Below, in pieces: positions 1 to 64,000 of a stretch of 64,000 nucleotides of DNA (its first letter is position 1; each line of letters begins with the position of its first letter). The DNA comes from Lentzea guizhouensis. Lineage in GTDB: Bacteria; Actinomycetota; Actinomycetes; Mycobacteriales; Pseudonocardiaceae. The notes under the pieces are model-generated. The model was not told where the DNA came from, did not search any database, and saw only the letters and a list, made by a program, of their open reading frames with translations. Position numbers and translations under genes: made by a program. The stretch covers positions 9,548,001-9,612,000 of the forward strand of contig NZ_CP016793.1 in the NCBI RefSeq assembly GCF_001701025.1, written 5' to 3'.

Positions 1-39
1 GGCGGGTTCCGGGTCCACGCGGAGCTGCCGATCCGATGA
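1..39 (+). CDS. C-terminal end of a sensor histidine kinase (partial)
   Basis: The frame that begins at base 1 reads GGFRVHAELPIR and then stops. A GGF-V-A-LP ending is typical of the ATPase-domain C-terminus of NarL-system sensor kinases. Its TGA overlaps the ATG of the next gene (ATGA), so the two form a translationally coupled two-component pair. Only twelve residues are inside the window, so the identification rests on this motif and on the neighbour. Confidence 0.6.
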   Translation, partial: GGFRVHAELPIR

Positions 40-665
40 CCAGGGTGCTGATCGTCGACGACCAGGCGTTGCTGCGGGCCAGCTTCCGGCTGTTGGTGGA
101 CAACGAACCGGACCTGACCGTGGTGGGCGAGGCCGGCACCGGAGCCGAGGCGGTCGAGCTCGTCTCGGAGCTGGAGCCGGACGTCGTGCTGATGGACATC
201 CGCATGCCGGAGATGGACGGCATCGAGGCCACGCGGCTGCTCGACGGGCCGCGCGTGCTGGTGCTGACCACGTTCGACCTGGACGAGTACGTGTTCGGCG
301 CGTTGCGCGCCGGTGCGTCGGGGTTCCTGCTGAAGGACACGCCTCCCACCGAGCTGCTGGACGCGATCAGGGTGGTGGCGTCCGGTGAGTCGCTGCTGTC
401 GCCGTCGGTCACCCGGCAGCTGATCGCGGAGTTCGTGCGGCAACAGTCCGCGCCGTCGGTGCGCGGGCTGGAGGTGCTGACCGAGCGGGAGAAGGAGGTG
501 CTGACGTTGATCGCCCGCGGGCTGTCGAACGCGGAGATCATGGCTCGGCTTCACGTCAGCACCGGGACGGTGAAGACGCACATCGGGAACCTGCTGGCGA
601 AGCTGCACGCACGGGACCGGGCGCAGCTGGTCATCGCGGCTTACGAGTCGGGGCTAGTCCGCTAG
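36..665 (+). CDS. NarL/FixJ-family two-component response regulator
   Basis: A 209-residue DNA-binding response regulator. The receiver domain (about residues 1-120) has the acidic pair D8/D9, the phosphoacceptor D54 in LMDIRMP, and the conserved lysine in FLLKD. A LuxR-type helix-turn-helix (about 145-209) follows, with LTEREKEVL and the GTVKTHI recognition helix. The kinase just upstream overlaps it by four bases, so that kinase is the likely phosphodonor. The 3' end overlaps the convergent DUF5808 gene by 12 bases. The signal sensed cannot be read from this sequence. Confidence 0.95.
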   Translation: MTRVLIVDDQALLRASFRLLVDNEPDLTVVGEAGTGAEAVELVSELEPDVVLMDIRMPEMDGIEATRLLDGPRVLVLTTFDLDEYVFGALRAGASGFLLKDTPPTELLDAIRVVASGESLLSPSVTRQLIAEFVRQQSAPSVRGLEVLTEREKEVLTLIARGLSNAEIMARLHVSTGTVKTHIGNLLAKLHARDRAQLVIAAYESGLVR

Positions 666-1598
666 CAGCGCCACGACGAGCAGCGCGGCCAGCGTCAGCC
701 ACGACGCGGGGTGGCCGAGGTTGAGCGTCCACCGCGAGCCGACGCGCTGGTGCACGAGCAGCGCCGGGTCGGCGCGGTTCGCGTACACCAGACCGCCGAC
801 GTGCCAGTGGCGGTCGTCATCGCGTTGCGCCACACCGCTGTCCTCGGTGTCATCGCGGTCGAGGCGGTGTCCGGCGTCGCCGGCCCGGACCAGCCAGACG
901 ACCGCTCCCGCGAACGGAACGGCCGCCAGCACGGTCCAAGCCGGCCCTGACATGATTTCCCACAGCTGCAACGCCTTCACGGCCAGTGCGGCGATCACGG
1001 CTGTGGTCAGCACAGCGACGATCCGCACGGTCCCGGTCAGATAGGCGCGATAGGACCGTGCGGAGCTTTCCGGCCGTGCGGCGTCGAGCTCGGGGCGCGC
1101 ACGTGGGAGGGCCACCGCCGCGAAGACGCCGATCACCAGCACGACGACCTGGTTCGTCACCGGCCAGAACGCCTCCCAGGGCGTGTCCCGGACCAGGCCG
1201 AGGACCGCCGTGCCGCTGACGACCACCGCGGCGGGCACCAGCGCCGCCCACGGCAACCGGACCGGATCGGTGCGCAGGCTCGTGTCGGTGGTGACGCCCT
1301 GCCGGATCTGGGGCCAGGACCGCTTGACCCGGCTGACGAGGCCCGCCGCGGCCCAGTGCGCGAGCAGGCAGGCGACGACGAGCGCGGCCAGGAGCCAGGT
1401 CTCACCGAGGAGCGTGCCGGCGGCGGCGAGCACCCCGGACACGGCGACAGCGACCCGGTAGCCCACGCGGATGGGCCTCAGCTCTCCCGTCCTCCCGTGC
1501 GGCACGCGGACTCCGAACGGCAGCGTGGGCCTCGCCGTCGCCGGCAGCACCAGGAACCCCGCCGTCACGAGGACGATCCAGCCGATCTGCACGGTCAT
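654..1598 (-). CDS. DUF5808-type multi-pass membrane protein
   Basis: A 314-residue protein with about seven hydrophobic segments spread over residues 5-240 and at the extreme C-terminus. Near the C-terminus it has the DUF5808-like block DDRHWHVGGLVYANRADPAL, followed by a conserved NLGHPASW stretch. Proteins with this block often accompany short GntR regulators of the YtrA type, as here. The start codon overlaps the stop of the GntR gene (ATGA), so the two are cotranscribed. The biochemical role is unknown; an envelope or transport function is inference from context. Confidence 0.8.
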   Translation of the reverse strand: MTVQIGWIVLVTAGFLVLPATARPTLPFGVRVPHGRTGELRPIRVGYRVAVAVSGVLAAAGTLLGETWLLAALVVACLLAHWAAAGLVSRVKRSWPQIRQGVTTDTSLRTDPVRLPWAALVPAAVVVSGTAVLGLVRDTPWEAFWPVTNQVVVLVIGVFAAVALPRARPELDAARPESSARSYRAYLTGTVRIVAVLTTAVIAALAVKALQLWEIMSGPAWTVLAAVPFAGAVVWLVRAGDAGHRLDRDDTEDSGVAQRDDDRHWHVGGLVYANRADPALLVHQRVGSRWTLNLGHPASWLTLAALLVVALLAD

Positions 1599-1990
1599 GC
1601 CCGTCCTCCCCCGGCGAACCCGTCCAGCACTTCCTCGCTGCGTCCGAGCACGTCCTCACGGGTGAGCCCCTGCGTCGTCGCCTCGGCGAGCAGGGTGCGC
1701 AGCCGGGACTGCCACGTCTCCGCGAATCCCGCGTCCGGTGGTCCGGTCGTGTGGTCGCGCCGCACGACCGCACCGCTCTTGCGGTTGATCCGGATCACCC
1801 CCTCCTGGCGCAGCAGGTCGTAGGCCTTGCTGACGGTGTGGAAGTTGATGCCGAGATCGACCCCGAGCTGCCTCGTGGACGGCAGCGGGTCGCCCGCCTT
1901 CAACGCCCCGGTCGCGACGGCTTCCACCACCCGGTCGCGGATCTGCTGGTAGATCGGCGTGTCGCTGTCGAGGTCGATCGTCAGTAGCAC
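1595..1990 (-). CDS. GntR-family (YtrA-like) transcriptional regulator
   Basis: A 131-residue regulator. Residues 1-75 form a GntR winged helix (TPIYQQIRDRV, GDPLPSTRQLGVDLGIN, VSKAYDLLRQEGVI). Only a short C-terminal helical tail follows, as in the YtrA subgroup, and no ligand-binding UTRA or FCD domain is present. The frame stays open upstream, but I place the start at GTG 1990 because the conserved IDLDSDTPIY block follows at once and an inverted repeat lies just upstream at 2005-2027. It is the first gene of a two-gene operon with the DUF5808 membrane protein and probably represses its own operon. Confidence 0.85.
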   Translation of the reverse strand: MLLTIDLDSDTPIYQQIRDRVVEAVATGALKAGDPLPSTRQLGVDLGINFHTVSKAYDLLRQEGVIRINRKSGAVVRRDHTTGPPDAGFAETWQSRLRTLLAEATTQGLTREDVLGRSEEVLDGFAGGGRA

Positions 1991-2004
1991 GACCTCAAGT
2001 CTAT

Positions 2005-2027
2005 CTGTTATACAAGTAATAGAACAG
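2005..2027. promoter_or_regulatory. Putative GntR operator (inverted repeat)
   Basis: Half-sites CTGTTNTA and TANAACAG form a dyad in an AT-rich patch between the GntR gene and the divergent gene at 2054. This is the usual place for an autoregulatory GntR site. It could control both directions. Assignment is by symmetry and position only. Confidence 0.5.
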
Positions 2028-2053
2028 ACGCTCATCTGGAGAGGGAGTGGCTC

Positions 2054-2389
2054 ATGGCCAAGACGGAGGTCCACGACGGCAGGCTCGTCGTCGAGTTCAC
2101 CGCGTGGGAGCGGATCTTCACCTGGCGGCGGCGCCTCGAGGTGCCACTGGAGGCGATCAAGGCGGTGCGACGGGAACCGCACCCGTTCCTCACACCGCAC
2201 GGCGTGCGCATCGCCGGGGCCGAGGTGGCGGGGGTCGGCAAGGCGGGGATCTGGAGGGGCAGGCGCGGGCGGCAGCTCGTGGCCGTCCGAAGTGGACGGA
2301 CGGCGGTGTGGGTCGTCACCGAGGGGTACGGCGAGGTACTGGTGACCGCGCCGGACGACGTCATCGCGGCGTTGGAGGCCGTCACGTGA
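2054..2389 (+). CDS. Small hypothetical protein, PH-like fold possible
   Basis: A 111-residue soluble protein with no recognised family signature. Alternating hydrophobic residues in short strands, basic patches (WRRRLEVPL, WRGRRGRQLVAV) and a closing helix (PDDVIAALEAV) suggest a small beta-rich domain such as a bacterial PH-like fold. A GAGAGGGAG ribosome site lies 6-13 bases before the ATG. Its TGA overlaps the GTG of the CPBP protease gene, so the two are coupled. It is divergent from the GntR operon and may share its operator. Confidence 0.7.
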   Translation: MAKTEVHDGRLVVEFTAWERIFTWRRRLEVPLEAIKAVRREPHPFLTPHGVRIAGAEVAGVGKAGIWRGRRGRQLVAVRSGRTAVWVVTEGYGEVLVTAPDDVIAALEAVT

Positions 2390-3177
2390 GCCGTCCGGTG
2401 TGGACGTTCCTGGGGATCGCGTTCACGATCCCGTGGTTGCTGTCGTTGCTGCGCCTGGCAACGGGCGTGGACGTCGTCGCGCCGGGAGGGATGCTCGGCG
2501 TCGGGCTGGCGGTGCTCGTCACCGTGCGCCGGTTCGGACTCGCCGACACCGGCCTCACCCGGCAGCCGGCGAGGCGGGTCGTGGGTCAGAGCGCCGTGGC
2601 ACTCGCCGCGTTCCTCGGCCTCGCCCTGCTCGCCGTGCTCATCAGCGTGCGGCTGGACGTGACGGGGTTCTCCGGACTCCATCAGGTCCACGGCGCTGGA
2701 CCGACCAGTGAGGTCATGGCGGCGGCGCTGGCCAAGGCGGGGCTGCTCTTCCTGCTGGTGCTGCCCCTCGCGTTCTGCGAGGAATGGGGCTGGCGCGGTT
2801 TCCTGCTGCCGCGGCTGATGCGGTTCGGCAGGTGGGGCGCGTTCGGACTGAGCGGCGTCATCTGGGCCGTGTGGCACCTACCGGGCTATGTCGGGTCGCT
2901 GGCCGCGTTCGTCCCGTTCGCGGTGTTCACCGTGCTGCTCGGCACGTTGCTCGGCATGGTTCGGCTGCACACGAACTCGGTGTGGGCGTGCTCAGTCGTC
3001 CACGCGGCGAACAACACCCTGGTGATCGCCTTCGTGAACGTCGCCCTCACCGACGCGTCGGAGCTCGCCGCGCCCGACCCGTGGTCGCTGGGCCTGAGCG
3101 GCTGGGCGGGCTGGGTCCTGATGGCGGCGCTGGTCGCGGCGCTCACCACCACTGCCCGGCGCCGCGTGGCCGTGTGA
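2386..3177 (+). CDS. CPBP-family intramembrane glutamic endopeptidase
   Basis: A 263-residue multi-pass membrane protein of the CPBP (CAAX protease/bacteriocin-processing, Abi) family. The motifs are in order: the paired glutamates E132/E133 in FCEEWGWRGFLLPRL, the histidine H164 in WAVWHLPGY, and the C-terminal HAANNT motif. These are the active-site elements of Rce1-like glutamic proteases. The GTG at 2386 is chosen because it overlaps the upstream stop (GTGA) and leaves a complete N-terminal membrane helix. The substrate is unknown; homologues act in prenyl-protein processing, immunity to bacteriocins, or signalling. Confidence 0.9.
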   Translation: MSRPVWTFLGIAFTIPWLLSLLRLATGVDVVAPGGMLGVGLAVLVTVRRFGLADTGLTRQPARRVVGQSAVALAAFLGLALLAVLISVRLDVTGFSGLHQVHGAGPTSEVMAAALAKAGLLFLLVLPLAFCEEWGWRGFLLPRLMRFGRWGAFGLSGVIWAVWHLPGYVGSLAAFVPFAVFTVLLGTLLGMVRLHTNSVWACSVVHAANNTLVIAFVNVALTDASELAAPDPWSLGLSGWAGWVLMAALVAALTTTARRRVAV

Positions 3178-3184
3178 ACAGGAA

Positions 3185-3210
3185 CCGCCTCGGCCGCGCG
3201 GCCGAGGCGG
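3185..3210. terminator. Bidirectional hairpin terminator
   Basis: An 11-bp perfect stem (CCGCCTCGGCC) with a GCGC loop lies between two convergent genes. It has no U-tract, as is common in actinomycetes. Confidence 0.7.
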
Positions 3211-3243
3211 TCGGTGGTGCCTCACAGGTGGTGCCGGTCTCCC

Positions 3244-3777
3244 CTAGATCAAGCCGTCGTGCAGGAGACCGCCGGCCGCGTCGTAGGCCCGGATCCGCAC
3301 GACGGTGAACTTCTCGTCGACGCGGCAGAGGAAGACCTCGCCGTACAGCTCGGCCTTGACGACCTTTCCGCTCGGCAGCACGAACTCGAGGGCGGCGATG
3401 CCGGGGGCGATCCGGCCCACCTCGAGACGCTCGTCGTCGTCCCAGATCAGGCCCATGCGACCGAGAACGTGCTCGGCGCCGGGTGTGCTGACCTTCGACG
3501 TGCTCTTCCCGGTGCCGGAGACGGTGCAGACGACGAACTCGCCGGCGGTGCCGGTGGTGATGACACCCACCTCCAGCACGCTGTCCCGCACCCGCTGCAG
3601 CGTGCCGAACCGGTAGCCGGGTGGCCGTTCGCAGGCCTCGTCCACGAGGACGCGCATCGACTCGGCCGACAGCGGTGCCGGTGTTCCGGCGATGACGACC
3701 GGGTCCGCCACGTCGCGGGCGTAGGCCAGCGCGGTGACAATCCCCAGTGCTCCCACGACGTACCAGATGCGCCTCAT
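3244..3777 (-). CDS. Hypothetical membrane-anchored or exported protein
   Basis: A 177-residue protein with an N-terminal hydrophobic segment (residues 4-19) that would act as a signal anchor. The remainder is predicted soluble and strand-rich (SVLEVGVITTGTAGEFVVCTV, KVVKAELYGEVFLCRV). No family was recognised. It is monocistronic, with terminators on both sides. The cysteines may form an extracytoplasmic disulfide. Confidence 0.7.
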   Translation of the reverse strand: MRRIWYVVGALGIVTALAYARDVADPVVIAGTPAPLSAESMRVLVDEACERPPGYRFGTLQRVRDSVLEVGVITTGTAGEFVVCTVSGTGKSTSKVSTPGAEHVLGRMGLIWDDDERLEVGRIAPGIAALEFVLPSGKVVKAELYGEVFLCRVDEKFTVVRIRAYDAAGGLLHDGLI

Positions 3778-3837
3778 GGTGAACCCCCGAACGGGAGTCT
3801 AGGCAGTCGGCCGCCGGTGGCGGTGGGCTTTGCGCGG

Positions 3838-3872
3838 AACCGCCCCGGTCGCGAGACGCGACCGGGGCGGTT
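3838..3872. terminator. Strong hairpin terminator downstream of mpa
   Basis: A 16-bp perfect stem with a 3-base loop lies just past the stop codon of mpa on the minus strand and upstream of the gene at 3244-3777. It would end mpa transcription. Confidence 0.75.
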
Positions 3873-3888
3873 GCCGTTCCCAGCGGTG

Positions 3889-5685
3889 CTACAGGTAGGT
3901 GCCGGTGTTCGTGGCCGTGTCGATCGCCCGGCCCGCCTCCTGGTTCTTCCCGGTGACGAGCGTGCGGATGTAGACGATCCGCTCGCCCTTCTTGCCCGAG
4001 ATGCGTGCCCAGTCGTCGGGGTTCGTGGTGTTCGGCAGGTCCTCGTTCTCGGCGAACTCGTCGACGATGGCCGCCTGCAGGTGCCGGACCGAGAGGCCGG
4101 GCTGCTTGGTGTCGAGCAGCGACTTGATCGCCGCCTTCTTGGCCCTGTCGACGATGTTCTGGATCATGGCGCCGGAGTTGAAGTCCCGGAAGTACAGGAC
4201 CTCCTTGTCACCGTTGGCGTAGGTGACCTCCAGGAACCGGTTGTCCTCGGACTCCTCGTACATGCGCTCGACGGTGTGCTGCACCATGCCCTCGATGCAG
4301 GCCTTCGGGTCCCCGCCGAACTCGGCGAGGTCGTCGGCGTGCAGCGGGAGGTTCGGCGTCAGGTACTTGTTGAAGATGTCCTTCGCGCCCTCGGCGTCGG
4401 GCCGCTCGATCTTGATCTTCACGTCGAGGCGGCCTGGCCGCAGGATCGCCGGGTCGATCATGTCCTCGCGGTTGGAGGCGCCGATGACGATGACGTTCTC
4501 CAGGCCCTCGACGCCGTCGATCTCGCTGAGGAGCTGGGGCACGATCGTCGTCTCGACGTCGGACGACACGCCGGAGCCGCGGGTGCGGAAGATCGAGTCC
4601 ATCTCGTCGAAGAACACGATCACCGGGGTGCCCTCTGAGGCCTTCTCACGAGCCCGCTGGAAGATCAGGCGGATGTGCCGCTCGGTCTCACCGACGAACT
4701 TGTTGAGGAGCTCGGGACCCTTGATGTTGAGGAAGTACGACTTCGCCTGCTTGTCGGTCTCCCCGCGGATCTCGCGCACCTTCTTGGCGAGCGAGTTCGC
4801 GACGGCCTTGGCGATGAGCGTCTTGCCGCAGCCGGGAGGGCCGTAGAGCAGCACGCCCTTGGGCGGGCGCAGCTCGTACTCGCGGAACAGGTCCGCGTGC
4901 AGGAACGGCAGCTCCACCGCGTCGCGGATCTGCTCGATCTGCCGGGACAGACCGCCGATGTCGGAGTAGTCGATGTCCGGGACCTCTTCGAGCACGAGGT
5001 CCTCGACCTCGGCCTTGGGCACCCGCTCGTAGGCGAAGCCCGCCTTCGAGTCGACGAGCAGCGAGTCGCCCGGCTTCAGCGGCGAGTCGAGCAGCGGCTG
5101 GGCGAGCCAGACCACCCTCTCCTCGTCGGCGTGGCCGACGACCAGCGCCCGCGCGATCTGGTCCTCCCCTTCCTCGGAGAGCACCTCCCGCAGTGCGCAG
5201 ACCTCACCCGACCGCTCGAACCCGCCGGCCTCGACGACCGTGAGCGCCTCGTTGAGGCGCACGGACTGGCCGAAGGAGAGCTTCTCCGGCTCGACCGCCG
5301 GGGACACGGCGACCCGCATCCTGCGGCCGGACGTGAAGACGTCCACCGTCCCGTCGTCGAACCGCGCCATGAAGACGCCGTACCCGCTGGGGGGTTGGGC
5401 CAGCCGGTCGACCTCCTCACGCAGCGCGAGCAGTTGGCTTCGTGCTTCGCGGAGGGTGTCTATGAGCTTCGTGTTTCGCTCGGTCAGTTGGCTGACTCGT
5501 TCGGTCGCCTCCGCCAGCCGCTGCTCCAGCAGCCGCACGTGGCGGGGGGACTCGGTCAGCTTGCGGCGCAACGACGCGATCTCGTCCTCGAGGAACCTGA
5601 TCTGCGCGTTCAACTCAGCAGAATTGTTGCCCTGGTTCAGCTCGCCACCCTCATCGGGTTGGCTGCCGGGATGACCGTGCTGCAT
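3889..5685 (-). CDS. mpa: Proteasome-associated AAA ATPase Mpa/ARC
   Basis: A 598-residue hexameric unfoldase that binds pupylated proteins and feeds them to the 20S proteasome. Residues 24-95 form the coiled coil that captures Pup. Two OB-type interdomain segments follow (about 100-225), then the AAA module with Walker A GPPGCGKT at 282-289, Walker B VIVFFDE with D360/E361, and the arginine-finger region near RPGRLDVKI. The C-terminus ends TYL and keeps the penultimate tyrosine of the GQYL-type tail that docks on the proteasome. The prokaryotic ubiquitin and proteasome genes are not in the window. The promoter just upstream matches a DNA-damage-type motif. Confidence 0.97.
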
Positions 5686-5717
5686 GTCGGCACCCTCCTC
5701 CCGTGTTCGTACCGATT

Positions 5718-5740
5718 ACGGTACCGGCGATCACCGACAA
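5718..5740 (-). promoter_or_regulatory. RecA-NDp/PafBC-type promoter of mpa
   Basis: On the minus strand TTGTCGGTG is followed by 8 bases and then TACCGT. This is an exact match to the TTGTCRGTG-N8-TANNNT consensus of LexA-independent DNA-damage promoters in actinobacteria, which are activated by PafBC. The transcript would start about 25 bases before the mpa ATG, leaving room for the GGGAGGAGGG ribosome site. The match is seen directly; activation by PafBC is inference. Confidence 0.6.
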
Positions 5741-6398
5741 AATGGGGTACTCACAACATCATCTTCGCTCGTGTGACGCAACGGTCCCACCTCCAACAGA
5801 GGTCAACTGCTCCATCCCGGTGTCCGGTTCGCCCGGCTTCCCACTACCGTGCGTCCCGGAAACCACCACCGGTCCTTCGTGTCGCGATACGCCCGCCGAC
5901 CTGCGAGAAGTCCGAGGAGAGGGTCATCGGGACACCGGCTCGGGTGATCCTTCCCCACGTTGCGCGACCACCCTCGGGTGACCGCAGGCACGCTTGGTAC
6001 GGTTCACGGTCCGGCAACGAGCACGAACGTGTCGTGATCCCACCAGGTGGACCACACCGTGCTCCGATCGGCGGTCACGCACCGCTACCCACCCCGTTCT
6101 CGTTCGTCGGAGGTCCCGCTCGAGCGGGGCTCCAGTGCGTCCAGCGGGCCTGCGGCCAACCGGGTGGTCTCGCCGGCGCAACCGGCGCACCACCCGACAG
6201 CGCAGTGCATCGCACTCGATTCCCGCCGGAGTGCCGCAATCGTTATCAGCCAGGACCTCCGCGTGACCTCCCGGAAACCGGACGCGGAGCGCGCGGCCGC
6301 CCGGCCGCGCCGATGATGCCCATTCGACCGCGCGTTTCCGGCTCAAGCACCACAATGTGCAGCGGAAAGATCACTGCACGAGCACCTGGGGGTTTCCG
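5741..6398. other. Long intergenic region without a recognised gene
   Basis: About 650 bases between divergent mpa and the gene at 6399. Open frames here (for example the minus-strand frame over 5924-6355) encode arginine-rich sequence with no family motif and lack convincing codon usage. I see the mpa promoter at one end and a GGGGGT ribosome site near 6390 at the other, and nothing else I can name. A decayed gene is possible. Confidence 0.4.
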
Positions 6399-7193
6399 AT
6401 GACCTACCCGCCGCAGCCGGGCGGTCCGCACGGCCAGCAGCCGCCGCAGCAGGGGTACGGCCAGCAGCCGCAACCGGGCTGGGGCCAGCCGCCGCAGCCC
6501 GGTCACGGGCAGCAGCCCGGCCCGTACGGCCAGCCGCAGCAGCCGCCGTTCGGCCAGCAGGGCGGCGGATACCCGCAGCACGGCCCGTACGGCCAGCAGC
6601 CGGGGTTCGGCGGGTACGGCGGTCCGCCGCCACCCAAGAAGAAGAACACCGGCCTGATCATCGGCGCCATCGCCGCCGTGGTCGTGGTCGTCGGCGGCGG
6701 CATCACCGCCGCGGTCCTGCTCAGCGGCGACGACGAGCCCAAGACCGCCGCACCGCAGGCCACGTCGGACACGACGGACACGACGGAGAGCTCCGGCACC
6801 GCCACCAGCAGCCCCAAGACCTCCACCACCGACAGCAAGAACGGTGGCTCGGACAAGGCGGCGGAGACGGCGGCCAAGAAGTTCGGCGACGTCATGCTCG
6901 CGTCGCTGAAGGAGGGCACGATGTCGGCGAGCAAGTTCACCGAGGTCGCGTGCCCCGGCTTCATCAAGGACGGTCAGGGTGCGCAACAGCCCCCGCAGAC
7001 GGCCCCGAAGGTTACGGTGAGCAAGGTGGCCGTGTCAGGTGAGACCGGTACCTTCGACCTGCGCATGGACGACCTGGTGAACGCCAAGGGTGAGAAGGGC
7101 TTCATCCTGTACAGCATGACGCTGCAGAAGAAGGACTCCGGCTGGCTCGTGTGCGGCAAGTCCACGGTCAAGGAGAGCCGCTCCACCGACTGA
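6399..7193 (+). CDS. Pro/Gln/Gly-rich single-pass membrane protein (tandem copy 1)
   Basis: A 264-residue protein. Residues 1-80 are low-complexity repeats rich in proline, glutamine, glycine and tyrosine (QQPQPGWGQ, HGQQPGPYGQP type). One transmembrane helix at about 86-110 (NTGLIIGAIAAVVVVVGGG) follows after a KKKN stop-transfer patch. A Ser/Thr linker and an extracytoplasmic domain of about 110 residues with two cysteines, of DUF4878-like or lipoprotein-sensor type, complete it. The ATG at 6399 is chosen over an upstream GTG because the next gene starts with the same MTYPPQ after a similar GGGGG ribosome site. The topology puts the disordered tail in the cytoplasm. Function unknown. Confidence 0.85.
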   Translation: MTYPPQPGGPHGQQPPQQGYGQQPQPGWGQPPQPGHGQQPGPYGQPQQPPFGQQGGGYPQHGPYGQQPGFGGYGGPPPPKKKNTGLIIGAIAAVVVVVGGGITAAVLLSGDDEPKTAAPQATSDTTDTTESSGTATSSPKTSTTDSKNGGSDKAAETAAKKFGDVMLASLKEGTMSASKFTEVACPGFIKDGQGAQQPPQTAPKVTVSKVAVSGETGTFDLRMDDLVNAKGEKGFILYSMTLQKKDSGWLVCGKSTVKESRSTD

Positions 7194-7254
7194 CGCGTCA
7201 CCACCAGAAACGCATGCCAGGCACCACAACCTCATCCAGTTCGGGGGATTTCCG

Positions 7255-8139
7255 ATGACCTACCCGCCGCAGCAGCCCGGTCCGCACGGGCAGCAGCCGC
7301 AGCCCGGTGGTCCGTACGGGCAGCAGCCGCCGCAGCAGCCGGGTTACGGCCAGCAGCCGCAGCCCGGATACGGCCAGCCCCAGCCGGGCTACGGCCAGCA
7401 GCCCCCGCAGCCGGGCTACGGCGCACCCCAGCCCGGTTACGGCCAGCCGCAGCAGGACCCGTTCGGCCATCAGGGCCCGCCCAGCGGCGGTTTTCAGCAG
7501 CAGCCGCCCAGCGGCGGTTTCGGGCAGCAGGGCCCCTACGGCCAGCCCGGTCCGTACGGCCAGCAGCAGCCCGGTTTCGGCGGCCCCGGCTACGGCGGCC
7601 CGCCGCCCAAGAAGAGCAACACCGGCCTGATCATCGGCGTCGTCATCGGTGTGCTGGTCCTCGTCGGCGGCGGCATCACGGCCGCGGTCCTGCTCTCCGG
7701 CAGCGACTCGGGCGACTCCGGCAACAGCGCGTCGTCCGACCCGGGCAGCAGCGACTCCGGCAAGTCGGGCGGCAACGACGATGCCGACGTCAAGAAGGTC
7801 GCCGAGGAGTACATCGGCGCGGCGACCTCGCGCAACGAGAGCAAGGCCAAGTCGCTGATGTGCAAGGCGGCGCTCGACGAGGCGGCGGAGCTCGAGAGGA
7901 ACGCCACCGAGGACCAGAAGAAGCTCGCCGAGGAGCTCAAGAAGCTGCCGGTGCCGAAGCTGACCTACAAGGGCGCCACCGTGTCCGGCGACACGGCGAA
8001 GGTCAAGATCAACAGTGTCGCGACCTTCGGCGGCAAGACGCAGAACGTGGACGTCGACTACACGTTCAAGAAGGAGTCTGGCAAGTGGAAGTACTGCCAG
8101 CTCGTCAAGGACCTGAAGCTCCCGAAGCCGTCCAACTGA
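7255..8139 (+). CDS. Pro/Gln/Gly-rich single-pass membrane protein (tandem copy 2)
   Basis: A 294-residue paralogue of the preceding gene, 61 bases downstream. It has a longer N-terminal repeat tail (about residues 1-118, GYGQPQPGYGQQPPQPGYG type) and the same NTGLIIG membrane helix (about 122-147). The Ser/Gly/Asp linker differs, and the C-terminal domain (about 178-290) carries two cysteines and a KWKYCQLV ending resembling DUF4878/NTF2-like folds. The extracellular domains have diverged while the leader, start and membrane segment stay nearly identical. A strong terminator follows. Confidence 0.87.
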   Translation: MTYPPQQPGPHGQQPQPGGPYGQQPPQQPGYGQQPQPGYGQPQPGYGQQPPQPGYGAPQPGYGQPQQDPFGHQGPPSGGFQQQPPSGGFGQQGPYGQPGPYGQQQPGFGGPGYGGPPPKKSNTGLIIGVVIGVLVLVGGGITAAVLLSGSDSGDSGNSASSDPGSSDSGKSGGNDDADVKKVAEEYIGAATSRNESKAKSLMCKAALDEAAELERNATEDQKKLAEELKKLPVPKLTYKGATVSGDTAKVKINSVATFGGKTQNVDVDYTFKKESGKWKYCQLVKDLKLPKPSN

Positions 8140-8149
8140 CGTTGTGAGC

Positions 8150-8183
8150 GAAGGGGGTCCCTCCGGCCGGAGGGACCCCCTTC
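8150..8183. terminator. Bidirectional terminator between convergent genes
   Basis: A 17-bp perfect inverted repeat, with its central GGCC forming the loop, is flanked by AAGG and CCTT runs. It lies between the convergent membrane-protein gene and trmI and probably serves both. Confidence 0.85.
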
Positions 8184-8192
8184 CTGCTGTTC

Positions 8193-9032
<840 letters not shown>

Positions 9033-10151
9033 TCAAACGCCCTTCTCAATGGCCGCACGCAGGTCCTCCCTGCGCAGCACACCGGCAGGGCGGCCCTCCA
9101 GGTCGACGACCAGGAACTGCCACGCGGCGGTGCCCTGGACGCGTTCCACGATCTCCTCGCCCGGCTCGTCGGCGAGCAGCACGGTCTCCGGCAGGATCGG
9201 CTCCGCGGCCTGCTCGGCGGGCGCGAACGGGCTCGCGGCGGCCAGCTCGCGGGCGGCCTCGGTGTCGAGCAGCCCGGCCGCGACGCCGTCGGCGCGCACC
9301 AGCACCACACCGCGGCCCGCGCTCGTGCTTAGCGCGTCCGCCACGGGGCTTTCGGCCGGCAGCTGGAGCACGGGCAGGATCAGGTCGTTGAGCGTGACGC
9401 CGGCGGGCCACGTGCGGCGGCGTTCGCTGGCGAGCTCACCACGTGCGCCAGCGACGACGACCCACGCCGTGAGCACGCACACACCGAAACGCAGCCAACG
9501 GTCTTCCGCGCCTTCCGCGATGCCGTACAGCGCCCAGATGACGAGCGCGAACGCCACCGCGAACCCGCCGACCACGGCGACCCGCGTGCCCGTCGCGCGT
9601 TGCCCGGTCACGGCCCACACACCGGCTCGCACGATCCGGCCGCCGTCGAGCGGAAGGCCGGGCAGGAGGTTGAACACGGCCACCGCGACGTTGGCGGCGG
9701 CGATCTGGGCGACGAGCAGCCAGATGACGTTGCTGGGCTCCATGACGAACGCGCCGATGCCGAACAGCACGGCCAGCACGACCGACACCGCGGGCCCCGC
9801 GCCGGCGACCACGCCCTCGTGGCTGGGTTTGCCGGGGGTGCGCATGATCTCCGACATCCCGCCCAGCAGGTACAGGCGGAGTCTTCTGACCGGCAGGCCC
9901 AGGCGCAGTGCCGCGACGCAGTGGCCGAGCTCGTGGGCCAGCACGCTCAGCCCGAGGAAGATCGCGAACAGCGCCGCGAGCAGCAGACCGATCGCGGGAG
10001 GCGTGCCGGGCGCGAGGTCGTCGACCAGGGGTGCGTAGAACGCCACCACGATCGCCGAGCCGACCCACCACGACGGCGCGAGCAGCACCGGGATGCCCGC
10101 CACCCGGAACAGCAGCAGGCCACCCTCTTTCTCGCTGATCCGCGTGGCCAC
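9033..10151 (-). CDS. Site-2 protease family (M50) membrane metalloprotease with CBS domains
   Basis: A 372-residue intramembrane zinc protease. HELGH in VLAHELGHCVAALRLG supplies two histidine ligands and the catalytic glutamate. The third ligand is the aspartate of NLLPGLPLDGGRI. Around six hydrophobic segments cover residues 15-235, and the C-terminal 120 residues hold a degenerate pair of CBS motifs. This matches the Rip3-like subgroup. The GTG at 10151 is preceded by a TACAGT -10-like hexamer only six bases away, so the mRNA may be leaderless. It is cotranscribed with trmI. The substrate is unknown. Confidence 0.93.
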   Translation of the reverse strand: MATRISEKEGGLLLFRVAGIPVLLAPSWWVGSAIVVAFYAPLVDDLAPGTPPAIGLLLAALFAIFLGLSVLAHELGHCVAALRLGLPVRRLRLYLLGGMSEIMRTPGKPSHEGVVAGAGPAVSVVLAVLFGIGAFVMEPSNVIWLLVAQIAAANVAVAVFNLLPGLPLDGGRIVRAGVWAVTGQRATGTRVAVVGGFAVAFALVIWALYGIAEGAEDRWLRFGVCVLTAWVVVAGARGELASERRRTWPAGVTLNDLILPVLQLPAESPVADALSTSAGRGVVLVRADGVAAGLLDTEAARELAAASPFAPAEQAAEPILPETVLLADEPGEEIVERVQGTAAWQFLVVDLEGRPAGVLRREDLRAAIEKGV

Positions 10152-10205
10152 GGGTGCACTGTAGATCGCGCGGTGTGATCTCGCGGTCTGGTGGCCCGCG
10201 CGGAA

Positions 10206-10228
10206 TTGTCAGACCCCTGTCCTAGGGT
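10206..10228 (+). promoter_or_regulatory. RecA-NDp/PafBC-type promoter of the RecB-like nuclease gene
   Basis: TTGTCAGAC, 8 bases, then TAGGGT: the -35-like half matches TTGTCRG and the -10 matches TANNNT. The -10 ends seven bases before ATG 10236, so the transcript would begin at the start codon (leaderless). A DNA-repair nuclease is a fitting target for such a promoter. Confidence 0.6.
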
Positions 10229-10235
10229 GCAAATC

Positions 10236-11081
10236 ATGAGCACCACGTTGCGCAGGCCCGCGCTGTCGCCGTCGCGGGCAGGGGACTTCAAGCAGTGCCC
10301 GCTGCTCTACCGCTTCCGCGCGGTGGACCGGCTGCCGGAGCGACCGACGAAGGCGCAGGTGCGGGGCACGGTCGTGCACGCGGTGCTGGAGGATCTGTTC
10401 GCGCTGCCCGCCGCCGAGCGGGTCCCCGACCGCGCCCGTTCGATGATCGCGCCCGCCTGGGAGCGGGTGCGGGCCGAACGCCCGGAGTTCGCGACGCTGT
10501 TCGAGGTCTCCGGCGGCGAGGAGGAGGCGGAGTGGCTCGCGTCCGCCACGAAGCTGCTGGACGGCTACTTCGGACTGGAGGACCCGCGCCGCCTCGAACC
10601 GGAGTCGCGCGAGCTGCTGGTCGAGTCCGAGCTGCCGTCGGGCGTGCTGCTGCGCGGCTACATCGACCGCGTGGACGTGGCCCCGACGGGTGAGATCCGG
10701 GTCGTGGACTACAAGACCGGTGCCGCGCCGCGCGAGATCGGCGAGGCGAAGGCGTTGTTCCAGATGAAGTTCTACGCCCTGGTCCTGTGGCGGCTGCGCG
10801 GCGTCGTCCCCCGCCAGCTGCGCCTGATGTACCTCGCCGACCGCCAGGCGCTGGCCTACACCCCCGACGAGGCCGAGCTGGCCCGCTTCGAACGCACGCT
10901 GGAAGCCATCTGGCAGGCCATCATGCGCGCCGCCCCGACCGGCGACTTCCGCCCGAACCCCAGCCGCCTGTGCGGCTACTGCGACCACAAGGCCTTCTGC
11001 CCCGCGTTCGACGGCACCCCACCGCCCTACCCCGGCTGGCCGGAGCCCGACGACACCGAGCCTCTCCAGGACCGCGACTGA
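10236..11081 (+). CDS. RecB-family PD-(D/E)XK nuclease with iron-sulfur cluster cysteines
   Basis: A 281-residue stand-alone nuclease domain like Rv2119. GTVVHAVLEDLF holds the first conserved histidine, GYIDRVDV the aspartate, and VVDYKTG the catalytic D-x-K, followed by the QMKFYAL motif. Cysteines 21, 246, 249 and 255 are spaced like the 4Fe-4S 'staple' of AddB and Cas4 nucleases, so a cluster is likely. ATG 10236 is used because a promoter -10 hexamer ends only seven bases upstream, which rules out the GTG at 10191. The next gene starts within its stop codon. Confidence 0.93.
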   Translation: MSTTLRRPALSPSRAGDFKQCPLLYRFRAVDRLPERPTKAQVRGTVVHAVLEDLFALPAAERVPDRARSMIAPAWERVRAERPEFATLFEVSGGEEEAEWLASATKLLDGYFGLEDPRRLEPESRELLVESELPSGVLLRGYIDRVDVAPTGEIRVVDYKTGAAPREIGEAKALFQMKFYALVLWRLRGVVPRQLRLMYLADRQALAYTPDEAELARFERTLEAIWQAIMRAAPTGDFRPNPSRLCGYCDHKAFCPAFDGTPPPYPGWPEPDDTEPLQDRD

Positions 11082-11842
11082 TGCCCGCCTTCTACCTTCC
11101 GCTGGACGAGCACACGTACCGCTCGACCTCGCACACCGTCGGCCCGTGGGGCCCCGACAGCCAGCACCTGGGCCCGCCCTCCGCACTGCTGGTCCGCTCG
11201 CTGTCGAGCTCCGACCGGGTACTGGCCCGCGTGACGTTCGAGGTCCTCGGCCCGGTCCCGGTCGCCGACCTGACGGTCTCCACCTCCGTCGACCGCCCCG
11301 GCCGCTCGGTGGAACTGGTGTCCGCCACGCTCTCCTGCGAGGGCCGCGCCGCCCTGGTGGCCCGCGCCTGGCGCATCCTGGCCTCCGACACCACAGCCGT
11401 GGCTGCGGGCTCCGGAGCCGCTCTTCCCCCGCCCTCGGCCGCCGTGCCGATGGAGGTCCCCGACCACTGGGACGGCGGCTACCTCTCCGCCGTCGAGTGG
11501 CTCTCGTTGTCCGGCGGCATCTTCACGCCAGGCGACGCCCAGGTGTGGGCCCGCCCACTCGTCGACGTCGTCGAGGGCTTCCCGCTGACCCCGCTGGAGC
11601 GCCTGTTCGCCATCGTGGACTCCTCCAGCGGCGTCTCGTCCCGTGTGGACATCCGCAAGTGGTACGCCATCAACACGGACCTGACCGTCCACCTGCACCG
11701 CCAGCCCGTCGGCGAGTGGGTGGGCCTGGACGCGCGGACGACGATCGGGCCGGACGGAGTGGGTGTCGCGACGAGCACGGTGCACGACGTGCAGGGGCCG
11801 GTGGGGTCGACGGCGCAGGCCCTGTTCGTCCGCGAACGCTGA
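11081..11842 (+). CDS. Acyl-CoA thioesterase family protein (double hotdog)
   Basis: A 253-residue protein of the TesB-like thioesterase superfamily. It has a hotdog domain at about 10-110 (HTVGPWGPDSQHLGPPSALL, then VTFEVLGPVPVADLTVS) and a second at about 135-250 (DIRKWYAINTDLTVHLHRQP, GEWVGLDARTTIGPDGVG). The end GVATSTVHDVQGPVGSTAQA is typical of acyl-CoA thioesterase-like proteins. The ATG overlaps the nuclease stop, so the pair is coupled, though the functional link is unclear. Substrate unknown. Confidence 0.85.
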   Translation: MPAFYLPLDEHTYRSTSHTVGPWGPDSQHLGPPSALLVRSLSSSDRVLARVTFEVLGPVPVADLTVSTSVDRPGRSVELVSATLSCEGRAALVARAWRILASDTTAVAAGSGAALPPPSAAVPMEVPDHWDGGYLSAVEWLSLSGGIFTPGDAQVWARPLVDVVEGFPLTPLERLFAIVDSSSGVSSRVDIRKWYAINTDLTVHLHRQPVGEWVGLDARTTIGPDGVGVATSTVHDVQGPVGSTAQALFVRER

Positions 11843-11915
11843 CCCGGCGGTCCGCCGTCCGGCACCGAGCGCCTGCCACCGTCCGCACCGCTGGACGTTC
11901 ACGCGGCCGTGGCGG

Positions 11916-12467
11916 CTACTCCAGGTCGAGTGCCCCGAGCAGCGCGCGAACGCACAGAGCACGCAGCTGCACCCGGTCAAAGCTCTGATGCGCCAACCAC
12001 TCCACGCACATCACCCGCACGAACTCCAGCCACGCCAGCACCGCCGCGGCCGCGAGTGGACCGTCGACCCCGGCCGCGGCGAGCAGCCGGCGTTGCAGGG
12101 CGGCGAACCCGCCCGTGATCACCGCGCGCACCACCGGGTCGGTGGCCAGCACGCGGTTCGCGGCCAGCACCAGGTTGCGGTTGGCCTGGAAGTAGTCGAA
12201 GTGCGTGTCGAGGGCCACGGCGACCTGCTCGGCGAGCGTGCCGTCACCCAGGTCCCCGATCTCGGTCAGCAGCTGGTCGGTGGCGCGCTGGTGCACGGCG
12301 GCGAAGAGGTCGCGTTTGCTGGAGAAGTGCCGGTACAGCAAGGCGCGGGAGATGCCCGCACGCGAAGCGACCTCCTCCATCGCCACCTCGTCGTACGGCT
12401 TCGACGCGAACAGGGACGCGCCGACGTCGACCAACTGCGAGCGGCGTGCTTCCGGTGTCAACCTCAC
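11916..12467 (-). CDS. TetR-family transcriptional regulator
   Basis: A 183-residue repressor. The N-terminal HTH is at about residues 5-52 (RRSQLVDVGASLFASKPYDE, AGISRALLYRHFSSKRDLF), followed by an all-helical ligand domain. I choose GTG 12467. The same frame runs on upstream into an IS481 transposase remnant, so automated calls can give a false 345-residue fusion. The IS separates the gene from its original promoter/operator at 12975-13013, so its transcription must now cross about 490 bases of IS or start within it. The likely target is the DUF4345 gene at 13026. Confidence 0.88.
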   Translation of the reverse strand: MRLTPEARRSQLVDVGASLFASKPYDEVAMEEVASRAGISRALLYRHFSSKRDLFAAVHQRATDQLLTEIGDLGDGTLAEQVAVALDTHFDYFQANRNLVLAANRVLATDPVVRAVITGGFAALQRRLLAAAGVDGPLAAAAVLAWLEFVRVMCVEWLAHQSFDRVQLRALCVRALLGALDLE

Positions 12468-12476
12468 GGCCGGAAG

Positions 12477-12482
12477 GCTAGT
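12477..12482. repeat. Left target-site duplication of the IS481 remnant
   Basis: GCTAGT, repeated exactly at 12971-12976 on the other side of the element. Joining the two flanks restores a normal tetR upstream region. Confidence 0.65.
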
Positions 12483-12970
12483 TGTATCGCCCTGAGAGGT
12501 TCGGAACGCGGCTGGCGGGTGGGTGATGCCGGCGTCGGTGAGGGTGTCGCGCCACAGCCGTGAGCGGTAGCACGCTCCGTTGTCTGTGAGTACCCGTTCG
12601 ACGGTGATGCCGTTGGCCTGGAGGAAGGTCTGGGCTCGTTGCCAGAACGCGGCGGCGGTGTCCTTGGTCTCGTCGGGCAGGACTTCGCTGCAGGCCAGGC
12701 GGGAGTGGTCGTCCACGGCGTTGTGCAGGTAGCTGTGGCCCAGGTTCGCCTGGCCGGTCGCGCGGTCGACGTGGGACAAGCGGGCCAGGCCGTAGCGGGT
12801 CAGGATCCGGTGCACGGTCGAGGGCGTCAGTCCGAGCAGGTAGGCGATGCGCGCCGGTCCCACCGCCGCGCCAGGCGGACCTTGATGATCCGCCGCTCGG
12901 TGCGGGCCGGAGTCCGGCGCGGGCTCGACCGCGGGCGTGAGGACCGGTCGCAACCTCGCTGGGCAGTACA
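12483..12970 (-). mobile_element. IS481-family insertion sequence, internally deleted
   Basis: A 488-bp element. Its ends are TGTATCGCCCTGAGAGGTT and, read inward from the other side, TGTACTGCCCAGCGAGGTT, which match at 15 of 19 bases and have the TGT...ACA termini of IS481. A 6-bp direct repeat GCTAGT flanks it. Between the ends lies an incomplete transposase gene on the minus strand. It can no longer move by itself, but both ends look mobilisable in trans. Confidence 0.75.
12495..12960 (-). pseudogene. IS481-family transposase remnant
   Basis: Two reading frames together give recognisable IS481 transposase segments. First comes DRSSRPRSSPRRTPARTERR with RIIKVRLARRW, then after a frame change GPARIAYLLGLTPSTVHRIL and TRYGLARLSHVDRATG. 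A deletion removes the first catalytic aspartate block. The text resumes at YLHNAVDDHSRLACSEVLPD and ITVERVLTDNGACYRS, which carry the second aspartate. It ends at DAGITHPPA, before the catalytic glutamate. The gene is dead. Its last frame happens to run into tetR. Confidence 0.8.
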
Positions 12971-12976
12971 GCTAGT
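12971..12976. repeat. Right target-site duplication of the IS481 remnant
   Basis: GCTAGT, an exact copy of 12477-12482. Its last two bases overlap the left arm of the TetR operator. Confidence 0.65.
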
Positions 12977-13013
12977 TGACACGTGTACACCTGCGGAGTA
13001 GACAGGTGTCAAC
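12975..13013. promoter_or_regulatory. TetR operator overlapping a sigma-70-type promoter
   Basis: Arms GTTGACACGTGT and ACAGGTGTCAAC are inverted repeats matching at 11 of 12 positions. The left arm contains a -35 TTGACA (12976-12981), and 17 bases on is TAGACA (12999-13004), giving a promoter for the DUF4345 gene. The right arm supplies a TTGACA on the opposite strand, pointing to tetR. The layout is that of a divergent autoregulated TetR pair, now interrupted. Confidence 0.6.
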
Positions 13014-13025
13014 CAAGGGGGTCCG

Positions 13026-13421
13026 ATGGCCGCGGCGTTGAGAACGCTTGCTTGGACGATGGGCGTGGCGTGCGTGCTGATCGGGGCGTACCACGTGGTG
13101 CTGGGCGTCGCGTCGGTACCGGGCGCGGAGCACGCCGGGGCGACGGTGGACAGCCGTGAGCGGTTCTACAACGCGATCTTCCTCGGGTACGGGCTCGCCT
13201 GGGTCTGGGTGGCCCGGCAGAAGCCGATCCCGGCCACCGCCGTCCGCTGGCTGGCCGGCGTGTTCGCCCTGTCGGCGGCCGGACGGTTGCTGTCACTGGC
13301 GGTGCACGGGCAGCCGCACTGGTTCCAGCTCCCGCTGATCGCACTCGAAGTGGTGCTTCCACCGGTGTTCTTCTGGCTGGCCGCGGCCGAGGCGAGACGC
13401 GTACCGTCACAACGACTGTGA
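13026..13421 (+). CDS. DUF4345 family membrane protein
   Basis: A 131-residue protein with four hydrophobic helices (about residues 8-28, 47-64, 72-92 and 100-122) and the DUF4345-type motif SRERFYNAIFLGYGLAWVW between helices one and two. An AAGGGGG ribosome site precedes the ATG. It is the probable target of the TetR regulator. Function unknown. Its stop overlaps the start of the phosphoribosyltransferase gene (GTGA). Confidence 0.85.
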   Translation: MAAALRTLAWTMGVACVLIGAYHVVLGVASVPGAEHAGATVDSRERFYNAIFLGYGLAWVWVARQKPIPATAVRWLAGVFALSAAGRLLSLAVHGQPHWFQLPLIALEVVLPPVFFWLAAAEARRVPSQRL

Positions 13422-14047
13422 AGAGGTTCGCGAACCGGCGGGACGCGGGCCGCGCCCTGGCCGCGCGACTCGCGAAACGTGCGTGGCACGACCCGCTCGT
13501 CCTGGGGCTGCCCCGCGGCGGTGTGCCGGTGGCCGCGGAGGTGGCGAGGACCCTCAACGCCGAGCTGGACGTCGTCGTCGCGCGCAAGATCGGGGCACCG
13601 AACCATCCCGAGTACGGCGTCGGGGCGGTCACCGCGGACGGCGAGCCGATCTACGACGCCGCGGTGCTCAGGACGCTCGGGCTCACCGAGGGACAGATGA
13701 CCGATGCCTGTGACCGGGAGCGGGCCGAGGCAACCAGGCGCACCGCCCTCTACCGGCAGCACCGGCCGGCTCCGCGGGTCGAGGGGCGGGACGTGGTCGT
13801 GGTCGACGACGGGCTGGCCACCGGCGTCACCGCCAGGGCCGCGTTGCACTCGCTCGAACAACTCCGGCCGCACCGCGTCGTGCTGGCGGTGCCGGTCGCG
13901 GCGCGGGAGTCGCTGGCGTCGTTCGGCGAGCCGGTCGTCGCGTTGCTGGTGCCGCGCGGTTTCGGTGCGGTGAGCCGGTGGTACGACAACTTCGAGCAGC
14001 TGTCAGACGCCGAGGTCCTGGAAGTGCTCGACCACCGGGAACGGTGA
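13418..14047 (+). CDS. Phosphoribosyltransferase family protein
   Basis: A 209-residue type I PRTase-fold protein. The PRPP loop is VVVVDDGLATGVTARAAL, at about residues 126-143. The N-terminal LVLGLPRGGVPVAAEVA and DVVVARKIGAPNHPEYGVGA are typical of the stand-alone PRTase domains that are often linked to dienelactone-hydrolase domains. The base substrate cannot be deduced. Coupled to the DUF4345 gene by a 4-base overlap. Its last 45 bases overlap the convergent monooxygenase gene. Confidence 0.88.
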   Translation: MKRFANRRDAGRALAARLAKRAWHDPLVLGLPRGGVPVAAEVARTLNAELDVVVARKIGAPNHPEYGVGAVTADGEPIYDAAVLRTLGLTEGQMTDACDRERAEATRRTALYRQHRPAPRVEGRDVVVVDDGLATGVTARAALHSLEQLRPHRVVLAVPVAARESLASFGEPVVALLVPRGFGAVSRWYDNFEQLSDAEVLEVLDHRER

Positions 14048-14296
14048 GTAGAAGCGGTGCAGCAGCTCGGACCAGCGGGCGTAGGACGGGCCCTGGCGGA
14101 AGCCGGCCGTGTGCGCCTCGACCGACTCCCAGCGCACCAGCAGCAGGTAGCGGTCGCCGTTCTCCAGGCAGCGCAACAGCTGCAGGCCGAGGAAGCCCGG
14201 CGAGGCGGAGATCAACGCCCGCGCCTCGCCGAAGGCCTCCTCGAACTCCGCCGCACGTCCCGGCAGGACGTCCAGCAGAGCGTGTTCCACGATCAC
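14003..14296 (-). CDS. Antibiotic biosynthesis monooxygenase (ABM) domain protein
   Basis: A 97-residue single ABM domain (ferredoxin-like alpha-beta dimer) with the family pattern [39 protein letters not shown] and [19 protein letters not shown]. Such proteins are small oxygenases, haem-degrading enzymes or quinol oxygenases; which one is not clear here. The GTG start overlaps the hisG stop (GTGA), so it is the last gene of the hisE-hisG operon. Confidence 0.88.
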
Positions 14297-15153
14297 AGGC
14301 GGCAGAACCGGATGTCCGAGGCCAGGATCGCCTTGGCGCCGATCGCGGCCAGCTCGTCCATCACCCGGTTCGCGTCGCGGCGGCGCACCATCGCGCGCAC
14401 CGCGACCCAGTTCTCGTCGGCCAGCGGGGCGACCGTCGGCGACTCCAGGCCCGGGGTGAGGGCGATGGCGTCGTCGAGCAGCGTGCGCGGGCAGTCGTAG
14501 TCCAGCATCAGGTACTGCTGGGCGAACACGACGCCCTGCAAGCGGGCCTGCAGCTGCTTCTTGGCAGCCGAGAGCTCCGAGCCCGAGCGGTGCACGAGCA
14601 CCGCCTCCGACTCGCAGATCGGCTCGCCGAACGCCACCAGGTCGTGCTGGCGCAGCGTGCGGCCGGAGCCCACCACGTCGGCGATCAGGTCGGCCACGCC
14701 GAGCTGGATCGAGATCTCGACCGCGCCGTCGAGGCGGATCACCGTGGCGTTGATGCCCCGGCGGCGCAGGTCACGGCCGACGAGCTTCGGGTAGGCGGTC
14801 GCGAGGCGCTTGCCCTCGAGGTCCTCGACCTTCCACTCGGTGCCCTTGGGTCCCGCGTAGCGGAAGGTGGAACCGCCGAAGCCCAGCGCCAGCAGCTCCT
14901 CGACCGAGGATCCGTTGTCGTCGGCGCCGGAGTCGGCGGCGAGGTCGCGGCCGGTGATGCCGAGGTCGAGGTCACCGGACGCCACGTAGATCGCGATGTC
15001 CTTGGGGCGCAAGAAGAAGAACTCGACCTCGTTGTTCGGGTCGAGCACGGTCAGGTCGCGCGGCTCGTGCCGCTGCCGGTACCCCGCCTCGGTCAGCATG
15101 GCGGAGGCGCGTTCGGCGAGCGCGCCCTTGTTCGGGACTGCTACGCGCAGCAT
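14293..15153 (-). CDS. hisG: ATP phosphoribosyltransferase HisG (long form)
   Basis: A 286-residue enzyme for the first step of histidine biosynthesis: it joins ATP and PRPP to give phosphoribosyl-ATP. The catalytic domains hold [25 protein letters not shown] and the [18 protein letters not shown] loop that binds PRPP. The extra 75 C-terminal residues form the ACT-like regulatory domain of the hexameric, histidine-inhibited long form. It follows hisE by 14 bases. Confidence 0.97.
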
Positions 15154-15167
15154 TGTTCAGCTCTCCG

Positions 15168-15431
15168 TCAGAGGTACTTGTAGACGTCGTCGAGGGTCAG
15201 GCCGCGGCCCAGCATGATCACCTGGAGGCGGTACAGCAGCTGCGAGATCTCTTCGGCGAGCTTCTCGTCCGACTCGTACTCGGCGGCGATCCAGACCTCG
15301 CCCGCCTCCTCCAGCACCTTCTTGCCCTGCGCATGGACGCCGGCCTCAAGCGCAGCCACGGTGCCGGAACCCTCCGGCTTGGTGCGGGCACGTTCGGTCA
15401 GTTCGGCGAACAGCGAGTCGAAGGTCTTCAC
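15168..15431 (-). CDS. hisE: Phosphoribosyl-ATP pyrophosphatase HisE
   Basis: An 87-residue enzyme that hydrolyses PR-ATP to PR-AMP, the second step of histidine synthesis. The MazG-type helical metal site is visible in [17 protein letters not shown] and [17 protein letters not shown] 15431 is chosen because GGGAGG lies nine bases upstream and the protein then begins [11 protein letters not shown] like its homologues; the open frame continues upstream without conserved sequence. It heads the hisE-hisG-ABM operon. Confidence 0.95.
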
Positions 15432-15539
15432 GAATTCACATCCTCCCATCCCCGGGACCGGCGTCCACACCGCGGTCGGATCTGTTTCAGCCCGTGGACG
15501 TGATCTGTCCTGCATGGACACCCAGTAGCGTGAACTTCC

Positions 15540-16190
15540 GTGTCGGAGTTCGCGGAAGTGCTCGCAGCGTTGCGCCAGGTGCGCGGCATCAACCCGTTCT
15601 TCGCCCTGGACGTGGGCCGTCCGGACGACTCCTGGCTACCGGGAACGGCGCTGCTCGAAGGCCCGGCGCTCAAGGACACGATCGACGCGATCGCCACCCG
15701 GTACAACGCGGGCGAGCCGCGCGTAGCGGCCAGCCTGTTCTTCCTCAGCTACACCGCGCGCCTGCTCAGCCCGCTGACCGCGACGAACCTGCCGATCGAC
15801 GTCCGCCCGTCGAACCTCTGGTGGCACCACGACCGCGCCACCGGCCTGAGCGTGCGCATCGACGTGCCGCAGCTCGGCCCGCGACCGGTCGAAGCGCTCG
15901 CACCGGTCGTGGAAGCGGTCCACGCCGTCGTGCCGGTGGCGCGCGGACTGTTGTGGGGCAACGCGATGTCGAACATCGCGGGTGCGTTGAAAATGGTCGT
16001 GCGCGCGGGTGTGCTCACCGCGGAGGAAGCGGAAGAACGCGGCAACCAGCTCATGACCGCACCGCCGTTCGAAGGCGCGGGAGAATTCATCCCGTTCCCC
16101 GGCGAGGTGACGTTCCTGCGCCGGTCGTGCTGCCTCTACTACCGCGTTGCCGCAGGTGGGAAGTGCGGCGACTGCCCGCTCGTCAAGTGA
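15540..16190 (+). CDS. FhuF-like (2Fe-2S) ferric-siderophore reductase family protein
   Basis: A 216-residue protein with the FhuF C-terminal cluster motif. Two adjacent cysteines in RRSCCLYYR, then ten residues later C-x-x-C in [11 protein letters not shown], fit the C-C-x10-C-x2-C pattern that holds a 2Fe-2S cluster. The family reduces iron bound to hydroxamate siderophores. A TAGCGT hexamer eight bases before the GTG suggests a leaderless transcript. No siderophore genes are nearby. Confidence 0.85.
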
Positions 16191-16229
16191 GGAACGCAAC
16201 AACACTTATGGCCGGTTGTGCTCACCAAG

Positions 16230-16402
16230 CCGCTCAACTTACGGTGCACGCGCCGCAGTGACGGGAAGCCGGTGTGAATCCGGCGCGGTCCTCGCCACTG
16301 TGACCGGGAAGCGATCCCCGCCGAGCACGTCACTGGTCCCGCGAGGGGCTGGGAAGACGCGGGGGCAGCGATGATCCGGGAGTCAGGAGACCGGCTGCGG
16401 CG
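16230..16402 (+). ncRNA. Cobalamin (B12) riboswitch
   Basis: The conserved elements appear in order: GGTGCACGCGCC, GGGAAGCCGGTGTGAATCCGGC, GCCACTGTGACCGGGAAGC, and the B12 box GTCAGGAGACCGGCTGC. The distances are normal for the class. It sits directly before cbtB-cbtA. Binding of adenosylcobalamin should switch off cobalt uptake, probably by masking the ribosome site at 16433-16438. Confidence 0.93.
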
Positions 16403-16445
16403 CCGTAAGGAGTTTCACCTTCCACGAGGTATGGAGGAGCCCGTC

Positions 16446-16634
16446 ATGACGAGCCCCGCAGCAGGTCTGTCCGCCGTCCGCGTGCCCAAATGGGCCTTCG
16501 CCGTGTCACTGCTCGGCCTGATCGTCACCTACCTGGTCCTGCAGGAGAACGGCCTCGCGCTCGGTGCGAGCTCGGAGCTGCTGCACGAGTTCTTCCACGA
16601 CGGCCGGCACGCGCTCGGCGTCCCCTGCCACTGA
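16446..16634 (+). CDS. cbtB: Cobalt transporter subunit CbtB
   Basis: A 62-residue protein with one transmembrane helix (about residues 18-36) and a histidine-bearing C-terminus (LLHEFFHDGRHALGVPCH) that should bind cobalt. This is the standard form of CbtB. GGAGGA seven bases upstream fixes the ATG at 16446; an in-frame ATG at 16431 is less likely. It lies under the cobalamin riboswitch and 15 bases before cbtA. Confidence 0.93.
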   Translation: MTSPAAGLSAVRVPKWAFAVSLLGLIVTYLVLQENGLALGASSELLHEFFHDGRHALGVPCH

Positions 16635-16649
16635 TCCGCGACCACGCAG

Positions 16650-17408
16650 ATGACGACGACGTACAAGTCGATCGCACTGCGCGGAGTCGCGGCCGGCGCC
16701 ATCGCCGGTGTCGCCTCCGCGCTCGTGCAGCTCCTGGTCACCGAGATCCCGATCCGCGCCGCGCTCGCGGTCGAGGAGGCCCGGGAACCCGCCGGTGACG
16801 GCCACGGGCATGCCCACGGTGGCGAAGGAGAACTGGTCAGCCGCGGCGCGCAGGTCGTGGGCGGCATGCTCGGCGTGGTGGTCGTCGGCATCGCGGTGGG
16901 CCTGGTGTTCGCCACGGCCTACGCGCTGTCGAAGCGCTGGTTCGTCGACCGCACCCCGTTCAGCCGCAGCACGGCGTTCGGCCTGGCGGTCTTCGGCGCG
17001 GTCGCCCTGCTGCCGTGGCTGAAGTACCCGGCCAACCCGCCCGCCGTGGGCGACCCGGAGACGGTGAACCACCGCACCGCGCTCTACCTCGGTGTGGTGG
17101 TCGCGGGCCTGGTGATCGTCTGGGGTGCGAGCCGGCTCGCCTCCCGGCTGACCGCGCAGTCGCAACCGGTGCGCGTCACCGCGGTGCTGCTGGCCGTGGT
17201 CGCGGCCGTCGCGGTGGTGCTGCTGGCGTTCCCCGCGCCGCCGGACACGATTCCGGCGGACATGCCGGTGACCGTGCTGTGGCAGTTCCGGCTCAGCTCG
17301 CTCGCCCAGCTGGCCACGCTCTACGTGGGCATCGGCGTGGTGTTCGGGCTGTTGGTCGACCCGGCGACGCGCAGGGCCAAAGCGGACGCGCCAGTGGCCG
17401 TCGGCTGA
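16650..17408 (+). CDS. cbtA: Cobalt transporter subunit CbtA
   Basis: A 252-residue membrane protein with about six hydrophobic segments. A histidine-rich loop (DGHGHAHGGEGE, about residues 49-60) follows the first helix and is the expected metal-binding site. Together with CbtB it is thought to import cobalt for cobalamin synthesis. It is controlled by the riboswitch at 16230-16402. The B12-dependent methionine synthase is encoded about 1 kb downstream on the other strand. Confidence 0.93.
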   Translation: MTTTYKSIALRGVAAGAIAGVASALVQLLVTEIPIRAALAVEEAREPAGDGHGHAHGGEGELVSRGAQVVGGMLGVVVVGIAVGLVFATAYALSKRWFVDRTPFSRSTAFGLAVFGAVALLPWLKYPANPPAVGDPETVNHRTALYLGVVVAGLVIVWGASRLASRLTAQSQPVRVTAVLLAVVAAVAVVLLAFPAPPDTIPADMPVTVLWQFRLSSLAQLATLYVGIGVVFGLLVDPATRRAKADAPVAVG

Positions 17409-17526
17409 CCGGTCGTGGCGGGTGGTCGCTCCGGGGCCACCCCGTTTCTGTTGAAGGTCAAAGGTTTGCGAGCGGTGCACGGCGACGGCGGTGGCATTGC
17501 CGGGACGCTCCGGTTACGTTGCGGCG

Positions 17527-17907
17527 ATGGCCTGCCGGATCAGTGAACTGGTGCTCGAATGCCGCGACCCCGAACTGCTGGCGCGGTTCTGGTGCGAGGT
17601 GCTGAACTTCGTGGTGCTCGGCCGCGAGGACGACGGCAGCGTCGAGATCGGCCCGCGCGACGGGTTCGGCGGAGCCCAGCCGACGATCGTGTTCAGCCCC
17701 CACGACGAGCCGGTCAAGGCGAAGCCGCGGCTGCACATCGACGTCAACGCCACCGACCGCGACCAGGACGCCGAGCTCGAACGCCTGCTGGCCATCGGCG
17801 CCCGGCCGGCGGACGTCGGTCAGACCGGCGAGGAGTCGTGGCACGTGCTCGCCGATCCGGAGGGCAACGAGTTCTGCTTGCTCAGGCGCCGTCTCGACCC
17901 GCTCTGA
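17527..17907 (+). CDS. VOC-family (glyoxalase-like) protein
   Basis: A 126-residue protein of the vicinal-oxygen-chelate fold in the common actinobacterial form: ISELVLECRDPELLARFWCE at the start, PRLHIDVNATD in the middle, and WHVLADPEGNEFCLL at the end. The usual metal ligands are only partly recognisable, so it may not be an enzyme. ATG 17527 gives the family length. Confidence 0.87.
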   Translation: MACRISELVLECRDPELLARFWCEVLNFVVLGREDDGSVEIGPRDGFGGAQPTIVFSPHDEPVKAKPRLHIDVNATDRDQDAELERLLAIGARPADVGQTGEESWHVLADPEGNEFCLLRRRLDPL

Positions 17908-17911
17908 CGAG

Positions 17912-18568
17912 CTACAGCGCCTTCAGCACGTCGAGGTCGACGCCGACGAGCGAGTCGCGGAAGATCCGCCGCTCCCCCGGCGGCACCTCGACGTCGCAGG
18001 GCACGACCAGCACGGTGCACCCGGCCGCCACCGCCGCCGTCACCCCGGTCGGCGAGTCCTCGATCGCCACGCACCGGGCCGCGTCCACGCCCAGCAGCCG
18101 CGCCGCCTTCAGGTACGGCTCCGGCAGCGGCTTGTTCAGGCCGTCCACCTCGTCGCCGCACACGGTCACGTCGAACAGGTCCCGCCCGATGGTGTCCAGC
18201 GCGACCTCGGTCAGGCCGCGCTCGGTGGACGTCACCAACGCCATCGGCACGCCCGACGCACGGACCGCCTTCAACGCCTCCTGAGCGCCGGGGCGCCACG
18301 GCAGTCCGGCGCGGAAGACCTCCTCGGTGCGGCGCAGGATCCACGCGGCACCGTCGGCCATGTCGGCCTCGGTGGGCTCGATGCCGACGTCGCCGAACAA
18401 CAGGCGCATCGTCGTGGGCACGTTGCTGCCGACCATGCGTTCGCGGGTCTCCTGCGACAGCACGCCGCCGAGCTTCTCGGCGTACTCGAAGAGCGGGATG
18501 TCCCACAGCTTCTCGGAGTCGAGCAGTGTGCCGTCCATGTCCCACAGCACGGCCTGCAAGTCAGACAT
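17912..18568 (-). CDS. HAD-family hydrolase (phosphatase/phosphoglucomutase-like)
   Basis: A 218-residue HAD enzyme. Motif I is LWDMDGTLLDSEKL with nucleophile D10. A helical cap (about 18-85) indicates subclass I. Motif II is MALVTST, and motifs III/IV are in LPEPYLKAARLLGVDAARCV and AIEDSPTGVTAAVAAG. This set suits phosphatases of small metabolites. ATG 18568 overlaps the end of metH by eight bases, so it is the second gene of the metH operon. Substrate unknown. Confidence 0.9.
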   Translation of the reverse strand: MSDLQAVLWDMDGTLLDSEKLWDIPLFEYAEKLGGVLSQETRERMVGSNVPTTMRLLFGDVGIEPTEADMADGAAWILRRTEEVFRAGLPWRPGAQEALKAVRASGVPMALVTSTERGLTEVALDTIGRDLFDVTVCGDEVDGLNKPLPEPYLKAARLLGVDAARCVAIEDSPTGVTAAVAAGCTVLVVPCDVEVPPGERRIFRDSLVGVDLDVLKAL

Positions 18569-21500
18569 TGAAGTACTTCGCCTCCGGGTGGTGCGCCACG
18601 AAGGCGTCGGTGGACTGTTCGGGGTGCAGCTGAAGCTCCTCGGACAGGGAGACCCCGATGCGTGCCGGATCGAGCAGGTCGACGACGCGCTCGCGGTCTT
18701 CCATCTCGGGGCAGGCGCCGTAGCCGAACGAGTACCGCGCGCCGCGGTAGCCGAGCTTGAAGTACTCCTCGACGTCCGCGGGGTCCTCCTGAGCCACTGA
18801 GCCGCCCGAAGGCCACACGAGCTCCTCGCGGACCCGCTTGTGCCAGTACTCGGCCAGCGCTTCGGTGAGCTGGACCCCCAGTCCGTGGACTTCCAGGTAC
18901 TCACGATACGCGTTCTTGCCGAACAGCTCGTTCGCGTAGTCGGCGATCGGCTGGCCCATCGTCACGAGGTGGAACGCGATCACGTCGACCTCACCGGACT
19001 CCCGCGGACGCCAGAAGTCGGCCAGGCACAGCCGCCGATCCCTTTTCTGGCGCGGAAAGCGGAACCGGAAGCGCTCGGGCGAGTCCGCGGCGGGCTCGGT
19101 CAGGACCACCAGGTCGTTGCCCTCGGACACGCACGGGAAGTAGCCGTAGACGACGGCGGCGTGGGCAAGAACACCTTCCGTGGCAAGCCGTTCCATCCAG
19201 TACCGCAGGCGAGGACGGCCCTCGGTCTCGACCAGCTCCTCATAGGTAGGGCCACTGCCGCGCGAGCCCTTGAGCCCCCACTGGCCCATGAACGTCGCGC
19301 GCTCGTCCAGCAGGGCCGAGTAGTCCGCGACCGGGATGCCCTTCACCACCCGGCTGCCCCAGAACGGCGGCACCGGGATCGGGTTGTCCGCGGCCACGTC
19401 CGACCGGCCGGACACGACTTCCTCTTCTCCGGCAACGGCTTTGCGAGCCGCGGCGATGCGCAGCGAACGCTCGCGGCGGGCCTTGCGCTCCGCGGCCTTG
19501 GCCTGGGCCTCCGGGTCCACCAGCGGAGCCTCGCCGCGCTTGGCGGCCATGATCGCGTCCATCAGGCGCAGGCCCTCGAAGGCGTCCCGCGCGTAGCGGA
19601 CATCGCCGAAGTACATCTCGGTCAGGTCGTTCTCGACGTACGCCCGCGTCAACGCCGCACCGCCCAGCAGCACGGGCCACCGCGCCGCCACGCCCCTGGA
19701 GTTCATCTCCTCCAGGTTCTCCTTCATGATCACGGTCGACTTCACCAGCAGGCCGGACATGCCGATGGCGTCCGCGCGGTGCTCCTCCGCGGCCTCCAGG
19801 ATCGTGTTGATCGGCTGCTTGATGCCGATGTTCACGACCTCGTAGCCGTTGTTGGACAGGATGATGTCGACGAGGTTCTTGCCGATGTCGTGCACGTCGC
19901 CCTTGACGGTCGCGAGCACGATGCGGCCCTTGCCACCGGCAGCGTCGTCCTCGGACCGTTCCATGTGCGGTTCGAGGTGGGCGACGGCCGTCTTCATCAC
20001 CTCGGCGGACTGCAGCACGAACGGCAGCTGCATCTGGCCTGAGCCGAAGAGCTCGCCGACGGTCTTCATGCCCGCGAGCAATGTGTCGTTGATGATCTGC
20101 AACGCCGGCCGCTGCTCCAGCGCGGCGTCGAGGTCGGCCTCGAGCCCGTTGCGCTCACCGTCGACGATCCGGCGCTCCAGCCGTTCGAACAACGGCAGCG
20201 CCGCCAGCTCCTCGGCGCGCGAGGCCGAGTTGGACTTCGTGGTGACGCCCTCGAAGAGCTCCATCAGCTTCTGCAGCGGGTCGTAGCCCTCGCGGCGGCG
20301 GTCGTAGACGAGGTCCAGCGCGACCGCGCGCTGCTCGTCGGGGATCCGCGCCATCGGCACGATCTTCGAGGCGTGCACGATCGCGGTGTCGAGGCCCGCC
20401 TGCACGCACTCGTGCAGGAACACCGAGTTCAGCACCTGGCGCGCGGCCGGGTTCAGTCCGAAGGAGACGTTCGACAGGCCCAGGGTCGTCTGCACGTCCG
20501 GGTAACGCCGCTTGAGCTCGCGGATCGCCTCGATCGTCTCGACGGCGTCGCGGCGGACCTCCTCCTGGCCGGTGGAGATCGGGAACGTCAGGCAGTCGAC
20601 GATGATGTCGTTGACCCGCATGCCCCAGTTGGTGGTCAGGTCCTCGATCAACCGGACGGCGACGCGGACCTTCCACTCGGCCGTGCGGGCCTGCCCCTCC
20701 TCGTCGATGCACAGCGCCACCACAGCCGACCCGTGCTCCGACGCCAGCCGCATGATCTTCTGGAACCGCGAGTCCGGGCCGTCGCCGTCCTCGTAGTTGA
20801 CCGAGTTGACGGCGCTGCGGCCACCGAGGCACTCCAGCCCCGCCTGCAGCACCGCGGGTTCGGTGGAGTCGAGCATGATCGGCAACGTCGACGCGGTGGC
20901 CAGCCGGGACGCCAGCGCGCGCATGTCCGCCTCGCCGTCACGGCCCACGTAGTCGATGCACAGGTCGATCAGGTGCGCGCCCTCGCGGGTCTGGTCGCGC
21001 GCGATCTCGATGCAGTCGTCCCACTTCCCGGCCAGCATCGCCTCGCGGAACGCCTTGGAGCCGTTGGCGTTCGTGCGCTCGCCGATCATCAGCACCGACG
21101 CGTCCTGCTTGAACGGGACGGCCTGGTACAAAGAGGACACACCGGGCTCCGGGCGCGACCGTCGCCGGGTGGGACCGAGATCTTTCACCGCCTCCGTGAC
21201 CTGACGGAGGTGTTCCGCGGTCGTGCCGCAGCAGCCGCCGACGAGCCTCGTGCCGAACTCGGTGACGAACCCGGCGAGCGCCTGGGCCAGCTCCTCCGGC
21301 GAGAGCGGGTAGACGGCGCCGTCCGGGCCGAGCTCGGGCAGACCGGCGTTGGGCATCACCGACAGCGGGATGCGGGCGTGCTTGGACAACGTGCGCAGGT
21401 GCTCGCTCATCTCGGCGGGACCGGTGGCGCAGTTGAGGCCGATGAGGTCGATGCCGAGAGGTTCCAGGGCGGTCAGCGCGGCGCCGATCTCCGAGCCCAG

Positions 21501-22109
21501 CAGCATCGTGCCGGTGGTCTCGACGGTGACCTGGGCGATGATCGGCACGACCCGGCCCTCCGCGGTCATCGCGCGCTTGGCGCCGATGACCGAGGCCTTG
21601 GTCTGCAGCAGGTCCTGCGAGGTCTCCACGATGATCGCGTCCACCCCGCCGGCCAGCAGGCCCCTGCACTGCTCCTGGTAGGCGTCGCGCAGGGTGGCGA
21701 ACGGCGCGTGGCCCAAGGTCGGCAGCTTGGTGCCGGGACCGACCGAGCCGAGCACGAACCGCGGCTGCTCAGGCGTGCTGTACTCGTCGGCGACCTCGCG
21801 GGCGAGCGCGGCACCGCGTTCGGACAGCCGGAAGATCTCGTCCGGGATGTCGTACTCGGCCAGGTTCGCGAGGTTCGCCCCGAAGGTGTTGGTCTCCACC
21901 GCGTCCACGCCGACGTCGAGATAACCGCGGTGGACGCTCTTCACGACGTCCGGCCGGGTGACGTTGAGGATCTCGTTGCACCCCTCCAGACCGGAGAAGT
22001 CGTCGAGGGAGAGGTCAGCCGCCTGGAGCATCGTGCCCATGGCGCCGTCGGCGACCACAACCCGGTTCACCAGCGCTTCCAGGAACGGCGAGGATCCGCG
22101 ATCAGGCAT
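18561..22109 (-). CDS. metH: Cobalamin-dependent methionine synthase MetH
   Basis: A 1182-residue enzyme that moves a methyl group from methyltetrahydrofolate via cobalamin to homocysteine. Domains in order: the homocysteine-binding barrel with its zinc cysteines (last two in VGGCCGTT, about 290-300); the pterin-binding barrel (MIGERTNANGSKAF onward, about 345-600); the cobalamin cap and Rossmann domain with VKGDVHDIGKNLVDIILSNN, whose DxHxxG histidine ligates cobalt; and the C-terminal SAM-dependent reactivation domain. The length is normal. An HAD hydrolase gene follows in the operon. Confidence 0.97.
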   Translation of the reverse strand: MPDRGSSPFLEALVNRVVVADGAMGTMLQAADLSLDDFSGLEGCNEILNVTRPDVVKSVHRGYLDVGVDAVETNTFGANLANLAEYDIPDEIFRLSERGAALAREVADEYSTPEQPRFVLGSVGPGTKLPTLGHAPFATLRDAYQEQCRGLLAGGVDAIIVETSQDLLQTKASVIGAKRAMTAEGRVVPIIAQVTVETTGTMLLGSEIGAALTALEPLGIDLIGLNCATGPAEMSEHLRTLSKHARIPLSVMPNAGLPELGPDGAVYPLSPEELAQALAGFVTEFGTRLVGGCCGTTAEHLRQVTEAVKDLGPTRRRSRPEPGVSSLYQAVPFKQDASVLMIGERTNANGSKAFREAMLAGKWDDCIEIARDQTREGAHLIDLCIDYVGRDGEADMRALASRLATASTLPIMLDSTEPAVLQAGLECLGGRSAVNSVNYEDGDGPDSRFQKIMRLASEHGSAVVALCIDEEGQARTAEWKVRVAVRLIEDLTTNWGMRVNDIIVDCLTFPISTGQEEVRRDAVETIEAIRELKRRYPDVQTTLGLSNVSFGLNPAARQVLNSVFLHECVQAGLDTAIVHASKIVPMARIPDEQRAVALDLVYDRRREGYDPLQKLMELFEGVTTKSNSASRAEELAALPLFERLERRIVDGERNGLEADLDAALEQRPALQIINDTLLAGMKTVGELFGSGQMQLPFVLQSAEVMKTAVAHLEPHMERSEDDAAGGKGRIVLATVKGDVHDIGKNLVDIILSNNGYEVVNIGIKQPINTILEAAEEHRADAIGMSGLLVKSTVIMKENLEEMNSRGVAARWPVLLGGAALTRAYVENDLTEMYFGDVRYARDAFEGLRLMDAIMAAKRGEAPLVDPEAQAKAAERKARRERSLRIAAARKAVAGEEEVVSGRSDVAADNPIPVPPFWGSRVVKGIPVADYSALLDERATFMGQWGLKGSRGSGPTYEELVETEGRPRLRYWMERLATEGVLAHAAVVYGYFPCVSEGNDLVVLTEPAADSPERFRFRFPRQKRDRRLCLADFWRPRESGEVDVIAFHLVTMGQPIADYANELFGKNAYREYLEVHGLGVQLTEALAEYWHKRVREELVWPSGGSVAQEDPADVEEYFKLGYRGARYSFGYGACPEMEDRERVVDLLDPARIGVSLSEELQLHPEQSTDAFVAHHPEAKYFNV

Positions 22110-22157
22110 GGGCCAAGCCTACGGTGAGAAGGATGGGGAAGGCCGTAGTCTGGCGCC

Positions 22158-23063
22158 GTGAACGATCCGTCCCAGGAATCCCCGACCCCGTCGAACACGC
22201 GCAAACCGCTCACGAGCCCGATCATGGTCTGCGCCTTCGAAGGCTGGAACGACGCGGGCGATGCCGCGAGCACCGCCGTCGAGCACCTGCAACTCACCTG
22301 GGACGCCACCCCGCTCGCCGAGATCGACCCCGACGACTACTACGACTTCCAGGTGACCCGGCCCACGGTCCGGATGGTGGACGGTGTCACCCGGAGGGTC
22401 GACTGGCCGACGACTCGGCTCTCGGTGTGCCGGCCTCCCGGCTCCCCCGTCGACGTGATCCTCGTGCACGGCATCGAGCCGAACATGAGGTGGCGCAAGT
22501 TCGCGGGCGAGCTGCTCGGCCACATCGAGGCTCTCGGGGTGACGACCGTGGTGACCCTCGGCGCGTTGCTCATGGACACGCCGCACACCCGCCCGGTGCC
22601 CGTCACCGGCACGGCCTACGACGCGGACGCCGCCGAGAAGTTCGGCCTGGAGCACTCGAAGTACGAGGGCCCGACCGGCATCGTCGGCGTGTTCCAGGAC
22701 GCGTGCGTGCAGGCGGGCATCCCGGCGATCTCCTTCTGGGCCGCCGTCCCGCACTACGTCTCGCAGCCGCCCTCCCCGAAGGCCACGCTCGCGCTGCTGC
22801 ACCGGGTGGAGGAGGTCCTCGACATCGAGGTCCCGCTCGGCGCGCTGCCCGAGCAGGCCGAGGAGTGGGAGCGCACGGTCACCGAGATGGCCGACGAGGA
22901 CGAGGACGTGCGCAACTACGTGCGCGCGCTGGAGGAACGCGGTGACGCGGCCATCCAGATCACCGAGGCCTCCGGCGACGACATCGCGGCGGAGTTCGAG
23001 CGGTACCTGCGACGGCGCGGGCGCGGGCCCGGCTGGCCGTCGACCGGTCCTCGCCAGAGCTGA
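22158..23063 (+). CDS. PAC2 (proteasome assembly chaperone-like) family protein
   Basis: A 301-residue member of the PAC2 family, equivalent to Rv2125. Typical segments are MVCAFEGWNDAGDAASTAVE near the start, VHGIEPNMRWRKFAGELL, VVTLGALLMDTPHTRPVPVTG, and GIVGVFQDACVQAGIPAISF. Despite the name, its role in bacteria is not settled. TAGTCT lies six bases before the GTG start, so the mRNA is probably leaderless. It is divergent from metH with a 48-base gap. A U-tract terminator follows. Confidence 0.92.
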   Translation: MNDPSQESPTPSNTRKPLTSPIMVCAFEGWNDAGDAASTAVEHLQLTWDATPLAEIDPDDYYDFQVTRPTVRMVDGVTRRVDWPTTRLSVCRPPGSPVDVILVHGIEPNMRWRKFAGELLGHIEALGVTTVVTLGALLMDTPHTRPVPVTGTAYDADAAEKFGLEHSKYEGPTGIVGVFQDACVQAGIPAISFWAAVPHYVSQPPSPKATLALLHRVEEVLDIEVPLGALPEQAEEWERTVTEMADEDEDVRNYVRALEERGDAAIQITEASGDDIAAEFERYLRRRGRGPGWPSTGPRQS

Positions 23064-23076
23064 GGGCGTCAGGACG

Positions 23077-23109
23077 AATCCCCGTGGGCACCTGCCCGCG
23101 GGGATTTTT
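23077..23109 (+). terminator. Rho-independent terminator after the PAC2 gene
   Basis: A 14-bp stem (one G-U pair) with a two-base loop is followed by TTTT. This is a classical intrinsic terminator, which is rare in so GC-rich a genome. Confidence 0.9.
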
Positions 23110-23182
23110 CGACCCGGTGATCTCCGCTGAAAATCACTTAGCTCCAGCAACCATCGCCGCCACTCCCCCACTAGGGTGAGCG

Positions 23183-24355
23183 GTGGAGGTGTCCGTGGGA
23201 CGGTTGGCACGCGCCGGGTTGTACGCGGGCGCGGTGATCGGGCCGTTCGGCGGCGCCGTCACCACGTCGATCCTGCCGGAGATCGGGGACGGCTTCGGCC
23301 GGTCACCCGGTGCGGCGGCCTCGACGCTGACCTACTACCTCGTGCCGTTCGCGGTGCTGATGCTCGTCTCCGGCACGCTCGCGCAGCGCTGGGGTCCACA
23401 ACGGACGGTCCGGGTCGCCTACGTGGCCTACGCGGTCACGTCGCTGCTGGCCGCGTCCGCGTGGACGTTCGAGGTGCTGCTGGCCTCGCGGGTGTTGCAG
23501 GGCGCGGCGAACTCGTTCACCACGCCGGTGCTGCTGGCCGTGATCGCCGCCTCGACCCCGAAGGAGAAGCTCGGGCGCGCGCTGGGGCTCTTCGGGTCGA
23601 TGCAGGCGGCCGGGCAGACCTCGGCGCCGCTCGTGGGCGGGCTCACCGCGGAGATCGACTGGCGGCTGGCGTTCGTGGTGATCGCGGTGGTGGCGGCCGG
23701 GCTCGCGGTGCTGGGCGTGCCGCAGACCGACGCCGAGCCGGAGCGCGACGCGAGCCTGCGCAGCGCGTTCGTGCCGAGCACGCTGCGGCCGGCGCTCATC
23801 GCGTTCGTCGGCTGGGGCTGTCTGGGCGGGCTGTCGTTCCTGGTGGCGTTCCGGCTGGACGACGTGTTCGGCCTGAGTGCCGGTGAACGCGGGCTGCTGC
23901 TCACCGGCTTCGGCATCGTCGGGTTCCTGACCGCCCGGCACATCGGCAAGGCCATCGACCGGTTCGGCGCCACGACCACCGTCGTCATCGGCGCGACGCT
24001 CGGGGGCGGCCTGATCGCGGCGGCGGGCACGACGCCGTTCGCGGCGGTGGTGGTCATCGCGTGGGCGCTGACCGGTGCGGCGGCGCAGGGTGTGCTGGTG
24101 AGCATCAACGCGTTGGTGCTGCGGAGCGACAACGCCAACAGGGGCGGCAGCGTCAGTGTCGTGCAGTCACTGCGCTTCATGGGCGCCGCCGCGGCCCCGT
24201 TGGCGTTCGTCCCGCTCTACCAGGCGCATCCGCTCGCGGGCTTCCTCGTGCCCGCCGGGCTGCTGGTCGTCGTGCCCGCGGTCGTCACGTGGTCAGGTCG
24301 CGGCGCCGGAAGCCGGCGAACCCCGCAGCCAGGAGCACCACCGCCACCCCGGTGA
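23183..24355 (+). CDS. MFS transporter
   Basis: A 390-residue protein with 10-12 hydrophobic helices. Major-facilitator motif A is partly kept in GTLAQRWGPQRTVR after helix two and in KAIDRFGATTT between the halves. The pattern resembles small-molecule or drug exporters of the DHA1 type. GTG 23183 has a TAGGGT hexamer five bases upstream (possibly leaderless). GTG 23195, with GGAGG before it, is an alternative start in the same frame. The last 71 bases overlap the convergent ABC permease gene. Substrate unknown. Confidence 0.88.
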   Translation: MEVSVGRLARAGLYAGAVIGPFGGAVTTSILPEIGDGFGRSPGAAASTLTYYLVPFAVLMLVSGTLAQRWGPQRTVRVAYVAYAVTSLLAASAWTFEVLLASRVLQGAANSFTTPVLLAVIAASTPKEKLGRALGLFGSMQAAGQTSAPLVGGLTAEIDWRLAFVVIAVVAAGLAVLGVPQTDAEPERDASLRSAFVPSTLRPALIAFVGWGCLGGLSFLVAFRLDDVFGLSAGERGLLLTGFGIVGFLTARHIGKAIDRFGATTTVVIGATLGGGLIAAAGTTPFAAVVVIAWALTGAAAQGVLVSINALVLRSDNANRGGSVSVVQSLRFMGAAAAPLAFVPLYQAHPLAGFLVPAGLLVVVPAVVTWSGRGAGSRRTPQPGAPPPPR

Positions 24356-25868
24356 GCCACGCCAGCGGCCCGAAGGTGATGTCCGGGTACTTCGGGACGT
24401 GCGTGAACGGCGCCAGGTCGATCACCCACTGGTCGAGCTGCAGCGCCGGGCCGAGCAGCGTGACCACCAGCGACACCGACACCACCGCCCAGCTCACGCC
24501 CGTGAGCTGCGGGAACAGCCCGAACAACGCCAGCGCCACCCCCGCGACCACCCAGGCAGCCGGGAGCTGGACCAGCGCGGTGCCGACCATGCGCGGCAGC
24601 ACGCCGCCGAGGTCGTCGGTCTGCACCCCGTAGACCAGCCCGAGCCCGAGTCCGGCCGCGGCCAGCACGACCGCGCCGCCGGCCAGGGCGAACACCGCGT
24701 GCGAGGCGACCCAGCCCCAGCGCGACACCGGGGTCGCGAGCAGCGGTTCCGCCCGGAAGGAGGTCTCCTCCGAGCGCAGCCGCAGCACCGCCTGGACCAG
24801 GTAGATCGACGTGATCAGGCCGAGCAGCTGGGTGACGGTCGCGAAGAACGCGTCCACCATCGCGTCGGCGCCACCGATCGTCTGCACGATCTGCCCGAGC
24901 GCCGGGTTGTCCTGCACCATCTGCCCGACCGCCTGCGCGACGCTGCCGTAGATCACGCCCACGCCGAACAACGCGATCGACCAGCCGATCAGCGAGCCCT
25001 TCTGCAGCCGCCAGGCCAGGCCGAACGGGGTGCCGATCGTGCCGTGCGCCGGGCCGAGCCGGGCGGGCAGCAGGCCGAGACCGACGTCGCGACGCGTCAC
25101 GATGTAGCTCGACAGGCCGATGAGCAGGGCGAACGCCGTCAACGGCAGCAGCAGCACCCAGAACCGGTCGTCGCCGAACGACCGGACGTGCTCGGTCCAG
25201 CCGATCGGCGAGAGCCAGGTCAACCACTGCGGGCCCGACTCCCCCGCCGCGTCGCCCGCCGCGCGAAACAGGTAGGTCACACCGAGGAAGCCGCCCGCGA
25301 CCGCGTTCGACACGCGCGAGTTCTCCGACAGCTGCGCGGTCAGCGCGCTGACACCGGTGAACACCAGGCCCACCGAAGCCGTGGACAGGCCGAACGCGAA
25401 CGCGCCCGCCGCGTCGAGGTCCTTGCCGATCAACGCCAGCGCCTGCAGGAGCCCGATCAGCAGGCTCGTGCCGCCCGCGACGAGTACCGCGGCGGCCAGC
25501 GGCGCGTGCCGTCCGACGACCGTGGCGGCGATCAGCTCCGTACGGCCCGCTTCTTCTTCTGCGCGCGTGTGGCGGGTGACGACCAGCATGGCCATGATCG
25601 CGATGAACAGGCCGGAGAAGACGCCCCAGCGCCACACGACCAGGCCGCCGAGCGACGACCAGTCGTGCAGCGGGCCGAGCATGGCGAGGAACGCGGAGTT
25701 GGCGTTCGCGGTGACGCCGAGCAGCGCCCGCGACTCCGGCGAGGAGTACAGCTCCTCCAGCGCGGTCGTCGTGGAGTAGGTGACGCCGACCAGGAACAAC
25801 ACCCAGATCGGGAGCAGGATCCGGTCGCGGCGCAGCGCCAGCCGGACGAGGTGCCGGGTACCGATCAT
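24285..25868 (-). CDS. ABC transporter permease (exporter)
   Basis: A 527-residue permease with about twelve transmembrane helices arranged as two similar halves, as in actinobacterial anthracycline/tetronasin-type exporters. ATG 25868 overlaps the ATPase stop (ATGA); the longer open frame upstream merely runs antiparallel through the ATPase gene. The start [20 protein letters not shown] is typical. It works with the ATPase encoded just upstream. Confidence 0.9.
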
Positions 25869-26752
25869 TTCGCGTCCTCGTAGTGGCGCAGGAACAGCTC
25901 CTCCAGCGTCGGCGGTTGCGAGGTGAGCGTCCGCACGCCGGTGGACACGAGCTGCTTGAGGACGAGGTCGAGCTTGTCCGAGTCGACCTCGAAGCGGACC
26001 CGGTTGCCCTCGGCGACCAGGTCGTGGACGCCGTCGAGGTTCGCGAGCCCGTTGGGCGGGGCGGCGAGCTCGGCGGAGATCGAGGTGCGGGTCAGGTGCC
26101 GCAGGTCGGCGAGCGTGCCGGTCTCGACGATGTGCCCGTTGCGGATGATGCTGACCCGGTCGCACAGCGCCTCGACCTCGGCGAGGATGTGGCTGGACAG
26201 CAGCACGGTGCGGCCGCGCGCGCGTTCGTCGTTGATGCAGTCCTGGAAGACGGCCTCCATCAACGGGTCGAGGCCCGAGGTCGGCTCGTCGAGGATCAGC
26301 AGCTCGACGTCGCTCGACAGGGCGGCGACCAGTGCGACCTTCTGCCGGTTGCCCTTGGAGTAGGTGCGGCCCTTCTTGCGCGGGTCCAGTTCGAAGCGCT
26401 CCAGGAGCTCGGCGCGGCGGGCCTTGTCCAGGCCTCCGCGCAGGCGTCCGAGCAGGTCGATGACCTCGCCACCGGTCAGGTTGGGCCAGAGGTTCACGTC
26501 GCCGGGGACGTAGGCGAGGCGGCGGTGCAGGGACGCGGTGTCCTTCCACGGGTCGCCGCCGAGCAGCCGTGCGGTGCCGGAGTCGGCGCGCAGCAGGCCG
26601 AGCAGGATCCGGATCGTCGTCGACTTGCCCGCGCCGTTGGGCCCGAGGAAGCCGTGCACCTCACCGGTCTGGACGTCCAGGTTCAGGTCGTCCAGTGCAC
26701 GCGTCGGGCCGAAGGTCTTCACCAGGCCCGACACGGATATCGCAGATGTCAT
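25865..26752 (-). CDS. ABC transporter ATP-binding protein (DrrA-like)
   Basis: A 295-residue ATPase. It has Walker [11 protein letters not shown] (about 38-47), the Q-loop region, the signature [11 protein letters not shown] (about 134-144), Walker [13 protein letters not shown], and a C-terminal DrrA-like extension of about 75 residues. It energises the permease encoded in the same operon. The divergent GbsR/MarR-type regulator and an inverted repeat in the shared promoter region suggest repression relieved by a toxic ligand. Confidence 0.95.
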
Positions 26753-26772
26753 GGCCGGTAAGCTACGCTTGT

Positions 26773-26788
26773 TTCACAACTTCGTGAA
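26773..26788. promoter_or_regulatory. Putative operator between the ABC exporter and its regulator
   Basis: TTCAC and GTGAA are exact inverted half-sites six bases apart, in the AT-rich gap between the divergent ATPase and regulator genes. Probably bound by the GbsR/MarR-type regulator. Confidence 0.45.
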
Positions 26789-26835
26789 GTCCGTAAATTT
26801 TGCCCGATCGGCTGACGGAAGGGGATGATGCCGCA

Positions 26836-27333
26836 GTGACCAGGGTGACCCAGCGTGACCAGCAGGCGGTGAGCCAGTTCGTCGAACGGTTCGGCGCGAT
26901 CCTGTCGGACACGGGCATGGCCCGCATGCCGGCGCGCATACTCGCGGCGTTGCTCACGACGGACTCCGGCAAGCTCACCTCGGCCGAGATCGCCGACCTG
27001 CTGCAGATCAGCCCGGCGGCGGTGTCGGGCGCGGTGCGCTACCTGACCCAGGTCCGGATCGTGAGCCGCGAACGGGAACCCGGCTCGCGCCGCGACGTGT
27101 ACCGGATGCGCGACGACGTCTGGTACGAGGCGACGTTCCGCAAGGACCAGATGCTCGGGATGATCGACGAGGTGCTGAGCGAGGGCGTCGCGGCGCTCGG
27201 GCCGGACACCGACGCCGGGTCCCGGCTGGACGAGACGCGCGAGTTCTTCCGGTTCTGCCACAGCGAGCTCGGGTCGATGCTGGAGCGGTGGAAGGTGCAC
27301 CGGGAGAAGTGGATCGCCGGGCGCGAGTCCTGA
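26836..27333 (+). CDS. GbsR/MarR-type transcriptional regulator
   Basis: A 165-residue winged-helix protein. Conserved blocks include FGAILSDTGMARMPARILAAL, SAEIADLLQISPAAVSGAVR with the recognition helix, and the wing SREREPGSRRDVYRM. A C-terminal helical half provides dimerisation. This matches regulators commonly found beside ABC exporters. GTG 26836 with AGGGGA upstream is preferred over the TTG at 26800. It probably represses the divergent ABC operon. Confidence 0.88.
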   Translation: MTRVTQRDQQAVSQFVERFGAILSDTGMARMPARILAALLTTDSGKLTSAEIADLLQISPAAVSGAVRYLTQVRIVSREREPGSRRDVYRMRDDVWYEATFRKDQMLGMIDEVLSEGVAALGPDTDAGSRLDETREFFRFCHSELGSMLERWKVHREKWIAGRES

Positions 27334-27349
27334 CGCATATGGTTGTCGG

Positions 27350-27385
27350 GTGCCGTTCGTGAGCATTCCGCACTTCCACATCTGA
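27350..27385 (+). CDS. Possible leader peptide upstream of the rRNA methyltransferase gene
   Basis: A GTG-initiated 11-codon frame reading (M)PFVSIPHFHI ends 12 bases before a hairpin and 105 bases before an rlmA-like gene. Leader peptides that stall ribosomes in the presence of macrolides often precede rRNA methylase genes. There is no strong ribosome site, so the reading is speculative. Confidence 0.25.
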   Translation: MPFVSIPHFHI

Positions 27386-27397
27386 GTGGAGGACACC

Positions 27398-27428
27398 GAG
27401 GGCGAGGCCGGTTGACGGCTTCGTCCTC
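27398..27428 (+). promoter_or_regulatory. Possible attenuator hairpin upstream of the rRNA methyltransferase gene
   Basis: A 13-bp stem (two G-U pairs) with loop GTTGA lies between the short frame at 27350 and the methyltransferase start. It is a candidate attenuator or terminator. No direct evidence beyond pairing. Confidence 0.35.
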
Positions 27429-27490
27429 CTCGTCGTCCCGTCCCTCAGTCGTGCGAGGAGCTGCTCGCGTTGTTGTCCCCTGCTCTGGAA

Positions 27491-28266
27491 ATGTCGGTCG
27501 ACCTGCTGCGCTGCCCCGTGTGCGCGCATCGGCTCCACCCCGCCGGCGGCGCACTCCGGTGCCCCGCGGGCCATGCGTTCGACATCGGCCGCCACGGCTA
27601 CGTCAGCCTGCTCTCCGGCACCCGTCCCACCAGCGGTGACGATCCCGCGATGGTCGCGGCGCGGCACCGGTTCCTCGCGACCGGCGGCTACGCGCCCATC
27701 CGCGATGCCGTGGCCGCGCTCGCCGGGACCGGCGAGACGGTCGTGGACGTCGGCTGCGGCACCGGCTACCACCTGGCCGGGTGCTCGACCACCTGCCCGG
27801 CGCCCGGGCTGGCCTGGACACGTCGGTGCGCGCGGCGCGGTCCGCAGCCAGGGTGCACCCGCGGGCGGCCGCGGCGACGTGGGACGTGTTCCGGCCGTTC
27901 CCATTGGCCGACGGGGTGGCCGACGTCGTGCTGGACGTGTTCGCGCCGCGCAACCCGGCCGAGTTCCACCGGGTGCTGCGCCGCGGGGGCAGGTTGGTGG
28001 TCGCGCGCCCGACCGCACGGCACCTGGCCCAACTGCCCGGTGTGGTCGGGGTCGACCCGGCCAAGGAGAACCGGCTGAGCCGGGTGCTGGCCGGGCGGTT
28101 CACGCCCGTGACCACCGAGGACGTCACCTACTCGCTCTCGCTCAGCCGGGAGGACGCCTCGAACCTGGCCAGTATGACGCCGAACGCGCGGCACGGCGTT
28201 CCACCCGGCGTGACCGCCTGTGAAGTGACGGTCTCCGTGCTGGTCACCGCCTACCAGGCCCGCTAG
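27491..28266 (+). pseudogene. RlmA-type 23S rRNA (guanine-N1) methyltransferase, frameshifted
   Basis: The first frame gives MSVDLLRCPVCAHRL, with the zinc-binding cysteines and histidine of the RlmA N-terminal finger, then the SAM loop VVDVGCGTGYHLAG. One missing base at about 27776-27781 (GGCCGGGTG) breaks the frame. The remainder (VLDHLPGARAGLDTSVRAAR, DVVLDVFAPRNPAEFHRVLR) continues in the next frame to 28266, with the family's TPNARHG motif. Restored length would be about 258 residues, which is normal. The enzyme family methylates G745 or G748 of 23S rRNA, and G748 methylation contributes to tylosin resistance. The break may be a sequencing error. Confidence 0.85.
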
Positions 28267-28274
28267 AACGCGCG

Positions 28275-28306
28275 GAGCGCCCGCGGGTCGGGACCCGCGG
28301 GCGCTC
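28275..28306. terminator. Bidirectional terminator between convergent genes
   Basis: A 15-bp perfect GC-rich stem with a GG loop lies between the methyltransferase gene and the convergent protease gene. Confidence 0.8.
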
Positions 28307-28322
28307 ACCGTCGTTGCGGGCG

Positions 28323-29423
28323 TCAGCTCGTGACGAGCGTCAGGTTGTACGCCGAGAGGATCTCGTTGACCGGCTGGAAGTAGGTCGTGCCGCCGCTCGT
28401 GCAGTTGCCGGAGCCACCCGAGGTGACGCCCTGCGCCTGCGTGCCGCTGACCCATGAGCCACCCGAGTCACCGGGCTCCGCGCACACGTCGGTGCGCGTG
28501 AGGCCGCTGACCGAGCCCTCCTGGTAGTTCACCGTCTGGTTCTTGGCCGAGACGGTGCCGCAGTGCCAGCCCGTGGTCGAGCCGGAACGGCAGATCGACG
28601 CGCCGACCGCGGCCTCGGTGTTGCCGGAGACGATGACGTCCGCGCCGCCGTAGTGGTTCACCTTGGCCGTGGGCGTCCACGACGAGTTGGCCTTGACCCA
28701 CCCGTAGTCGTTGCCGGGGAAGGACGAGCCCTCGAACGCGCCGAGTGCGGTGCGGTCGGCACCGGCCACGGAGTCACCGGGCGAGCCGCAGTGACCGGCG
28801 GTGACGAACCCGCCCTGCACCGCGAAGCCCACCGAGCAGCGGCCGGCGTTGTTGATGTAGTAGGCGTCACCACCGCGGATGTCCTTGAACAACCGCGGCG
28901 CCTCATCGGTCTCGACGACCTGGGCGAGCGTGCCCGCCTTGGCCGCGAACGACTCGGCCGCCTGCACCTGGCCGCGCTTCACCGTGACGGTGACGGCGTT
29001 GGACCTGGTGTCGACGAACCAGCCGGTGACCGCTGCCGGGGCCTTCTCCGCGTCCAGCCTGGCCTTGGCCGCGTCCAGGTCGCCGGCCTTGTTGGCCACC
29101 GTCCTCGGCTCGGCGCCGAGCCGGCGCAGCCCGTCGGACTTGGCCTCGTCGGTCACGCCCACGACGAGCTTGCCGGTGGACGCGTCGAACCACGCGCCAC
29201 CGAAGTCGTCACCGGCGAAACCCTTCGCGACGTGCTGCAGGACCGCGGCCGCGCTCTCCTGGCGCAGCCTCTCCGCCGCCTGCCGGGCGTCCAGGCCGAG
29301 GTCGCGCTGCATCGCGGTCAGCAGTTCCGCCGACGGTTCCGGCGCGGCGACAGCGGCAGGGGTGGCTGTCGTCGCGAACGCACCCGCCAGGACGGCGACC
29401 GCCGCGAAAGCAATGCGCTTCAT
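28323..29423 (-). CDS. Secreted S1-family serine protease (streptogrisin/alpha-lytic type)
   Basis: A 366-residue prepro-enzyme. The signal peptide spans residues 1-27 (ends TPAAVAA). The alpha-lytic-type pro-region is about 28-180 and acts as a folding chaperone. The mature protease starts near DIRGGDAYYI (181). The catalytic triad is H211 in VTAGHCG, D239 in GNDYGWV and S320 in EPGDSGGSW, with disulfide cysteine pairs as in streptogrisins. There is no C-terminal binding domain. It is divergent from a second secreted protease with a shared promoter region, which suggests joint control of extracellular proteolysis. Confidence 0.95.
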   Translation of the reverse strand: MKRIAFAAVAVLAGAFATTATPAAVAAPEPSAELLTAMQRDLGLDARQAAERLRQESAAAVLQHVAKGFAGDDFGGAWFDASTGKLVVGVTDEAKSDGLRRLGAEPRTVANKAGDLDAAKARLDAEKAPAAVTGWFVDTRSNAVTVTVKRGQVQAAESFAAKAGTLAQVVETDEAPRLFKDIRGGDAYYINNAGRCSVGFAVQGGFVTAGHCGSPGDSVAGADRTALGAFEGSSFPGNDYGWVKANSSWTPTAKVNHYGGADVIVSGNTEAAVGASICRSGSTTGWHCGTVSAKNQTVNYQEGSVSGLTRTDVCAEPGDSGGSWVSGTQAQGVTSGGSGNCTSGGTTYFQPVNEILSAYNLTLVTS

Positions 29424-29603
29424 AGGCGCTTCTCCTCATCTTCGATCCGTGCAGGGCCGGAGTAACACCGGACCGGGCAGTGGCGATGAGGGGGATGGCT
29501 GTGCTGCAACACAGCCCGCACGACACCGGATGCACGGCGTCCCCAGGCGGCTGAACTGCCCGATCAGTTCGTTGCTCCGTCCGGGCGACGCTATGTCGCG
29601 CTG

Positions 29604-29619
29604 CCTACCGGCCGGTAGG
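29604..29619. promoter_or_regulatory. 16-bp perfect palindrome, likely repressor operator
   Basis: CCTACCGGCCGGTAGG is fully self-complementary. TACCGG-CCGGTA cores are common among TetR-family operators in actinobacteria. No TetR gene is adjacent, so the regulator would act from elsewhere. Confidence 0.45.
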
Positions 29620-29713
29620 GTCGATCGGCGGGTTGGACTTCGGCGTTCGGGTTGGTATAGCGAATTCAAATGCGCTCTCTCAGCCTATTTCCGTGACTGC
29701 GGGTGAGCGATTC

Positions 29714-29745
29714 CTGTTGACATGCACTGCAAAATGTGTCAACAG
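29714..29745 (+). promoter_or_regulatory. Inverted repeat containing a -35 element upstream of the subtilase gene
   Basis: Arms CTGTTGACA and TGTCAACAG are exact inverted repeats 14 bases apart, 88 bases before the subtilase start. The left arm contains a consensus -35 TTGACA, so a bound repressor would block it. Confidence 0.45.
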
Positions 29746-29832
29746 TTGCGTCGTCCCGGCCTATCCCTCTGACCTGCGGGTTTGGTCTAGCGTGCAGGAC
29801 ACCCTGTTCCCTGCTAGAGGGAGAACCCTGCA

Positions 29833-31626
29833 ATGCGAAGAGTCTTGGGTACGGGACTCACCGCCGCCGCTGCCATCTGTCTGGCCGTCGCCGTGGTGCC
29901 CGCAGCCTCCGCTCAGGAAAATGTCGGAACGATTCTCGGCGTCGACCGCGCCGAGGTCGTGAAGGACAGCTACATCGTCTCGCTCAAGTCCGGCACGGCG
30001 TCGAGGGCCGCCGCTCCGGACCTGGCCGGACGCTACGGCGGCAAGGTGCGCGACGTCTGGGAGCACGCGCTCAACGGCTTCTCGGTGACCATGACCGAGA
30101 AGCAGGCCGCGCGCCTGGCCGCCGACCCGCGTGTCGCGTTCGTCCAGCAGGACGCCGTGGTGCACGCGCTCGACGTGCAGCAGAACCCGCCGTCGTGGGG
30201 CATCGACCGCGTCGACCAGCGTGATCTGCCGCTGAGCAACAGCTACCAGTACGACACCACCGCGTCCAACGTGACGGCGTACATCATCGACACCGGTGTC
30301 CGCACCACGCACCAGACGTTCGGCGGCCGTGCCACGTGGGGCACCAACACCGTCGACTCCAACAACACCGACTGCAACGGCCACGGCACGCACGTCGCCG
30401 GCACCGTCGCGGGCTCGCAGTACGGCGTCGCGAAGGCCGCCAAGGTCGTCGCCGTCAAGGTGCTGAACTGCGCCGGTTCCGGCACCACCGCCGGCGTCGT
30501 CAACGGCGTCAACTGGGTCACCCAGAACGCCGTGAAGCCCGCCGTCGCGAACATGTCGCTCGGTGGCGGCGCGGACTCCGCGCTCGACACGGCCGTGCGC
30601 AACTCCATCGCGTCCGGCGTCACCTACGCGATCGCGTCGGGCAACTCGAACACCGACGCGTGCTCGACCTCCCCGGCCCGCGTCGCCGAGGCGATCACCG
30701 TCAACTCCTCGACGAACACCGACGCGCGCTCGTCGTTCTCGAACTACGGCTCCTGCACGGACATCTACGCGCCGGGCTCGAACATCGTGTCGGCGTGGAT
30801 GACCAACGACACCTCCACGAACAACATCTCCGGCACGTCGATGGCGACCCCGCACGTCGCGGGCGCCGCGGCCCTGTGGCTCGCCACGCACCCGACCGAC
30901 TCCCCCGCCGCGGTGTGGGCCGGCCTGAACGCGGCCTCCACCCCCAACAAGATCACCAACGTCGGCGCCAACACGCCGAACAAGCTGCTCTACACGCTGT
31001 GGGGCGGCGGCCAGCCCGGCAACCCGTCGGTGACCAACCCCGGTAACCAGACCTCCACGGTCGGCACCCCGGTGTCGCTGCAGCTCTCGGCCTCCGGCGG
31101 CACCGCGCCGTACACCTGGTCCGTGACCGGTCTCCCGGCCGGCCTGACGGCGTCGTCCTCCGGCGCCATCTCCGGCACGCCGACCACCGCCGGCACCTAT
31201 TCGGTCACCGCCACTGTGACCGACGCGGCCGGCAAGACCGGCACGGCGACCTTCTCGTGGGTCGTCAACGCGGTCGGCGGCAGCTGTGACGCCCGCACCA
31301 ACTCCACCCCGGTCGCGATCCCGGACCAGCAGACCGTGACCAGCACCATCGTGGTCTCCGGCTGCTCGGGCAACGCGTCGGCCACCGCCTCCGTCAAGGT
31401 GGCCATCACCCACACCTACAAGGGCGACCTGGTGGTCGACCTGGTCGCGCCGGACGGCACCGTCGTCAACCTGCACAACCGCAGCGGCGGCTCGGCCGAC
31501 AACATCAACGAGACCTACACCAAGAACCTCTCCGGTGAGGCCGCCAACGGCACCTGGACGCTGCGCGTGCGCGACGCGGCGTTCCTGGACACGGGCACGT
31601 TGAACAGCTGGACGCTCGACGTCTGA
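29833..31626 (+). CDS. Secreted subtilisin-like S8 protease with Ig-like and P domains
   Basis: A 597-residue prepro-enzyme of the proteinase K/aqualysin type. Signal peptide 1-27; inhibitor I9 pro-domain about 40-113 (DSYIVSLKSG to FVQQDAVVHA). The catalytic domain has D153 in IIDTGVR, H184 in NGHGTHVAG, N271 in ASGNSNT and S336 in GTSMATPHVAG. A putative Ig fold (about 398-478, TYSVTATVTDAAGKTGTATF) and a proprotein-convertase P domain (about 490-597, HTYKGDLVVDLVAPDGTVVN) follow. Such C-terminal domains stabilise the enzyme or bind substrate. A strong terminator follows. Confidence 0.96.
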   Translation: MRRVLGTGLTAAAAICLAVAVVPAASAQENVGTILGVDRAEVVKDSYIVSLKSGTASRAAAPDLAGRYGGKVRDVWEHALNGFSVTMTEKQAARLAADPRVAFVQQDAVVHALDVQQNPPSWGIDRVDQRDLPLSNSYQYDTTASNVTAYIIDTGVRTTHQTFGGRATWGTNTVDSNNTDCNGHGTHVAGTVAGSQYGVAKAAKVVAVKVLNCAGSGTTAGVVNGVNWVTQNAVKPAVANMSLGGGADSALDTAVRNSIASGVTYAIASGNSNTDACSTSPARVAEAITVNSSTNTDARSSFSNYGSCTDIYAPGSNIVSAWMTNDTSTNNISGTSMATPHVAGAAALWLATHPTDSPAAVWAGLNAASTPNKITNVGANTPNKLLYTLWGGGQPGNPSVTNPGNQTSTVGTPVSLQLSASGGTAPYTWSVTGLPAGLTASSSGAISGTPTTAGTYSVTATVTDAAGKTGTATFSWVVNAVGGSCDARTNSTPVAIPDQQTVTSTIVVSGCSGNASATASVKVAITHTYKGDLVVDLVAPDGTVVNLHNRSGGSADNINETYTKNLSGEAANGTWTLRVRDAAFLDTGTLNSWTLDV

Positions 31627-31646
31627 GCTCCCGCGGTGAAGTGACG

Positions 31647-31676
31647 ACCGCCCCCGGCATTCGTGCCGGGGGCGGT
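31647..31676 (+). terminator. Intrinsic terminator after the subtilase gene
   Basis: A 13-bp perfect stem with a stable TTCG tetraloop is followed by TTCTTCT. Confidence 0.88.
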
Positions 31677-32292
31677 TTCTTCTACCCAAGACCGCCGGGG
31701 TGGTGCCGCCGTTCGAGGCGTCCCCGGCCGGCGACGGCGTGCTGGCGTTGGAGCCGTCGGGCGAGCACGGGTGGCCGGAGGTCTGAAAACTTCTAATTCC
31801 CGCGCGGACGGAATTCGTGGCCCAACGGGAAACAATGAGGGGTGCCCGGTATTGTCCGGACACCCCCTCTTGCGCATTGGCAGCTCCCACAAGCGGCAGC
31901 AAGGGGGCTGCTCACCGAACTCGTCTGGACCGCAGAGAGACTCGGCACCTTCCCCACAGAAGGCGGATCCATCTTGACACCGCATGTGGGGCGAGGGCAG
32001 GTCAATTGTGCGCCAGATCAAGGTCAGTGCATCCCCAGCCGGTCCCCGCGCTGATCAGCGCTCATGATACCGCCGCGAGCGGAATCGAGCGCTCACGGGC
32101 TCCACGCTGAAGATTCCTCTCCCACCACGGGACCCACGCCGAAGATCGCGGTACGTCTTCGGCGTGGATCCCGAATGCCTTGCCCCGTCCTCTCCGGGCG
32201 CTGTATCAAACCGCACAGCACTCGGGACTCGGCAGCTCCCGAATGTCAGTTCGGCCAATTCATCTGGACCGCGACCCGAGAGAGTTGAAACG
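31677..32292. other. Long non-coding stretch with repeats and hairpins
   Basis: No complete gene is supported over about 615 bases. A short frame ending at 31786 (VVPPFEASPAGDGVLALEPS) has strongly coding-like codon use and may be the 3' end of a lost gene. Further on are a hairpin at 31829-31868, two diverged copies of an upstream module (around 31879-31945 and 32231-32290), and a strong hairpin at 32134-32167. The second module copy runs straight into the start of the small membrane-protein gene. Confidence 0.5.
32134..32167. repeat. Strong hairpin with an alternative left arm at 32102-32113
   Basis: CCACGCCGAAGA (32134-32145) pairs perfectly with TCTTCGGCGTGG (32156-32167). A second copy of the left arm, CCACGCTGAAGA at 32102-32113, could pair with the same right arm with one G-U. 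Mutually exclusive pairing of this kind is typical of attenuators, but a plain terminator is also possible. Confidence 0.5.
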
Positions 32293-32475
32293 GTGAGTCC
32301 CATCATCTGTGCGGTGCCCGCTCCACTGCAATCCGCGCTGTCCCGCATCGGGCCGGTGGAAGTGCGGAGCGGCGAGGCGGAGCTGCGCCTCCTGCTGGCC
32401 TTCGTCCTGCTGGGGGCCGTCACGGCCGCGGCGACGGTGCTCGTCACCCGGTCTTCGAAGGGCCGGGTGGGATGA
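32293..32475 (+). CDS. Small single-pass membrane protein
   Basis: A 60-residue frame from GTG 32293 with one clear transmembrane helix (LRLLLAFVLLGAVTAAATVL, about residues 31-50) followed by a positive tail. Its TGA abuts the GTG of the next gene directly, so the two would be coupled. No family recognised. A real gene is likely because coding-like codon use begins at this point. Confidence 0.5.
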   Translation: MSPIICAVPAPLQSALSRIGPVEVRSGEAELRLLLAFVLLGAVTAAATVLVTRSSKGRVG

Positions 32476-34026
32476 GTGGGCCAGAAGAGGCTGAAGCCGA
32501 TCCGCGACGCGAGCAGTCCGGCCGGGGTCGTCGCGTCCTTTCTGCGCGGCATCTACACCGGAAACACCGACCTGACGCTCGCGCGACTGTCCTCGGGGAC
32601 CGGCTACTCGCAGGCGTCGTTGTCCGAGGCGCTCAGCGGCAAGACCATGCCGTCGCTGGAGCTGGTCAACGCTTTCGTGGAAGGGTGCGGCCGGGACGAC
32701 GTGACGGTCGAGGCCGGACACGTGTGGCGCCGGGAGAAGGCCCGCAGCCAGGGGTCCACCCGGCCACCACGGCCCGACCACGCGGACACGTGGGAGAGCC
32801 TGCACCACGAGCTGGTGCTGCTGGCTCACGAGTCCGGCGTCTTCTCCCCGAAGGCTCTGTGCGACGCAGCGGCGGCAGCAGGTGACTCGATCACGCACAC
32901 GTCCGCCCACCGCTGGCTCACCACGTCGCAGCCACTTCGGCTGGAGAGCCTGCACACGATCCTCACCGCGTGCAGGGTGCCCATGCGGCACCGCGAACCG
33001 TGGGTGCGAGCGCACGACCGCGCCGCGAACGCCGGCGGCTCGGCACGGGCGTCGACCCACAAGGCCACCGGTCCCCCGCTGACCACGCTCAGCCCCGAGG
33101 CACTGACCGAGGAGCTCCGGCGGCTGCGCCGTGGCCCCGGCGTGCACGCGCCGGACCTGAAGGACGCACTCGGCCCCGTGTTGCGCCAGCTCTGCGATCT
33201 CACGGAGTTCGACGGCTCGGAAACGGTGCGCCGCAAGGTCGGTGAGTGGGTCCGGGACGTCACCGAGGACCTCCCGCCGGACGTGCGCGTCGCCGTCGTC
33301 ACCACGCTCGGGCTCAACCCGGACGCTCCGCACCGCGTGTTCCGGGAACGGGTCGAGTGGCTCGCCGCTCATCAGGACCGCAGCCCCGGAACCTCCCGGC
33401 GCAGGATCGACGAGGCGTTGGCGCGCATGGCGGAAGCGGCGATCGCGGCACCTCGCCCGGTGTCCCAGGCCACCCGTGAGCACGCCTGGCACCTGCGGGA
33501 GTTCGAGGCGGTGCTCAGTCTGGACGGTGCCACACCGCGGTGCACCGAAAGCAGGACGATCGTGGCCGACCGCGACGGACTCGACCGGGTCACCTGGTCC
33601 TTCACCCTGCCGCGCAACGGCGACGCCACACCCGCCGAGCTGGACGTGATCGTGTTGCACGGGGCGCAGCTGCTGTCGACGGAACGGCCGTCGCCGCGGC
33701 GGTTCGTGCTGGGCCTCGGCCTGCCCAGGCGACTGCGGCTGGGAGAGGTGCACGACTTCGCGCTCCAGGTGAGCGTGCCCGACGGCCGGTGGAACCCGCG
33801 GTACGTGTTCTGGCCGGAGCGGCGGTGCGAACGCTTCCGGCTCGTGTCCAGGTTCGGTGCACGGACACCCACGGCGGTGTGGCGGATCGACCACGTGTTC
33901 CACCGCAACGCCGACGAGATCGACTCCGGGCGCGACTACATGGCGGTGGACGACTGCGGCGAGGTCCACGCCGCGTTCGCCGAACTGCAGGCGGGCCACG
34001 GGTACGGCCTGAGCTGGACGTGGTGA
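32476..34026 (+). CDS. Large HTH-containing protein of unknown function
   Basis: A 516-residue protein. Residues 10-80 form an XRE-like helix-turn-helix as seen in many actinobacterial regulators (AGVVASFLRGIYTGNTDLTLA, GTGYSQASLSEALSGKTMPS). Residues 95-190 repeat a similar all-helical pattern (FSPKALCDAAAAAGDSITHT, HRWLTTSQPLRLESLHTILT), so there may be a second HTH. The C-terminal 170 residues are strand-rich with many tryptophans and arginines and end GHGYGLSWTW; I cannot name this domain. GTG 32476 directly follows the small membrane-protein stop. It could be a cytoplasmic sensor-regulator, but this is inference. Confidence 0.75.
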   Translation: MGQKRLKPIRDASSPAGVVASFLRGIYTGNTDLTLARLSSGTGYSQASLSEALSGKTMPSLELVNAFVEGCGRDDVTVEAGHVWRREKARSQGSTRPPRPDHADTWESLHHELVLLAHESGVFSPKALCDAAAAAGDSITHTSAHRWLTTSQPLRLESLHTILTACRVPMRHREPWVRAHDRAANAGGSARASTHKATGPPLTTLSPEALTEELRRLRRGPGVHAPDLKDALGPVLRQLCDLTEFDGSETVRRKVGEWVRDVTEDLPPDVRVAVVTTLGLNPDAPHRVFRERVEWLAAHQDRSPGTSRRRIDEALARMAEAAIAAPRPVSQATREHAWHLREFEAVLSLDGATPRCTESRTIVADRDGLDRVTWSFTLPRNGDATPAELDVIVLHGAQLLSTERPSPRRFVLGLGLPRRLRLGEVHDFALQVSVPDGRWNPRYVFWPERRCERFRLVSRFGARTPTAVWRIDHVFHRNADEIDSGRDYMAVDDCGEVHAAFAELQAGHGYGLSWTW

Positions 34027-34066
34027 GGCCGGGGCGGGCACCGGACGGTGCCCGCCCCGGCGACTG

Positions 34067-35305
34067 TCAGAGCTCCACGCCCAGCAGCGCATCCACCGCC
34101 GTACGCACCTGCGACGGCCCGTGCGTGTCCGACCCGCGCACCGACAGCGCCTCATCCGCCCACGCGTCGATAGCGGCCAACGCGCGCGGCGTGTCGAGGT
34201 CGTTGCCCAGGTGGTCGCGCAACCGCGTCACGGTGTCCACAGCGGACGGTCCCGAGGGGAGTGACACCGCGCGGCGCCACTTGTCCACCCGCACCAGTGC
34301 CTCGTCGAGCAGCGCCTGGGTCCACGGGCGGTCTTCGCGGTAGTGGCCGGCCAGCAGGGCGAGCCTGATCGCGTTCGGGTCCACCTTCGAGGCGCGCAGC
34401 TTCGAGACGAAGACCAGGTTGCCGCGCGACTTCGACATCTTCTCGCCGTCGAGGCCGATCATGCCCGCGTGCACGTAGTGGCGGGCGAACGGGTGTTCGC
34501 CGGTCTGGGCCTCGGCGTGGGCCGCGGAGTACTCGTGGTGCGGGTAGATCAGGTCGGAGCCGCCGCCCTGGACGTCGAAGCCCATGCCGAGGCGGTTGTG
34601 GGCGATGGCGCTGCACTCGATGTGCCAGCCGGGACGGCCTTCGCCGAGCTCCGACGGCCACGACGGCTCGCCGGGGCGGGCGACGCGCCACAGCAGGGCG
34701 TCGAGCGGGTGCTTCTTGCCGGGACGGTCGGGGTCGCCGCCGCGTTCGGCGAAGAGCGCCCTCATCGTCTCCTCCGAGTAGTTCGACTCGTAGCCGAACC
34801 GGCCGGTGGTGTTGTGCTCGAAGTAGACGTCCGGGTACTCGTCGTCGTCCACGCGGTAGGCGTGGCCGTCGGCCACCAGCTTCGCGACCACCTCGACGAT
34901 CTCCGGGATCGCCTCGACGATCCCGACGAAGTCCTGCGGCGGCAGGACGCGCAGGGCCGCCATGTCCTCGCGGAACAGGGCCGTCTCACGCATGGCGAGG
35001 ACGACCCAGTCGTCCTTGTCGCGGATCGCGCGCTCGAGCAGGGGGTCGTCGACGTCGGTGACGTTCTGGACGTAGTGCACGTTGTGGCCGTTGTCGAGCC
35101 AGATGCGGTGCACGAGGTCGAAGGCCAGGTAGGTGGCGGCGTGGCCGAGGTGCGTCGCGTCGTACGGCGTGATGCCGCACACGTACAACCTGGCGGTGTC
35201 TCCTGGCGCCGTCGGACGCACTTCGCCCGTAGCCGTGTCGTACAGCCGCAGCGGGCGGGGGTCCCCCGGAACCCGCGGCACAGGAATGGATGACCAGGTC
35301 TGCAT
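34067..35305 (-). CDS. mshC: Mycothiol ligase MshC
   Basis: A 412-residue ATP-dependent enzyme joining cysteine to GlcN-inositol in mycothiol biosynthesis. It is a relative of cysteinyl-tRNA synthetase without the tRNA-binding tail. Motifs: [17 protein letters not shown], with the zinc/cysteine-binding C and an HxGH element; [13 protein letters not shown] with further zinc ligands; and the KMSKS loop in [13 protein letters not shown] 35305 begins [14 protein letters not shown], the usual MshC N-terminus. Mycothiol is the main thiol of actinobacteria. It is divergent from the GH2 gene. Confidence 0.97.
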
Positions 35306-35319
35306 GCGTCCGACACTAA

Positions 35320-39702
<4,383 letters not shown>

Positions 39703-39778
39703 GGCGTACCGTTGAGGTCACGCGGGAGTCCCGCGTTCCCTTCAGGGACACGCGGAGCCCCCGCGTGCCGGAAGCGGG

Positions 39779-40567
39779 GTGGCGATGATCTTCTTCGAGG
39801 TCCTCGGTGGGCTGGTGGCGCTCGGCGGGGTGGGGCTCGCGATGAGCGCGCGGGTCATCAAGCAGTTCGAGCAGGGACTGGTGTTCCGGTTCGGCAGGCT
39901 CCAGGAGAGCGTGCGCGGGCCAGGGCTGACGATGCTGCTCCCCGGCGTGGACCAGCTGCGCAAGGTCAACATGCAGATCGTCACCCTGCCCGTGCCCGCC
40001 CAGGACGGCATCACCCGCGACAACGTCACCGTGCGGGTCGACGCCGTCGTCTACTTCAAGGTGCAGGACCCGGCGAAGGCCGTCGTCAACGTCGAGGACT
40101 ACCGGTTCGCGATGCTGCAGGTGGCGCAGACGTCGCTGCGGTCGATCATCGGCAAGAGCGAGCTGGACGACCTGCTGTCCAACCGCGAGAACCTCAACCA
40201 GGGCCTGGAGCTGATGATCGACACGCCCGCGCTGTCGTGGGGCATCGACATCGACCGGGTCGAGATCAAGGACGTGGCGCTGCCGGAGAGCATGAAGCGC
40301 TCGATGTCGCGGCAGGCGGAGGCCGAACGCGAGCGCCGGGCCCGGATCATCACCGCGGACGGCGAGCTGCAGGCGTCGAAGAAGCTGTCCGAGGCGGCGG
40401 GCCGCATGGAGCAGACGCCGGCGGCGCTGCAGCTTCGGTTGCTGCAGACGATCGTCGAGGTGGCGGCGGAGAAGAACTCCACGCTGGTGCTGCCGTTCCC
40501 CGTGGAGCTGCTGCGGTTCCTGGAGAAGAACACGAACGAACTACGCAAGGGTGATTCGCCCGAGTGA
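39779..40567 (+). CDS. Slipin/SPFH-domain membrane protein (stomatin-like)
   Basis: A 262-residue protein with an N-terminal membrane hairpin or anchor (residues 3-25), an SPFH/band-7 domain (about 28-190, EQGLVFRFGRLQESVRGPGL, VRVDAVVYFKVQDPAKAV, MLQVAQTSLRSIIGKSELDD), and a C-terminal helical coiled-coil tail. Slipins organise membrane microdomains and often pair with NfeD, which is absent here. The start is GTG 39779 or ATG 39785. It ends 59 bases before the caspase gene, in the same direction. Confidence 0.92.
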   Translation: MAMIFFEVLGGLVALGGVGLAMSARVIKQFEQGLVFRFGRLQESVRGPGLTMLLPGVDQLRKVNMQIVTLPVPAQDGITRDNVTVRVDAVVYFKVQDPAKAVVNVEDYRFAMLQVAQTSLRSIIGKSELDDLLSNRENLNQGLELMIDTPALSWGIDIDRVEIKDVALPESMKRSMSRQAEAERERRARIITADGELQASKKLSEAAGRMEQTPAALQLRLLQTIVEVAAEKNSTLVLPFPVELLRFLEKNTNELRKGDSPE

Positions 40568-40626
40568 GTTAACCGGCGTAACGCCTTCGGCCTCCGAGCG
40601 ACCTCCGGTCAGGGGGTACGACCGAA

Positions 40627-41730
40627 ATGCAGGAGAAGACGAGGGACAGGTTCGTCGGCATCGGCGTCAGCTCCTACGAGCTGCTGCAGCCGTTGCAGCA
40701 CGCCGCGAGCGACGTGCTGGAGCTGCGTGCGCTCCTCAAGGGGTACGAGGGCGAGCCGCTGTCGGACCCGACCGAGGCCGAGGTCCGCGCGCACCTGCAG
40801 GCGGTCCGGCGCGACCGGCAGAACGGCGGCGCGCTGGTGGCGTTGTTCAGCGGCCACGCGGTGCCGGTCGCGGGCAAGCTGCGGCTGCAGGCCAGGGACA
40901 ACGACGGCGAGGCCGACGGCATCGCGATCGAGGACTTCGTGCTGTGGTGCGCGGCGTCCGGGGCGCACCAGGTGCTGGTCATCGTCGACGCTTGCTACTC
41001 GGGCACACAGCTGGACGACGCGCTGGGCACGATCGCGGAGATGCAGGAGCAGCTGCTCGCCGGGCAGATGCACTGGGCGGGCGTGCTGGTGTCGTGCTCC
41101 AGCGTCGAGACCGCGCGCGACGGGTTGTTCGGCGGCCGGCTGCGCAACCTGCTGCGCGGCGGCCCGAGCAAGGACGAGGACGTGTTGCGGTGGAGCGACC
41201 GCACGTCGCTCGTGGACGGCGGCACGGTCGGCACGGCGCTGCTGAACGCGTGGGACAGCGACGTGCAACGGCCGCGGTTCATGCAGTACGGGTCAGCGCA
41301 GCCGATGTTGCCCAACCCGCTCTACGCGCCGAACACCGTGGTCAAGCACCTGCTGCTGGCCGCGCGCGGCGGTGACTCGGCCGAGCACCGGTCGTGGTTC
41401 ACCGGCCGCACCGCCGAGGTCGACCGGGTCGTGGGCTGGGTCCGATCGGGCGTCGCCGGGCTGCGGGTGGTCACCGGGTCGCCCGGCAGCGGCAAGTCCG
41501 CCGTCGTCGGCCGGGTCGTGAGCCTGTCCAACGAAGCCGAGCGCGACCTGCTGCTGTCGTCCGGGCCGTCGTTCCGGCACGCCGACCCCGGTCCGTGTTC
41601 GGTCGACGCGGCCGTCCACGCCGCGATGGACGCCGACCGGGTCGCGGACCTGCTCAGCCGCCAGCTGGTCGCCGCAGGCTGGTCCCGCCCGACGGGCCGC
41701 GGGGTGCCGCCGAGCTGGTCGGCGTGGTGA
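40627..41730 (+). CDS. Caspase-like (C14) protease domain with NTPase Walker A, N-terminal half of a split gene
   Basis: The first 367 residues of what should be a 1300-residue protein. Residues 5-215 form a metacaspase/caspase-like domain with the catalytic dyad H77 (ALFSGHAVP) and C123 (IVDACYSGTQ). From about 255 a STAND/NACHT-like NTPase begins (WFTGRTAEVDRVVGWV) with Walker A GSPGSGKS at 284-291. The frame then reads into a false stop at 41730. The continuation, including Walker B, lies in the next frame. The break is at GGGG 41701-41704, where one extra G would restore the gene. The ATG follows a GGGGG ribosome site. Confidence 0.85.
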   Translation: MQEKTRDRFVGIGVSSYELLQPLQHAASDVLELRALLKGYEGEPLSDPTEAEVRAHLQAVRRDRQNGGALVALFSGHAVPVAGKLRLQARDNDGEADGIAIEDFVLWCAASGAHQVLVIVDACYSGTQLDDALGTIAEMQEQLLAGQMHWAGVLVSCSSVETARDGLFGGRLRNLLRGGPSKDEDVLRWSDRTSLVDGGTVGTALLNAWDSDVQRPRFMQYGSAQPMLPNPLYAPNTVVKHLLLAARGGDSAEHRSWFTGRTAEVDRVVGWVRSGVAGLRVVTGSPGSGKSAVVGRVVSLSNEAERDLLLSSGPSFRHADPGPCSVDAAVHAAMDADRVADLLSRQLVAAGWSRPTGRGVPPSWSAW

Positions 41731-44528
41731 GCGGGCTCGCCCAGCCACCGGTGCTGGTCGTCGACGGCCTGGACGAGGCGCGCGGCGAGTCGTTCTCGAT
41801 CGCCACGTCGTTGCTGACCAAGCTCGCGGACCACGCCGTCGTGATCGTGTCGACGCGGCAGGTGCACCGGGTCGTCGGTCGCGCTCCGCTGCTCACCGAG
41901 CTGTCTCCGATGGAGGTGCTGGACCTCGACGACGGCGGCAGCGAGGCCGACGTCCGGGACTACGTGGTGGCACGACTGGGAACGACCGTGCCGCAGTCCA
42001 CTGTGGACGAGCTGGCGGGGCTGCCGTTCCTGACCGCGTGGATGATCACCGACCAGCTGCTCTCCGACGGCGGTGCGGACCTCAAGCTGTCGCTGGACGC
42101 GGCGTTCGACCGGGAGCTCGCGAAGGTGCCGGCCGCGCGACCGTTGCTGACGGCGCTGACGTGGAGCTACGGCGCCGGGTTCCCCGAGGAGGAGTGGCGC
42201 GCGGTCGCGGAAGCCTTGTCGGGCGAGCGGTTCAGCCGCGACGACATCACCGCCGTGCTCACCGAGCTGGGCCGCCACATCGTGCAGGACGGCGAGGAGG
42301 GCACGGCGGTCTTCAAGCTGACGCACCAGACGTTCGCCGACCACCTGCGGCCGCAGTTCTCCCCCAGCCGCGACACGGTGTTCGCGCCGGGCGCGGAGAA
42401 GGTGGCGTGCGCGTTGATCGGCCTGTACCGGCAGCGGCTGGAGGCGGGTGTGCCACCGGACGTGCCGGGCTACCTGTGGAAGTACGCGTGGCGGCACTGC
42501 GGGCACGCGAGCGCGGAGGCGTTGGACGCGCTGCGCGCGCTGGCGACGATGAACCGGATGTTGTTGCCGGACATCGCACTCGCGGCCACGACGGCGGCGA
42601 ACGAGCTGGCGCACTGGGGCCGAGGTGACGAGGCGATCGAGCCGCTGGAGGAGGCCGCGTCGCACTTCCGCGCTCTGGTGCCGACGTTGCGGATGTACCT
42701 GGCGGACCTGGCCTTCGTGCTGAACCGGCTCGGCCTCCGGTACCGCGAGGCCGGGCGGCTGCAACACGCCGTGGCGCCCGCCGAGGAAGCCGTCGTGCGG
42801 TACCGGGAGCTGGTGGCGCGGACCCCGACGACCGCGGAGACCCTGACGCACAAACGACTTGCGCAACGCATCGCGAAGACGACCACGCAGCCGGGCGAGA
42901 ACCAGACGTACGTGGCGCACCTCAGCGGCGCCCTGGTCGACCTGAGCGGGCTCTACGCGATGCTCGGCCGCCGGCACGAGGCGTTGTCGACGGCACGCGA
43001 CGCCGTTGCCGCGGTGGACACCGACGCCCCGCTGGCCCGCGCGATGATGTGCCTCGCGACCCGGTGCAACGAGACCGGACGGCGGTACGAGGCGATGCAC
43101 CGGTCGAAGCAGGCCGTCGAGCTGTACTACGCGCTGGCGCAGACGAACCCGTTGTACCTGGCGGACCTGGTGACCGCGCTGGTCGAGCTGAGCCGCGACT
43201 TCCTCTCCCTGGGGCGGTTGTCCGACACCGACCGCACCACCCAGCAGGCCGCGGAGATCAACGGCACGCTCGGCCGGCACGCCGCGTTCGAGCCGCAGCT
43301 CGCCGACGCCGCGCTCGCGTTGAGCGTCGCCTACAGCATGGTCGGTCGCACCGAGGAGGCGCTGAACTCCGCCCGCAAGGCCGCGGAGCTCGCCGAGGGG
43401 CTGCGGATCCACGGGCAGGCGCTGCACAACCTGATGCGCCGCCAGCGCGACGCCGAGAAGCCGCGCGAGGCGATGGTGACCGGGCTGCGGACGATCGAGG
43501 TGTGCCTGCTGCCGGGACACGAGCACCGGCTGTCGACGCTCGCGGCGGCGTTGTTCACGCTCGACACGGTCTGCGCGCGGCTGGGGCAGCCGGAGATCGT
43601 CGAGGAGGCGTGGGACCGGGTCGTGGAGCGGTTCACCGGACCGCACCTGGCGACGTTGCTGATGCTGCGGGCGGCGGCGACCACGGCGGGCGACCCGGCG
43701 GTGGCGAAGTGGCTGTGCCAGGCGCTCACGCACGTCGGCCAGTCCCGGCAGGCGCGGCACGACGTGCACGACATCGCCCGCCGCCACCACGACTTCTACC
43801 GCGCCTCCGGGCGGCCGTGGCCGTGGGACAGCACGCCGGACTGGCTCACGGTGGACCGCGGGCTGCTCAGGACCGCCCGCAGGTGGGTGTTCGCGCGGTC
43901 CTACGTCGAGGAGCGCGCGGTCCTGCTGGCGCACCCCGAGCTGCTGTCGGCCGATGCCGACGTGGCGGTGACCGAGGCGTTGTACGGCACCAGCCTGATC
44001 GAGGCCCAGGTCATCCAGTCGCGCCGAACGACCGCGCAGGCCCAGGGGGTCGAGCTGGCGTACCGGCCGTGGCTGCTCGCGAGCCTCGCCGACGAGTTCG
44101 TCGACGCCACCCCGGCACGCCGCCGCGAGCTGCTCGCCGTGCGGCGCGGCGAGCTGCTGGACAAGGAAGTGCTGCGCACCGTGCGGGACAACCGGCCGGT
44201 GCACGCGTTGCTGCTGCTCGCCGACTCCGACACCGACGTGCTCGACCTCGTGCTGGACGCGCTGGAGAACCCGCCGCGGGCCACCGAGGTCCTGCGCGGG
44301 CTGGCCTCCGGTGCCTCACCGCAGGCGTTGACCCAGGCCGTGGTCGCGCTGGAGCCGCACCCGCTGGCCGCGCTGTACAAGGTCGTCGCACGGGTCAGGG
44401 CGGGCGACGAGCGGCTGGCGTTGCCGGTGGCGGAGCGGCGCCTGGGGTGGATCCACGAGCTGACCTACCTGGTGCCCGCGAACCTGAAGCTGCTCACCCT
44501 CATCCGCAAGCTCGCCGAGGAGTCCTGA
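41727..44528 (+). CDS. STAND-type NTPase and TPR region, C-terminal part of the caspase gene
   Basis: Begins in the second frame of the split gene, with coding similarity already evident from about 41703. Walker B is VLVVDGLDEA, then a sensor segment (HAVVIVSTRQV) and the winged-helix part of a NACHT-like NTPase (to about 42480). Roughly ten helical TPR-like repeats follow (AHWGRGDEAIEPLEEAASHF, LNRLGLRYREAGRLQHAVAP, ALSVAYSMVGRTEEALNSAR) and a C-terminal helical region. The layout effector-NTPase-repeats is that of STAND switch proteins, in which repeats sense a signal and NTP-driven assembly activates the protease. Its stop overlaps the start of the lipase gene (ATGA), so the two are coupled. 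Confidence 0.8.
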   Translation: MSGLAQPPVLVVDGLDEARGESFSIATSLLTKLADHAVVIVSTRQVHRVVGRAPLLTELSPMEVLDLDDGGSEADVRDYVVARLGTTVPQSTVDELAGLPFLTAWMITDQLLSDGGADLKLSLDAAFDRELAKVPAARPLLTALTWSYGAGFPEEEWRAVAEALSGERFSRDDITAVLTELGRHIVQDGEEGTAVFKLTHQTFADHLRPQFSPSRDTVFAPGAEKVACALIGLYRQRLEAGVPPDVPGYLWKYAWRHCGHASAEALDALRALATMNRMLLPDIALAATTAANELAHWGRGDEAIEPLEEAASHFRALVPTLRMYLADLAFVLNRLGLRYREAGRLQHAVAPAEEAVVRYRELVARTPTTAETLTHKRLAQRIAKTTTQPGENQTYVAHLSGALVDLSGLYAMLGRRHEALSTARDAVAAVDTDAPLARAMMCLATRCNETGRRYEAMHRSKQAVELYYALAQTNPLYLADLVTALVELSRDFLSLGRLSDTDRTTQQAAEINGTLGRHAAFEPQLADAALALSVAYSMVGRTEEALNSARKAAELAEGLRIHGQALHNLMRRQRDAEKPREAMVTGLRTIEVCLLPGHEHRLSTLAAALFTLDTVCARLGQPEIVEEAWDRVVERFTGPHLATLLMLRAAATTAGDPAVAKWLCQALTHVGQSRQARHDVHDIARRHHDFYRASGRPWPWDSTPDWLTVDRGLLRTARRWVFARSYVEERAVLLAHPELLSADADVAVTEALYGTSLIEAQVIQSRRTTAQAQGVELAYRPWLLASLADEFVDATPARRRELLAVRRGELLDKEVLRTVRDNRPVHALLLLADSDTDVLDLVLDALENPPRATEVLRGLASGASPQALTQAVVALEPHPLAALYKVVARVRAGDERLALPVAERRLGWIHELTYLVPANLKLLTLIRKLAEES

Positions 44529-45853
44529 TGAGTGATCTCGTCGTCGTCCTGCCCGGCATCCTCGGCAGCACGCTGCGCGACGAGGACGGCATGGTCTGGG
44601 AGGTGTCCGGGCGGGCCGCGCTGAGGGCCGTGCTGACGCTGGGACGCAGCCTGCGGCGGCTCAAGCTGCCCGCGGGGATCGGCGACGAGCACCCGCAGGA
44701 CGGCATCGAACCCGTGGGGCTGATGACCGACCTGCACGTCATCCCGGGCATCTGGACGCCGTTGAAGGGCTACGACCGGGTGACGCGGCGGATGAACTCG
44801 CTCGGCTACACCGTGGAGAAGGGCAACCTGCTGCTCTTCGCCTACGACTGGCGGCTGTCGAACCGGTACAACGGCGCGTTGCTGGCCCGGCGGGTGGACG
44901 AGGCGCTCGACCGGATCGGCCCTGATGCCAAGGTCAGCTTCGTGTGCCACTCGATGGGCGGGCTGGTCGCGCGGTGGTGCGTCGAGCAGTGCGGGATGGC
45001 CGAGCGCACGGACAGGCTGATCACCATGGGCACGCCGTACCGAGGGGCGGCCTCGGCGTTGGAACAGCTGGTCAACGGGGTGCGCAAGGGACTGGGGCCG
45101 TTGGCGGTCGACCTGACGGAGTTCGCCCGGTCGATGCCGTCGCTGCACCAGCTGTTGCCCGAGTACGCCTGCATCGAGTCACCGAACGGCCTGGTCAAGA
45201 CCACGGAGATGACGTTGCCGGAGCTCGACACGAAGATGGTCACGGACGCGATGGCGTTCCACGGCGCGTTGACCGACTCGTTCGCCGACCAGACGTACGC
45301 GATCGTCGGCGGCAAGCAGCCCACGGCGACCACGGCGAAGATCGCCGACGGCAAGGTCACCTGCTATCGCACGTATGAGGGCGAGGAGCTCTACGGCGAC
45401 GCGACCGTGCCGATGGTCGGTGGCGCGCGCAAGGGACTGACGCTGTCGTCGAACACGTTGCACCGGGTGACCGAGCAGCACACGTCGCTGCAGGACAACG
45501 CCGCGGTGCTGGACATGGTGGAGTCGTTCCTGACCTCCAAGAACATCGTGCCGAGGAACGTCGCGGTCACGGAACCGCAGGTGAGCGTGCCCGACCTCGC
45601 GCTGGTCGGTGAGGAGCTGGAGGTCGTCGTCGAGCTGCGCGGCACTCCTGCCCGCGCGGTGAAGGTGGCGTTGCTCGACGAGAACGGCAAACAGGTCGAA
45701 GCACGCGTCCCGGCGATCTCCGAGTCGATGGTGGTCAAATTCGGTGAATTGGCCCCCGGCGCGTATTACGTGCAGGTCAGCGGCACCGCGGTGGGTGCTC
45801 CGGTGGTCCCGGTGACCTCCGCGGTGCTCGTCATGGATTGCCCCGAGGTCTGA
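44528..45853 (+). CDS. LCAT/PGAP1-type alpha/beta hydrolase (lipase/acyltransferase)
   Basis: A 441-residue alpha/beta hydrolase. VVVLPGILGSTLRDEDGMVW is the LCAT-type oxyanion strand-loop, and the nucleophile serine is in FVCHSMGGLVARW. The acid and histidine are probably in DATVPM and LHRVTEQHTSL (about residues 295-320). The last 100 residues form an Ig-like beta domain. Enzymes of this family deacylate phospholipids or move acyl chains. There is no signal peptide, so it acts in the cytoplasm or on the inner membrane face. Four-base overlap with the caspase/NTPase gene suggests a toxin-like lipase partner. Confidence 0.88.
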   Translation: MSDLVVVLPGILGSTLRDEDGMVWEVSGRAALRAVLTLGRSLRRLKLPAGIGDEHPQDGIEPVGLMTDLHVIPGIWTPLKGYDRVTRRMNSLGYTVEKGNLLLFAYDWRLSNRYNGALLARRVDEALDRIGPDAKVSFVCHSMGGLVARWCVEQCGMAERTDRLITMGTPYRGAASALEQLVNGVRKGLGPLAVDLTEFARSMPSLHQLLPEYACIESPNGLVKTTEMTLPELDTKMVTDAMAFHGALTDSFADQTYAIVGGKQPTATTAKIADGKVTCYRTYEGEELYGDATVPMVGGARKGLTLSSNTLHRVTEQHTSLQDNAAVLDMVESFLTSKNIVPRNVAVTEPQVSVPDLALVGEELEVVVELRGTPARAVKVALLDENGKQVEARVPAISESMVVKFGELAPGAYYVQVSGTAVGAPVVPVTSAVLVMDCPEV

Positions 45854-45889
45854 CCAGGGGGACGATGACCGGGTCACGGAGGAGGCGCG

Positions 45890-47653
45890 ATGACCACGAT
45901 CAAGCCAACACCGGTAGTACCCCATCCCGGGGCGGCGCGAGCCCGGCCGAAGGGGTCCTACTTCCTGTCCCTCTTCCGGACCACCGATCCCAAGCAGATC
46001 GGGATCATGTACCTCACGACGTCGTTCGTGTTCTTCATGATCGGCGGTCTGATGGCGCTGCTGATGCGCGCCGAGCTGGGCCGGCCGGGCCTGCAGTTCC
46101 TGTCGAACGAGCAGTACAACCAGCTGTTCACCATGCACGGCACGATCATGTTGCTGCTGTACGCGACGCCGATCCTGTTCGGGTTCGCGAACTTCATCCT
46201 GCCGCTGCAGATCGGCTCGCCGGACGTCGCGTTCCCGCGCCTGAACGCCTTCTCGTACTGGCTGTACCTGTTCGGTGCCATCGTCACCGTCGCCGGCTTC
46301 GTGACACCCGGCGGTGCGGCGGACTTCGGCTGGTTCGCCTACACCCCGTTGTCGTCGGCGACGCACTCACCGGGTGTCGGCGCGGACCTGTGGATCATGG
46401 GTCTGGCGGTGTCCGGCCTGGGCACGATCCTCGGCGCCGTCAACATGATCACCACCGTCGTGTGCCTGCGGGCGCCGGGCATGACGATGTTCCGGATGCC
46501 GGTCTTCACCTGGAACATCCTGGTGACCGCCGTGCTGATCCTGCTGGCGTTCCCGATCCTCACGGCCGCGTTGATGGGTCTGGCCGCCGACCGGCACCTC
46601 GGCGCGCACGTCTTCGACCCGGCCAACGGCGGCGTGATCCTGTGGCAGCACCTGTTCTGGTTCTTCGGCCACCCCGAGGTGTACATCGTCGCGTTGCCGT
46701 TCTTCGGGATCGTGACCGAGATCTTCCCGGTGTTCAGCCGCAAACCGCTGTTCGGCTACAAGGGCCTGGTGTTCGCGACGCTGGCGATCGCGATGCTGTC
46801 CGTGGCGGTGTGGGCGCACCACATGTACGCGACGGGCGCGGTGCTGCTGCCGTTCTTCGCGCTGATGACGTTCCTGATCGCGGTGCCGACGGGCATCAAG
46901 TTCTTCAACTGGATCGGCACGATGTGGAAGGGGCAGCTGACGTTCGAGACGCCGATGCTGTTCTCGATCGGCTTCCTCGTGACGTTCCTCTTCGGCGGCC
47001 TGTCCGGGATCCTGCTGGCCTCACCGCCGCTCGACTTCCACGTGTCCGACACGTACTTCGTGGTGGCGCACTTCCACTACGTGCTGTTCGGCACGATCGT
47101 GTTCGCCACCTACGCGGGCATCTACTTCTGGTTCCCGAAGATGACCGGGCGGATGCTCAACGAACCGCTCGGCAAGCTGCACTTCTGGACGACGTTCCTC
47201 GGCTTCCACGGCACGTTCCTGGTGCAGCACTGGCTGGGCAACGAGGGCATGCCGCGGCGCTACGCCGACTACCTGCCCTCGGACAACTTCACCACCCTGA
47301 ACACGATCTCCACCATCAGCTCGTTCGTGCTCGGCGCGTCCGTGCTGCCGTTCGTGTGGAACGTCTTCCGCTCCTACCGCTACGGCGACCCGGCCCCGGA
47401 CGACGACCCGTGGGGCTACGGCAACTCGCTGGAGTGGGCCACGACCTCACCCCCGCCGCGGCACAACTTCAAGGAGCTGCCCCGCATCCGCTCCGAGCGG
47501 CCGGCGTTCGAGCTGCACTACCCGCACATGGTCGAGCGGATGCGGGAGGAGGCGCACTTCTCGCTGACCAAACCGGAGGAGCGCCGGGTCGGCAACGACG
47601 ACATCACTGAGAAGACGCTCGCCTCCACCCACCGCGAGGACGAGACGGAGTAG
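45890..47653 (+). CDS. ctaD: Cytochrome c oxidase subunit I (aa3 type)
   Basis: A 587-residue membrane protein with twelve transmembrane helices and all metal ligands: FTMHGTIM (haem a ligand), HPEVYI with the histidine-tyrosine cross-link for CuB, the HH pair in VWAHHMY, and HFHYVLF for haem a3 and a. It is the catalytic subunit of the terminal oxidase of respiration. No other ctaC/ctaE genes are near, as is usual for actinobacterial ctaD. GGAGGAGGCG precedes the ATG by a few bases. Confidence 0.96.
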
Positions 47654-47654
47654 C

Positions 47655-48467
47655 TCAGCGCTTGCCCGGCAGCAGGCCCGCCGCGAGGACGGCCTGGCTG
47701 AGCGGCGCGCCGAGCTGGAGGTAGCGCTGCTTCTCCTGCTCGCTCAGCACGTCGTACGCGGGCGCGTTCATGCGGTCGGTGTTGTCCTCGACGCGCTGCC
47801 GCAGCTCCCGCCCGGCCTCCGTCAGCGTCCCCTCCGCCGTGACCAGCCCACGTTGCCGGAGGTCCTCGGTGGTCGCCGCCCACTGCTCCTCCGACCAGCC
47901 GCGGGTCTTGCGCAGGGTCTCGGCCGGCACCTCACCCGACGCCGCGTGCAGCACCAGCGCCTCGATGCCGGTGAGCCCCTCCTGCAGCAACGCCGCCAGG
48001 TGCCCGTCACCCCGGAACTCCCGCAGCAGCGTCTGCGCGTGCCACAGCCGCAACAGCGTGTCCTCCGGCCACTCCAGCCCCGCGTGCGCCGCGAACAACG
48101 TGCGCCCGAACGCCAGCTCCGTCGACCTCTGCGCCGCCCGCGTCGCCAGCCCGGTGATCTCCTCGAGGTCGTCCGGCAACACCGGCCGCAACGCCTCCTC
48201 CACCGCCTCCAGCCGCAACGCGAGCATCTGCTCCGGCGTGACCTTCTCCCACGCCGCCGGAATGCGCGCCTTCACCAGCGCGGGGTTGAAGTTGTAGAAG
48301 GTGGCCACCACGACCTCGCCGCTCACCGCCCCGAGCGCCGCCGCCCGTGACGCGAAGTACCCGCCGGCCCGGTCCAGCCCCACCTGCGCGTACCGGCTGT
48401 CCGCCTGGGGGACGAAGTAGATCATCGCGTGCACGGCTTCGAGCGAACGCCACAGGTTCCTGATCAT
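47655..48467 (-). CDS. SCO6745/SalK-like family protein
   Basis: A 270-residue protein of a family frequent in actinomycetes. It starts RNLWRSLEAVHAMIYFVPQA and continues DRAGGYFASRAAALGAVSGE and ATFYNFNPALVKARIPAAWE. The C-terminal 90 residues resemble a winged helix (TRGWSEEQWAATTEDLRQRG, LVTAEGTLTEAGRELRQRVE). Some members lie in natural-product clusters, but the function is unknown. It is convergent with ctaD with a one-base gap. Its promoter region contains the MITE-like hairpin at 48476-48582. Confidence 0.85.
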   Translation of the reverse strand: MIRNLWRSLEAVHAMIYFVPQADSRYAQVGLDRAGGYFASRAAALGAVSGEVVVATFYNFNPALVKARIPAAWEKVTPEQMLALRLEAVEEALRPVLPDDLEEITGLATRAAQRSTELAFGRTLFAAHAGLEWPEDTLLRLWHAQTLLREFRGDGHLAALLQEGLTGIEALVLHAASGEVPAETLRKTRGWSEEQWAATTEDLRQRGLVTAEGTLTEAGRELRQRVEDNTDRMNAPAYDVLSEQEKQRYLQLGAPLSQAVLAAGLLPGKR

Positions 48468-48475
48468 GCTCTTAA

Positions 48476-48582
48476 CCTAGTGGCATGACTCGGCACGTGG
48501 GCGGAGAATTCACGCTCAGCAGGCCACCTCGCGGCCGTCTGACCGCGAATTCTCCGGCAACGTTCCGAGCCACACCACTAGG
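48476..48582. repeat. MITE-like 107-bp imperfect palindrome flanked by CTAG
   Basis: Left arm 48476-48511 and right arm 48547-48582 are inverted repeats matching at about 29 of 36 bases, with exact blocks CCTAGTGG and CGGAGAATTC; partial pairing continues inward. CTAG at both edges may be a target-site duplication around an element with TGG...CCA ends. It contains no gene. It sits in the promoter region of two divergent genes. Confidence 0.55.
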
Positions 48583-48613
48583 CGGTACTGCCCCGTTAGT
48601 CAGCAGCCGAAAA

Positions 48614-48636
48614 TTGTCAGACCCCTCTGCGATGCT
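48614..48636 (+). promoter_or_regulatory. Near-consensus RecA-NDp-type promoter of the DUF4240 gene
   Basis: TTGTCAGAC, 8 bases, GATGCT. The first half is identical to the one before the RecB-like nuclease gene; the -10 differs from TANNNT at one base. It ends seven bases before GTG 48644, the same spacing as at the nuclease gene. Confidence 0.4.
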
Positions 48637-48643
48637 TCTCCAC

Positions 48644-49180
48644 GTGACCCCGACCGCCTTCTGGCAGCTCATCGCCGACGCCCGCGCGGCCGTCGACGAC
48701 CCGTCCGACTGCTGCGCCGTGGTCACCGCCACCACCGCCCGCCTGGCCGCGCTCCCGCCCGCCGAGATCATGTCCGCCCAGCAGGTCTTCTGGGACCTGA
48801 TGGCGTTCTCCTACTCCGGCGACCTCTGGGCCGCCGCCTACGTGATCAACGGCGGCTGTTCCGACGACGGCTTCGAGTACTTCCGCGGCTGGCTCCTCAC
48901 CCAGGGCGAGGCCGCCTACACCGCAGCGGTCACCACCCCCGACACGCTCGCCGGTCTCCCCGCCGTGATCGCCGCCGCCGAGTCGGACGAGGAACTGGAG
49001 TGCGAGGCAGCCCTGGGCATCGCCTGGGACGCCCACCTCACCGCCACCGGCATGCGCCTGCCCCAGGACGCCTTCACGGTCAGCTACCCGGAGATCCGCC
49101 TGGACTGGCACGACGACTTCGACGACGACGCGGGCATCGAACGCCTGCTGCCCCGGCTGACGGCCCTGTACGACGACTGA
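48644..49180 (+). CDS. DUF4240 domain-containing protein
   Basis: A 178-residue protein with the DUF4240 N-terminal pattern TPTAFWQLIADARAA and the conserved AAYVINGGCSDDGFEYFRGW and LLTQGEAAYTAAV blocks. Family function is unknown. I choose GTG 48644 because a promoter -10-like hexamer covers the ATG at 48632 and because a leaderless GTG then lies seven bases after it. Longer open frames upstream run into the MITE-like hairpin. The 3' end overlaps the convergent membrane-protein frame. Confidence 0.85.
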   Translation: MTPTAFWQLIADARAAVDDPSDCCAVVTATTARLAALPPAEIMSAQQVFWDLMAFSYSGDLWAAAYVINGGCSDDGFEYFRGWLLTQGEAAYTAAVTTPDTLAGLPAVIAAAESDEELECEAALGIAWDAHLTATGMRLPQDAFTVSYPEIRLDWHDDFDDDAGIERLLPRLTALYDD

Positions 49181-49632
49181 CCCGCCACTGCGGTGGGCAT
49201 GCCGCTCACCGCAACCTGATGGCTGCGGCGTGGTGGCCTGCCCACATGCGCTTCCGCGACGAGCACGCCGAACGCCACGTGGTCCAGCCACTGCGGCACG
49301 CGCGGCAGCGCCCGGACCTCCGGACACCGCCGCCCGATGACCTCCAGGTCGAGTGCGGCGATCAGCAGCCCGGCCACCGCGCCACCGACCACGCCTCGCA
49401 CCTGCAGGCGTGCGAGCACGAACGCCCACCACGCCGACACCCCGACGTGGACGACCGCGCCCCGCACCAACGTGCCGACGAGCGTCGAAGACTCCGATCC
49501 CCGCTTCGCCACCGGCACCAGTGAGGCGGCGGCTTTGGTGGCCTGCAGGGGATCGCGGCCCGTCGCGAGCGCGTGCAGCGTCGACGGCAAGCCGCTCAGC
49601 ACCACCGCGACCACGAACCGGCGCAGGCTCAC
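49084..49632 (-). CDS. Small multi-pass membrane protein, unknown
   Basis: A frame of 182 residues from GTG 49632. About four hydrophobic segments lie in residues 3-120 (FVVAVVLSGLPSTLHAL, AVVHVGVSAWWAFVLARL, VVGGAVAGLLIAALDL, HVAFGVLVAEAHV). The last 55 residues are unlike a membrane protein and overlap the end of the DUF4240 gene by 97 bases. A natural end nearer 49200 lost by a frame change is therefore possible. A hairpin (49633-49664) lies immediately before the start. No family recognised. Confidence 0.6.
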   Translation of the reverse strand: MSLRRFVVAVVLSGLPSTLHALATGRDPLQATKAAASLVPVAKRGSESSTLVGTLVRGAVVHVGVSAWWAFVLARLQVRGVVGGAVAGLLIAALDLEVIGRRCPEVRALPRVPQWLDHVAFGVLVAEAHVGRPPRRSHQVAVSGMPTAVAGQSSYRAVSRGSRRSMPASSSKSSCQSRRISG

Positions 49633-49669
49633 GCAGGGGGTACTCCCTCGCCGGGATCCCCTGCATCTC

Positions 49670-49692
49670 ACCGCACTCGGCGACACCGACAA
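49670..49692 (-). promoter_or_regulatory. Weak RecA-NDp-like promoter of the membrane-protein gene
   Basis: TTGTCGGTG, 8 bases, TGCGGT on the minus strand. The upstream half is exact; the -10 has one mismatch to TANNNT. It lies between the vWA gene stop and the gene at 49084-49632. Confidence 0.3.
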
Positions 49693-49694
49693 GA

Positions 49695-51623
49695 TCAGCG
49701 GCGTTGCTTGCGGGAGCGGAGGTAGTCGCTGACCACGGCGGCGCCCAGGCCGTCCTCGTCGGCGGCCACCACGCGGCCGCCACCGCGGCGGGCCACGATG
49801 TCGACGAAAGCGGCCAGGCGAGGGTCGTCGCCCAGCTTGAAGACCGAGATCGTCGCTCCCAGGCGGGCCAGGGAGTCGACCTCGTTCAGCGTCTTGGTCA
49901 GCGTGCGCGGCAGCGGTGGGTAGTGGAACTCGGCGTCGCCCTCCGGTTCGAGGTGGGCGGTGGGTTCGCCGTCGGTGACGACCAGCACCACGGGCTGGGC
50001 GTCGGGGTGGCGGCGGACGTGGCGGCCCGCGAGGAGCAGGGCGTGGTGCAGGTTGGTGCCCTGTTCCCAGACGCCCTCCAACGCCGTGAGCTGGCCGATG
50101 TCGACGGCCTCCGCGTAACGGCCGAAGGTGACCAGTTGCAGGGCGTCGGTGCGGAAGCGGGTCTGGATGAGGTGGTGCAGGGCCAGGGCGGTGCGCTTCA
50201 TGGGCACCCAGCGGCCGTCCTGGACCATCGACCACGACGTGTCGACGCACAGGGCGACGGCGGCGCGGGAGCGGTGTTCGGTTTCGGCGACCTCGATGTC
50301 GACCACGTCGAGGGACATGGCGCCGGAGCGCAGCACGGAGTTGCGCAGGGTGCGGGGGACGTCCCACGGTTCGGTGTCGCCGAACTGCCACGGGCGGGTG
50401 GAGCCGATCAGTTCGCCCGCGGCACCGGCGGTGACGGTGTCGCGGGAGCCCTGGGAGGAGCGCAGCTGGTCGACGACGCCGCGCAGGGCGGTTTCGCCGA
50501 GGCGGCGCAGGGCCTTCGGGGTCAGGCGCAGCGAGCCGTCCGGGGCCCGTTCGAGGATGTTCTGCTGGCGCAGGGCCTTTTCGAGCTCGGCGAGGCGACG
50601 GGCGTCGACGGAGGCCTCCGGGCCGAGCTGGCGTTCCAGTGCCTCCAGGTCGATGTCCTCCAGGCGGGCGCCGGGGTAGGACTGGGCGAGCTGTTCGGCC
50701 AGTGCGTCCAGCTCGGCGAGGTCGGCCATGGCCTGCGCGCCCTCGCCGAGGCCGAGCGGGTCCTGGCCGCGGAACCGGGCCGAGGAGGTCCAGTCCTCGC
50801 CGGGGCGCAGGCGTTGCAGCAGGGAGTCCAGCGTGGACAGCTGCGAGCCGATGCCGCCGAAGGCCTGCTGGGACAACGCGGACAGCTCGGCGCGCTGTTC
50901 GTCGGTCATCGAGTTCATCATGCGTTGCGCCGCGGCCGAACGGGCGGCCAGCGCGTCGATCAGCTCGTCGACGGTGCGCGGGTTCTCCGGGAAGAAGTCG
51001 CCGTGCTTGCGCATGAACTCGTCGAACATGCGCGGTGTGTCGGGCGAGGAGGCCGCGTGGGCGGTCAGCAGCTCGTTGAGGTCGCGCAACATGCGCTGGA
51101 TGCGGCGCACGTCCTCGGAGTCCACGTTGGACAGTGCTTCCTTCATCCCGCGGAAGCGCTGGTCCAGCAGCTCACGGCCGAGCAGCTCGCGGATCTGCTC
51201 GTACGCCTGCCTGGCCTCCTGCGACTGCCAGGAGTAGTTCGCGAGCTCCTGCACCGCCGCGGCCGTGCCCTGGGGCAGGGCGTCCAGCTGGGCCTCGCGG
51301 AAGCGGGCGTCGTCGGACGGGTCGGGGAACAACGCCCGCCGCTCCGCCTCCAGCGCCTCGTCCAGCAGCCGCCGGACCTCCTGCAGCGTGCCGTCGAGGC
51401 GGTGGCGGCGCTTGATCGACGAACGCCGCTGCCACAGCCGCGAGGTCATGTCGTCCAGGCCGCGCGTGCCGTCCACGCCGCGCCGCAGCAGCTCGCGCAG
51501 CGCGGCGTTGGGTGAGGCGCCCTCCATGATCTCGCGGCCGAGCTCGTCCACGGCCGCGCGCAGGTCGACGGGGGGCGCCAGCGGGTCGGCGCCGCCGCCC
51601 CAGCGTCCGTAGCGGTATCTCAT
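49695..51623 (-). CDS. VWA domain-containing protein, partner of the MoxR-like ATPase
   Basis: A 642-residue cytoplasmic protein. Residues 1-430 are mostly helical, with a possible coiled coil (LREAQLDALPQGTAA to LREQARPAY region), and the C-terminal vWA domain (about 445-640) carries the MIDAS motif DTSWSM and a TDGEPTAHL element. MoxR ATPases with vWA partners act as metal-dependent chaperones that insert cofactors or remodel complexes. The start overlaps the ATPase gene stop by four bases. In the same operon as the ATPase. Confidence 0.88.
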   Translation of the reverse strand: MRYRYGRWGGGADPLAPPVDLRAAVDELGREIMEGASPNAALRELLRRGVDGTRGLDDMTSRLWQRRSSIKRRHRLDGTLQEVRRLLDEALEAERRALFPDPSDDARFREAQLDALPQGTAAAVQELANYSWQSQEARQAYEQIRELLGRELLDQRFRGMKEALSNVDSEDVRRIQRMLRDLNELLTAHAASSPDTPRMFDEFMRKHGDFFPENPRTVDELIDALAARSAAAQRMMNSMTDEQRAELSALSQQAFGGIGSQLSTLDSLLQRLRPGEDWTSSARFRGQDPLGLGEGAQAMADLAELDALAEQLAQSYPGARLEDIDLEALERQLGPEASVDARRLAELEKALRQQNILERAPDGSLRLTPKALRRLGETALRGVVDQLRSSQGSRDTVTAGAAGELIGSTRPWQFGDTEPWDVPRTLRNSVLRSGAMSLDVVDIEVAETEHRSRAAVALCVDTSWSMVQDGRWVPMKRTALALHHLIQTRFRTDALQLVTFGRYAEAVDIGQLTALEGVWEQGTNLHHALLLAGRHVRRHPDAQPVVLVVTDGEPTAHLEPEGDAEFHYPPLPRTLTKTLNEVDSLARLGATISVFKLGDDPRLAAFVDIVARRGGGRVVAADEDGLGAAVVSDYLRSRKQRR

Positions 51624-51876
51624 CCGTACACCGATCGGTCGTCGTCGGAAGAGGTGTCCTTGGACAGGTGCCGGGTCAGGTACAGCGACTCCAGCGCGAG
51701 CTCCACGGCGGAGGCGATGCGGCCGGCCGGGTCCTTCGGGCCGGCGCCCAGCCTGGTCGCCACCTCGTGCAGCACCGGCAGCTCGGGCAGTGCCGCGAGC
51801 AGGTCGCCCGCGTGCACCCGGTCACCGGTCGCGACCGGGTGGCCGTCCGAGACCGCCTCGGCGAGCGTCCGCAGGT
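51620..51876 (-). pseudogene. Displaced C-terminal part of the MoxR-like ATPase
   Basis: The frame LAGLNLRTLAEAVSDGHPVA, DLLAALPELPVLHEVATRLG, ASAVELALESLYLTRHLSKD and RSVYG is the normal C-terminus of this ATPase subfamily. It lies one frame off the upstream part because a base is missing at about 51895-51897. Restored, the ATPase would be about 463 residues. The end overlaps the vWA gene start. Probably a consensus error rather than a true second gene. Confidence 0.75.
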
Positions 51877-53010
51877 TCAGGCCGGCCAGGCGGCCCGCGC
51901 GGTGTCGGCGATCGACCGGCGCAGCAGGTGCACCAGGACCTCGTCCTCGCGCCCCTCCTCCCCCGCCTCGAACTCCAGCTTGCCGCGCAGCACGTCCGGC
52001 ACCGACTCCAGGTCGACCGGCCGCGCGATGGCCGGGGTCTCGCCGATCAGCGCGGACCGGCGCAGCGCGGAGGCCGCGACCGTCTCCGCCGCCGCGATCG
52101 CGAACCGCGCCGACACACCGGAGCGCTGGTCGATCGACGACGACTCGCGCAGGTGGCGCACGAACCGGGCGATGATCTCCAGCAGGTGGTCACCCACCTC
52201 GGCGACCAGTTCGGCCTCCTGGCGGACCATGTCCACCTCGGCGTCGACCTCCAGCGGGTAGTGCGTGCGCACCTCGGCGCCGAAGCGGTCCTTCAGCGGC
52301 GTGATGATGCGGCCGCGGTTGGTGTAGTCCTCGGGGTTCGCGGTCGCCACGAGCAGCACGTCCAGCGGCAGCCGCAGCGTGTAGCCGCGGACCTGGATGT
52401 CGCGCTCCTCCATCACGTTCAGCAACGCGACCTGGATGCGTTCGGCCAGGTCAGGCAGCTCGTTGATGGCGATGATGCCGCGGTGGGCACGCGGCAGCAG
52501 GCCGTAGTGGATCGTCTCCGGGTCGCCGAGCGAACGCCCTTCGGCGACCTTCACCGGGTCGACGTCGCCGACCAGGTCACCCACGGAGGTGTCCGGCGTG
52601 GCGAGCTTCTCGGCGTACCGCTCGTCGCGGTGCCGCCACACCACCGGGAGGTCGTCACCGAGCTCGGCGGCCCGGCGACGCGACTCCGGTGTGATCGGGT
52701 CGAGCGGGTGTTCGCCCAGCTCGGAGCCCTCGATCACGGGAGTCCACTCGTCCAGCAGCGACACGATCGTGCGCAGCAGGCGCGTCTTGCCCTGACCGCG
52801 CTCGCCGAGCAGGACCACGTCGTGCCCGGCGAGCAACGCCCGTTCGAGCTGCGGGAGCACCGTGCGGTCGAAACCGACGATGCCGGGCCACGGGTTGCGT
52901 CCCTCGCGCAGAGCCGCGAGGAGGTTCTCGCGGATCTCGGTCTTGACGCCGCGCGGCCGGTGCCCGGCGGCGCGCAGTTCGCCCGCCGTGCGGGCCAGGT
53001 TCTGGGTCAC
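51877..53010 (-). CDS. MoxR/magnesium-chelatase-type AAA ATPase (C-terminus frameshifted)
   Basis: A 377-residue open frame. The AAA core has Walker A GERGQGKT (about 62-69), a Walker B position in HRGIIAINELPDL, sensor 1 in LLVATANPEDYTNRG and a sensor 2/lid region. LPRA-HRGIIAINELPDLAE and RIQVALLNVMEERDIQVRGY mark the magnesium-chelatase ChlI-like clade. The frame stops early at 51877 after RSIADTARAAW, owing to a missing base in a G run; the true end is at 51620. GTG 53010 follows a damage-type promoter by seven bases (leaderless). It works with the vWA protein. Confidence 0.85.
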   Translation of the reverse strand: MTQNLARTAGELRAAGHRPRGVKTEIRENLLAALREGRNPWPGIVGFDRTVLPQLERALLAGHDVVLLGERGQGKTRLLRTIVSLLDEWTPVIEGSELGEHPLDPITPESRRRAAELGDDLPVVWRHRDERYAEKLATPDTSVGDLVGDVDPVKVAEGRSLGDPETIHYGLLPRAHRGIIAINELPDLAERIQVALLNVMEERDIQVRGYTLRLPLDVLLVATANPEDYTNRGRIITPLKDRFGAEVRTHYPLEVDAEVDMVRQEAELVAEVGDHLLEIIARFVRHLRESSSIDQRSGVSARFAIAAAETVAASALRRSALIGETPAIARPVDLESVPDVLRGKLEFEAGEEGREDEVLVHLLRRSIADTARAAWPA

Positions 53011-53017
53011 GCCGACG

Positions 53018-53040
53018 ACGCTACGCAGGACCACCGACAA
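53018..53040 (-). promoter_or_regulatory. RecA-NDp/PafBC-type promoter of the ATPase/vWA operon
   Basis: TTGTCGGTG, 8 bases, TAGCGT on the minus strand: an exact consensus match. It ends seven bases before GTG 53010, predicting a leaderless transcript. Confidence 0.6.
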
Positions 53041-53065
53041 TTTCGACGTGGAGCGACTCCAGCCC

Positions 53066-55210
53066 CTACCGCACGGCCGCCTCCACGGCGTTGCGCAGGA
53101 TGCGTGCCATCGCCGGGTCGTCGGCCAGGGCTCCGTTGAAGCACAAGGAACCCACGCTGAACACCCACCCTCCGTTCGGCTTCGGCAGCACGACCATCTC
53201 GGCACCGTGGCCGGGGTCTTGTAAGCCGTGAGCGAACGCGACGGCGTCCGGTTCGACCCGCCCGGCGCCGGCCCGGTTGTCGACCTCCCAGCCACTGGCC
53301 GCGAAGTTGTACCCGGTGTGGCCGAACTCGCTGCCGACCGTGAGCCCGGTGCCCTCCAGGAACGGGTGCTCGGCGCTCACGACGTACGGCTTCATCTCCA
53401 TGTACGACCAGCTGTCGTACGCCACGCCGAGCACGGCGGACTCCGGCCGGCCCTGGTCACGCCACAGCCACCGGTGGCCGGAGTCGTTGCGGTGCAACAC
53501 GAAGCCGGCGGGGTCGTGGTCGACGCGCTCGTACATGCCGTTGCCGCCCGTGTAGATCACCCGGCCGCCGTTGGCCAGATAGGTCTCCACGGCGTCACGC
53601 ATCTGCGGCGTCCAGTACTCGGGGTGAGACGCCAGCACGAGCACCTTGTACTGCGCCAGCCAGCTCGGGTCGTGCAGGTCGACGTCCTGGTAGCAGTCGT
53701 AGCCGAGGCTGTTGTCCGCGAACCACTTCATCAGCAACAGGTCGCCGTGGAAACGCACGTCGATGAAGCCCGGCCCCTCGATGAACGCGTTCCCGAACGG
53801 CCGGTTCGTGGTGATCTTGCGGCGCGCTGGACGTTCGTCCCAGGTGTACTGGAAGTGCCCGCCCCAGTGGTTGTAAGCGTTGTGCGTCAGGAACGGCAGC
53901 AGCAGCGCGACGTCGTGTTCGGGCTGCTTGGGCTTCACGACAAATGGGATGTACTGCCGCATTCCGTACGCGCCTTCGAGCTTCACGACGTGAAAGCCCG
54001 ACGGCCAGTCCCCGATGTCGACGCTCAGGTCCGTGGTCCACCCGCAGCCGTTCGCCCGGTAGCCGGACCTCAACAACTGCCTGCGCCCCCGGAACGTGCG
54101 CGGCGCCCACACTTCCGCGGCATAGCCCTGCTCGACCGGCCCGTTCAGCCGGAGCACGCTCGCGCGGTACTCGTCGAGCGTCGTCGAGACGGCCACGTCG
54201 AGGCGCTCGCCCTGGGAGGCCGACCAGCGGGTGTAGCCCTGCAGGTTCGCGGCGCGGGTGACGGTGAAGCCGGTGCCGACGAGCTTGCCGGTGCCGCCGG
54301 CCGCCCACGTCCCCCCGCCGTCCACGTCGACCGTGCGGTGGTTGGTGAGCCGGTACCAGTGCAGCTCGTGGTCGGGCCGGTCCGGGTCCCTGTTGACGAA
54401 CACGCAGTAGAAGACGCCACCGGCGTCGGCGAACCGCTCGACGCTGCTGCCCCAGTCCCAGCCGGAACCGATGCCGATCCCCTCGCCGTCGTTCGCCCAG
54501 GCACCGGGCCCGGTGGACCCGTCACCGGCGAGGTAGCGGAACCAGTGCAGCGACGCGCCGTGCCGCACCGCGTAGATCACCCCGTCGGTGTCGGCCCACC
54601 ACAGGTCGTAGTCGCGCTTGCCGGAGGCGATCTTCTGGCCGACGCCGTCATGCGCCCACGCACCCGGCCCGTTCGAGCCGTCACCGGCCTTGTACTTGAA
54701 CCAGTACAGGTCACCCTGCTTGTCCACGGCGTAGAAGACGCCGTCCCAGCCGCCGAACACGGCCGCGTAGTCGCGGAAGCCGCGGTGGATGATGTTGTTC
54801 GTACCCGGCGCCCAGTAGCCCTCACCGGTGGCGCTGTTGGTCAGCACCCACTTGTGCCACCAGAGCGTGCCGTCGCCGCAGAAGCCGAAGACCTGGCCGT
54901 CCTGGGACGCGAGCACGGTCGTGTGGATCTGCCAGCCGAGGCCGATCTCACGGCCGTTGCCGTCGGCCCAGTTGTACGTGCCGTCGGTGCGGCCGAGGTG
55001 CTTGAACCACTTGAGGCGCCCGTCGGCGTACCAGGCGTACAGCACGCCGTTGCCGCCGGGAACGATCTGCAGCAGCCGCTGCTCCGGGTCGTCGTCCGCC
55101 GCCCTCGCCGTACCCGGCCCCGCGACCAGTGCCGCCCCTGCCAGCGCGGCCGCCCCTTGCAGGACGGTTCTGCGCGCGACTCCGCTGTTTTCCGAATCCC
55201 CCAGATCCAT
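53066..55210 (-). CDS. Tat-exported tachylectin-like propeller fused to N,N-dimethylformamidase-like domain
   Basis: A 714-residue exported protein. The twin-arginine signal (ARRTVLQGAAALAGAALVAG, ending ARAAD) covers residues 1-38. Residues 45-310 form a tachylectin-type beta-propeller with repeated WFKYKAGDGSNGPGAWAHDG-like blades that usually bind sugars. Residues 310-714 resemble the large subunit of N,N-dimethylformamidase, with an Ig-like part and a glutamine-amidotransferase-like fold (LVLASHPEYWTPQMRDAVET, GGRVIYTGGNGMYERVDHDP). ATG 55210 is chosen for the signal peptide. Tat export suggests folding with a cofactor in the cytoplasm. Substrate unknown. Confidence 0.88.
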   Translation of the reverse strand: MDLGDSENSGVARRTVLQGAAALAGAALVAGPGTARAADDDPEQRLLQIVPGGNGVLYAWYADGRLKWFKHLGRTDGTYNWADGNGREIGLGWQIHTTVLASQDGQVFGFCGDGTLWWHKWVLTNSATGEGYWAPGTNNIIHRGFRDYAAVFGGWDGVFYAVDKQGDLYWFKYKAGDGSNGPGAWAHDGVGQKIASGKRDYDLWWADTDGVIYAVRHGASLHWFRYLAGDGSTGPGAWANDGEGIGIGSGWDWGSSVERFADAGGVFYCVFVNRDPDRPDHELHWYRLTNHRTVDVDGGGTWAAGGTGKLVGTGFTVTRAANLQGYTRWSASQGERLDVAVSTTLDEYRASVLRLNGPVEQGYAAEVWAPRTFRGRRQLLRSGYRANGCGWTTDLSVDIGDWPSGFHVVKLEGAYGMRQYIPFVVKPKQPEHDVALLLPFLTHNAYNHWGGHFQYTWDERPARRKITTNRPFGNAFIEGPGFIDVRFHGDLLLMKWFADNSLGYDCYQDVDLHDPSWLAQYKVLVLASHPEYWTPQMRDAVETYLANGGRVIYTGGNGMYERVDHDPAGFVLHRNDSGHRWLWRDQGRPESAVLGVAYDSWSYMEMKPYVVSAEHPFLEGTGLTVGSEFGHTGYNFAASGWEVDNRAGAGRVEPDAVAFAHGLQDPGHGAEMVVLPKPNGGWVFSVGSLCFNGALADDPAMARILRNAVEAAVR

Positions 55211-55241
55211 GCGGCCATCGTGCAGGAGAATGCGGGGCGAT

Positions 55242-55733
55242 ATGAGCAACTGTGTCGATTTCAAGTGGGCGCCCTCGCCCGCGGACTGGCGGGCCAGTCT
55301 GCGCACGATGGTGCCGATGTTCCGCTGGGCGCCCTGGTTCGCGGTCGCGCTGGCCGGGCTGTCGCTGGTCCTGCTGTTCTTCTACGACGACATGGTGCCC
55401 GCCGCGATCTTCGGCCTGGTGTTCGCGCTGGTGATCGGCTTCATGGAGCCGGTGGCGGTGTGGTGGCGCTTCTCGTCGGACGAGATGATCAGCCGGACCG
55501 TCGTGGGCAGCGCGGACGACCAGTCGTTCCGGATGGCCGTGGGCACCGCCGTGCGCGAGGAGCTCGACTGGGCCGAGCTGCCCAGCTGGACCGAGACGCG
55601 GCAGGGATTTGTGCTGGAGACGCTGGACGAGGGGTCGGCGTCGCTGTCGGTGCCGCACCGGGCGTTCGCGTCCACGCAGGACGCCCAGTCGTTCCGGACG
55701 CTGCTCGAACAGCACATCGGGCCCGCCAAGTAG
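55242..55733 (+). CDS. YcxB-like membrane protein
   Basis: A 163-residue protein with two adjacent transmembrane helices (about residues 28-68) and a C-terminal cytoplasmic domain like YcxB (SWTETRQGFVLETLDEGSAS, VPHRAFASTQDAQSFRTLLE). ATG 55242 is chosen; ATG 55230 in the same frame has AGGAG close before it and is possible. Divergent from the Tat-exported protein gene with a 31-base gap. Function unknown. Confidence 0.75.
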   Translation: MSNCVDFKWAPSPADWRASLRTMVPMFRWAPWFAVALAGLSLVLLFFYDDMVPAAIFGLVFALVIGFMEPVAVWWRFSSDEMISRTVVGSADDQSFRMAVGTAVREELDWAELPSWTETRQGFVLETLDEGSASLSVPHRAFASTQDAQSFRTLLEQHIGPAK

Positions 55734-55793
55734 ATGTGCCCGATCCGAGACACCGGGTGGGGCGGCGGGGGCCGGGCCACGTAATCTCGTCGC

Positions 55794-56591
55794 GTGTCCT
55801 GTGCGAGTGCCACGCTGGTCGTGTGGACGTCGGGATGGCTGCACGGTCTGGCCGCCTCCGACGACGTCCTCGACGCCCTGCACACGTGGGCCGAGCAGCA
55901 CGAGGTGGTGGCCGATGACGACGGCACCGCCACGGCGCTCGACCTGCCCGGTCCCGACGAGGCCCCCGTGGGGCCCGCCCTGCTGCTGGCCGCGTTGCGG
56001 CGCGCGGGCGCGACTTCGGCGCGGCTGGTGCTGCCGGTGCCGGGTGACGTGCGCGGTCTGGGCGGCAAGGGGCCGCTCGCGATGTGCGCATTGCGGTCCG
56101 GTGAGGCGCTCGTGATCCCGTCCGTGCACGTGGGGCTGGTGCCGAAGATCGTCGCGGACGGCGTGATGCGGTGGACGGTGTTCGACCTGCCCTCGTCCAC
56201 CGGTCTGGAGCACATCCCGATCGGTGAGGCCGAGGCCGGGCTGGGTGCCGCGCTGCGCGAGGCGACCGCGGCGCTGGCGTCGCTGGACGTGGCGAAGCAC
56301 CGGCCGAACGTGCGCAAGGAGATCGCGGACCTGGCCGCCGCGAACTCGGCGCTGCCGTGGCCGGACGCGATGCCGCCGCGCTCGCTGCGGGTGCTGCAGC
56401 GGGCCGCCGAGGTGGACGCGATCGTGTCGGTCGCCCGGTCCGACTCGCCCGGTGGCGCGGTGTCGGCCTCGGCCATGACGGCGCGCGCGGAGGCGTTGCT
56501 CCCGGTGTCCGAAGCGGTGCGACGCGCGCGTTGTGCGGCCGTGGACGAAGCGGTGCGCGTGTTGGCGGACTCCGGCGCCGGTCGACACTGA
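55794..56591 (+). CDS. Hypothetical protein
   Basis: A 265-residue soluble protein with coding-like composition throughout and no motif I can name. The N-terminal half is alpha/beta (TLVVWTSGWLHGLAASDDVL, SARLVLPVPGDVRGLGGKGP); the C-terminal half (about 140-265) is strongly helical and alanine-rich. TAATCT lies six bases before the GTG start, so it is probably leaderless. It stands alone between the YcxB-like gene and the vWA gene. Confidence 0.7.
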   Translation: MSCASATLVVWTSGWLHGLAASDDVLDALHTWAEQHEVVADDDGTATALDLPGPDEAPVGPALLLAALRRAGATSARLVLPVPGDVRGLGGKGPLAMCALRSGEALVIPSVHVGLVPKIVADGVMRWTVFDLPSSTGLEHIPIGEAEAGLGAALREATAALASLDVAKHRPNVRKEIADLAAANSALPWPDAMPPRSLRVLQRAAEVDAIVSVARSDSPGGAVSASAMTARAEALLPVSEAVRRARCAAVDEAVRVLADSGAGRH

Positions 56592-56684
56592 AAGTGGTCG
56601 TGAACTGCGGTTCCGCTGTCCGCACTGACCCAAACGAGTGGTTCTGCGCCGGTAAGGGCGGCTGAGCCGCCAACTCCCCCAGAA

Positions 56685-56707
56685 CTGTCGGTACCCCCTC
56701 CTACAGT
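56685..56707 (+). promoter_or_regulatory. Possible RecA-NDp-like promoter of the substrate-binding/vWA gene
   Basis: CTGTCGGTA, 8 bases, TACAGT. Two positions differ from TTGTCRGTG, but the spacing and -10 fit. It ends 21 bases before ATG 56729, which has its own GGGGAGGG ribosome site. Confidence 0.35.
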
Positions 56708-56728
56708 TCGGACGGGGAGGGACACCGC

Positions 56729-58531
56729 ATGGAAGATGTCGACCAACGACGGTCGAGCACAGCACCGAGGTACGCCGGTGCCGTCATGCTGGCCGTCGTC
56801 GCCGGGCACCTGCTGGCCGAGGCGGCCACGGGGTCGCTCGCGACCTGGCAGTCCTGGGTGATCTACGCCCTCGGCACCGCGGTGGTCATCGGCGGTGCGA
56901 GCGCCGTCGACGGGCTGGCCGGGTGGGTGAAGCGGATCCGGTGGGGCTGGGTCGTGTTCGTCGCGGTGCTCGCTGCCCTGGGTGTGCTGGTGTTCTTCGC
57001 CGCACCGCCGGTGCTCGCGTACGGGCGGGTGCTGCTGCTCGGGTGTCCGCAGCCGGCCGAGGTGCGGGTGCTGACGTCGCAGGCCGCGCTTCCCGCGGTC
57101 CAGGACGTGGCGCGGCAGTTCGAGCTGCACACGGCCGACGGGCACCACGGGTGCCGCACGGCGCGGTTGTTCGTGTTCGCGGCGCCGGGCGACACGGGCG
57201 CGAACGCGTTGCGCTCGTCGTGGTCGTCGCAGGCCCTGCGGGAGGTGGGCCCGCACCCGGACGTGTGGCTGCCCGACTCGACGACCGAGACCGCGGAGGT
57301 GGTGCGGCGCACGGACGGCATCGGCTCGGCGGTGCGGGTCCTGCAGGGCGAGTCCGTCGCCTGGTCGCCGGTCGTGCTGGCGATGCCGGCCGCCGTCGCG
57401 CGAGATGTCGCGTCGAGCTCGCCGGAGCCGTGGGGCGAGCTGCTGGCGAAGGTGCACGGCACCGGGCTGCCGATCGGTCGCCCGAACCCGCTGACCGCCA
57501 TCGACGGCAGGCTGGCCACCTACGCGTTGTACTCGTCGCTCGACCCGGCGGTGGTGGAACGCCGGCTGGAGGAGAGCACCCAGCTGCGGCCGGACGCGGC
57601 GCTCGTGACGACCGAGCAGGTCCTCTTGCGGCACAACAGAACGGCCTGCGCGGTCAAGCCGTGCCTGACCGCGCTGTACCCGTCGGACACCTACCGCGCC
57701 GACTACCCGGTGAACCTCGTCGAGTGGGACACCCAGGACGCCTCGAACCTCGAAGCCCGCGCACCCGCGCGTGCGTTCCAGTCGTGGCTGTCCTCGCAGG
57801 CGGGCAAGACCGCGCTGAACACCGCCGGTCTGCGCCCGTCGAAGCAGGCGGCGGGCTCGGAGTTCCGCGAGGAGCACGGCGTGCAGGCAGGCCCGATCCT
57901 CGACAACGACGAGGCCGCACCCGACCTCTCCGAGTGGCCTGCCTTCGAACGCAAGTACGACCAGGCCAAACGCGACGGCCGGATCTGGCTCACCCTCGAC
58001 GCCTCCGGCTCCATGACCGAGCAGACCGCGACCGGTGAGAGCCGCTTCGCCGTCGCCGTCGACGGCGTCCGCAAGGCCCTCACCCAGATGGGCGCCCGCG
58101 ACACCTACGGCCTCTCCGTCTTCAGCGGCTCCGAGGTCCGCCCCCTGGTCCCGCTCGGCCGCCGCGACCGCGAGGCCGCCACCACCGCCCTGGAAGCAGT
58201 CACCCCCACCGGCGGCACCCCGCTGCACCAGGCCATCCTCGACAGCGCCGCCCGCATCGGCACCGACGACGCCGACCACGTCAGCGCGGTCATCGCCCTG
58301 ACCGACGGCGAGGACACCACCAGCCCTCAGACCCGAGCCGACGTGGCCGCAGCCCTCCGCGACCGCCCGGTGCGGGTGTTCGTGGTCGCGGTGGGCGACG
58401 CGAGCTGCGCGGCCCACGCCCTGACCACGATCACCGACGCGTCCGGCGGGGAGTGCCACGACTCCACGATGGACACGCTGGGCGACGACCTGGCAGCGCT
58501 GTTCCGGAAGCTGTGGGGAGGAGCCCCGTGA
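56729..58531 (+). CDS. Membrane-anchored substrate-binding and vWA domain protein
   Basis: A 600-residue protein. Three hydrophobic helices lie within residues 15-105. An extracytoplasmic solute-binding-like domain (about 108-385) has type-2 periplasmic-binding features (VRVLTSQAALPAVQDVARQF, HPDVWLPDSTTETAEVVRR). A vWA domain (about 415-600) has the MIDAS motif LTLDASGSMTEQ and TDGEDTTSP. This arrangement is known in actinobacteria without an assigned function. A lone substrate-binding protein is encoded 243 bases downstream in the same direction. Confidence 0.85.
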   Translation: MEDVDQRRSSTAPRYAGAVMLAVVAGHLLAEAATGSLATWQSWVIYALGTAVVIGGASAVDGLAGWVKRIRWGWVVFVAVLAALGVLVFFAAPPVLAYGRVLLLGCPQPAEVRVLTSQAALPAVQDVARQFELHTADGHHGCRTARLFVFAAPGDTGANALRSSWSSQALREVGPHPDVWLPDSTTETAEVVRRTDGIGSAVRVLQGESVAWSPVVLAMPAAVARDVASSSPEPWGELLAKVHGTGLPIGRPNPLTAIDGRLATYALYSSLDPAVVERRLEESTQLRPDAALVTTEQVLLRHNRTACAVKPCLTALYPSDTYRADYPVNLVEWDTQDASNLEARAPARAFQSWLSSQAGKTALNTAGLRPSKQAAGSEFREEHGVQAGPILDNDEAAPDLSEWPAFERKYDQAKRDGRIWLTLDASGSMTEQTATGESRFAVAVDGVRKALTQMGARDTYGLSVFSGSEVRPLVPLGRRDREAATTALEAVTPTGGTPLHQAILDSAARIGTDDADHVSAVIALTDGEDTTSPQTRADVAAALRDRPVRVFVVAVGDASCAAHALTTITDASGGECHDSTMDTLGDDLAALFRKLWGGAP

Positions 58532-58774
58532 CCCCCACCCACACCCGTTCCGCCACCGCTGACCGCCACCGGCGCCGCAGGTCGTGCGCGCTCGCCGGGA
58601 GTGCCGGCAGGCCGAGTTCGGGACCTCTGGAAGTGCGCGGGAACGCCGGGCAAGGCCTGGCAACGGCCACGCCTCCGCCCACATCCCTGCCCACCACGCC
58701 CGCCCCACCCGAGCCGAACCCCCGCCGCCCGAGCCCCCGACCGTTCTCTCCCCCGTCCACCGAGGAGGTACCAG

Positions 58775-60097
58775 GTGAACTGGTCAAGACGGGTCTGGTC
58801 CGCGCTACCCCGCCTCGGCCCGCCCGGCGTCGTCTGGGCGAACCGGTCCTGGCTCGCGATGGGCATGGCGGTCGGCATCGTGCTGACCATCCTGTTCACC
58901 AGCGGCATCCAGCCCCTGTTCCGCGAGTCGACCGCGTGGGAGAAGGGGAAGCTGGTCATCCTCTCCGGGCGGGACCAGAGCGACGGGCAGCGGCGGGCGC
59001 TCATCAACCAGTGGAACGCCGAGAACCCCGAGCACCAGGCGGAGATCATCGAGCTGTCCACCGAGGCGGACGGGCAGCGCAGTGAGATGGTGGCGCGGGC
59101 CAGGGAGAAGGCGGAGAACGCGGACGTCTACAACCTCGACGTGATGTGGACGGCCGAGTTCGCGCAGTCGGGGTACCTGCGGCCGCTGTCCGGTGTGGAC
59201 ACGAGCGGGTTCCTCAGGCAGCCGCTGGAGAGTTGCCGGTACCAGAACGTGCTGTGGGCGTTGCCGTTCAACACCGACGCCGGGTTGTTGTTCTTCCGCA
59301 AGGACCTGGTCACCGAAGTGCCGTTGGAGCTCGAGGAAATCACGACCGCGTCCACCCGGACGCTGAGAGCCGCGCCGGACGCGCGGCTGCAGGCCGGGTA
59401 CGCCGGGCAGTTCTCCGACTACGAGGGGCTGACGGTCAACGCGCTGGAGCTGATCTGGGCCGAGAACGGCGAGGTGGTCGACGAGACCGGCAAGGTGGTC
59501 ATCGACAACGACCGCACCCGGCGCGCCCTGCGGTGGCTCGCGGACGGCCTCAAGGGCGACAAGCCGGTCGTGCTCAAGGAGGCTCGGGCCGAGAACGAGC
59601 CGTTGAGCACGCAGGCGTTCCGGGACGGGAAGGTCGTGTTCATGCGCAACTGGCCGTTGGCGCACCGGGTGCTGACGGCCAACCAGGCGGAGACCGACGG
59701 GCGGCCGCGGCTCGACTTCACGGTGGCGCAGCTGCCGGGGCCGAGTGTGCTGGGCGGGCAGAACCTGGCCATCTCCAGCAAGTCGACCAAGCCGCGGGCC
59801 GCGCAGGCGTTGATCGAGTTCCTGGCCGGGCCGCGCAGCCAGCAGCTGTTGTTCGAACGGGGCGGGCTCGCGGCCACGAGGGGGATCGTGTACCAGGACA
59901 GTCGCGTCGAGACGGAACACCCGTACGCGCGTCTGTTGCTCAAGGCCATCGAGAACGCGCGATTACGCCCGATCACGCCGTACTACTCGCGGTTCAGCGA
60001 AGTGTTCCGCGACATCGTCCGGTACGCCATCGAGCACGACGGCGCGCTTCCGTCCAACGCCGCGGAACGGCTGACGGCTGCCCTCCAGGGGCGGTGA
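58775..60097 (+). CDS. Membrane-anchored extracellular solute-binding protein (family 1)
   Basis: A 440-residue protein. A single N-terminal transmembrane helix (about residues 20-40) takes the place of a lipoprotein signal. The rest is a family-1 solute-binding fold typical of sugar ABC transporters (LVILSGRDQSDGQRRALINQ, DVYNLDVMWTAEFAQSGYL, LPFNTDAGLLFFRKDL, KPRAAQALIEFLAGPRSQQL). GTG 58775 has GAGGAGGT six bases before it. No permease or ATPase is nearby. Together with the vWA protein upstream it may form a sensing rather than a transport unit. The 243-base gap upstream has no recognised gene. Confidence 0.87.
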   Translation: MNWSRRVWSALPRLGPPGVVWANRSWLAMGMAVGIVLTILFTSGIQPLFRESTAWEKGKLVILSGRDQSDGQRRALINQWNAENPEHQAEIIELSTEADGQRSEMVARAREKAENADVYNLDVMWTAEFAQSGYLRPLSGVDTSGFLRQPLESCRYQNVLWALPFNTDAGLLFFRKDLVTEVPLELEEITTASTRTLRAAPDARLQAGYAGQFSDYEGLTVNALELIWAENGEVVDETGKVVIDNDRTRRALRWLADGLKGDKPVVLKEARAENEPLSTQAFRDGKVVFMRNWPLAHRVLTANQAETDGRPRLDFTVAQLPGPSVLGGQNLAISSKSTKPRAAQALIEFLAGPRSQQLLFERGGLAATRGIVYQDSRVETEHPYARLLLKAIENARLRPITPYYSRFSEVFRDIVRYAIEHDGALPSNAAERLTAALQGR

Positions 60098-60421
60098 GGG
60101 TTTCGGCGGCACAGGGTCACTGCGCACCCCAGCGCACCCGAAGTCCGGAAACGACAACGGGCGCAGAGTCCGCCACCGCAGCCCCACCCGCACGCCGGTT
60201 GAGGTCGAGGTCAGCATCCTCGCCGTCCGGCGGGTCCGGTGCACCTGCCGGGCCTGCTCGGGGCGCCTGCCTTCACGAGTGGAACCGCAGCCAGCGGGCT
60301 TCGGAGGTGACTCCGAGCAGGGCCTGGGCCATGGCGAGGGTGTTCGGATCGGTCGTCACAAACTGATCTTGAACACCCTTCGTCCGTCTCCAGACACCGC
60401 CCGGACTTAGGACTCGCTCGT
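60098..60421. other. Intergenic region with IS982 scrap
   Basis: About 320 bases between the binding-protein gene and ferrochelatase. Apart from the transposase fragment at 60273-60359 I recognise no gene, terminator or RNA. Confidence 0.5.
60273..60359 (-). pseudogene. IS982-family transposase fragment
   Basis: A 28-codon frame reads VTTDPNTLAMAQALLGVTSE then ARWLRFHS. It joins the usual IS982 N-terminus (MTTD-TL) to the internal TLAMMQALLGFTSEARWLR motif by an internal deletion and then stops. This is a remnant of a mobile element, with no ends recognised. Confidence 0.5.
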
Positions 60422-61447
60422 CTAGGCCTTGACGGGGCGCTTCGCCGGCTCGCAGCACAACGGCGCGCACGGGGCGCCGTTCACCGTGCAGCCGGCCGCC
60501 GTGAACGACGACAGCTTGCGCGCCGGAGCGCCGGAGGTGTGCTCGGCCACCAGCTCCACCACGAGCTCGGCGAAGCGCGGGTCGCCGTTCGGGGTCGCCG
60601 CGCGGGCGAACTCCATGCCGAGCTCGGCGGCGCGGTCGCGGGCCTCGGTGTCGAGGTCCCACACGACCTCGAGGTGGTCGGACACGAACCCGATCGGGCA
60701 CACGACGACGCCGGTCACGCCCTTGGCGTGCAGTGCGTCGATGTGGTCGACGATGTCGGGCTCCAGCCACGGGATCTGCGGCGGGCCGGAGCGCGACTGC
60801 CACACCACGTCGTACTCGGTGATGCCCAGCTCGGCCGCGACCAGCCGGGACGCCTCGACGACCTGGCGCGAGTAGCGGTAGCCGCCTTCCGACGGCGGGC
60901 CGGCGGCCTTGTCCGCGGACACCGGCACCGAGTGCGCGGTGAACACCACCCGGTACGGGCCGGACAGACCGGCAGCAGCGGCGCGGACGCCGTCGGCGAA
61001 GGAGGAGATGAACAGCGGGTGGTCGAAGAACTGGCGCAGCTTCACCAGTTCGGGTCCGTCCGGCACGGCCGCCAGCGCGCGCACGATGTCCTCGTCGTAC
61101 TGGCGGCAGGCGGAGTAGCCGCCGTAGGCGCTCGTCGGGAACACCAACGCGCGACGGACGCCGTCCGCCTTCATCTGGGCGACGGTGTCCTCCACCATCG
61201 GGTGCCAGTTGCGGTTGCCGAAGTAGATCGGCAGCTCGAAACCACGGGCACGGACCGCGTCGATGGCTTCCAGGTTCAAGCGGTTGATCGGCGACACGCC
61301 GCCGAAGTGCTGGTAATGGGCCTCGACCTCGTCCAGCCGCTCCGGCGGCACGCCACGTCCGCGAACCACGTTCTCGAGGAAGGGACGGACGTCCTCAGGA
61401 CCTTCCGGTCCGCCGAAGGAAAGCCAGAGCAGCGCGTCGAAACTCAC
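60422..61447 (-). CDS. hemH: Ferrochelatase (coproporphyrin III type)
   Basis: A 341-residue enzyme inserting ferrous iron into the haem precursor; actinobacteria use the coproporphyrin-dependent route, so cpfC is an equivalent name. [20 protein letters not shown] starts the protein, [14 protein letters not shown] carries the catalytic histidine and [20 protein letters not shown] the acidic metal pathway. The C-terminal [16 protein letters not shown] provides cysteines for the 2Fe-2S cluster of actinobacterial enzymes. GTG 61447 is chosen; a TTG twelve bases upstream is the alternative. Last gene of the fabG-fabI-hemH cluster, as in mycobacteria. Confidence 0.95.
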
Positions 61448-61499
61448 CGCTCCATCCAATCAGACGCCCGATGCCCTCACACGACGAACGGATGTGACG

Positions 61500-62267
61500 T
61501 CAGAGACCGAGGAAGTGCACGCCGCCGTCGACGAACACCATCGAGCCCGTGGTGGCCGGGAACCAGTCCGACAGCAGGCCGCAGACCGACTTCGCGACCG
61601 GCGTCGGGTCGTCGACGTCCCACGACAGCGGCGCCTTCTCGCCCCACATCTTCTCCAGCTCGGAGAAGCCGGGGATCGACTTCGCGGCCATCGTGCGCAC
61701 CGGACCCGCGGAGATCAGGTTCACGCGGATGCCGTCCGGGCCGAGGTCACGCGCCATGTAGCGGTTGATCGACTCGAACGCCGCCTTCGCCGCGCCCATC
61801 CAGTTGTAGGCGGGCCACGCCTGGCGGGCGTCGAAGTCGAGACCGACGACCGACGAGCCGTGCGACAGCATCGGGCGCACGGCCTGCACCAGCGCCTTGT
61901 ACGAGTACGCCGAGACGTGCATCGCGACGGAGACGTCCTCCCACGGCGCGTCCATGAACGGCGCGCCGAGGCAGCTCTGCGGGGCGAAGCCGATGGCGTG
62001 CACGACGCCGTCGAGACCGTCGACGTGCTCACCGACGCGCTCGGCGAGCGTGTCGAGGTGCTCCTGGTTCTGCACGTCGAGCTCGACCACGGGCGCGGGC
62101 TTGGGCAGGCGCTGGGCGATGCGCTGCACGAGGCTCATCCGGCCGAACCCGGTCAGCACGACCTCGGCGCCCTGCTCCTGGGCGACGCGTGCGACGTGGA
62201 AGGCGATCGACGCGTCGGTGATCACACCGGTGATCAGCAGCCGCTTGCCTTCGAGCAGTCCGGTCAC
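61500..62267 (-). CDS. inhA: NADH-dependent enoyl-ACP reductase (InhA/FabI)
   Basis: A 255-residue short-chain dehydrogenase that reduces the enoyl-ACP double bond in type II fatty-acid elongation. The nucleotide site is LLITGVITDASIAFHVARVA, and the catalytic Y-x6-K is in AYNWMGAAKAAFESIN. The substrate loop is SAGPVRTMAAKSIPGFSEL, and the end is TGSMVFVDGGVHFLGL as in mycobacterial InhA. GTG 62267 starts VTGLLEGKRLLITG like its homologues. It follows fabG by 37 bases. Confidence 0.95.
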   Translation of the reverse strand: MTGLLEGKRLLITGVITDASIAFHVARVAQEQGAEVVLTGFGRMSLVQRIAQRLPKPAPVVELDVQNQEHLDTLAERVGEHVDGLDGVVHAIGFAPQSCLGAPFMDAPWEDVSVAMHVSAYSYKALVQAVRPMLSHGSSVVGLDFDARQAWPAYNWMGAAKAAFESINRYMARDLGPDGIRVNLISAGPVRTMAAKSIPGFSELEKMWGEKAPLSWDVDDPTPVAKSVCGLLSDWFPATTGSMVFVDGGVHFLGL

Positions 62268-62304
62268 TTGATCCAACCCTTTCACTGGTGCAGCAGGAGA
62301 AATG

Positions 62305-63048
<744 letters not shown>

Positions 63049-63141
63049 CTATCGGCTACCCGCAGGTAGCCCGGCATCGGCGGTTCAACCTCACACCACG
63101 GCCGACATGATCGGCCAAGTGATCAGGTGCATGATCGGGTG

Positions 63142-64000
63142 ATGCGGGCCTTCCTCGACCAACTCCGCCGCGACGTCGACGGCGACGTGCTCGACGACCC
63201 CGCGAGCCGTGCCCTGTACTCGGCCGACGCGTCGAACTACCGCCACGTGCCGCGGGTGGTCGTCCGTCCACGCACGACGGACGCGGTCATCGCCGCCGTC
63301 GGGCTGGCCGCGGAGCACCGGGTGCCGATCACCAGCCGCGGCGCCGGGACGTCGATCGCGGGCAACGCGTGCGGCACCGGGCTGGTGCTCGACTTCAGCC
63401 GCTACCTGAACGCCTTCGAAGTTTCCGGCGACCGCGCGTTCGCCCAGCCGGGCGCCGTGCTCGACAAGATCAACGCAGCGGCCGGCCCGTACCTCTTCGG
63501 CCCCGACCCGTCCACGCACTCGCGGTGCACGATCGGCGGGATGATCGGCAACAACGCGTGCGGCGCCCACTCGGTCAAGTGGGGCAAGACCAGCGAGAAC
63601 GTCGCGAACCTGGACGTGCTCACCGTCGACGGCCGCCGGTTCGACACCACGAACGCGCCGGAGCTCGCACTGCCCGACCACGACCCCGCGTGGTTCCCGC
63701 AGCTCACCCGCCGGGTCAGCGGGTACGCGCTGGACGCCCCTACGCTCACCCAGCAGCTCGTCGGCACCGAGGGCACCTGCGTGGTGCTGCTGGGTGCCGA
63801 GCTGGAGCTGGTCCGCCGCCCGGAACGGCGCGTCCTCGTCGTGCTCGGCTTCGCGGACACCTACGACGCCGCCGACCAGGTCACCCAGATCGAGGGCGCA
63901 CTGGCCGTCGAGGGCATCGACGAAGCGCTGGTCCGCAGCGTCCGCACCCGCCCTGACCTGCCGGAAGGCCGCAGCTGGCTGTTCGTCGAGGTCGAGGACG
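63142..64000 (+). CDS. FAD-linked oxidase, probably D-lactate/glycolate dehydrogenase type (partial)
   Basis: The first 286 codons of a gene that runs off the window. The PCMH-type FAD domain is clear: VVVRPRTTDAVIAAVGLAAE, ITSRGAGTSIAGNACGTGLV, FGPDPSTHSRCTIGGMIGNN and ACGAHSVKWGKTSENV. This form is usually about 950 residues with a C-terminal 4Fe-4S CCG-domain half. ATG 63142 is preferred; the GTG just before it is also possible. Two copies of CATGATCGG lie 4-34 bases upstream and may be operator half-sites. Confidence 0.88.
   Translation, partial: MRAFLDQLRRDVDGDVLDDPASRALYSADASNYRHVPRVVVRPRTTDAVIAAVGLAAEHRVPITSRGAGTSIAGNACGTGLVLDFSRYLNAFEVSGDRAFAQPGAVLDKINAAAGPYLFGPDPSTHSRCTIGGMIGNNACGAHSVKWGKTSENVANLDVLTVDGRRFDTTNAPELALPDHDPAWFPQLTRRVSGYALDAPTLTQQLVGTEGTCVVLLGAELELVRRPERRVLVVLGFADTYDAADQVTQIEGALAVEGIDEALVRSVRTRPDLPEGRSWLFVEVED

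Follow-up and report, generated by a model that had tools for sequence, protein, structure and literature searches.

Caspases paired with α/β-hydrolases are already on record. In the accessible part of Kaur et al. 2020 (PMC7159879), the pairing is predicted and the two proteins are said to operate together; it is named there for GAP1-N1 systems and for caspases carried by VMAP or vWA proteins, and about 70% of the caspases on vWA proteins are given as inactive. VMAP has been described at CRISPR loci (PMC10910872, accessible part), and protease-activated nuclease pairs have been demonstrated (PMC12799240, 2025, accessible part), where canu designates the caspase-nuclease systems. Because of the work of Kaur et al. 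2020 (PMC7159879, accessible part), the caspase/α/β-hydrolase pairing as such is not new, a precedent that the initial annotation did not mention. The freestanding pair of a STAND-caspase and a lipase is not found in the accessible part of PMC7159879, and no description of it was found in open-access main texts; general papers on prokaryotic caspase homologs might hold one.

The locus analyzed here lies in a stretch of 64,000 nucleotides of Lentzea guizhouensis (hereafter the window), on which PADLOC gives weak matches only. It is a caspase + α/β-hydrolase pair in the sense of Kaur et al. 2020, made of a caspase-STAND-TPR receptor and a lipase. We regard as new its freestanding two-gene form, the exchange of its caspase-STAND-TPR unit between the pair and VMAP systems of the genus, the CHAT and transglutaminase-like partners of the lipase, and a conserved Arg in the lipase linker as a candidate cleavage site.

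Receptor and lipase genes of the window

The initial annotation read the locus as one caspase-NTPase-TPR protein followed by a hydrolase. The receptor gene is present in 22 of 24 Lentzea genomes (the window's own included), and such a protein is encoded by a single frame of ~1300 codons in 20 of them; of the two others, one is cut by a contig end and one, that of the window, is split over two frames. Three open frames, not two, are found between 40627 and 45853. All receptor and lipase features given below are on the + strand.

The first receptor ORF (40627..41730) contains a paracaspase-like caspase domain (residues 1 to ~235) and the start of the STAND NTPase with its Walker A motif, and ends early at a frame break. 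The catalytic dyad (40855..40995), His77 (40855-40857) and Cys123 (40993-40995), had been recognized correctly: in the alignment of 38 relatives and the window, His77 and Asp121, two residues before the Cys, are found in 39/39 sequences and Cys123 in 38/39, the exception (L081) having Ser. With this His-Cys dyad in a caspase fold, the receptor belongs to peptidase family C14. MALT1 and metacaspases cleave after Arg or Lys, a preference that is favored in these proteins by an Asp two residues before the catalytic Cys. The Pfam C14 profile has no match in the window caspase ORF; the ortholog of L. californiensis scores 34.8 bits against a cut-off of 21.4, and 12 of 18 receptor family members are matched at E up to 0.1. 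A profile search of the own genome with PF00656 finds only another gene and misses both caspases (that of the window and a VMAP-fused one), and NCBIfam caspase NF047832 matches the 367-aa ORF of the window with E 2e-12 and 47 bits, the model cut-off being 140.

The Walker A (GSPGSGKS, 41476..41499; G284, G287, G289, K290, and S291 each in 39/39) and Walker B (DGLDE, 41763-41777) motifs are both present, as initially annotated, and lie in different frames. Walker B is in frame 3, in the second receptor ORF (41727..44528, its GTG start being a guess), which encodes the remaining STAND NTPase and TPR-like repeats. A STAND NTPase profile built from the relatives matches the window in these two frames (E 1e-53 and 4e-129), and the predicted fold of an intact ortholog combines a MALT1-like paracaspase with an Apaf-1-like STAND NTPase. 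By its Walker motifs, and by the Apaf-1-type NTPase and helical domains of the ortholog, the receptor is a STAND NTPase, its domain being divided between two frames in the window. The TPR-like repeats of the window score under the Pfam cut-offs; among six more distant relatives scanned for repeats, TPRs are clear in four, WD40 is found in one, and the last has neither.

The frame break lies between Walker A and Walker B (41676..41730), with the switch near 41680-41690, and the frame-1 stop TGA (41728-41730) is overlapped by the frame-3 GTG (41727-41729). It was missed in the initial annotation. The linker between the two motifs is a variable region, in which the window aligns as ~7 nt shorter than seven congener copies and the own-genome paralog, with an additional 3-nt gap just upstream; the shortfall is not divisible by three. 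When 13 genes of the nearest relative (L068, ~90% identical to the window at the receptor-lipase locus) are compared with the window by tblastn, 12 match in one frame each and the receptor gene in two. Hence, among the 13 genes compared, the break is specific to the receptor. The NTPase part is also interrupted in two of the 38 other loci, by an in-frame stop in L078 and by a frameshift in L083, and in these two as in the window a full-length lipase follows the broken receptor.

Being frame-broken, the receptor copy of the window is probably inactive, unless the break is an error in the sequence. That the sequence or its assembly is at fault, and the gene intact in the cell, is a serious possibility to which we give somewhat less than even chances: the break site is GC-rich and repeat-like, and the second ORF stays open over 933 codons with ~90% identity to the nearest ortholog, but none of the other genes compared is broken, and the NTPase part is broken in two other genomes too. 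A programmed frameshift joining the two halves was considered and set aside, as no obvious slippery heptamer is seen by eye and the congeners need none.

The lipase gene (44528..45853) encodes an LCAT/lysosomal phospholipase A2-type hydrolase of 441 aa, made of a lipase domain (1-338), a linker, and a C-terminal Ig/CARDB-like domain (~351-436). The assignment to the LCAT type was right (PF02450, 51.6 bits), but the overlap with the receptor gene is of one base instead of the four first reported, the lipase start lying inside the receptor stop (TGATG, 44526-44530). The predicted triad (44951..45481) consists of the conserved residues Ser142 (44951-44953), Asp291 (45398-45400), and His318 (45479-45481), each found in 36/36 caspase-paired lipases; among lipases with other partners, Ser is found in 11/12 (one gap) and Asp and His in 12/12. 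By fold and Ser-Asp-His triad, the protein is a member of the LCAT/group XV phospholipase A2 family. It has no evident secretion signal, and both its sequence and its model suggest that a signal peptide is absent.

Co-occurrence of receptor and lipase

A receptor-side scan of genome contigs gives 75 loci, 38 of which (L053-L090) are caspase loci, defined by a caspase profile match with E <= 1e-30. The adjacency of the homologs, on which the initial annotation made its reading depend, is the rule: the lipase lies beside the receptor on the same strand in 35 of the 38. The exceptions are L072 and L084, which are at contig ends, and L081 (Naasia). The lipase of L072 is on a different contig (L052), which apparently belongs to that genome. 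In L081 no lipase is seen in the 10 kb before and the 7 kb after the receptor gene; it is the only locus with sufficient flank that lacks the lipase, and the only copy in which the catalytic Cys is replaced by Ser. Among the adjacent pairs, the lipase follows a repeated receptor piece in L083 and is 279 bases away in L059. The 21 Lentzea-type loci of the 38 belong to one genus and come largely from the same genomes as the survey of 24, so these two sets are not independent. Outside Lentzea, the lipase is adjacent in 15/17 loci, after the receptor in nine and before it in six; the pairing thus survives the reversal of gene order. Control loci with the related NTPase only or a weak caspase match (L092-L127) have the lipase in 0/36 cases, nine of the 36 having weak caspase matches and several being short (L098, L103, and L104 are under 7 kb). 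The remaining one of the other 37 loci, L091 (Blastocatellia), has the lipase, together with WD40 repeats and a DACYSG motif.

Orthologs of both genes are present in 22/24 Lentzea genomes and both are missing in G193 and G051, the latter retaining a 101-aa C-terminal lipase scar after the slipin gene. Receptor and lipase distances are strongly correlated (Mantel r 0.965, 0/5000 permutations as high) over 14 loci, 13 non-Lentzea and one other, and are also correlated in Lentzea alone (r 0.479, 1/5000 permutations); L072, L078, and L083, whose receptors are broken or truncated early, are excluded from these comparisons and from the tree, and L081 and L084 have no lipase with which distances could be compared. 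In the tree, L081 and L084 are long branches that join each other, perhaps in the wrong place. In conclusion, receptor and lipase are a real, co-inherited two-gene unit, and they coevolve in the manner of protease-activated effector pairs (canu-like).

The slipin gene is not part of this unit. Its distance of 59 bases upstream of the caspase ORF was given correctly in the initial annotation, where it was proposed as a membrane platform, but slipin is found in 20/21 Lentzea-type loci and in 0/17 others, and it is kept where the receptor-lipase pair is lost. It is a bystander, and was rejected as a component.

The lipase itself is found in 19/200 genomes of the family (E <= 1e-30) and 12/394 genomes of the class (E <= 1e-25), at thresholds chosen by the analyst, weaker relatives being outside the scope of the survey. 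Of the 23 non-Lentzea lipase loci, 22 are at or near a conflict-type gene and the 23rd is cut by a contig edge. A housekeeping role of the enzyme, which the initial annotation had named as the finding that would speak against its reading, is rejected on both counts. The partners in the 22 loci are caspase-STAND, other STAND, CHAT, transglutaminase-like-STAND, and VMAP-type genes, several labels resting on profiles that we built or, as for the transglutaminase-like partners, on weak Pfam scores, with no Pfam match for the gene at the VMAP position in L145. NB-ARC genes are also among the neighbors of lipase-family members. L146, L150, and L152 have their partner in divergent orientation, and that of L049 is convergent, separated from the lipase by two ORFs; neighborhood gene calls were made with our own codon-based script.

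Exchange with VMAP systems

The genome of the window has a second, intact caspase-STAND-TPR copy (L024, at C1:5361282), 79% identical to the first over the caspase half and with the catalytic dyad kept in the alignment. This copy is fused behind a vWA-like region in a VMAP operon. The order LCAT lipase, VMAP, MoxR, vWA-caspase-STAND-TPR is shared by L024, L202, and L203, the last two being the only occurrences of this operon in the 23 other Lentzea genomes (G603 and G596); G599 (L204) has a VMAP operon with a lipase and a distant caspase. In L024, VMAP-M2 (PF19965, 50.2 bits) and AAA_5 (29.9 bits) are above cut-off, whereas VWA_CoxE (17.4 bits) is under it, so the vWA is the weakest part of the assignment. 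The paralog L024 is a VMAP ternary system.

In the tree, a fully supported clade of 23 rows unites the three fused copies and those that stand free in Lentzea. The fused copy of the window genome is nested within the freestanding group (98/94), next to which the other two fused copies are placed. The lipases of the fused systems are only 38-40% identical to the window lipase over the matched part. From this placement it follows that the caspase-STAND-TPR unit has been exchanged in Lentzea between the freestanding pair and VMAP systems, which have divergent lipases of their own. Such a recent exchange within one genus gives a means of finding out what is contributed by the VMAP core, which is poorly understood.

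The unit of the window is not itself a VMAP ternary system: MoxR, vWA, and VMAP have no match in the 38 caspase loci (two-sequence HMMs, E <= 1e-4) or in the 64-kb window (two-sequence HMMs, E < 0.1). A separate vWA gene (49695-51623, PF13519, 30.7 bits) and an AAA-like gene are found 4-8 kb away on the other strand.

Possible mechanism and relation to known systems

Given what was computed (both genes, their conserved catalytic residues and folds, adjacency, joint loss, correlated divergence, and the VMAP exchange) and a STAND NTPase-lipase fusion in L153, we think it rather probable that the pair is a two-gene self-destruct or defense switch, with the caspase acting on or with the lipase. 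The trigger, oligomerization, cleavage, membrane damage, and outcome as cell death or phage defense are all steps that we infer. The large protein would be a one-chain apoptosome-like receptor whose TPRs (WD40 or HEAT in related systems) keep the STAND NTPase closed. A trigger would lead to nucleotide binding and oligomerization of the STAND NTPase, and the oligomer would gather the N-terminal paracaspase-like domains, rendering the protease active. The protease would then act on or with the neighboring phospholipase A2-like lipase, in the simplest form by a cut after a basic linker residue (candidate Arg343) that frees or repositions the lipase domain, and the lipase would attack the membrane lipids of its own cell.

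Arg343 (45554..45556) is a candidate caspase cleavage site because of its conservation in the linker between the lipase and Ig-like domains, where residues 341-350 are modeled at lower confidence (mean pLDDT 64). Of the 36 lipases paired with the window-type caspase family, 34 have Arg here and one has Lys, so that 35/36 are basic, and the last has Glu; the 15 outside Lentzea contribute 13 Arg, 1 Lys, and 1 Glu. In 13 non-Lentzea copies, with Arg in 11, Lys in one, and Glu in one, it is the most conserved of positions 337-351. Outside window-type caspase pairs, Arg is found in 4/12 lipases: both of those with a transglutaminase partner, one of the three with a CHAT partner, and one beside a STAND-WD40 gene. 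It is absent from the four VMAP-operon lipases and from two lipases beside other caspase-type proteins (L091, L144). The presence of Arg343 does not track caspase partners cleanly, and common descent alone could explain its conservation.

The lipase might also be no substrate at all, the two proteins being parallel effectors: the STAND oligomer would recruit the lipase (e.g., via the Ig-like domain) while the caspase cuts other proteins. Lipases of the family are also found in VMAP systems and beside STAND proteins of the CHAT or transglutaminase-like type, and the L153 lipase is fused to a STAND NTPase in which no caspase motif was found; activation by recruitment would fit all of these. On the other hand, a domain resembling cysteine peptidases is present in many of the partners (caspase, CHAT, or, on weak Pfam scores, transglutaminase-like), and the residue at 343 is basic in all but one of the lipases paired with the window-type caspase. 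We see parallel effectors as possible but on the unlikely side.

Programmed death occurs in actinomycete mycelia, and the pair could serve a phage-free, developmental or stress-linked cell death or membrane remodeling in the mycelium, as its fixed chromosomal place and near-universal presence in the genus Lentzea would suggest. This seems doubtful to us, considering the patchy distribution in distant genera outside Lentzea, the exchange with VMAP conflict systems, and the plasmid relatives of the lipase. The caspase unit has no match in the plasmid collection, but distant lipase relatives are found in nine plasmid records, seven of which are typed conjugative; among the four whose neighborhoods were examined, one has an AbiE toxin-antitoxin pair nearby and one a restriction enzyme. 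Finally, it is very improbable that the caspase-STAND protein restrains the lipase, the lipase being a toxin and the protease its remover: the tight two-gene operon and the joint loss would fit, but the window, L078, and L083 keep the lipase frame beside a broken receptor, a state that cells should not survive if the receptor acted as antidote.

The switch proposed above, with the caspase acting on or with the lipase, can be extended tentatively, and at rather long odds, to a mobile lipase-protease cassette (a PLA2-like pro-enzyme and a cysteine peptidase) common to STAND and VMAP systems, in whose caspase branch a paracaspase on an Apaf-1-like switch would cut after Arg343 and free the lipase to destroy the membrane of the infected cell. 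If this were true, the cassette would parallel the nuclease-protease pairs, with STAND partners of caspase, CHAT, and transglutaminase type, and death would be pyroptosis-like, caused by an enzyme in place of a pore. Its two adjacent genes bring together a phospholipase and a caspase domain on an Apaf-1-like switch, and with its residues named the pair is a concrete candidate and about the smallest testable apoptosome-like unit.

Several known systems resemble this pair in part. The EACC1-caspase two-gene systems (Kaur et al. 2020) have a related N-terminal caspase (NF047832) and variable C-terminal modules, including STAND NTPases, but the window caspase scores far under the NF047832 cut-off and no EACC1 is beside the module. 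EACC1 (PF19953) has no match in the own genome, in a search without a positive control; the same profile has 20 matches in 9/14 relatives' genomes, so the search works. By coordinates, 18 of the 20 are outside the module locus, and the matches of L085 and L086 are on other contigs. With no PF19953 match at the module in the own genome or in those of the 14 relatives, membership in this class was rejected. From group XV (lysosomal) PLA2, LCAT, and the T6SS phospholipase Tle4, the window lipase differs by the additional Ig-like domain at its C-terminus, by its STAND partner, and in having no evident signal for secretion. The resemblance to the Apaf-1 apoptosome and to the MALT1 paracaspase is one of fold only, and here both parts are in one chain. 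The VMAP ternary systems (PMC7159879, accessible part) likewise have a caspase with a neighboring α/β-hydrolase, but the unit of the window has no MoxR/vWA/VMAP core, and in its relatives caspase, STAND, and TPR form one protein. The pairs of PMC12799240 (accessible part) are similar in that a protease gene is paired, and coevolves, with a second, potentially gated hydrolytic enzyme, and in that the pairs move between unrelated systems; the present pair is known from sequences and models, and its partner enzyme is a PLA2-like lipase instead of an MBL nuclease.

The caspase-lipase locus within and beyond Lentzea

The window's nearest relative at the caspase-lipase locus is a genome labelled Nocardia sp. 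NRRL S-836 (L068), which falls within Lentzea in the tree, and the name Nocardia is probably wrong for it. In one Lentzea genome (L051, 5664-6768, in reversed orientation) the caspase gene is missing, as is the greater part of the lipase gene. What is left there is the slipin gene, together with a 101-aa C-terminal remnant of the lipase, the frame of which overlaps the slipin gene at its end. At a caspase locus from Blastococcus (L083, 9926-19929), the receptor gene carries a frameshift, and a second NTPase-TPR part lies downstream of it and ahead of the lipase, as if the receptor had been partly duplicated.

Other partners of the lipase

Lipases of this family also occur with other types of partner. 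In three genomes, all from one other genus of the same bacterial family as Lentzea (L044-L046), the lipase lies between two genes, one for a CHAT-AAA protein and one for an NB-ARC-TPR protein. In another locus (L153, 6207-10700), a STAND-type NTPase (AAA_16, 45 bits) and a lipase from the same family are joined in one frame of 1497 aa.

Relatives of the lipase are also found on plasmids. On the conjugative Bradyrhizobium plasmid pBsp27S5a (L207) the lipase adjoins a CHAT gene, and the nearby genes encode an S8 peptidase, a C1 peptidase, and an AbiE toxin-antitoxin, a neighbourhood that looks like a defence island. On a Rhizobium plasmid (L206) and a Sphaerospermopsis plasmid (L208), the lipase precedes a protein whose N-terminus appears transglutaminase-like (as judged by eye) and a STAND-type NTPase, the latter accompanied by HEAT repeats in L208. 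The loci L050 and L147 have an N-terminus similar to this one.

vWA and AAA-like genes elsewhere in the window

Elsewhere in the window, a gene for a vWA protein (49695-51623, minus strand; PF13519, 30.7 bits) adjoins an AAA ATPase-like ORF on the same strand (51877-53295), the latter read by eye. In appearance the two genes resemble the ChlI/MoxR-vWA pair that is general in actinobacteria rather than a VMAP system.
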